Source of the DNA: Thermoproteota archaeon
Lineage (GTDB): Archaea; Korarchaeota; JAOZGF01; JAOZFZ01
DNA: 31,027 bases
Reading direction: 5' to 3'
NCBI GenBank assembly: GCA_027492035.1
Contig: JAOZFT010000003.1
Coordinates: forward strand, 1 to 31,027
Position numbers and translations under genes: made by a program
Part shown: positions 1 through 31,027 of the stretch, piece after piece
Numbering within the stretch: position 1 is the first letter of the stretch
Layout of the letters: every line of letters starts with the position of its first letter
The notes under the pieces: model-generated
Database searches by the model: none
What the model was told of the DNA's origin: nothing
What the model saw: the letters and a program-made list of their open reading frames with translations, nothing else

Positions 1-31
1 CTTTGAGAATCTTTGAGAAGGTGCAAAACCC

Positions 32-1735
32 ATGTTTCCTATATGGTTTGTCGTTTTAGGAATCATCGTATATGCAATAGCTTACTTTGTTTACGCAAAA
101 TGGTTTGACAGAAACGTTTGGGAACCAGACCCAAAAAAAGCTACACCAGCCCATGTTTACATGGATGGAATACAATACTTTCCAGTCAGTAAATACGTAC
201 TGTATGGTTTCCAGTTCAAGGGGATAGCAGGTCTAGGCCCAATATTTGGGCCGTTCATAGCTTTATTCTATGGATGGGTGCCGGCACTAATCTGGATATT
301 AATTGGGAACTTTTTCATAGGTTGGATTCATGACTATTCTTCCCTTTTCCTCTCCGTCAGAAACGAAGGAAAAACGATGGGGCCTTTAACCTATGAAATT
401 ATAAGTCCAAGGGCAAGGAAAGTGCTTATGGGTTTCCTTCTGTTCTACTTAATACTAATAACAGCAGTCTTCGTCCTGCTTTGTTCATTATTCTTTAATT
501 TGTACAGGGCGTCAGTTCCAGCTATGATCTTCCTAATAATAGGTGGTGTAATAAGTGGTATACTTCTCTACAAAGTAAAAACAGGTGTCGGGGTTTCAAC
601 GCTTGTAGGTTTAATAATCACAGCCATAGGAGTGGCAGTAGGCGTTTACACAGGTCCAAGCATAACTTTCGGAGACCTTAACTTCTATATGCTTTTCACG
701 TGCATAATCCTGTTCATAGGAACAGTTGTGCCTCTAATCTACTTCACTCAACCGGTTATTTATGTTGCATCTTACCCAGCAATCTTTGGAATAGTACTTA
801 TAATACTTGGCGCCTTAATTTCGCCTGTTACGGGAGTTGCAATACAGCAACCAGCTTGGTTAGGTCCATTGGGAACTTCAGGCCAATTTTGGGGAACTCC
901 AGGGCCTATATGGCCTATTCTAATGGTCTCAATCGCATGTGGAGCAATTTCTGGCTGGCATAGCTTAGTGAGTACTTCAGGGTCCTCTACACAGTTAGAT
1001 GTTGAAACAGATGCTTTGCCTGTAGGAGCTGGGTCCATGATAACAGAAGGCTTACTTGCACTTGCTTCATTAGCGGCTTTCATGGTTGTTTCAGGTGAAG
1101 CAGTGAAAATGACTAAGTGGGATGCATTAATAAAGGGGGCGGTAGCTCTTGTTTCACCTTACACTGGTGGTGCAGCAGCACAAACTTGGCTTAGTGCATT
1201 TTATGCAATGTGGCTTGAACTATACGCTTTAACAATTGAGTTACTGGTTCTAAGGTTCTTCTGGCTTGCAATGTCTGATGTTCTAAGCCCAGTTCCTGCG
1301 TTAAAAACAGCGATAGGAAACAAGTATGTAGCAACCATAATAGCTTTAGTTGTAGGCTGGGCTTTTGCCTACTCAGGTGCCTGGGTTAACCTCTGGTTAC
1401 TTTTCGGTGGTTCAAACCAGTTACTGGCAGGGTTAGCTTTGACACTAATCACTGTCTATTTGGCAAAGGTTAAGAAACCAACAATTTTCACTTTAATACC
1501 TGCGTTGTTCATGGTAATCACATGCGAGGTTGCGTTGCTATACGAGGGAGGTAAATTCCTTTACGTTGTCTCTATGGGTAAATTTATTGCTAAGGGAGCT
1601 TTAACCAAGAATCCTGCAGCAGCAACAGCACTAAACGTTATATTCGGCATAGTAGGCCTTGTGTTATTTATTCTAGGATTAATAGTTGCATACGATGGAT
1701 TCAAAGCATTAAGAAGAGCAAAAAAAGGTGAGTAA
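32..1735 (+). CDS. cstA: CstA-family membrane transporter
   Basis: This 567-residue protein is almost entirely hydrophobic, with about 14 or more membrane segments. It matches the carbon starvation protein A family: the N-terminal part carries YFPVSKYVLYGFQF and then GIAGLGPIFGPFIA, the family's glycine/proline-rich signature, and a later segment near residues 305-340 carries WHSLVSTSGSSTQ. Characterised bacterial members take up peptides or pyruvate; which substrate applies here cannot be read from sequence. The ATG is preceded by an AGGTG ribosome-binding site about nine bases upstream. It is followed by about 235 bases containing a hairpin and a separate promoter, so it is probably not co-transcribed with the Etf operon downstream, although both face the same way. 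Family assignment is secure; substrate is open. Confidence 0.88.
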   Translation: MFPIWFVVLGIIVYAIAYFVYAKWFDRNVWEPDPKKATPAHVYMDGIQYFPVSKYVLYGFQFKGIAGLGPIFGPFIALFYGWVPALIWILIGNFFIGWIHDYSSLFLSVRNEGKTMGPLTYEIISPRARKVLMGFLLFYLILITAVFVLLCSLFFNLYRASVPAMIFLIIGGVISGILLYKVKTGVGVSTLVGLIITAIGVAVGVYTGPSITFGDLNFYMLFTCIILFIGTVVPLIYFTQPVIYVASYPAIFGIVLIILGALISPVTGVAIQQPAWLGPLGTSGQFWGTPGPIWPILMVSIACGAISGWHSLVSTSGSSTQLDVETDALPVGAGSMITEGLLALASLAAFMVVSGEAVKMTKWDALIKGAVALVSPYTGGAAAQTWLSAFYAMWLELYALTIELLVLRFFWLAMSDVLSPVPALKTAIGNKYVATIIALVVGWAFAYSGAWVNLWLLFGGSNQLLAGLALTLITVYLAKVKKPTIFTLIPALFMVITCEVALLYEGGKFLYVVSMGKFIAKGALTKNPAAATALNVIFGIVGLVLFILGLIVAYDGFKALRRAKKGE

Positions 1736-1751
1736 CCCTTTTTCCCTCCTT

Positions 1752-1772
1752 TCTTTTTCTTTTAGAAAAAGA
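1752..1772 (+). terminator. Perfect hairpin after cstA
   Basis: A perfect 9-base inverted repeat (TCTTTTTCT and AGAAAAAGA) with a TTT loop lies 16 bases after the cstA stop, following a T/C-rich stretch. The position suits a transcription terminator. The arms are AT-rich and weak, and archaeal termination mainly uses T-runs, so this is a candidate only. Confidence 0.4.
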
Positions 1773-1920
1773 CCACACTTTTCCTTAGACTCATTTACTC
1801 GTTACGGGAATTTATTTACCTTATTTATCTCTTAAAAGGGATTTTATTTTTTTTTAATTTTTTAGCTTTAAAAAGAAAAAGGAACATTTATAAAGCTGTA
1901 AAAGTAGGAAACTATGAAAA

Positions 1921-1949
1921 ATTTTTATAAAACAAAACATATAAATACA
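1921..1949 (+). promoter_or_regulatory. TATA-like boxes ahead of the Fe-S/Etf operon
   Basis: Two TATA-like stretches, ATTTTTATAAA at 1921-1931 and CATATAAATAC at 1939-1949, lie 25-50 bases before the ATG at 1972. The first places a transcription start near 1953, just ahead of the GGAGGGAG ribosome-binding site at 1959-1966, and is the better candidate. Confidence 0.4.
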
Positions 1950-1971
1950 TTTTTTTTTGGAGGGAGAACAA

Positions 1972-3921
1972 ATGCTGCCTTCCCGTCCATACTTTACTTT
2001 TATGCCTTCTTGGGCGGTCTCAGTTTTTTATCTCAGCGTTGTAGCAGCATTAATTTTTTTCTTTGCTAAAATGTTTTTTGAAGTCCGCAGGTATGGTTTT
2101 AAGATTTCTAAACTCAAAAATATAAATGTAAAAATTAAAAATTTACTCGAGACGGAGAAACTTTTATTGACAGACATTTATGGGGGGGTAGCTCATACTT
2201 TCGTAGCCATAGGTTTGTTTATTTTGTTCTTGGGAACAATTTGTGTCTTTATAGAATATGATATCCTATTGAAATTTTTTAATACTCGTTTTCTCACCGG
2301 GGTAGTTTATCTTTCCTATGAAGTTGTGATGGATGTTGCAGGTTTAATTTTCTTCCTGGGTGTTTTGGCAGCAATTGTAAGGAGAGCCTTTGTTAAACCA
2401 TCAAGACTAATTAACAGGAAAGAAGACGCTGTGATACTGTTTATACTTCTTTATGGAGGCTTAAGCGGTTTTATAATGGAGGGTATCCGGCTTGCAATTA
2501 AACCTGTCCCTTGGGGCTCAGCGTCATTTGTGGGTTACATCCTATCCCAGATGTTTGTCCTTACTGGCCTAACATACAATTTAGGATGTGGGATTTACCC
2601 TTTCCTTTGGTTAAGCCATGGTTTAACCTTGAGTGTTGCAGTAGTTGCTTTTGCTTTCACTAAACTTAAACATTTTCCTCTGTATTTCCTTGGAGTGCAG
2701 AATCCTTTGGAGAAATGGGTTACCCCTTTCAATTTGCCTTTAGTTCTTGAATCTAAAAAAATAGAAGTCCCTTTAGGGGTAAACAAGCCTTCAACCCTTT
2801 CTTGGGACCAAAAAATTAATGCTGAGGCATGTGTAAACTGTGGACGTTGCGAAGAAGCATGTCCAGCTTACAGGGCAGGAAAGATTCTGTCCCCAAGAAA
2901 CATTGTCCAAAAAATATCTTTCACACTTAAAAAATCTTTAAACAAGGAATTAATTTCTTCAATAATTAATGAAGATGAAATATGGTCCTGCACCACTGAC
3001 GGTGCTTGCGTGAAAGCATGTCCAGCACTTATCAACCCTTTAGATTACATAGTGGGGTTAAGAAGATATCAGGCAATGAACCTGGGAAAAGTTCCTGGTT
3101 CAGCTTTATTCAACATTTTAGTGAGAGATAACCCTTATGGGTTACCTAGGTCGGAAAGAATAGGTTGGAGAAAAAACTTGGACATCAAGGTGTTGAAAGA
3201 GGGGGAAGAAACAGATGTTCTTTACTGGGTTGGTTGTGCAGCCTCTTACGATGCACGTTTACAGAAAGTGGCTCAAACAGTTGTTAAAATACTAAGAAAA
3301 GCCGGGGTAGATTTTGCAGTGTTAAAGGATGAGGGTTGCTGCGGTGAATTAGCTAGGAGACTTGGAGATGAATACTTGTTTCAGGAAATAATGTTTAGGA
3401 ACATTGAAAAATTAAAGAAGTACAAGTTTAGAATCCTCCTTACTACATGTCCCCATGGCTACAACATATTCAAAAACGATTACTCCGAGTTTAATGGAAA
3501 ATTCAAAGTTTATTCGCACATCGAATTCATAAACAAACTTTTGGAAGAGGGGAAGCTGGAAATAAAAGCTAACCTTAGCAAAAAAGTGACTTATCATGAC
3601 CCCTGTTACCTGAAACTATATAACAACCTCACTCAAGAACCCAGAAAAATTTTGATGAAAGCAGCTGGGTTGAAATTTGTTGAAACAAAGAAATTTTACT
3701 GTTGTGGAGGTGGTGGAGGAGGGAACTGGTTTGAGTCTAAAGGTGAACAGAGACCTAATATTTTAAGGTTCAGAGACACTTTAGAAGTTAATCCTGACTT
3801 AATAGCTGTAGCTTGCCCTTACTGTTTAAGCATGTTTGAAGACGCAGCCAAAACTGAAGGATACGAAGAAAAAGTAGAGGTAAAAGACATAGCAGAAATA
3901 ATTTCTGAACTTCTAGAATAA
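1972..3921 (+). CDS. Membrane Fe-S oxidoreductase, Etf:quinone-type (EMO/HdrD-like)
   Basis: This 649-residue protein likely passes electrons from Etf to a membrane carrier. Residues 1-240 form a NarI-like membrane domain with histidines 75, 216 and 234 as possible heme b ligands. A first [4Fe-4S] motif has Cys 287, 290, 293 and 297. The second reads CTTDGACVKACP (340-351), with Asp 343 where a Cys is usual. Two CCG domains follow: Cys 422 and 456-457 with CPHG at 493-496, then Cys 545, 577-578 and the pair 615/618. The first CCG domain thus lacks its last cysteine. This layout matches Etf:menaquinone oxidoreductases and is related to HdrD/DsrK. The ATG at 1972 is chosen because GGAGGGAG sits just before it; an in-frame TTG at 1957 overlaps that site. 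etfB begins 25 bases after the stop. Confidence 0.85.
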   Translation: MLPSRPYFTFMPSWAVSVFYLSVVAALIFFFAKMFFEVRRYGFKISKLKNINVKIKNLLETEKLLLTDIYGGVAHTFVAIGLFILFLGTICVFIEYDILLKFFNTRFLTGVVYLSYEVVMDVAGLIFFLGVLAAIVRRAFVKPSRLINRKEDAVILFILLYGGLSGFIMEGIRLAIKPVPWGSASFVGYILSQMFVLTGLTYNLGCGIYPFLWLSHGLTLSVAVVAFAFTKLKHFPLYFLGVQNPLEKWVTPFNLPLVLESKKIEVPLGVNKPSTLSWDQKINAEACVNCGRCEEACPAYRAGKILSPRNIVQKISFTLKKSLNKELISSIINEDEIWSCTTDGACVKACPALINPLDYIVGLRRYQAMNLGKVPGSALFNILVRDNPYGLPRSERIGWRKNLDIKVLKEGEETDVLYWVGCAASYDARLQKVAQTVVKILRKAGVDFAVLKDEGCCGELARRLGDEYLFQEIMFRNIEKLKKYKFRILLTTCPHGYNIFKNDYSEFNGKFKVYSHIEFINKLLEEGKLEIKANLSKKVTYHDPCYLKLYNNLTQEPRKILMKAAGLKFVETKKFYCCGGGGGGNWFESKGEQRPNILRFRDTLEVNPDLIAVACPYCLSMFEDAAKTEGYEEKVEVKDIAEIISELLE

Positions 3922-3946
3922 GTTTTAGGGGGGTGTCTATCTATTT

Positions 3947-4750
3947 ATGCTTAAAATAATTGTTGGCATAAAATGGGTTCCGGACACTGCTGATGTTAAG
4001 TTCGACCCAGTTAAGGGGACGATTATTAGGGAAGGAGTTGAAAGCATAATAAATCCTCCGGACTTGAACGCGATAGAGCTTGCTTTAGCTTTAAAGGAGA
4101 AGTACGGGGGAGAAGTTTACGTTATTTCCATGTCTCCTCCATCCGCTATTAAAGGGTTGAAAATGGCTGTAGCCATGGGTGTAGACAAGGCGTTTCTTGT
4201 TTCAGATCGTAAATTTGCAGCTGCAGATACATTAGCTACATCCTATACCCTATCATGTGCAATAAAGAAAATAGGGAGTTATGACTTAGTAATTTTCGGA
4301 GAAGAAACAATAGACAGTGCAACTGGACATATAGGGCCTGAAGTAGGTGAAATGCTGGGCATACCTCATTTATCCTACGTTACAGAGGTTCAGGAAGTGG
4401 ATCTTCAACAAAGAACTATTAAAATGGTTAGAGAGGTTGAAGATGGAGTTGAATTCTTTCAGGCAAACCTTCCGGTAGTTATTTCAGTCGGTGTTGGGAT
4501 AAACACTCCAAGGTACCCTATCCCATTGAGGAGGTTGCTAACAGAACTTGAGACAAATAAATATATTGAAACATGGGCTCTCAATGATATAGGGGCTGAT
4601 CCTGAAAAAGTGGGGTTTAAGGGGTCTCCTACTCGGGTTGTGAAGGTGATAGCTGCGCCTATGCCTGCGAGAAGACTGGAGATAAGGGAAGCTTCAGGAG
4701 AAACAGTTAAACTCTTCATTAAAAGACTTAAAGAAGCTGAAATCATTTAA
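3947..4750 (+). CDS. etfB: Electron transfer flavoprotein beta subunit
   Basis: At 267 residues this has the usual EtfB length. It opens with KIIVGIKWVPDTADVKFDP, the standard strand and loop of the family, and has the nucleotide-binding segments AAADTLATSYTL near residue 90 and GEETIDSATGHIGPEVGEML near 120-140. EtfB with EtfA forms a soluble heterodimer that collects electrons from flavin dehydrogenases such as acyl-CoA dehydrogenases. The gene lies between the membrane Fe-S oxidoreductase and etfA, so the natural partner is that membrane protein. Whether the pair bifurcates electrons cannot be decided by eye; the linked quinone-reductase-like gene favours a simple, non-bifurcating carrier. 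A GGGGGGTG ribosome-binding site lies about 11 bases before the ATG. Confidence 0.9.
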   Translation: MLKIIVGIKWVPDTADVKFDPVKGTIIREGVESIINPPDLNAIELALALKEKYGGEVYVISMSPPSAIKGLKMAVAMGVDKAFLVSDRKFAAADTLATSYTLSCAIKKIGSYDLVIFGEETIDSATGHIGPEVGEMLGIPHLSYVTEVQEVDLQQRTIKMVREVEDGVEFFQANLPVVISVGVGINTPRYPIPLRRLLTELETNKYIETWALNDIGADPEKVGFKGSPTRVVKVIAAPMPARRLEIREASGETVKLFIKRLKEAEII

Positions 4751-4771
4751 AATCAAGGGGGAGGACTTGGA

Positions 4772-5773
4772 ATGAGTAAGGAAAAATTTGAAGGGGTTTA
4801 TGTGTATATTGAACAAAGGAAAGGGGTTATCCAGGAAGCCTCTTTACAATTGTTGGGGGAAGCAAGGAAGCTTGCTGAAAAATTGAAAACAGAGGTTTCA
4901 GCCTTCCTAATAGGGTACCAATTAAAGAAATTGGTTAAGGAACCTATTTATTATGGGGCTGACAAAGTAATTTATGTTGATAACAAAGAATGTGCAAATT
5001 ATAACCCCGAAATCTACAAAACAGTTCTTGTTCAACTTGTAATGAAGTATAAACCAGAAATTTTTCTGATTGCAGGTACGAAGTACGGGAGAGAATTGGC
5101 TCCAAGCATAGCAGCTGACTTAGAAACCGGTATAACCGCGGACTGTACAGCTTTTGACATCGATGAAAAAGGGAATCTTCTACAAATAAGGCCTCCTTTC
5201 GGAGGAAGGGTTCATGCATACATAATAACTCCTGAAAAAAGGCCTCAAATGGCCACAGCTAGACCGAATGTTTTTCCTTTACCTGAAAGGAATGTTTCAC
5301 GAAAAGGAGAAATAATTAAGGAAGAAACAGAAGTCTCTAAACCTTCTATGGCGTTAATTAAATTTGAAAAGGGAAGTGAAGCTGAAATCCCTATAGAGAA
5401 AGCTGAAGTTCTGATTTCTTTTGGAAGAGGTTTCAACCTAGAAGATGCTCATCTTTTGGAGGAGCTTTGTGATTTCTTTCTTAAAAGTTCAATTTCTTGT
5501 TCAAGACCCATTGTAGACGCTGGTTTAATGCCTAGGTCAAGGCAAGTGGGGCAAACAGGGAAAACTGTAAGACCTAAACTTTATTTAGCTATAGGTATCT
5601 CAGGTGCGATTCAACACTTGGCTGGAATGAAAGATTCAAAGTTTATTGCTGCAATAAACAAGGATCCTAACGCTGAAATTTTTAAATTCTGCGACTTCGG
5701 GATAATTGGGGACTATAAAGAAGTTATTCCTTTACTTATTGAAGAATTGAAGAAGAAACAAGCTCCCTCCTAA
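4772..5773 (+). CDS. etfA: Electron transfer flavoprotein alpha subunit
   Basis: This 333-residue protein has the EtfA two-domain layout: a variable N-terminal half and a conserved FAD-binding C-terminal half. The FAD domain shows GRGFNLEDAHLLEEL, SCSRPIVDAGLMPRSRQVG and TGKTVRPKLYLAIGISGA, the hallmark run around residues 215-285, followed by a QHLAGM helix and IAAINKDPNAEIF. It starts 21 bases after etfB with a strong GGGGGAGG site seven bases before the ATG, so the oxidoreductase, etfB and etfA form one operon. No electron-donating acyl-CoA dehydrogenase lies in the window, so the upstream electron source is unknown. Confidence 0.92.
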   Translation: MSKEKFEGVYVYIEQRKGVIQEASLQLLGEARKLAEKLKTEVSAFLIGYQLKKLVKEPIYYGADKVIYVDNKECANYNPEIYKTVLVQLVMKYKPEIFLIAGTKYGRELAPSIAADLETGITADCTAFDIDEKGNLLQIRPPFGGRVHAYIITPEKRPQMATARPNVFPLPERNVSRKGEIIKEETEVSKPSMALIKFEKGSEAEIPIEKAEVLISFGRGFNLEDAHLLEELCDFFLKSSISCSRPIVDAGLMPRSRQVGQTGKTVRPKLYLAIGISGAIQHLAGMKDSKFIAAINKDPNAEIFKFCDFGIIGDYKEVIPLLIEELKKKQAPS

Positions 5774-6034
5774 ACTTTTCCTTCATAAAAATCCAGAGAA
5801 AACCCTAGAACATGTTTTAAAGCTTAATTTCTTTTCCCCTTACTTCTCTGGGACTTGTGCTCAAGTTTTCCTTATTGATAAGCTGCCAAACCCTTTCTCC
5901 TAAAAAGGAATTTTATTGGTTTCTTTCTGCCTTCAAAAAATTTAAAAAGAAGCCTTAGAAAGTAATTTCTTCCTTACCTTTCTACACCCCCTAACCTCTT
6001 TAACTAATTTACTAGGTAAGGTGCGGGATAAGTC

Positions 6035-7270
6035 TTGTTACCTGTTTACTTGGAAGCTGCAGCTTTAATTTTTAGCTTTATTCTAATTTTAGTTCTCATA
6101 AGGTTAAAAGTTGATTTAGGGGCAAGTTTACTTTTAAGTTCATTATTGCTTCTTCTTATTTACTCTTTCACTCCCTTCAATGCATTGCTTGTTTTTTGGC
6201 GTGGAGCAACAAACCTTTACACGTTAAAAATAATAGAAATAGTTGTTTTAGCCATAGCTTTAAGTGGTTTCATGGAGAAAAACGGTTACTTATCTAAACT
6301 GACAAAATCCTCTATCCTTATGCTCCACGACCCAAGATATGTTTTCTTGATTGTTCCGGCATTAATTGGTTTACTTCCGATGCCTGCTGGTGCCCTTGTT
6401 TCAGCCATAATGATAAATGATTTTGCTAACAAAATTGGTTTAAGCGGGGAAATAAAGACACTTGTTAATTACTGGTTTAGGCATATTTGGGAGTACTCAT
6501 GGCCTTTGTATCAAGGCATACTTTTAGAGTCAGCAATTCTTGATGTAGCTCTTCAAAAACTTGTTTATAGCCAAATACATTTAACTTTTCTCGCTATCTT
6601 GCTTGGTTTCGTTTTCTGTTTCAGGAAAGTAAAAGCTAAAATAAATACGGGGTCAAATAAGAGTTTTAAAGAAGGGTTTATTGGTATCTTGAAATCTCTT
6701 TGGCCTATTTTACTTGTAATAGTGGTTAGTTTAGTGGCTGGAGTGGATGTTTCATTAACCTTACCTGCAGCCCTAATTTTAACTTTCCTTGCTTCTAAAC
6801 TGTCTAAAGAGGAAGTAAAGTATTCTTTCAAGAAAGCCTTATCTCCAAGTTTAATTTTGACAGTTGTGGGGGTTATGATTTTCAAGGAAACACTAGAGGA
6901 AACAGGTGCAATTGAGTCACTGTATAAAGCTTCTTTGCTCTATAATTTGCCTTCATTGGCTTTAATAATTTCTATTCCTTTCTTAGTGGGTTTAGTTACT
7001 GGTGTGACAGTGGCTTTTGTAGGAATCTCTTACCCCGTCCTACTTCCATTCCTGAAACTTAGCGGCTCAGTGAGTTACAGCTTAGCTTCGCTTGTTTTTG
7101 CATCTGGGATGGCTGGAGTTCTTCTTTCTCCTCTACACCTCTGCCTTGTTTTTTCTGCGAAATACTTCAAAGCTGAAATGTCTAAAGTTTATAGGCTGCT
7201 TTATGCACCTGCCGCCCTTATATTAATTGTCCAAACTTTAATTACTTTCCTCAATTCCTTCTTTTCATAA
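6035..7270 (+). CDS. DUF401 family membrane permease
   Basis: This 411-residue integral membrane protein has about ten or eleven hydrophobic segments. It resembles the DUF401 family, related to the ion transporter superfamily of anion permeases: characteristic stretches are VPALIGLLPMPAGALVSA near residue 105, NYWFRHIWEYSWPLYQGI near 145, and ASGMAGVLLSPLHLCLVFS near 355. The substrate is unknown. The start is a TTG preceded by a GGTGCGGGAT ribosome-binding site; no ATG or GTG fits. A 261-base spacer with T-rich tracts and a TATA-like box precedes it, so it is probably transcribed alone. It converges on the DUF364 gene with about 28 bases between the stops. Confidence 0.78.
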   Translation: MLPVYLEAAALIFSFILILVLIRLKVDLGASLLLSSLLLLLIYSFTPFNALLVFWRGATNLYTLKIIEIVVLAIALSGFMEKNGYLSKLTKSSILMLHDPRYVFLIVPALIGLLPMPAGALVSAIMINDFANKIGLSGEIKTLVNYWFRHIWEYSWPLYQGILLESAILDVALQKLVYSQIHLTFLAILLGFVFCFRKVKAKINTGSNKSFKEGFIGILKSLWPILLVIVVSLVAGVDVSLTLPAALILTFLASKLSKEEVKYSFKKALSPSLILTVVGVMIFKETLEETGAIESLYKASLLYNLPSLALIISIPFLVGLVTGVTVAFVGISYPVLLPFLKLSGSVSYSLASLVFASGMAGVLLSPLHLCLVFSAKYFKAEMSKVYRLLYAPAALILIVQTLITFLNSFFS

Positions 7271-7298
7271 CTTTTTAACAAAGAAAGTTTTAGATGAC

Positions 7299-8090
7299 TT
7301 ATTTTTCTTTTTTGGTTATGTTCACGAATTCAACTGCTTTTTTGAATTCTCTTGTTCCTCCTCCCTCCTCTATAACTCTAATTAATAAATCAGGGTTCTT
7401 AGTTATTATTCCGCTCATCATCGAAACTCCTCTTTTGAAGAATGGAGCAGGATACATGCTTGCCGTAGGCCCTACCAAAGCTATGAATTTAGCGTTTCTT
7501 GTAAGTTCCAAAATTCTCCCTATTGTTTTGTTCATAACTGTCACCCCTGTCACTATAACTATTTTTGAATTAGGCAGATATTGTTCACAAGCAAAGTCAG
7601 GTAAAGCATCTTTTCTTCTGGTTACGTCTCTTTCAAACAAATACAGTTTTTTTGTTTTCTTTTTAAGGAAGGGAATGAAAGGATCTATTTTACCGATCAT
7701 GGCTACTTCTTCATCTTCCCTTATTTCTAAAAAATCCAATAAATTCCCTTCCTTAAACTCAAACTCTTCTTTACTTCTTTCCAAAGCTATTTGGGAAACA
7801 GCATTGATTGCTGCAATTCCCACTGCTGCTTCACCCATGTCCCAAGACTTAGCCATTTCCATCAACGCAAAAATGTTTTGGTTGCTTAAAGAACCCGCTT
7901 TCTTAACTACTCCGCAATCTTCAATTAATATTTCATTTAATGGAGTTGCACAAACCCCTACATGACCTGTTGAAAGCTTAACCCCGGTGTAACCTAAACC
8001 AATAACCACCCTCTCAGGTGTTATTTCCTCTATTTCAGACACTTTCCTTTTAAGAACTGAAATTTCCTCCGTCAAAATCTCAAGAGACAA
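7299..8090 (-). CDS. DUF364/DUF4213 protein
   Basis: The product resembles the DUF4213-DUF364 family, annotated as putative heavy-metal chelation proteins. The N-terminal half contains VVIGLGYTGVKLSTGHVG and the C-terminal half contains VALVGPTASMYPAPFFKRGV, close to the family's conserved GPT-S-M stretch. Real function is not established; relatives often sit near metal or molybdenum cofactor genes, but none is adjacent here. I chose the TTG at 8090 (263 residues) because GAGGTG lies seven bases before it. A longer frame with a TTG at 8147 (282 residues) has no clear ribosome-binding site. The gene converges on the DUF401 permease. Confidence 0.75.
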   Translation of the reverse strand: MSLEILTEEISVLKRKVSEIEEITPERVVIGLGYTGVKLSTGHVGVCATPLNEILIEDCGVVKKAGSLSNQNIFALMEMAKSWDMGEAAVGIAAINAVSQIALERSKEEFEFKEGNLLDFLEIREDEEVAMIGKIDPFIPFLKKKTKKLYLFERDVTRRKDALPDFACEQYLPNSKIVIVTGVTVMNKTIGRILELTRNAKFIALVGPTASMYPAPFFKRGVSMMSGIITKNPDLLIRVIEEGGGTREFKKAVEFVNITKKEK

Positions 8091-8147
8091 TGAAAAACAC
8101 CTCAATTTCTCCTTATCCGCCTTTTCAAAGGAAGAATAAAGCTTCAA

Positions 8148-8767
8148 GTAAAACAGAAGACATTAACAATTCACTGTTTTAAAGGAATAAAAACATAGTA
8201 TTTTAAAGTTCAAGGTTCCTTTTTCTAAAGAAGAAAATCTTTGGAAAAAAGAAGTCTTCATAAGAAAGGGAAGTTACTCCTTTGCTGAACTTCTTTGCTG
8301 ATTGTTTTACCTCATTTTTATGTTTTCTATGCTTCAAAAATTCTGGTAATTGCACCGTTAGCTTTTTTAGGCATTTCTTTGGGTAAAGAACGCTACCCAA
8401 TAGATTCTGCAAGAAGAATTAGTTAAATGTGGAGCTGGAAGGAACACTGTTATCAAGTGAACTAATTACGGGCCGCATCTTTATGTAGGGAACAAAGAAG
8501 TTCTGGTGGTGTGCAACCTTTACAGATGACAAAATTTCTAACGTTGTTCAAGTGTAGAAGCGAAGTTGAACCTTTAAATAGTTTTTCAATAAATTATAAA
8601 CCTTGTATGGGCATGGTTAAAAAATTCCAGCGGCCTCTGTCCCTTACCTTTTTTCCTTAAAGCAAAATTTTTTAGAAAGGATTTTAGGCACTGCTTTTGC
8701 ATACTTGAATGAAATAATGCCTTTCATCAGTGGACATTTACCCTCAAAATTTCTTTTTTACTTTTCT
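8148..8767. other. Long intergenic gap without a supported gene
   Basis: This is the longest stretch without a convincing gene. A plus-strand frame at 8404-8529 reads like protein (LVKCGAGRNTVIK, stop, TNYGPHLYVGNKEVLVV) but has an internal TGA at 8458 and stops on both sides, so it may be gene debris. TTTAAATA at 8573-8580 could be a TATA box for a short transcript beginning near 8600 and ending at the T-run at 8649-8654. I see no tRNA-like arms, CRISPR repeats or terminal inverted repeats. Confidence 0.5.
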
Positions 8768-9064
8768 TTACTTCACCTTTACGTGGTAAATCATCCCCAA
8801 AATTAAGCTAAGCAACATAACTGTAAGAACAATTAATGAAGTTAAGGCGTTACTTAACTCTTTATTCCTTGTGAAGGCTGAAAAAGCGGCGGCAACCCTC
8901 GTTAATGGTGTTAAAATCAATGTCATTGTTGCTATCGATAACACTTCCATATATCTTCCTTTTCCTTCAGTTGCCGCGTAAATTCCAAACCCTATGGAGA
9001 ACAGAGAGAAACTAATGATCATTCCAGCAGTTAAAGTAATATAAACAGCTTTATTTACATCCAT
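8768..9064 (-). CDS. DUF1634 small membrane protein
   Basis: This 98-residue protein has three hydrophobic segments, near residues 9-29, 40-60 and 75-93. It resembles DUF1634, a family of small membrane proteins usually encoded next to TauE/SafE permeases, which is the case here: the permease gene ends six bases before this start. The role is unknown; an accessory subunit of the permease is the natural inference. A weak AAAGGAA site precedes the ATG. Confidence 0.72.
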   Translation of the reverse strand: MDVNKAVYITLTAGMIISFSLFSIGFGIYAATEGKGRYMEVLSIATMTLILTPLTRVAAAFSAFTRNKELSNALTSLIVLTVMLLSLILGMIYHVKVK

Positions 9065-9070
9065 ATTCCT

Positions 9071-9958
9071 TTACACTCCAACTAACCTTAAACCTAGTGC
9101 TGCATAAACTCCCTTAGCAATCATTAAGTAGGAAAAGTAGAGCAGCAACAACCCAAAGGCTAACTTGAGTTTTCTAACTCTTATTTTATTCATGGCGAGA
9201 GTTCCAGTTATTGCTCCTAATGTGATGCCCAAAACAACAGGTGTTACAGTTACTAAGTCAACTAAGCCTGAAAAAAAGTAGAGTAAGGCTGCAGTAGAAG
9301 CTGTAACTCCTATCATAAACTTACTGGTTGCAACTGCAACTTTTATTGGGACATTCATTATTTGGTTCATAAACGGGACCTTCAAGACCCCTCCTCCAAT
9401 TCCAAGCAAAGCTGAAACCACTCCAGCGAAATATGAAGCAGAAAAACCCAAAAAACTTCTGTTAACCCCATATTTAACTGTTTTCTTTTCAGCTTCATCG
9501 TAATATCCACCGGCTAAACTTAACTTCTTAGAAATAAAATCCTCCTTAGCAATCATAAACTTATCTTCCCTTATTTTCTCGCTTTCAACTTTACTTGTTT
9601 TTATTTGTAAAATGGACATGGAGAAAAGCAGTGCGGCTAAAAGGAAAAAAAGAACAAACGAAGGAGTTATCAAGGTTAAGAAAGCACCTGTCAAAGCCCC
9701 AAGAGTAGTTGCAACTTCTAAAAAAATTGAAAGCCTTACGTTAGTTATGCCCTGTTCCACGTATCTGGAGCCTCCAGCAGTGCTTGTGGCTACAACCCCC
9801 ACTATACTGACTGCAACAGCTTCTTTTATAGGTAAGTGAAAGAAAACAGTTAAAACCGGGACGATTACGATTCCTCCTCCAAGCCCGAAAAGTGCACCGA
9901 TGAAACCAGCTGATGCAGCAAAAGCTAAAAGAGTGAACATAAACACTAAATTAACCAT
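9071..9958 (-). CDS. TauE/SafE family anion permease
   Basis: This 295-residue membrane protein has about eight hydrophobic segments in two halves. Each half holds the family's glycine-rich repeat: GALFGLGGGIVIVPVLTVF near residues 21-40, and SALLGIGGGVLKVPFMNQI near 180-200. TauE/SafE proteins export or import small anions, often sulfite, sulfoacetate or related sulfur compounds; the substrate here cannot be told. A hydrophilic loop of about 50 residues separates the two halves. The ATG is preceded by GGAAGGAG, and the DUF1634 gene follows after six bases, so the two form an operon. Confidence 0.88.
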   Translation of the reverse strand: MVNLVFMFTLLAFAASAGFIGALFGLGGGIVIVPVLTVFFHLPIKEAVAVSIVGVVATSTAGGSRYVEQGITNVRLSIFLEVATTLGALTGAFLTLITPSFVLFFLLAALLFSMSILQIKTSKVESEKIREDKFMIAKEDFISKKLSLAGGYYDEAEKKTVKYGVNRSFLGFSASYFAGVVSALLGIGGGVLKVPFMNQIMNVPIKVAVATSKFMIGVTASTAALLYFFSGLVDLVTVTPVVLGITLGAITGTLAMNKIRVRKLKLAFGLLLLYFSYLMIAKGVYAALGLRLVGV

Positions 9959-10072
9959 GACATACTCCTTCCTTTTATTTTTTTGGTTTAAGCAGCTGAT
10001 TAATGATTTGCTTTTTCATTTCTTCTTGTATTTTATAGTTTACAGGTTTCTACCTTAATATGAACCCATCTT

Positions 10073-10369
10073 TTAAATCGTTTCTTTCCAAAACACTTCT
10101 CTCTTATCCTTTTCCGGTAGTTTTATTTCCCCATATTTAGTTTCATACTTTTTTATGTTTTCCTGTAAAGCTAAAAGGAAACGTTTAGCATGTATAGGAG
10201 TTAAAGTCACAATTGCTTTAACTTTAGCAGTGTTTACGCGGGGAATAACATGCATAAAGGTGAAATTAAATTCCTGATCATTGTGAGTTATCTCAGCTAA
10301 ATCGCTAAAGACAGGAATCAAATTCTGAGGTATGTCAACCCTTAACTTTACACCTTTCCTATTATTCAA
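10073..10369 (-). CDS. DUF3467 domain protein
   Basis: This 98-residue protein resembles the DUF3467 family along its whole length: an N-terminal strand (KLRVDIPQNLIPVFSDLAEI), a central EFNFTFMHVIPR strand, then VTLTPIHAKRFLLALQENI and a KYETKYGEI ending. The family is widespread in bacteria and archaea and has no assigned function. The start is a TTG with GGTAGGAT just upstream. It begins 14 bases after the lipoprotein gene ends, so the two are probably one operon. Confidence 0.78.
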   Translation of the reverse strand: MNNRKGVKLRVDIPQNLIPVFSDLAEITHNDQEFNFTFMHVIPRVNTAKVKAIVTLTPIHAKRFLLALQENIKKYETKYGEIKLPEKDKREVFWKETI

Positions 10370-10383
10370 CGTATCCTACCTCT

Positions 10384-10983
10384 TTATTTTTCAAACTTGT
10401 AAGCATTCACTATTTCATCTATAATCCCGTTTAAAACTTGTTTATACCCGTGAATTCTCTTACTTAAAATCACCGCCAAAAACCATCTGTCTTTCCACCA
10501 GGCATATCCGGCAAGCCTGTTTTCAACAGGTATAGACTCATTCTCCGGTGTTTCAAAATAAATTGCGCCGCTGCCATTTTTCTCTACTACTTCATTAGGA
10601 TATTTAAGGACGTTTTGGATATAAAGAACGAAACTTGAGCCAAATGTTGAAACATCATCTTTATTGCTTAATTTCCCTGCGTAAAAGTTAACCCATTTTC
10701 TCTTATCTTGGCTGTAAAAACCTAAGTAAACCCTTAACTCGTTCACGCCAGGCTTTAAATTTATTTGAGGCCCACCTGTAAAACCAGGTAAAAACCTACT
10801 TTCTACAAAATAAACGTTCACATTCTGCCAATTAATTTTCACCTTCAACTCAGTAATGTCCCAGTCATTTGGGGGCACATCCTTAATTTCTACTTTCTCT
10901 TTTACACACCCGGGCAGGAGCAAACTAAATGACAATATTAAGCCCAAAAAAAGTAGGGGTGCCTTTTCCTTCTTTAACGCCAC
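10384..10983 (-). CDS. Predicted archaeal lipoprotein, unknown function
   Basis: The 199-residue product begins with a basic stretch, a hydrophobic run (residues 9-23) and the lipobox LLPGC with Cys 26, so it is likely exported and lipid-anchored on the outside of the cell. The rest looks like a beta-rich globular domain (KVKINWQNVNVYFVES, NELRVYLGFYS) ending in a helix. I recognise no family. The GTG at 10983 is preferred because GGTGG lies six bases before it; a GTG at 10992 lies inside that site. The gene is probably co-transcribed with the DUF3467 gene and is divergent from the fumarase operon. Confidence 0.65.
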   Translation of the reverse strand: MALKKEKAPLLFLGLILSFSLLLPGCVKEKVEIKDVPPNDWDITELKVKINWQNVNVYFVESRFLPGFTGGPQINLKPGVNELRVYLGFYSQDKRKWVNFYAGKLSNKDDVSTFGSSFVLYIQNVLKYPNEVVEKNGSGAIYFETPENESIPVENRLAGYAWWKDRWFLAVILSKRIHGYKQVLNGIIDEIVNAYKFEK

Positions 10984-11231
10984 AACTCCCACCTATCGAG
11001 AATCTTTTCCTGAGTGTTAAAATCCTTCATCCCTCTTAATAAGTATCCCTTAACTTTACCTAGGAATCAGCTTTTTCCACAATTTATTTCAGTTTTTCCC
11101 AAATAAATTTGGAACAAGAAAAACTCTTTTAAACAATTTAAACAAATATGTTTTTCAATGTTTCTAATTTACTTGTTCAACGATTAAAAATTTCTTTAAA
11201 TACTTTTTACTCCCTAAAGGAGTTGATTTCA

Positions 11232-12095
11232 ATGAGAAACGAAAAAATAATAAAGAGCTTGATTGAATTAATAAGGAAAGCTGAGACTCAACTTCCTTCA
11301 GATGTGAAAAACGCTATAAGAGACGCTTTCGAAAAAGAAACTTCAGAAACAGCTAAAACTCAGCTTAAAGCAATTCTAACCAATATCGAACTGGCAGAAA
11401 AACACTTAATCCCAATGTGTCAAGACACAGGAACCCCCACCTTTTTCATAAGAGCAGGAGTTAATTCCCCCTTCTTAAGGAATTTACCGAATGCTTTAAC
11501 AGAAGCTGTTAAGAAAGCAACGCAAGAAGTTCCTTTAAGACCTAATACAGTAAACCCTTTTACAGGAGTAAATCCAAGGAACAACATAGGTGAAGGGGTC
11601 CCAATTATTCACTGGGAACTGGTTGGAGGCAGTGAAATACAAGTCATAGCTCTTCCTAAGGGTGGAGGAAGCGAAAACATGTCCTTTTTGGCTATGCTTC
11701 CACCAGGTGTGGGCGTCAAAGGAGTAAAGAAATTCATTTTAGAGTGCGTAATAAAGTCTAACGGGAAACCTTGCCCACCAGTAATAGTGGGTGTAGGAAT
11801 AGGTGGAGGAGCAGATATGGCCATGGAACTAGCGAAAAAAGCAATTTTAAGACCTGTAGGTGAAAGGAACAAAAACAAAAGAGTAGCAGAACTTGAGCTG
11901 GAGCTCTTGAAAGTAATAAACCAGACAGGGATAGGTCCCATGGGGTTAGGGGGAGAAACAACAGCTTTAGATGTCCATGTTGAGTGGGCATATAGGCATC
12001 CTGCAAGCCTACCTGTAGGGGTTTTAATGCAATGTTGGGCTGCAAGAAAAGCTGAAATGACTATATACCCAAATGGGGAAATTAAAATAAAATGA
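11232..12095 (+). CDS. fumA: Class I fumarate hydratase, alpha subunit
   Basis: This 287-residue protein matches the N-terminal (catalytic iron-sulfur) part of class I fumarases, which archaea split into two genes. Cys 63 (in MCQDTGTPTFF), Cys 181 (in KPCPPVIVGVGIGGG) and Cys 268 (in CWAARKAEM) are the expected three ligands of a [4Fe-4S] cluster with one open iron for substrate. It interconverts fumarate and malate with the beta subunit. The related L-tartrate dehydratase is an alternative, but a central carbon role is likelier. The ATG at 11232 follows an AAAGGAG site; an in-frame ATG at 11148 would add 28 residues but has no such site. TATA-like stretches lie at 11127-11140 and 11194-11203. 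Confidence 0.9.
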   Translation: MRNEKIIKSLIELIRKAETQLPSDVKNAIRDAFEKETSETAKTQLKAILTNIELAEKHLIPMCQDTGTPTFFIRAGVNSPFLRNLPNALTEAVKKATQEVPLRPNTVNPFTGVNPRNNIGEGVPIIHWELVGGSEIQVIALPKGGGSENMSFLAMLPPGVGVKGVKKFILECVIKSNGKPCPPVIVGVGIGGGADMAMELAKKAILRPVGERNKNKRVAELELELLKVINQTGIGPMGLGGETTALDVHVEWAYRHPASLPVGVLMQCWAARKAEMTIYPNGEIKIK

Positions 12096-12104
12096 GGTGA
12101 AAAA

Positions 12105-12707
12105 ATGACTGTTTACCATTTAAAAACTCCTGTAAAGGAAGAAGAAGTTAGGAAACTGAAAATAAGGGATATTTTATATATTTCAGGCAAAATGTTCACG
12201 GCAAGAGACGAAGGACATAAAAAAATGCTGGAAATGAAAGAAAGGGGGAAGGAGCTGCCTTTCAATCCTTCTGAAATGGTGATGTTTCACTGTGGACCAT
12301 TAATCCGAAAGAAATCAAGTGATGAATGGGAAGTTGTTGCTGCAGGCCCCACAACAAGCATTAGAATGGAAGTGTTTGAAGATGAGTTCATAAAAGAATT
12401 TAAGACAAGAGTAATTGTTGGTAAGGGAGGAATGGGTGAAAGAACAGCTAAGGCGATGCAGAAATTCGGTGCTGTTTACGCTGCTTATACAGGTGGTGCT
12501 GCAGTGTTGGCTGCAAAAGCAATTAAAAAAGTAGAAAATGTTTTCTGGCTGGATGAGCTAGGAATGCCTGAAGCAGCTTGGATCTTAAATGTTGAAAACT
12601 TCGGTCCGTTAGTTGTAACCATAGATTGCCACGGAGGCAATTTAACAGAAGAAATAATTGCTAATGTAGAGTCTAGGAAGGATAAGTTGCTTGCAATGCT
12701 GAAGTAA
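12105..12707 (+). CDS. fumB: Class I fumarate hydratase, beta subunit
   Basis: This 200-residue protein matches the C-terminal half of class I fumarases. It has GDILYISG-like LKIRDILYISGKMFTARD near residue 20, VVAAGPTTSIRME near 80, the GKGGMGERTAKAM motif near 105, and TGGAAVLAAKAI with the FWLDELGMPEA segment further on. It supplies substrate-binding residues to the alpha subunit. It starts nine bases after fumA ends, with a GAGGTG site, so the two are translated from one message. Confidence 0.9.
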   Translation: MTVYHLKTPVKEEEVRKLKIRDILYISGKMFTARDEGHKKMLEMKERGKELPFNPSEMVMFHCGPLIRKKSSDEWEVVAAGPTTSIRMEVFEDEFIKEFKTRVIVGKGGMGERTAKAMQKFGAVYAAYTGGAAVLAAKAIKKVENVFWLDELGMPEAAWILNVENFGPLVVTIDCHGGNLTEEIIANVESRKDKLLAMLK

Positions 12708-12870
12708 ACCTTCCCCACTTTTTTATTTTGCAGAAGAAGGTATTTCAAAGTTCCTGATTTTTATACCTCTAGAGTCTTTCAAGAAAGTTACCTCTCCTTT
12801 TTTTAAAAGCTTCCCCTTCCTTCCCACCTTCTTCTATAGCTAAAATTTTTGAAGAAGAAATAAGTTTAGA

Positions 12871-12882
12871 ATAAATATAAAG
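12871..12882 (+). promoter_or_regulatory. TATA-like box ahead of polB
   Basis: ATAAATATAAAG lies about 30-40 bases before the GTG start of the polymerase gene and would place transcription start near 12900, giving a very short leader around the AGGTG site. Confidence 0.35.
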
Positions 12883-12911
12883 TTTTATTTCACTCCCTTA
12901 GGTGTTATTGT

Positions 12912-15251
12912 GTGGAGAAAAAAAGGTTTTGGTTTCTTGATGTAACAAGGGAAATTTCAAAGGGGAAAAGTGAAATATGGGTTTGGGGTTTAACAGATGA
13001 CAAAAAAAGAATTCTTTTGATAAATAAAGACTTTAGACAAGTTTTTTTCTTAGCTTTTCAAAGTAAAGAAAGGGGGAAAGTGGAGAGTTTCCTTGATAAG
13101 TTAAGTAGTGAAGGATTGGTTATCTCTTACTCCTTTAAGGAAAAAAACCTTTTCGGGAAACCTTTACAAGGTATGGAGATAGAATGCACAGCCTTTTCGT
13201 TCAACGAAGCCGTTAAAAAAATGAGTAGGGAATTCCCAGCTTGCAAAATTTTTTTTGACGACATAAACTTCACACGGCAATACCTGCTTTTCAAAGATTT
13301 ATCTCCCTCTTCATGGTATGAAACTGAAGTAGAAAGGGGGGATATAAGCGATTGGGGAGAAACTTATTTCTTTAAGGAACTGAAGAAAAGGGAACCGGGT
13401 AAAATTCCAGATTTGCGAATTCTTTCCGCTGACTTTATTTACACAAGCTCTAAAGGTGAACCTAACCCTGAAAGAGATCCTGTAGCAATTATTTCTGTTG
13501 CCACCAGTAATGGGAGCAAGGAACAATTTATTTTGCGAGAAAATGAAAAGGAGCTTCTCCATAACTTTGTTTCTTTTGTGAAGAAGTACGACCCCGACAT
13601 AATTGTTACTTTCAAGGGGAATAGTGAACACTTCTTTTACTTAGTGGAGCGTTCAAGAAGACATGGTTTAGATTTAGGTTTGGGAAGAATGAATGAGCCC
13701 CCTCATCCTGGAATTTTTGGCCATGTTTCAATTTCAGGTAGGCTCCATTTCGACTTGAAAGACTACATAAACGAAATCCCTTCTATCCAACTCAAAACCT
13801 TGAAAGAAATGGCTGATTTCTTCGGTCTAACCTGTGAAAAACACATTGATGATTTTATGTTTCCAATTTACTGGCAAGAAGGAGATTTTAAGAGGGAAGA
13901 ACTGAGAAAATATTCCATATGGAGAGCTGAAACAATTCTTAAAGTGTTTAATTTAATTATGAACCAAGTTTTTACTTTATCCCAAATAACAGGATTGCCT
14001 GCTGATCAAGTTTTTGCGGCTTCGCCAGGGTTTAGGTTAGAAAATTATTTGATGCGGGAGGCTTTAAAAAGGAATGAATTAATACCTAAATCTGCAGAAA
14101 AATTTGCAAAACGTTACATTGGAGGAAAAGTTATTTCCCCTAAGCCAGGTTTACACTCAAAAATAGCAGTTATAGATTTTAAGTCAATGTATCCAAGTTT
14201 AATGATTAAATACAACATCTCTCCTGATACAATAATAAAAATTGGAGAGGCTGAAGAGGATTCCCTCAAAATTGAAGAGGCAAAAATAGCTATTCTTCAA
14301 AAAAAGAAAGGGTTTTTCACTCAAATACTTGAAAAACTTATAGAGGAAAGGGATTTAACCAAAAAGAGGTTGAAAGAAATAAGTCGGGAGTCTGTGGAGT
14401 ACTCCCTCCTGGATGTGAAACAGAAAAACCTGAAAATACTTGCTAATGCAATGTACGGTTACATGGGATGGACAGGTGCAAGATGGTTTGTTAGAGAAGG
14501 AGCTGAAGCTGTAGCTTTTCTGGGAAGAAAAACAATAACTGAATCAATTAACAAAGCTGAAGAATTAGGGCTGGAAGTTATTTATGCAGATACTGACAGC
14601 TTATTTGTAAAATATAATGAAGAAAAGGTTAACAAGTTAATGAATTGGGTTAGGGAAGAGTTAGGCTTAGAAATTAAAATAGACAAAATTTATGAAAAAG
14701 TGGTTTTTACAGAAGCGAAAAAGAAATACGCAGGAATAACTAGTAAAGGGGAACTGGATATAGTAGGTTTAGAAGTGGTCAGAAGTGACTGGTGCAACTA
14801 TGCAAGAGAAACCCAGAAAAAGGTGTTAGAAAAATTATTAATCGATACACCTATGACAGAAATATTTGACTTAATTAAAGAAAGAGTTAACCAGTTACAG
14901 CAGGGTAAATTTAAACTAGAGGATTTAATTATTTGGGAACAAATAACGCGTTCCTTGGATGAATATAAGGCAAATGCGCCACACATACAAGTAGCTAAAA
15001 ATTTGGTTGAGAAAGGGTGGGAAGTAAAGAAAGGAGATTTTGTAGGTTACGTAATTTGTAAGGGGGAGGGGAAACTGTTTCTAAGATCCAAACATTACAC
15101 TGAAGTGAAAAAAGAAGAAGTAGATGTTGAGTACTACATTAAAAAACAAGTAATTCCCGTCTGTACCCGAGTTCTTAGGGCATTAGGAGTTTCAGAAAAA
15201 CAACTTGAACAACTTATTTCAGTTAAAAAAGGACTAGAAGCGTTTTTCTAA
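12912..15251 (+). CDS. polB: Family B DNA polymerase with degenerate exonuclease site
   Basis: This 779-residue protein aligns along its length with archaeal replicative family B polymerases such as Pyrococcus Pol (775 residues). The polymerase site is intact: motif A DFKSMYPSLMIKYNISPDT (Asp 422), motif B KILANAMYGYMGWTGARW, and motif C YADTDSLFV (Asp 560, Asp 562). The proofreading site is not. Exo I reads SADFI (Asp 174 kept, the Glu replaced by Ile 176), Exo II reads KGNSEHFFYL (His 240 in place of Asp), and Exo III reads YSIWRAE (Arg 338 in place of Asp). It should polymerise without 3'-5' proofreading. The C-terminus KKGLEAFF resembles a PCNA-binding box with Lys for Gln. The start is a GTG with AGGTG upstream. 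It may be a repair or translesion polymerase rather than the main replicase. Confidence 0.9.
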   Translation: MEKKRFWFLDVTREISKGKSEIWVWGLTDDKKRILLINKDFRQVFFLAFQSKERGKVESFLDKLSSEGLVISYSFKEKNLFGKPLQGMEIECTAFSFNEAVKKMSREFPACKIFFDDINFTRQYLLFKDLSPSSWYETEVERGDISDWGETYFFKELKKREPGKIPDLRILSADFIYTSSKGEPNPERDPVAIISVATSNGSKEQFILRENEKELLHNFVSFVKKYDPDIIVTFKGNSEHFFYLVERSRRHGLDLGLGRMNEPPHPGIFGHVSISGRLHFDLKDYINEIPSIQLKTLKEMADFFGLTCEKHIDDFMFPIYWQEGDFKREELRKYSIWRAETILKVFNLIMNQVFTLSQITGLPADQVFAASPGFRLENYLMREALKRNELIPKSAEKFAKRYIGGKVISPKPGLHSKIAVIDFKSMYPSLMIKYNISPDTIIKIGEAEEDSLKIEEAKIAILQKKKGFFTQILEKLIEERDLTKKRLKEISRESVEYSLLDVKQKNLKILANAMYGYMGWTGARWFVREGAEAVAFLGRKTITESINKAEELGLEVIYADTDSLFVKYNEEKVNKLMNWVREELGLEIKIDKIYEKVVFTEAKKKYAGITSKGELDIVGLEVVRSDWCNYARETQKKVLEKLLIDTPMTEIFDLIKERVNQLQQGKFKLEDLIIWEQITRSLDEYKANAPHIQVAKNLVEKGWEVKKGDFVGYVICKGEGKLFLRSKHYTEVKKEEVDVEYYIKKQVIPVCTRVLRALGVSEKQLEQLISVKKGLEAFF

Positions 15252-15470
15252 TTCCTTCAAGCCGAAATTTCAGATACGCAACTGAAAGAGACGTCAGTAG
15301 TATAGAACATTTATGTTGAAGAAAAAAAGGGAAAGAAATAAATTTTAAGGTGGAAGTATTTCTTTCATTTTTAGGTTCTCTAAAAAGAGTACGTTACGTG
15401 TGTAGCGAGTAATTTTAAATTTGGGGCAAGTTTTTAAACGAGAAAGAAGATTTTTCGAGTTGGGGAAGAA

Positions 15471-17366
15471 GTGGGTAGTGGGAACAGTTCCGAACACTTG
15501 AAAAACTTTAAAGAAAATTTTCTTTCCTTAGCAATAAACGAGAGACTAAGGTGGAACGTAACAAAATTTTTCCTATTCTCTATCACTTCTTACTTCCTTT
15601 TTCAACTTTACCCCTTTTATCCAAGCCGTTACATTTTCCTTGTTTTTAACCCCGTCCTTTTCCTTGTAGCTTTTTTAGGTTTAACATCCCTTAAGTTCCC
15701 GAAAAAAACACTTGCTACTATGCTTATTCTCTTCCTTTTCCCCTCTATTTACCAAACACCTTCCCTAATCCTTATACATCTTTCTTTAGTTGCCTTTTTT
15801 ATTTTTATTTTAGCGTGGGAATTTGTGGATTGGTTAACAGTTGCATTAATTATTTTATCATTTGTTACAGCATTGAACAGCACTATTTGTTTTTTTTCGC
15901 CTGTACCTATTCTATTCTTGGGTCTCAAAAACCGTAGAGAAGGTATGATTGCTGGTTTAACTGCTTCTTTCTTCATTTCTGTTTATGTCCTATGTAACGG
16001 ATTTAAAGGAGGCTTTGTTTATATTCCTTCAAGCCTGTATATTTCAAAAATCACTTTTAAAACCCCGCCAATCCCTTTCAGAAAATATGCTCCACTCTAC
16101 TTTTTTAACACCTTAAGTGAAGCCTTCAAATTTGATAGTTTAATAACTTTCGGTAAAGCTTTGGCTGTTTTCATAGATGAGCCACAGTTACTGCTTCAAG
16201 TAGTTACTTGGGGGTTTGTTGGGTTTACGGAACTAGAACTTCTACGGAAAATGAAGGAAATCTTAAAATGGAAAGAAAAATTCTACCTAACTACTCCAGC
16301 TTCCCTACTAAGCTCAATTCTAATCCTTGCCTACTACATTCTTTATTCAAACAACGGCAACTTATACTACTTAACCCTCTTCCTTGCTTCAACTCTTTTC
16401 ATGTCGCACCTTTATGGTTACATGAAAGTAAAGAGTGAAACTACTAAATTAAAGTATTTAATGAAGGAGGGAAGGGAAGAACTGCAATTTTTAACAACTC
16501 AGCTGAAAAAGGAAAAAACCTTTTTTCAAAGATACCTTCTAGAACTAAACAATTTAAAAAAAGGCTTCGAAGACGCCTTAAAACTTTGTAGACAATGGGA
16601 GTTTGAAGAAGCTAGGCAAAAAATTAAAGAAACAAACAAAGAAGTCAAAAAACTCAGCAAAGAAATAACAAAAACAATTTCTGAAACTGAAGAAGTTAAG
16701 GAGACATTTGAAAACTTAGAGGTGCAATTAAATGAAGTTAAGGCGTTACTTGCTGAAAAAGAGCTGAAAATTAAATTAAACAGCTACCTGAAGGAAACCC
16801 AGAGCTTGGAAAATAAATTAAATGAATTAATAAGGGCATTTAAAACAGAGGGGTTAACTCCTAAGTTAAAAATGGGAATTAAATCCCTAAAAACAGAAAT
16901 TACAGAATTAAGGCATGGAATAAAAGAATTTTTGGGTTTAAGAAGTACAGTGTTAATAGACGGTTCAAATGTTGCGCTATATGGCACATCGGAAGGTGAA
17001 CCTGCAAAACTTGAAAACATAAAGTTGTTACTGAAAGAAGTGCATAGAAACGGTTTTGAACCTATAACCATTGTCGATGCAAGTTTAAGGTATAGAATAA
17101 ACAAAAGAGAAGAATTTCAATCTATGTTAAACAGCGGTGAAATACTTCAGGCACCTGCTAAAAGAGCAGCTGACGAATTTATCCTAGATTATGCTGACCG
17201 TGAAAATTTACCTGTGATAAGTAACGACACTTATAAAGAATATAGAGAAAAGTATCCTTGGGTGAATGAGCCAACAAGAAAAATAACTTTTATGATTATA
17301 GGGGAAACAGTTATTTTCAACCCCTCCCTTCAAACCTTGAAAAAGAGAAGAATTTTGACACAATAA
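15471..17366 (+). CDS. Membrane-anchored coiled-coil NYN (Zc3h12a-like) ribonuclease
   Basis: This 631-residue protein has three parts. Residues about 30-317 contain seven or eight membrane segments of no family I recognise. Residues 318 to about 480 are charged and heptad-like, a long coiled coil. Residues about 490-615 are a nuclease domain of the NYN/PIN superfamily closest to the Zc3h12a (regnase) type: LIDGSNVALYG with Asp 497 and Asn 500, VDASLRY with Asp 536, AADEFILDYA with Asp 568, and SNDTYKEYREKYPW with Asp 586. All the acidic residues expected for metal-dependent RNA cleavage are present, so it is predicted to be an active ribonuclease held at the membrane. The GTG start follows TTGGGGA by five bases. 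The Trm112-like gene begins 41 bases after the stop. Confidence 0.82.
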   Translation: MGSGNSSEHLKNFKENFLSLAINERLRWNVTKFFLFSITSYFLFQLYPFYPSRYIFLVFNPVLFLVAFLGLTSLKFPKKTLATMLILFLFPSIYQTPSLILIHLSLVAFFIFILAWEFVDWLTVALIILSFVTALNSTICFFSPVPILFLGLKNRREGMIAGLTASFFISVYVLCNGFKGGFVYIPSSLYISKITFKTPPIPFRKYAPLYFFNTLSEAFKFDSLITFGKALAVFIDEPQLLLQVVTWGFVGFTELELLRKMKEILKWKEKFYLTTPASLLSSILILAYYILYSNNGNLYYLTLFLASTLFMSHLYGYMKVKSETTKLKYLMKEGREELQFLTTQLKKEKTFFQRYLLELNNLKKGFEDALKLCRQWEFEEARQKIKETNKEVKKLSKEITKTISETEEVKETFENLEVQLNEVKALLAEKELKIKLNSYLKETQSLENKLNELIRAFKTEGLTPKLKMGIKSLKTEITELRHGIKEFLGLRSTVLIDGSNVALYGTSEGEPAKLENIKLLLKEVHRNGFEPITIVDASLRYRINKREEFQSMLNSGEILQAPAKRAADEFILDYADRENLPVISNDTYKEYREKYPWVNEPTRKITFMIIGETVIFNPSLQTLKKRRILTQ

Positions 17367-17407
17367 CAACTTTTTTTGAATGTTTTGAATAGGAAAAGTG
17401 GACGAAA

Positions 17408-17806
17408 ATGAAATATAGGTTAATGGATATTTTAGCTTGCCCCATTTGCAAAACATTTCCTCTAAAATTGATCGTTTTTAAAGAATCAACTCATGAAAAA
17501 GAAATGAAGGGGGCTAAGTCGAAAATCTGTTGTGAAGAGTACTGTAGCTTAAACAATGGCTATGTTTCCAAAGTACCACTTGAAAAATTAATTTGTAGTG
17601 AATGTTTAAAGAAAGAAATAGTGGAAGGAATAATAATTTGTCCGGAATGTTTAAGATGGTTCCCGATTCAGGATGGGATCCCAAGCATGTTGCCTGACGG
17701 TTTAAGGGAGAAAGAAAAAGAAGTTTCTATTCTATGGAAATATAAAGAGGCAATACCTGAAGAAGTGCTTAAAAACGGAAAACCTTTCAATTTGATGAAC
17801 TTTTAA
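17408..17806 (+). CDS. Trm112-like zinc protein
   Basis: This 132-residue protein has the Trm112 layout: MDILACPICKTFPLKL at the start (Cys 11, Cys 14) and IICPECLRWFPIQDGIPSML near residues 77-95 (Cys 78, Cys 81). Trm112 proteins bind and activate methyltransferases that modify tRNA, rRNA or release factor. Between the two zinc halves lies an insert of about 60 residues with five more cysteines (41, 42, 46, 63, 66), enough for a second zinc site. A tail of about 35 residues follows. It lies downstream of the membrane ribonuclease gene in the same direction, and both may act on RNA, though that link is inference. Confidence 0.75.
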   Translation: MKYRLMDILACPICKTFPLKLIVFKESTHEKEMKGAKSKICCEEYCSLNNGYVSKVPLEKLICSECLKKEIVEGIIICPECLRWFPIQDGIPSMLPDGLREKEKEVSILWKYKEAIPEEVLKNGKPFNLMNF

Positions 17807-17834
17807 TGAACTGGATTTTTACTTAATTTCTCCC

Positions 17835-17864
17835 TATCCTTTTAATTAAAAATGAAAAGGGGTA
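17835..17864. terminator. Candidate two-way terminator between convergent genes
   Basis: CCTTTT at 17838-17843 and AAAAGG at 17855-17860 form an imperfect hairpin, with outer CTA/TAG pairs. It lies in the 74-base gap between the convergent Trm112-like and cox-type small subunit genes, and its A- and T-rich sides could serve both strands. Confidence 0.35.
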
Positions 17865-17880
17865 GAGTAAAGTTGTTTAT

Positions 17881-18363
17881 TTAAATTAACTTCTTTGCAG
17901 CTTCCTTTATGGCTTCAACTATTTTTATGTATCCTGTACACCTGCACAAGTTCCCTTCAATTGCTTCCTCTATTTCTTCTTGTGTAGGGTTCTTTTTTCT
18001 ATCAAGTAAATACTTCGCTGAAAGAATCATTCCTGGGGTGCAGAATCCACACTGAACAGCTCCCTTCTCTGCAAATGTTTCTTTTAATGCTTCAAACACA
18101 GGATCTCCTTTTAATCCTTCAACAGTTACAATGGTGGCGCCATCCACTTTAGGTGCCAAAACTAAACATGAATTTACAGGTTTACCGTTTAGAAGCACTG
18201 TACAGGCTCCACAGTCTCCTCTTAAACATCCCTCTTTCGGACTTCTAACTCTTAATTTTTTCCTAAGCAAATCTAATAAAGTCCAGTTTGGTTGAACATT
18301 CTTCACCACTTTTTCACCGTTTAATGTGAAACTAATGATTATTTCTTGTGTGTTCACTTGCAT
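17881..18363 (-). CDS. Molybdenum hydroxylase, [2Fe-2S] small subunit
   Basis: This 160-residue protein is the iron-sulfur subunit of a xanthine dehydrogenase-family enzyme. The plant-type cluster is bound by Cys 46, 51, 54 and 66 (GCLRGDCGACTV and NSCLVLA), the second cluster by Cys 105, 108, 140 and 142 (QCGFCTPGM and NLCRCTGY). It carries electrons from the molybdenum centre to the FAD subunit. It overlaps the end of the FAD subunit gene by ten bases and has GGAGGTGG just before the ATG, so it is translationally coupled and last in the operon. Confidence 0.92.
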   Translation of the reverse strand: MQVNTQEIIISFTLNGEKVVKNVQPNWTLLDLLRKKLRVRSPKEGCLRGDCGACTVLLNGKPVNSCLVLAPKVDGATIVTVEGLKGDPVFEALKETFAEKGAVQCGFCTPGMILSAKYLLDRKKNPTQEEIEEAIEGNLCRCTGYIKIVEAIKEAAKKLI

Positions 18364-19226
18364 TCCACCTCCCCCTTTAATGCCTTATTTATTGCTCTTT
18401 TAACAAAAACTTTCGACATTTCAGTCCTGTACTCCTTTGTTCCCCTAACATCCGTTATCGGTTTCACCTCTTTCTTCACAATCTCTGTGCCTTCATCAAT
18501 TTTTTTCTCTGTTACTTCTTTTCCTCTTAGGTAACTCTCTGTTTCTTTGGCTCTTATGGGTATTGGTGCAACAGCACCTAAAGCTATCCTTATGTCTTCA
18601 AATTCGGTATCTGCTTTTAAAAGAACTGCTGTACAAACTATAGACAGAGTATGAGCTTCTCTTCTGCCTAATTTAAGAAAAACACCTTTCATTTTTCCGA
18701 CTTCGGAAGGAATGTGAATCTCTCTAAGTATTTCGTTTCTTTTGAGTATTGTCTTGCCTGGGCCAAGGAAGAAATCCTTCACTGGAATCCTCCTCTCCCC
18801 TTTACTTCCCTGTATTAACAGTTCAGCTTCAAGAACAAGTAAAGGCGGTGCAGTGTCAGCTGCTGGTGAAGCGTTACACAGGTTTCCACCTATGGTTCCT
18901 AAGTTTCTTATTTGAGGCGACCCTAAATTCTTTACTGCTTGGACGAGAACGTTTGTTTTTTCATTTAAAATTTTTGAGTTCAGTATATCTGAATGAGTGG
19001 TAGCTGCCCCTATTTTTATATATCCCCCTTCTTCCCTTACAAAATTTAATTCATCAATAAAACTTATGTCAACCATTTTCTGCGGTGTATATTTCCCATC
19101 CCGAATTAAAGGTATTAAATCTGTTCCTCCAGCTATCACTTTTGCTTCTTTAAATTCATCCAGTAAAGAAATTGCTTCCTCAATTGTTTCAGGTTTATAA
19201 TAAGTAAATGGAGGTATTAGTTTCAT
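18354..19226 (-). CDS. Molybdenum hydroxylase, FAD subunit
   Basis: This 290-residue protein is the FAD-binding medium subunit of the xanthine dehydrogenase/CO dehydrogenase family. It has the family's FAD motifs AKVIAGGTDLIPLIRDG near residues 30-45 and NLGTIGGNLCNASPAAD near 107-125, then the CO dehydrogenase C-terminal-type domain. There is no extra [4Fe-4S] insert of the kind found in 4-hydroxybenzoyl-CoA reductase. The ATG at 19226 overlaps the stop of the large subunit as ATGA and has GAGGGAAAG upstream; a longer frame from 19253 would run inside the large subunit gene. Confidence 0.92.
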   Translation of the reverse strand: MKLIPPFTYYKPETIEEAISLLDEFKEAKVIAGGTDLIPLIRDGKYTPQKMVDISFIDELNFVREEGGYIKIGAATTHSDILNSKILNEKTNVLVQAVKNLGSPQIRNLGTIGGNLCNASPAADTAPPLLVLEAELLIQGSKGERRIPVKDFFLGPGKTILKRNEILREIHIPSEVGKMKGVFLKLGRREAHTLSIVCTAVLLKADTEFEDIRIALGAVAPIPIRAKETESYLRGKEVTEKKIDEGTEIVKKEVKPITDVRGTKEYRTEMSKVFVKRAINKALKGEVECK

Positions 19227-21586
19227 TTCTTTCCCTCTTTCAATTTGAAACAAACCTTTTCTTTCGTTAAAGGGAGATTTCTCACCCTAACTCCTGTGGC
19301 ATGAGCTACTGCATTTGCTATGGCTGGCGCTGTAGGAATTAAAGCGGCTTCCGCTACACCTTTGGCCCCGAAAGCTGTTGAACTGTAAGGTTTTTCAATA
19401 ATCACTACTTTTACTTTTCTAGGTACATCTTTAACTGTTGGAATTATGTAATCAGTGTAGTTTGGGTTAATTATTTTTCCGTCATTAAAGGCAACTTCTT
19501 CTGAAATAGCGTACCCTATTCCTTGAGCTAATGCTCCCTGCATTTGTCCTTCAATTAATCCTGGGTCAATTGCTTTTCCCACATCTGCTCCTGTGTATGC
19601 CTCTAAAACTTTAACCTCCCCTGTTTCTTTATCTACTTCAACTTCAACGATGTTAGCTATGTAAGTATATACGCAGTAAGCTACACCTAAACCTGTTTCA
19701 GGGTCGAAGTATCTTCTCGGGACAAAGTAGAAACCGTAATAAGCGGGTTGATATCCTCTCTGGTAGGTTTCTTTTGCCAACTCTGAAAATTCTATTTTAT
19801 TTGAAGGATCTAGGGCACAGAAAGCTTTTCCGTTCTCCAGCTTCACATTTTTTTCGTCGCAATTAAGAAGTTCACTTGCTAACTTTATGAGTGTCCTTCT
19901 TAGTTTTAAAGCAGCGTCTGCAGCTGCGGTTCCTCCAGTCATTAAACCCCTTGATCCATGTGTTGGGCGCGCATTTGGGGAAGCTGAAGTGTCAGGTTCC
20001 TCTATATGAACCCATTCCAAAGGAATGTCCAATATTTCAGCAACTATTTTTGCATGGCCTATTAAGGATCCTTGGCCGAGTCTTGTAATAGTTGAACGGT
20101 AAGTTATTGTTCCGTCTTCATTAAGTAGAACAGCTGCAGCCGACCAATCAGGAACTCCTCTGCTTGTGCTTATTCCATGGTAAGCGCAAGCTACACCAAT
20201 TCCTCTTACCTTGCTTCCTTTCCTATATTTTTTTAACTCCTCCCTCTTCTTTTTCCAGTTCGCGGCTTCAGCTACTTTTTTAAGTGTCTCTTCCATACCT
20301 ACAGACTCTTCCAGTAATTGATTGCAAACAGTTCTTGTTCCTTCTTTAAGTACGTTCCTCAGTCTAAACTCAACAGGATCTATTCCCAGTTTCTCAGCTA
20401 ATTCATCCATTTGTTGCTCAGCTGCAAAATGTATTTGCGGATCCCCAAAACCTCTGAATGAACCTGAAAAAACCTTGTTTGTGTAAACTGATTTTCCGTC
20501 AACTTTAGCGTTAGGTACAACGTAAGGGCCTGCAGAATGAACTGTTGCCCTCCACAAAACAAAGGGGCTTCTATTTGCATATGCACCTGTTTCGTAAATA
20601 ATTTCAATTTCAACAGCTGTTAATTTCCCATCTTTTGTGGCGCCAGATTTATACCTTATAATTGCTGGGTGTCTCTTGTTGCTTGCAACAAATGTTTCCT
20701 CCTTATCCAATATTATAGCTACAGGTTTTTTGGTTATGATTGCAGCTAAAGCAGCTTTTGATGCAACCATTGGCCCCATGTCATCTTTTCCACCAAAGGC
20801 ACCTCCAGCAGGGGCGCCTATCACTTTGATTTTGCTTTGAGAGTAACCTGTAACTCGAGAGACAAATTCCCTTACAAGGAAGGGGGATTGAGTGCATAAC
20901 ACAACCCTTATTCCATCTCCTTCCGGATAAGCTATTGCAGCTTCAGGTTCAAGGTAGGCGTGTTCCTGTCTTTGGGTATAATAAATGTTTTCCACAACTA
21001 CATCTGCCTCTTTGAATCCTTTCTCCACATCTCCCTTCCTAATTATGGTTGTTAAAGCTACATTGCCCTTTTCATGTACTTTCGGTGCTTCTGGCTTTAA
21101 AGCTTCTAATGGGTCAAACACTGCAGGTAATGGGTCGTATTCCACTTTGACGGCTTCAACTCCTTTTTCAGCAGCGTATTCGTTTTCAGCAACCACTATT
21201 GCTATAGGTTCCCCTATATACCTTACTTTCTTGTCAGCAAGTAACGGTTGGTCAGGTATGGCGTACCCTATCTGGTTTTCACCAGGCACATCCTTAGCTG
21301 TTATGACTGCAAGTACACCCTTAATTTGTAATGCTTCATCCACAATTACTCTTTTGATTAAAGCGTGAGGGTACTTGCTCCTCACTATTTTACCGAAACA
21401 AACATCTTCAGTTAACCTGTCAGCTGTAAACTTTGTTAAACCCATTATTTTACTAAAAGCATCAGGTCTCTCTATTTCCCTCCCTACTAACTTGTATTCT
21501 CCCTCTTCTTTGCCCAATTCTCTTTTAAAGAAGAACGGTCCCCTCTCTGCAGTTACCTCCCTTGTTTCAGTCAATTCGATATTCAC
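19223..21586 (-). CDS. Molybdenum hydroxylase, molybdopterin large subunit
   Basis: At 787 residues this is the catalytic subunit of a xanthine dehydrogenase-family enzyme that hydroxylates an aldehyde, N-heterocycle or similar compound using water. Seen are GAPAGGAFGGKDDMGPMVA near residue 265, the loop SGSFRGFGDPQ with Ser 374 and Arg 378, TRLGQGSLIGHAKIVAEIL near 510, and the C-terminal GAKGVAEAALIP with the catalytic Glu 746. CO dehydrogenase has a Cys in the loop (AYRCSFR); here that position is Gly 375, so it should not oxidise CO. The substrate is unknown and no maturation genes are in the window. The GTG at 21586 has GAGG only three bases away; a TTG at 21574 with GGTGA eight bases upstream is an equally likely start. 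Confidence 0.9.
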   Translation of the reverse strand: MNIELTETREVTAERGPFFFKRELGKEEGEYKLVGREIERPDAFSKIMGLTKFTADRLTEDVCFGKIVRSKYPHALIKRVIVDEALQIKGVLAVITAKDVPGENQIGYAIPDQPLLADKKVRYIGEPIAIVVAENEYAAEKGVEAVKVEYDPLPAVFDPLEALKPEAPKVHEKGNVALTTIIRKGDVEKGFKEADVVVENIYYTQRQEHAYLEPEAAIAYPEGDGIRVVLCTQSPFLVREFVSRVTGYSQSKIKVIGAPAGGAFGGKDDMGPMVASKAALAAIITKKPVAIILDKEETFVASNKRHPAIIRYKSGATKDGKLTAVEIEIIYETGAYANRSPFVLWRATVHSAGPYVVPNAKVDGKSVYTNKVFSGSFRGFGDPQIHFAAEQQMDELAEKLGIDPVEFRLRNVLKEGTRTVCNQLLEESVGMEETLKKVAEAANWKKKREELKKYRKGSKVRGIGVACAYHGISTSRGVPDWSAAAVLLNEDGTITYRSTITRLGQGSLIGHAKIVAEILDIPLEWVHIEEPDTSASPNARPTHGSRGLMTGGTAAADAALKLRRTLIKLASELLNCDEKNVKLENGKAFCALDPSNKIEFSELAKETYQRGYQPAYYGFYFVPRRYFDPETGLGVAYCVYTYIANIVEVEVDKETGEVKVLEAYTGADVGKAIDPGLIEGQMQGALAQGIGYAISEEVAFNDGKIINPNYTDYIIPTVKDVPRKVKVVIIEKPYSSTAFGAKGVAEAALIPTAPAIANAVAHATGVRVRNLPLTKEKVCFKLKEGKK

Positions 21587-21612
21587 CTTCCTCTAAGACC
21601 TTTAAAAATTAT

Positions 21613-21663
21613 GAACCTTTCTGGTTCTATGTACAGTCTGAAAAATTCTAAATTTTTTAAAGG
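21613..21663 (-). promoter_or_regulatory. Promoter and possible operator of the molybdenum hydroxylase operon
   Basis: On the minus strand CTTTAAAAAATT (21663-21652) looks like a TATA box and would start transcription near 21630. Directly after that point is an inverted repeat, GAACC-AGAAA-GGTTC (21627-21613). A repeat at the start of transcription is a usual site for an archaeal repressor; the Lrp-type protein encoded just upstream is the obvious candidate, which is inference. Confidence 0.35.
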
Positions 21664-21708
21664 GTTCTTTTCCTGTCCAGCATTTAAATTTTTCCAAAGT
21701 TCCCCTCT

Positions 21709-22194
21709 TTAAATCTTTAAATGGAAGGAGACATCTTGTTTCTTGACATCAATCACTATAGATGTGTCTATGTTTCTTACACCCAATGTAGGACCTAATT
21801 TATCTGTTAAAAACTCTTTTAATGCATTCATATCTTTAACAAACACATCCATTAAAACATCATGTTTCCCGGTGGCTAAAGCCACAAAGTATGCTTCGTC
21901 AAGTCTTTTCAATAGATAAGTGACTTTATTGAATTTAGACGGGTCTACGTCAAGCCCTATCTTAGCATGGACTTTAAAACCCAGTTTTTGAGGGTTTAAA
22001 GCAACTGTAAACCTGTCAATAACCTTTGCATCCACCATTTTCTTTATTCTTCTTCTTACAGTTCCCTCAGAAACCCTTAATTTTTCAGCTATTTTAATGT
22101 TTGACTCCCTAGAATTATTCATTAAGCACCTAAGAATTTCTAAATCTAATTGGTCAAGTTCAGGTTCTCTTATTTCTCTTTCACGTTCTTCCAT
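21709..22194 (-). CDS. Lrp/AsnC family transcription regulator
   Basis: This 161-residue protein has an N-terminal winged helix (LDLEILRCLMNNSRES, IKIAEKLRVSEGTVRRRIKK, residues about 16-60) and a C-terminal ligand-sensing RAM domain (about 75-155), the standard Lrp/AsnC layout. Such proteins form multimers and respond to amino acids or other small molecules. It lies 122 bases upstream of the molybdenum hydroxylase operon in the same direction, so it may control it or be co-transcribed with it. The ATG at 22194 follows GGTGA by seven bases and is preferred over the adjacent TTG at 22197. Confidence 0.9.
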   Translation of the reverse strand: MEEREREIREPELDQLDLEILRCLMNNSRESNIKIAEKLRVSEGTVRRRIKKMVDAKVIDRFTVALNPQKLGFKVHAKIGLDVDPSKFNKVTYLLKRLDEAYFVALATGKHDVLMDVFVKDMNALKEFLTDKLGPTLGVRNIDTSIVIDVKKQDVSFHLKI

Positions 22195-22230
22195 CAATTC
22201 TTCACCTTTAACTCTTTTTTTCGCAAAGAA

Positions 22231-22241
22231 AAATTTATATT
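22231..22241 (-). promoter_or_regulatory. TATA box of the Lrp-type gene
   Basis: On the minus strand AATATAAATTT (22241-22231) would start transcription near 22209, immediately before the GGTGA ribosome-binding site at 22206-22202. The spacing fits a standard archaeal promoter. Confidence 0.5.
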
Positions 22242-22425
22242 TGGTTGAAATTAGTAATGTATTCCCTATTTTTTAAAAAAAATTTTGCAAGAAGGTCCTT
22301 GTAAAGGTGGATTTTGCAATGTTTTTCAGCTGCTTCCTTGAAAAGGTTCTAACAAAGATTTTTCATGCAACAAATAAAGAATTCATGTTTTTAAATAGGT
22401 TTGCAAGGCAGGACTGTGAAAAGCT

Positions 22426-23853
22426 TCAAGTAATCTTAATTATTTCATCTATTTGAACTTTGTGGTCGCTGTTTCTGTCATACCAATGTATAATTAACTC
22501 TTTAATGATTAAAGGATGGGTTTTTACAAATATTAAACTGGATTTTGTACCATATCTGTAACTTCCCATTACTAAAAGAAACCTGTCTACTAGATAAACT
22601 ACACCGTAATCTCTTGTTTCCCAAGTGCTCCTATAGGTCTGGCCTTTAAAGGTTACTTTATCCTTCTCAAACTTTATACCTGCAACTTCACATTTGTCTT
22701 CGGCGTAAGGGTTTGCGAAAGGCCCCCCTAAAAGCAGAACACATCCCTTGCTTGGTAAAACCGTTAAGATTTCTTTTTCAGGAAATAATGAACTAGCTAT
22801 TTGTTTATCTATGTCAGTAACTGCTACTATGACGTAGTTTCTTGACAAGAAATCACTTATTGTCTTAGGATATTCAACTGTTATTTGAAAAGTTGCAGTG
22901 GCTGTAATGTTTTCGGAGCAGTTAACTTTAACTTCTACATTGTATGTCCCTTCCTCAATTGATTCCGGGACTGTGAAGTTCAGGTTGAAACCTTTCTTTT
23001 CTCCCCCCTTTAAATCTCCTAAGGAAGAAGAATAAAGTGTTTCATTGTTCATAAACAGATTCAACGTAATGGATGAAGCATTGGTTTCACCTGAGTTATT
23101 AATCACTCCCTCAACTTTAACTGTTTCACCTGGAATAACTTTTTCAGTGAAAGAATTCACATCTAAACTTAAAGCCGGTTTCTTCTCAGCAACATATACC
23201 ACACAACTGTTTTCTACGTAATCCCCTGCAAGAGACCACCCCTTCAAAGTAAAGGTTATAATTCCTGCTGGAGGCTTAACAACTCCAACTAACTCATAAA
23301 GAATTCCCCCTTGAACATTGCCTTGATACAGTGTAAAAGTGCCGTTATGTACTTCAATTAACTGCACAGTAGCATTATTACTTGCCCCGTAATATATTAC
23401 TAATGAATCTCCAGTGAAATATTTTGAGTTGCATCCTTTATCCACCCATAGATCAACTCTGAAAGAAGTTATGTGTACATAGTAATTGCTTCCATAACCC
23501 ACTACTCTGCCTATGTTTTGCAAAGGCCCTGCCTTTTTCCAGTAGTATCCGTAAACCTCTAATTTGTCTCCTAACTTAACCCCCAAAGAGTTAGGTCCAA
23601 AACAAACCTCTACAGTATTAACGTTACTTAATAAACCTTGAGGGTCACTTAATACCTTATCAACATGTACTTTACAGTAATAGCTTCCGTAACAAACAAC
23701 TGCACCGTATTTTTCGTTTTCAAGTGCTGTTGCAGCAAATTTAACAGGGCCGCTGTTGGCAAGTGAGGGAGAATGAGGCAGATTAGTTGTTGAAGAAAAA
23801 GGGGGTATTGAAAAAAGGAAGATGAAGGTAAACAGGAGAACTTGTTTCTTCAT
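22426..23853 (-). CDS. Secreted multidomain protein, unknown function
   Basis: The 475-residue product begins with a signal peptide (MKKQ then a hydrophobic run to about residue 20), so it is exported. Residues about 40-135 look like a small beta domain with GDKLEVYGYYW and recurring YGSYY/YGSNYY motifs. Residues about 230-335 form a CARDB-like beta-sandwich (LSLDVNSFTEKVIPGETVKV, then GEKKGFNLNFTVPESI), a fold common in archaeal surface proteins. The last 130 residues contain VLLLGGPFANPYAE, reminiscent of archaeal S-layer-type domains, and end in an EF-hand-like loop DRNSDHKVQIDE (459-470) that could bind calcium. Several N-x-S/T sites suit glycosylation. No transmembrane anchor is seen. 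The ATG has AGGTGG ten bases upstream. Confidence 0.75.
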   Translation of the reverse strand: MKKQVLLFTFIFLFSIPPFSSTTNLPHSPSLANSGPVKFAATALENEKYGAVVCYGSYYCKVHVDKVLSDPQGLLSNVNTVEVCFGPNSLGVKLGDKLEVYGYYWKKAGPLQNIGRVVGYGSNYYVHITSFRVDLWVDKGCNSKYFTGDSLVIYYGASNNATVQLIEVHNGTFTLYQGNVQGGILYELVGVVKPPAGIITFTLKGWSLAGDYVENSCVVYVAEKKPALSLDVNSFTEKVIPGETVKVEGVINNSGETNASSITLNLFMNNETLYSSSLGDLKGGEKKGFNLNFTVPESIEEGTYNVEVKVNCSENITATATFQITVEYPKTISDFLSRNYVIVAVTDIDKQIASSLFPEKEILTVLPSKGCVLLLGGPFANPYAEDKCEVAGIKFEKDKVTFKGQTYRSTWETRDYGVVYLVDRFLLVMGSYRYGTKSSLIFVKTHPLIIKELIIHWYDRNSDHKVQIDEIIKIT

Positions 23854-23904
23854 CTTTAGGTTTCCACCTGCAGTCTGCTTCTCTCAAAAATAAAATACTG
23901 AAAT

Positions 23905-23919
23905 TTATTTTTAAATATA
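23905..23919 (-). promoter_or_regulatory. TATA box of the secreted protein gene
   Basis: On the minus strand TATATTTAAAAATAA (about 23919-23905) would start transcription near 23885, ahead of the AGGTGG site at 23869-23864. Confidence 0.45.
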
Positions 23920-24116
23920 GACCCTCATTTCCTTAAAGTTTAACATTGCCCCCTTTACCTTATTACATGTTTGAAGAAGTCTTTCTGAATTTTTCAAATT
24001 TTTACAGTCAGTTTACTACATTTACCTTCCTGTAAAGGATGATTTTTTCAAGTATCTTGTTAAAATGTTCTCTTTTGAATTAATTCCTGGATAGGGTTTA
24101 AGAGGGGGTTAAACTT

Positions 24117-25280
24117 TTGCAGGAGAAAGGTTTGACTGAAACTGAAATAATGGAAATAATTTCTGGAAAAGTGAAAAGTGACTTCACCTACGATTCAGGG
24201 CGGATTTTAAGCTCTATGTGCAGCAAACCAGATCGCTTAAGCATGAAAATTTATTCCATGTTTCTTGAAAAGAACTTAGGCGACCCCTTTCTCTTTCCTT
24301 CCTGCAAATTTTTTGAAGAAGAAGTAGTTAACATGTTAGGTGAGTTACTTTCAAATAAGAAGGCTGCAGGCTTCATTGTTTCGGGAGGAACTGAAGCTAA
24401 CATACTTTCTATGTGGGTCGCTGTTAAAAACTCTTCAGTTAAAAAACCTGAGGTTTTAGCACCTGAAACTGTCCATTTCTCTTTCGATAAGGCCTCAAGT
24501 CTTTTAGGGTTCCGCCTTATAAAAATAGGTTTAAATGATGAATTTCAAGTAAATGTTAACGAGATGAAGAAAAGGTTGACAAGTAACACAGTAGCTATTG
24601 TAGGAGTTGCAGGGTCTTCAGGGTTAGGTGTAGTCGATTCAATACCTGAGCTGAATGAATTAGCTGAAGAAAACCACCTTTATCTCCATGTTGATGCAGC
24701 TTTCGGGGGTTTAATAATTCCTTTTCTGAAAGAGGAGGGGGTTGAAGTACCGGACTTCGACTTTAAACTTTCCTCTGTCTCCTCAATCACGGTTGACCCG
24801 CATAAAGCAGGGTTCACTCCTATTCCTTCAGGTTGCATCCTTTTTAAAAACAAAGAGTTAATTGAAGATTTCGGTTTTGAAGTTAAGTATGGAATAGGGG
24901 AGACTTATAAACAAAAAACGTTGCTAGGTACAAGACCATGTGCAGCGACAATAGCTACATGGGCTGCTTTGAAACACTTGGGAAAGAACGGGTTCCGGGA
25001 AAGGGTGAAGTATTGTTTGAAATTAACGAATTATTTTGTTTCCAAAATAAAGAATTTTGACAGGGTTAAGCTAGTTGTAGCTCCCCAGCTTAACATTGTA
25101 GGTTTCAAAACTGTGGGCTTAGGTGAATCTTTAGTTGTTAAGAAGTTAAGGGAGAAAGGGTGGGGTTTAACTCTTTATAAAGATTTCATAAGAATTATTT
25201 TGCTTCCTCACATCTCATTTCAAAACCTGGAAGAGTTTCTTCATGATTTAAAAAATATTTTAAGAGGATTAAGAAAGTAA
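24117..25280 (+). CDS. mfnA: L-tyrosine decarboxylase, methanofuran synthesis
   Basis: This 387-residue PLP enzyme matches methanogen MfnA from end to end: MQEKGLTETEI at the start, SMCSKPDRLSMKIYSMFLE, GDPFLFPSCKFFEEE, the PLP-region SGGTEANILSMW, HVDAAFGGLIIPFL, and SSITVDPHKAGFTPIPSGC with the PLP lysine at 230. It decarboxylates tyrosine to tyramine, the first building block of methanofuran. In archaea without methanofuran the same family makes beta-alanine from aspartate for coenzyme A, but the mfnB, mfnF and mfnD genes next door favour the tyrosine role; it may do both. The start is a TTG with AGAGGGGG about ten bases upstream. mfnB follows 44 bases after the stop. Confidence 0.9.
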   Translation: MQEKGLTETEIMEIISGKVKSDFTYDSGRILSSMCSKPDRLSMKIYSMFLEKNLGDPFLFPSCKFFEEEVVNMLGELLSNKKAAGFIVSGGTEANILSMWVAVKNSSVKKPEVLAPETVHFSFDKASSLLGFRLIKIGLNDEFQVNVNEMKKRLTSNTVAIVGVAGSSGLGVVDSIPELNELAEENHLYLHVDAAFGGLIIPFLKEEGVEVPDFDFKLSSVSSITVDPHKAGFTPIPSGCILFKNKELIEDFGFEVKYGIGETYKQKTLLGTRPCAATIATWAALKHLGKNGFRERVKYCLKLTNYFVSKIKNFDRVKLVVAPQLNIVGFKTVGLGESLVVKKLREKGWGLTLYKDFIRIILLPHISFQNLEEFLHDLKNILRGLRK

Positions 25281-25324
25281 TTTCTTTAAGTGATTCCTTT
25301 CCAGGGAAGGTGGGAAATGAGGGA

Positions 25325-26032
25325 ATGAAGGTTTTAGTAAGTGTGAAAGATAAAGAGGAAGCTGTTGAAGCTTTAAATGGGGGAGCGCATATTATAGACT
25401 TAAAAAACCCAAGTGAAGGTTCATTAGGCCCCTGTTTCCCTTGGGTAGTGGAAGAAGTCATTGAAGCCGTTTCCGGGGAAAGGGAAATAAGTTTAGCGAT
25501 CGGGGACTTCACTTACTTACCTGGCACAGCCTCTCTAGCTGCTTTCGGGGCTTCTCACTTAAACATAAATTATGTTAAGGTGGGGCTTAAAACTAAATCT
25601 TTTGAGGAGGCTATTGACTTATTAAGTAAAGTTGTTAAAACCATCAAGAGTTATAACGGAAAAATAAAAATTGTGGCTGTAGGTTACGCTGACTATTCAA
25701 GAGTAGATGTTGTTCCTGTAGATAAAGTACCTGAAGTAGCAAGTGAAGCAGGAGCTCATGTTGCAATGATAGATACAGCCATAAAAGACGGGAAAAGTTT
25801 ATTCCATTTCTTGTCGAAAAAAGAAGTAAATAATTTCTTGGTTAATGCACGGAGGAAAAAATTGATGACAGCCTTGGCAGGCTCCTTAAAATTTAAGGAT
25901 TTGGCTTTAATTAAAAAACTGAAACCTGATGTGGTAGGTTTCAGGGGTTTAGCCTGTGAAAAGGGAGACCGTGTAAACGGTAGAGTTAAGCAAGAAAGAG
26001 TTAACGAAATAATTAATCTTTTACATGAATAG
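25325..26032 (+). CDS. mfnB: (5-formylfuran-3-yl)methyl phosphate synthase
   Basis: This protein condenses two glyceraldehyde-3-phosphate molecules into the furan precursor of methanofuran. With the ATG at 25325 it has 235 residues, the length of the Methanocaldococcus enzyme, and begins MKVLVSVKDKEEAVEALNGG. Lys 27 in IIDLKNPSEGSLG is at the position of the known catalytic lysine; Lys 85 (YVKVGLK) and Lys 154 (DTAIKDGKSLF) are the other conserved lysines of the barrel. The ending VVGFRGLACEKGDRVNGRV is also typical. A GTG at 25310 would add five residues. The gene is downstream of mfnA and converges on mfnF with 35 bases between the stops. Confidence 0.93.
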   Translation: MKVLVSVKDKEEAVEALNGGAHIIDLKNPSEGSLGPCFPWVVEEVIEAVSGEREISLAIGDFTYLPGTASLAAFGASHLNINYVKVGLKTKSFEEAIDLLSKVVKTIKSYNGKIKIVAVGYADYSRVDVVPVDKVPEVASEAGAHVAMIDTAIKDGKSLFHFLSKKEVNNFLVNARRKKLMTALAGSLKFKDLALIKKLKPDVVGFRGLACEKGDRVNGRVKQERVNEIINLLHE

Positions 26033-26067
26033 TAAATTCCTTACCTTGTTTTACATTTTTTCCTTCC

Positions 26068-27159
26068 TTAAATACTCCATCTCCTCTTAACTTCCTCTCC
26101 ACTTATTATCTCTTCCTTAACGGCTGTCAACAAAGCTAAACCTGAAACAGGAGCAGTAATAAAGGCTGCCTCCTTCAACTTTTCAGGTAAAGTAATTATT
26201 TTTTGGAAGCCAGCTTTTTTAGCAGCCTCTCCTGCTAAAAAACTCCTTCCCAAGCCTGTAGTCACAATTGATATTGGGTTTTTGGAATTTTTCACTTGTG
26301 CAAATCTTGACGAAACTTGTTTCAACCCTTCAACTATTTGATTAATTTGTTCCATGTAAATATAACTACAGATGCTGATTATCTCCCCCTCATTCAACAT
26401 CCCTAAATCGGCACAAATCACTCTCGCCACTCTAGCCATAGCCTCCTTCCTTGTTTTCCCTCTTCCATCAGCTGTTTCTGTGGAGTAACTTTCTTGGCTA
26501 ATGTGGCCAAGCAATAAATGGACATCTCCCGAAAGAGCGAAAACTTCAGAGGAAACTCTTGAAAAGAAACCTTTCACAGGTACTTTTTTCGTTATAGTGG
26601 CTATGTTTGTCCTGAGAGAACCTGTATACACTAATTCGCCACATATAAGCTTTTCTAAATCAGTTTTTCCTTTTGCAACGATTTTTCCGTTAAAAACAGG
26701 AATAATGCTGGTAGTTGTGCTTCCTACGTCTATTACTATACAGTTTTTGTACCAGTTTGCAACAAGCCATCCTGTAGCCACCCAATTCGCTGATGCCACC
26801 TCTAAATGACCTTTTTTAGCTGTTTCAGGTGTAACTAGTTCCCCTTTAACATTTAAGACAGAGATTGGGAACTTTGGAAAAACCTTCTCCACACACTCAA
26901 TTACGTGGTTAACCCCTTCCCTTTTAGTGAAGTAGGCATCTGAAAGTTCAGCTGTCATTGTTAAACCTACTGCTTCAAATTTTTCAGACCCTAATTTTTC
27001 GGTAACATCCTTGATTGCTCTTTGAAGAGACTCCTTACCTCTTCTCCAAATTGGGAAGTAAAGTTTAGCTGTTTTCAAACCAATTATTCTATTTTTCTTT
27101 ACTTCTAAAGCTGCAGCCTTAATGTTTGCGCCTCCAACATCTAAAGCCAAAACTTTCAT
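26068..27159 (-). CDS. mfnF: MfnF-family methanofuran precursor synthase
   Basis: This 363-residue protein belongs to the sugar kinase/hydantoinase-like fold family that includes MfnF, long annotated as an H4MPT-linked C1 transfer pathway protein. It opens with VLALDVGGANIKAAALEV, a phosphate-binding loop, and has a second, VIDVGSTTTSIIPVFNGKI, near residue 150, and TGLGRSFLAGEAAKKAG near 300. MfnF joins the aminomethylfuran diphosphate unit to glutamyl-tyramine, the coupling step of methanofuran synthesis. The ATG at 27159 follows GGTGG by eight bases and lies four bases after the mfnD stop, so the two are translationally linked. Confidence 0.87.
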   Translation of the reverse strand: MKVLALDVGGANIKAAALEVKKNRIIGLKTAKLYFPIWRRGKESLQRAIKDVTEKLGSEKFEAVGLTMTAELSDAYFTKREGVNHVIECVEKVFPKFPISVLNVKGELVTPETAKKGHLEVASANWVATGWLVANWYKNCIVIDVGSTTTSIIPVFNGKIVAKGKTDLEKLICGELVYTGSLRTNIATITKKVPVKGFFSRVSSEVFALSGDVHLLLGHISQESYSTETADGRGKTRKEAMARVARVICADLGMLNEGEIISICSYIYMEQINQIVEGLKQVSSRFAQVKNSKNPISIVTTGLGRSFLAGEAAKKAGFQKIITLPEKLKEAAFITAPVSGLALLTAVKEEIISGEEVKRRWSI

Positions 27160-27163
27160 TCTT

Positions 27164-28384
27164 TCAGCCACCAAGAAAGGTTTCTATTTTCTTTTTAACC
27201 CGTAATAAATTGTTTCTAGCTTCTCTCCTTCCTTCACCGTAACCTGTAATTAAAACATAGTTACTTTTCTCTCCCTCAAATAAAGGCATCGGAGGGACTT
27301 CCACCCCCTCTAATCTACTTTTCAATATCTCATTTGAAAAATTGTATGGTACCTTAAGCTTAAGGAAGTAGGTGAAACCATGTGTCTCAATTTTCATCGG
27401 CAATTTCTTTTTTAGGACAGCATCCATGATTAAACGGGGAGTATTTGCGTCTAAAACCTTGCTTACACCCACATAAGAAGTTGTTAGTCTAGGATTTATT
27501 TCCACAATGAATGAAGCATCTTTTGTTAAAACTAAATCAACACCTACGTATCCCCTTAATCCCTTAAAGAGTTTAATTGTTTTCGAAACATTTTCTAAAG
27601 CCTCTTTTTGTGAATTCACATGTAAAGGGGTTAAGCCTCCCTTGTAAATTGAAGAACTATTAGGCCCCCCTAAATTTAGAAACTGATAGTTAAGGGTTAG
27701 AGGAATAATTTTTGAACCGTTAGAAATTAAACTAACACTTGCATTTATTCCCTTAATGAATTCTTGGACAACTACCCCCTTCTTATAAATTTCCTCCTTT
27801 TTAAGCTTCTTTAAAGCAAGCTTTATTTGAGATTTACTTTTTACGACTTGGATTCCAGAACAACCAACCCCTTCCACAGGTTTAAGAACAAGGGGTAAAT
27901 TGAATTCCTTCAAAACTTTCATTGCTTCAAGAGTGTCAGATGGGTTCTTAATGAATTCAGTGAATGGAGTATTTACCTTCCCTCTTCTAATTTTCCTGTA
28001 AAAATTCATTTTGTTCCTTACATTTTTTATAGCTTCAACTGAACAGTTTAAGGAAAGACAATTATCTGTAAGTAAAGACACTTTCTCCTCAAGTACGCCT
28101 GAACTTTCAGGGGCAATAATGTATGAAGCATAGAAATCATGTGTTTCAACAAGTTCTTTAAGTGAGAGACCCTGCGAAGAGACAACTTCTACATTCCCAA
28201 CTTCTTTTAAAACTTTAAATTTTATAAGGGAAGGGGAGAGAACAGTTGTAACTTGATAACCTGCTTTGACGAAGTCTTTCAGCAAAGTTTTTAACATGGC
28301 TAAACCTTCACATAAAATGCTTGAGGTAACTGTTTTGTTAATTGAGGCGTAAGCTGAAGCAAACTCGAAAACAAAAACTTTCAT
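27164..28384 (-). CDS. mfnD: Tyramine-L-glutamate ligase, ATP-grasp
   Basis: This 406-residue protein is an ATP-grasp ligase. The lid and ATP-binding part shows LPLVLKPVEGVGCSGIQVV near residues 165-180 and VVVQEFIKGINASVSLISNG near 207-226; the metal-binding end is VGVDLVLTKDASFIVEINPR, with the Glu and Asn of the EINPRLTTSYVG motif. Matched to the MfnD family and its neighbours, it should join glutamate through its side chain to tyramine, the product of MfnA. The ATG lies 12 bases after AGGAGG. The next gene upstream is divergent, with only 37 bases between start codons. Confidence 0.88.
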   Translation of the reverse strand: MKVFVFEFASAYASINKTVTSSILCEGLAMLKTLLKDFVKAGYQVTTVLSPSLIKFKVLKEVGNVEVVSSQGLSLKELVETHDFYASYIIAPESSGVLEEKVSLLTDNCLSLNCSVEAIKNVRNKMNFYRKIRRGKVNTPFTEFIKNPSDTLEAMKVLKEFNLPLVLKPVEGVGCSGIQVVKSKSQIKLALKKLKKEEIYKKGVVVQEFIKGINASVSLISNGSKIIPLTLNYQFLNLGGPNSSSIYKGGLTPLHVNSQKEALENVSKTIKLFKGLRGYVGVDLVLTKDASFIVEINPRLTTSYVGVSKVLDANTPRLIMDAVLKKKLPMKIETHGFTYFLKLKVPYNFSNEILKSRLEGVEVPPMPLFEGEKSNYVLITGYGEGRREARNNLLRVKKKIETFLGG

Positions 28385-28421
28385 CTTACCAAGTTGCCTC
28401 CTATGAAAGGGTGTTTTTTAA

Positions 28422-29201
28422 ATGGAAATTATCCCTGTAATAGATATTTTAAATGGAGTAGTTGTCCACGCAAAAAAGGGGGAAAGAGAGAAATATAAAC
28501 CTTTAAAAAGCGTTATTTGTGGGAACAACAACCCCTTGACTGTTGCACAAGCTTTCCAAGAAATTTTCAGGTTTAGGAAACTCTATATTGCAGATTTAGA
28601 CGCTATCATAAAGGGAGAAATCAATTATAAAACCTACAAAAAAATAGTTTCCGAAACCTCTTTCCAAACAATTATGGTTGATGCTGGAGTTAATAAGGTG
28701 GAGAAAGCAAATAAACTATTGGAAACAGGTGTTTCTAAAGTAATAATTGGAACTGAAACTTTGAAAAATATAAAGGATCTAGAAAAAATTTTAGGAGTAA
28801 TTGGAAAAGAAAGGGTAATTTTAAGCATTGATTTAATGAGGAATAAAGTGGTTTCAGGTTGCAAAGCTTGGAAAGAGAAGAACCCTTTAGAAATTTCTTA
28901 CCAGATTGAAGAGTTAGGTGTTGAAAAAGTAATACTTCTAGAGCTCTCAAAGGTTGGAAGTGAAGAAGGGGTACCCTACCAACCCATAAAGGAATTTGTT
29001 GAAAACACAAGTTTTAAAGTGTTAACGGGAGGGGGAGTAAGGGATCTTGAAGACCTAAAGAAACTGGAGGAAATAGGTGTTGAAGGAGTTTTAATAGCTA
29101 CAGCAATTCATAAAGGAACGTTAAAGCCTGCTGACTTCCTTAAACTGAAAACTTTCCAAGTCAAAAAAATGAACAGTGAAAGAGAACTTCCTCACCTTTA
29201 A
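28422..29201 (+). CDS. HisA-like barrel protein linked to methanofuran genes
   Basis: This 259-residue protein is related to the histidine enzyme HisA. It keeps both catalytic-position aspartates: Asp 8 in IIPVIDILNGVVVHAKKG and Asp 137 in VILSIDLMRNKVV. It also keeps the phosphate-binding loops VLTGGGVRDLEDL and GVLIATAIHKG. It differs from true HisA in the HAKKGEREKYKPLKS stretch and YIADLDAIIKG, which fit the HisA-related group (I believe COG1411) seen in methanogens and methylotrophs using H4MPT-type cofactors. No other histidine gene is present. The likeliest role is in making methanofuran or another C1 cofactor; the reaction is unknown. The ATG has GGGTG eight bases upstream. Its start lies 37 bases from that of mfnD. 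Confidence 0.82.
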   Translation: MEIIPVIDILNGVVVHAKKGEREKYKPLKSVICGNNNPLTVAQAFQEIFRFRKLYIADLDAIIKGEINYKTYKKIVSETSFQTIMVDAGVNKVEKANKLLETGVSKVIIGTETLKNIKDLEKILGVIGKERVILSIDLMRNKVVSGCKAWKEKNPLEISYQIEELGVEKVILLELSKVGSEEGVPYQPIKEFVENTSFKVLTGGGVRDLEDLKKLEEIGVEGVLIATAIHKGTLKPADFLKLKTFQVKKMNSERELPHL

Positions 29202-29267
29202 AAAGACAAATTAGCAGTTTTATTAAAACTATTTTAAACTTTCTTTCTTAAAAAAAGGTGGGGGATC

Positions 29268-31027
29268 ATGGAAGATCTAGGATATCTGAGGCGTAAACTT
29301 AGTAAGAGAAGTTTTCGGAAGATTGCCCAAATTAATAACCGAACTCTGCATGATTTTGTAGCAGAATATGTCAAGCTTTGTAACCCAAACAAAATCTATG
29401 TTTGCTCCGACTCAGAAGAAGATGAGAAATATGTAAGAAGGAGAGCTATTGAAAATGGGGAAGAAAAACCTTTAACTACACCTGGCCACACTGTGCATTT
29501 CGACAACTATTACGACCAAGCGAGAGATAAAATGAACACAAAAATTTTGGTTCCTGAAGGGGTTAAATTGCCCTTTATTAACACGTTAGAAAGAAGGAAA
29601 GGACTGGAAGAAATAAAGGAACTTATGAGGGACATCATGAAGGATAAAGAACTTTTTATTTGTTTCTTTACACTTGGGCCTCAAGACTCTCCCTTCACAA
29701 TCCCTGCTGTTCAATTGACAGATTCAGCTTACGTTGCCCATAACGACTTTCTTCTTTACAGGAAAGGATATGAGGAATTTAAAAAACTTGGAGAGGAAGC
29801 TGATTTTTTAAAGTTTATCCATTCAGCAGGGGAACTAGATGAAAGGAAAACAAGCAAAAACCTTAGCAAAAGAAGAATCTACATAGATTTAGAAAATAGA
29901 ATAGCCTACTCGATAAATACCCAATATGGCGGAAACACCATTGGTTTAAAGAAGTTAGCTTTCAGATTAACAATTAATAAGGCTGTTCAGGAAATCTGGC
30001 TTTCAGAACACATGTTTCTTATGGGAGTTAACGGAAGAAATGGTAGAGTGAGTTATTTCGCTGGAGCTTACCCCTCAATGTGCGGCAAGACATCAACTTG
30101 TATGTTACCCCATGAAAGATTGGTAGGTGACGATTTATCATTTATAAAAGATGTAAATGGGGAAGCTCGTGCAGTAAATGTAGAATATGGCGTTTTTGGC
30201 ATAATTGAAGGGGTAAATAAGAAAGATGACCCAATAATTTGGGAAGTATTGCATTCACCAGGTGAAATAATTTTTTCAAATCTCCTCGTCAAAAACGGGA
30301 AACCTTACTGGAACAACATGGGTGAAGAAATCCCGGAGGAAGGGGAGAATCATTCAGGTAAATGGTGGAAAGGCAAAAAGGATAAGGAAGGAAAAGAAAT
30401 TCCTCCCTCACATAAAAACGCTAGATTCGCTACAAGACTTAAAATGTTTAAAAACCTTGACAAAGAAGCCTTAGATGCAAAGAAAGGTGTGAAATTGAAT
30501 GGGATAATATTCGGTGGAAGGGATAGTGACACATGGGTTCCGGTTTGTGAATCCTTTAACTGGATCCATGGGGTTATCACTAAAGGGGCGTCTTTGGAGT
30601 CAGAAACAACAGCAGCTACACTTGGAAAGGAAGGAGTTAGACAATTTAACCCCATGGCTATCCTAGACTTCCTGTCTGTTTCTATAGGGAAATACATTGA
30701 AAACTACCTTAAATTCGGTGAAAAATTGCCGAAGCCACCGAAAATTTTCGCTGTAAATTACTTTTTAAAAGATGAAAACGGTAAATTTCTGAATGAAAAA
30801 CTTGATAAGTCCGTATGGCTTAAATGGATGGAACTTAGAGTCCATAACGAAGTTGACACTGTAAAAACCCCAATAGGTTACCTTCCTAAATATGAAGACT
30901 TGAAATCCTTGTTTAAAGAAGTGTTGAATAAAAACTACTCAACTGATGCATATGTTAAACAATTCACGATCAGAGTTCCTGAACTTTTAGCAAAAAATAA
31001 AAGAATAAAGGAGATTTACGGCAAACT
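29268..31027 (+). CDS. pckG: GTP-dependent phosphoenolpyruvate carboxykinase (partial, 3' end beyond window)
   Basis: The frame from the ATG at 29268 stays open for 586 codons to the window edge, so a short C-terminal part is missing (archaeal forms have about 620 residues). Recognisable are TQYGGNTIGLKKLAFRL with its active-site Tyr and Lys, SEHMFLMGV with the metal-ligand His, the P-loop YPSMCGKTSTCML (Lys 274), and FGGRDSDTWVPVCESFNW with its following HGVITKGASLESE. It interconverts oxaloacetate and GTP with phosphoenolpyruvate, CO2 and GDP, mainly for gluconeogenesis or anaplerosis. A GGTGGGGG ribosome-binding site precedes the ATG and TATA-like stretches lie at 29216-29240, so it probably has its own promoter. 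Confidence 0.93.
   Translation, partial: MEDLGYLRRKLSKRSFRKIAQINNRTLHDFVAEYVKLCNPNKIYVCSDSEEDEKYVRRRAIENGEEKPLTTPGHTVHFDNYYDQARDKMNTKILVPEGVKLPFINTLERRKGLEEIKELMRDIMKDKELFICFFTLGPQDSPFTIPAVQLTDSAYVAHNDFLLYRKGYEEFKKLGEEADFLKFIHSAGELDERKTSKNLSKRRIYIDLENRIAYSINTQYGGNTIGLKKLAFRLTINKAVQEIWLSEHMFLMGVNGRNGRVSYFAGAYPSMCGKTSTCMLPHERLVGDDLSFIKDVNGEARAVNVEYGVFGIIEGVNKKDDPIIWEVLHSPGEIIFSNLLVKNGKPYWNNMGEEIPEEGENHSGKWWKGKKDKEGKEIPPSHKNARFATRLKMFKNLDKEALDAKKGVKLNGIIFGGRDSDTWVPVCESFNWIHGVITKGASLESETTAATLGKEGVRQFNPMAILDFLSVSIGKYIENYLKFGEKLPKPPKIFAVNYFLKDENGKFLNEKLDKSVWLKWMELRVHNEVDTVKTPIGYLPKYEDLKSLFKEVLNKNYSTDAYVKQFTIRVPELLAKNKRIKEIYGK

Follow-up and report, generated by a model that had tools for sequence, protein, structure and literature searches.

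The window (the whole 31,027-nucleotide stretch of archaeal DNA analysed here) encodes a 631-residue protein that we interpret, with a probability of roughly 0.55, as a membrane-anchored, metal-dependent single-strand endoribonuclease that would cut RNAs at the membrane. This interpretation is preferred because the protein belongs to the NYN nuclease family and has its acidic set intact, because a heptad periodicity was detected in its arm, and because the charge distribution predicts a cytosolic nuclease. It is also preferred because membrane-anchored NYN relatives (Heimdallarchaeia, Pyrodictiaceae and others, and the protein L251) show matching charge patterns, and because of the proteasome/RMMBL linkage of the Heimdallarchaeial genes, the housekeeping neighbours of the window gene and the absence of a confident defence match.

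Gene and overall architecture

The open reading frame begins with GTG, runs over 631 codons with no internal stop and is present as a single copy in its 1.87 Mb archaeal genome. It contains, in this order, a polytopic membrane region, a helical arm and a C-terminal NYN nuclease (Table 1), so that the membrane segments, coil and nuclease which a sequence-only reading had assigned to one protein do lie in one uninterrupted frame. That reading had named an assembly join between the membrane and nuclease parts as a possible objection. The GC3 of the three gene parts ranges from 0.27 to 0.34, within or adjoining the range of the neighbouring genes (0.28–0.35), and does not suggest that foreign pieces were joined; on the codon score the membrane part (0.07) falls short of every neighbour (0.10–0.20), as might be expected from its composition. 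An assembly join is unlikely.

Table 1. Positions of the features discussed, in window coordinates unless a locus is given
Feature	Position	Strand	Basis or description
Whole gene: polytopic membrane region, helical/coiled-coil arm, C-terminal NYN nuclease	15471..17366	+	631 aa
Residues 1–32, predicted N-terminal cytosolic tail	15471..15566	+	5 K/R, 3 D/E; positive-inside rule
Residues 31–318, polytopic membrane region with 8–10 predicted hydrophobic segments	15561..16424	+	Hydrophobicity scales; low-confidence helices in the full-length model
Residues 320–485, coiled-coil arm in continuation of the final membrane helix, with possible breaks near 404–407 and 461–463	16428..16925	+	Heptad test, model helices
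Residues 492–618, Zc3h12a-like NYN nuclease domain (PF11977)	16944..17324	+	Pfam profile, fold model, structure comparison
Asp 497, first metal-binding Asp	16959..16961	+	Aligns with MCPIP1 D141 and KHNYN D443; invariant
Asp 536	17076..17078	+	Invariant in the 35-sequence archaeal set; aligned ZC3H12C residue not acidic
Asp 568	17172..17174	+	Equivalent to KHNYN D524
Asp 586 of the SND motif	17226..17228	+	Equivalent to KHNYN D543
L250: outside coil, TM, short inner coil, NYN	L250:3147-4778		544 aa
L251: one TM, strong coil (z 6.1), NYN	L251:3365-4123		253 aa

The NYN nuclease domain

A profile search for NYN/PIN families, the check proposed in the sequence-only reading, matched the C-terminal domain to Pfam RNase_Zc3h12a (PF11977) with an E-value of 1.1e-17 (64.7 bits, against a curated cutoff of 23). 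The AlphaFold model of the domain has a mean pLDDT of 90, and its closest structural match is MCPIP1/Regnase-1 with Mg (3v34; Z 15.5, 2.3 Å over 136 residues). Structure comparison ranks MCPIP1/Regnase, ZC3H12B/C and KHNYN first (Z 14.6–15.5), followed by the protein-only RNase P (PRORP; Z 11–13.5), and a profile of archaeal NYN domains recovers the same human proteins by sequence, with E-values from 2e-11 (ZC3H12C) to 7e-10. Profile and predicted fold thus agree with the Zc3h12a-type domain first supposed, and the protein is a member of this family, with RNA cleavage as its predicted activity. Assignment to PRORP is disfavoured, as a Pfam scan of the protein returned no PPR match and the nuclease is nearer to Regnase and KHNYN.

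The window protein was aligned with 34 homologues from named records, which are archaeal, one being labelled a bacterial MAG. Seven positions are invariant among the 35 sequences: D497, N500, D536, D568, S584, N585 and D586. Asp 497, Asn 500, Asp 568 and Asp 586, named earlier as all the expected acidic residues, are where they had been placed and belong to this set; the list overlooked Asp 536. The roles of the acidic residues in the eukaryotic enzymes have been described (PMC5943514, PMC12709174), and in KHNYN and ZC3H12B they form a tetra-Asp motif that includes two neighbouring aspartates, a DD pair (PMC12709174). A tetra-acidic site can be recognised in the window protein, with D497, D568 and D586 present, E569 at the second position of the DD pair and D536 invariant. 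That second position is occupied by His, Lys, Asp or Tyr in other archaeal sequences, and Asp 536 is found in 74 of the 90 members of a wider NYN set. From its conservation, Asp 536 may complete the active site or take part in catalysis.

With Regnase-1/MCPIP1, ZC3H12B/C and KHNYN the window protein therefore shares the Pfam family, the predicted fold (Z about 15, 2.3–2.8 Å), three aspartates of the tetra-Asp site, the NYN asparagine and the SND motif. It differs from them in the replacement of the second DD-pair aspartate by Glu 569, at a position that varies in archaea where Asp 536 does not, and in carrying a polytopic membrane region and a coil instead of a detectable CCCH zinc finger or KH domain.

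The membrane region and the coiled-coil arm

Multiple membrane segments had been claimed, and ten 19-residue segments between residues 33 and 318 pass the threshold on one hydrophobicity scale, two of them weakly, which gives the 8–10 predicted segments; a stricter scale retains six, so the exact count is uncertain. The strongest are 33–51, 55–73, 98–116, 124–142, 160–178, 273–291 and 300–318, and the protein is predicted from them to be inserted in the membrane. The charges make the last hairpin clear-cut: six K/R lie in the loop 259–272, no K/R occurs in the stretch joining the final two segments, and KVK comes after the second of these. By the positive-inside rule, this distribution places the arm and the nuclease, and also the loop 259–272, on the predicted cytosolic side. 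Searched alone against 296 other archaeal genomes, the membrane region gave no match better than E 1e-3; only short, chance-like matches were found, and it is therefore assigned to no family.

The coiled coil of about 160 residues proposed earlier is borne out by the heptad core score of residues 320–485, which is 0.639 against 0.501 ± 0.031 in shuffled sequences, with none of 2000 shuffles reaching it. When the two halves are scored separately the signal is weaker and only moderately significant (28 and 37 of 1000 shuffles reach it), and it is absent from the control regions, the NYN domain and a stretch of PolB. The full-length AF2 model, also suggested at the outset, contains helices at 298–403, 408–460 and 464–487, and the membrane and coil parts are of low to moderate confidence. 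The break near 404–407 would make an intramolecular hairpin possible, as well as a parallel dimer. Mid-protein matches to SMC, Rad50, LmuB and DruC were attributed to coil similarity and rejected. Outside the NYN domain the full-length model is of low confidence, and Foldseek matches to those parts were for that reason not considered meaningful.

Comparison with bacterial RNase Y

RNase Y, which serves here as an analogy for a membrane-anchored nuclease (PMC9775385, PMC11313650), comprises an N-terminal transmembrane region, a parallel dimeric coil and KH and HD domains (PMC9775385). The likeness to it drawn in the sequence-only reading holds for the order of the parts, an N-terminal membrane anchor, a long coil between membrane and nuclease (residues 320–485) and a C-terminal nuclease predicted to be cytosolic, as well as for the statement that the KH and HD domains are unrelated. 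It fails for the anchor, which consists of 8–10 hydrophobic segments (residues 33–318) and not of a single N-terminal TM helix. The window protein does not qualify as an RNase Y, since KH and HD domains were both sought by Pfam scan and neither was found, the C-terminal domain being NYN. The two proteins lack homology and the comparison is an analogy of layout only.

Membrane-anchored NYN proteins in other archaea

Searches of the phylum's 28 other genomes yielded neither the full protein nor a PF11977 match. Whole-protein searches of the class, the phylum, phages and the genome contigs returned no orthologue, NYN searches of viral contigs returned no relative, and the same architecture, a search for which in other archaea had been proposed, was not seen among the 28 relatives or the other NYN proteins retrieved. 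Among what was searched, no second case of the exact architecture has so far turned up, for which reason conservation cannot vouch for its membrane and coil parts, and the protein is linked to other membrane NYN proteins through the NYN domain only.

The suggestion of membrane tethering in archaea fared better: although the exact architecture has no orthologue, tethering itself recurs. PF11977 was found in 46 of 394 sampled archaeal genomes. In the phylum to which a Heimdallarchaeota-type genome (G343) belongs, 95 of 227 genomes carry it; in that of the Pyrodictiaceae genome 4 of 398 do, and all five NYN proteins of this last sample were read as having an N-terminal or internal membrane segment. 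Many NYN architectures occur among the archaeal proteins read, including three further kinds of membrane anchoring. The Heimdallarchaeial kind (L127-L142, L241-L243), of about 580 residues, has an N-terminal signal-like segment, a beta-type domain predicted to lie outside, one TM and a C-terminal NYN domain. It resembles the window protein in its anchoring, in the acidic residues and in a charge pattern that fits a cytosolic PF11977 domain, and differs from it in the signal-like segment, the outside domain, the single TM and the lack of a long coil. Pyrodictiaceae and relatives (L116, L118, L119, L253) have one TM followed by NYN in about 205 residues; in L252 the N-terminal hydrophobic stretch is slightly weaker, scored by hand at 1.56 where the threshold is 1.6. 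Two coil-bearing membrane NYN proteins, L250 and L251, are encoded in genome G798, and L251 is, by analogy, the closest RNase Y-like layout seen. The Pyrodictiaceae-type proteins and L251 share with the window protein an N-terminal anchor and a nuclease read as cytosolic, together with a coil in L251, but have a single TM and 200–253 residues instead of a polytopic region.

In a tree of the NYN domain (90 rows, 129 columns; low resolution), the membrane-anchored kinds do not group together, and the window protein joins none of their clades. The raw number of changes in tethering is five, which is too high because the membrane label of L057, whose hydrophobic stretch sits in an ATPase-like region, is probably false and because L252 was labelled soluble; the corrected minimum is three, across weakly resolved forks. 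In our reading of these sequences there may have been three separate origins: one in Heimdallarchaeia with the L250/L251 genome, one in Pyrodictiaceae and relatives, and one in the lineage of the window protein. This suggests that archaea repeatedly placed the nuclease at the membrane, in several ways. A search of the open-access literature turned up neither an account of NYN proteins anchored in archaeal membranes nor a paper on NYN ribonucleases of Heimdallarchaeota; one table of a paper on pseudomurein includes an orthologous group with the annotation "Zc3h12a-like ribonuclease NYN domain" (PMC11915815).

Genomic context

In 14 of 21 Heimdallarchaeial loci (L127, L128, L130, L132, L133, L135-L140, L142, L177, L181) the NYN gene lies in a block with an unknown gene and the proteasome beta and alpha genes; 12 of the 14 blocks continue with a metallo-hydrolase that carries an RMMBL RNA-specificity domain. 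The gene between NYN and the proteasome genes is conserved, encodes about 236 residues and has no Pfam match. In the divergent locus L242 proteasome genes are nearby on the other strand, and locus L165 ends after the unknown gene. The linkage with proteasome and RMMBL genes fits a role in turnover or quality control.

The window gene lies between PolB, upstream, and a Trm112-like protein, downstream, among fumarase subunits and metabolic genes. No defence gene was recognised among the neighbours, and PADLOC gave no confident match outside the coil, its matches being confined to the coil with an E-value of 7e-5 at best. In relatives, neither NYN nor any other conserved partner was found between Trm112 and PolB; the fumarase–PolB order is kept in a relative of the same family (G001), whose contig ends just after PolB. 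Two RNase PH-family genes stand in tandem in the same genome, the arrangement expected of exosome Rrp41/Rrp42; an endonuclease contributed by the NYN protein would thus supplement an existing system and not replace it.

Proposed function and alternatives

In the endoribonuclease interpretation, the polytopic N-terminus would fix the protein in the cytoplasmic membrane, the helical arm would oligomerise it and/or hold the nuclease off the membrane, and the cytosolic NYN domain, whose fold and residues are computed, would cleave RNA with Asp 497, 536, 568 and 586. The most likely task would be the cutting of membrane-protein mRNAs, or of RNAs from stalled translation, at the membrane, after which the exosome or other exonucleases would finish off the fragments; the function would be akin to that of RNase Y, without kinship. 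Against it speak the singleton architecture, the NYN tree, in which the protein stands apart from the membrane-anchored clades, and the neighbours PolB and Trm112, which give no pointer to RNA decay.

The main rival, which we consider distinctly less probable, is a membrane sensor with an RNase effector, in which the polytopic region would sense the state of the membrane or envelope, as altered for instance by virus entry or exit or by stress, the coil would relay the signal and the NYN domain, once switched on, would stop growth or attack foreign RNA. The polytopic region is far larger than an anchor needs, the modelled helix is continuous from the last TM into the coil, a singleton distribution is typical of accessory genes, and the Heimdallarchaeial and L250 relatives carry large outside domains; NYN domains also occur in CRISPR and antiviral systems (PMC11346440, PMC12709174). 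What weighs against such a sensor is the housekeeping nature of the neighbours, the weak, coil-only PADLOC matches, the lack of a relative in phages or viral contigs, and the lack of a conserved sensor fold among the matches found.

It is improbable that the protein is a processing enzyme for stable RNA (tRNA, rRNA or 7S RNA) that is incidentally membrane-bound, even though the NYN/PIN fold is common to protein-only RNase P, PRORP comes next in structural similarity, the downstream gene is Trm112-like, and the membrane could host the processing of SRP RNA or of membrane-bound ribosomes. The Regnase/KHNYN matches are clearly better, Trm112 adjoins no NYN gene in relatives, and a universal step in processing is made less likely by the lack of the gene in the other genomes of the phylum. 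Least probable is a fusion without present function, or an artefact joining a membrane gene to an NYN gene: the full architecture has no orthologue, the membrane part has no homologue and its codon score is lower, but the frame is open throughout, GC3 is close to that of the neighbours in all parts, the active-site residues are intact, a predicted helix spans the last TM and the coil, and the charge pattern is consistent with a real topology.

How and where mRNA decay starts in archaea is poorly known; in bacteria it often relies on endonucleases bound to the membrane, RNase Y among them. Beyond the single protein, we tentatively advance a broader idea, which may well prove wrong: archaea would hold a convergent counterpart of RNase Y, a membrane-tethered Zc3h12a-like NYN protein with at least three origins, which would start RNA decay or quality control at the membrane and is linked to the proteasome in Heimdallarchaeia, which belong to the Asgard group nearest to eukaryotes. 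If so, membrane-localised RNA decay in archaea would become directly testable through a membrane-tethered Regnase-like family, and the domain of animal Regnase-1 and KHNYN would seem to have been tied to turnover machinery already in archaea. The conserved Heimdallarchaeial NYN–proteasome block is a concrete lead.

Other NYN proteins and other genes of the window

Several further NYN architectures were observed. Four proteins of 507–511 residues (L035, L036, L038, L039) apparently lack the acids aligned to Asp 568 and Asp 586 and are, from the alignment, probably inactive nucleases; a control search for this type also matches Methanocaldococcus jannaschii. In the Methanophagales/Methanosarcinales-type proteins (L111-L115, L117) the N-terminal segment of about 110 residues looks OB-fold-like and has no Pfam match. 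In the phylum containing Heimdallarchaeia, NYN is fused to TPR-like repeats and to AAA ATPase-like, helicase-like and Rad50-like parts (L229-L240), which were assigned by eye.

The upstream PolB (12912-15251) is a family-B DNA polymerase of 779 residues, one of two in the genome; its identity is 56% in the family relative and about 30% in most others, and it is well conserved in only a few of the phylum's genera. A three-gene molybdopterin dehydrogenase operon of the xanthine/CO dehydrogenase type, with FeS, FAD and molybdenum subunits, occupies 17881-21586 on the reverse strand, with an AsnC-type regulator nearby. At 24117-28384, genes for a PLP decarboxylase, a 4-HFC-P synthase, a hydantoinase_A family protein and an ATP-grasp protein adjoin one another in what looks like a methanofuran biosynthesis cluster.
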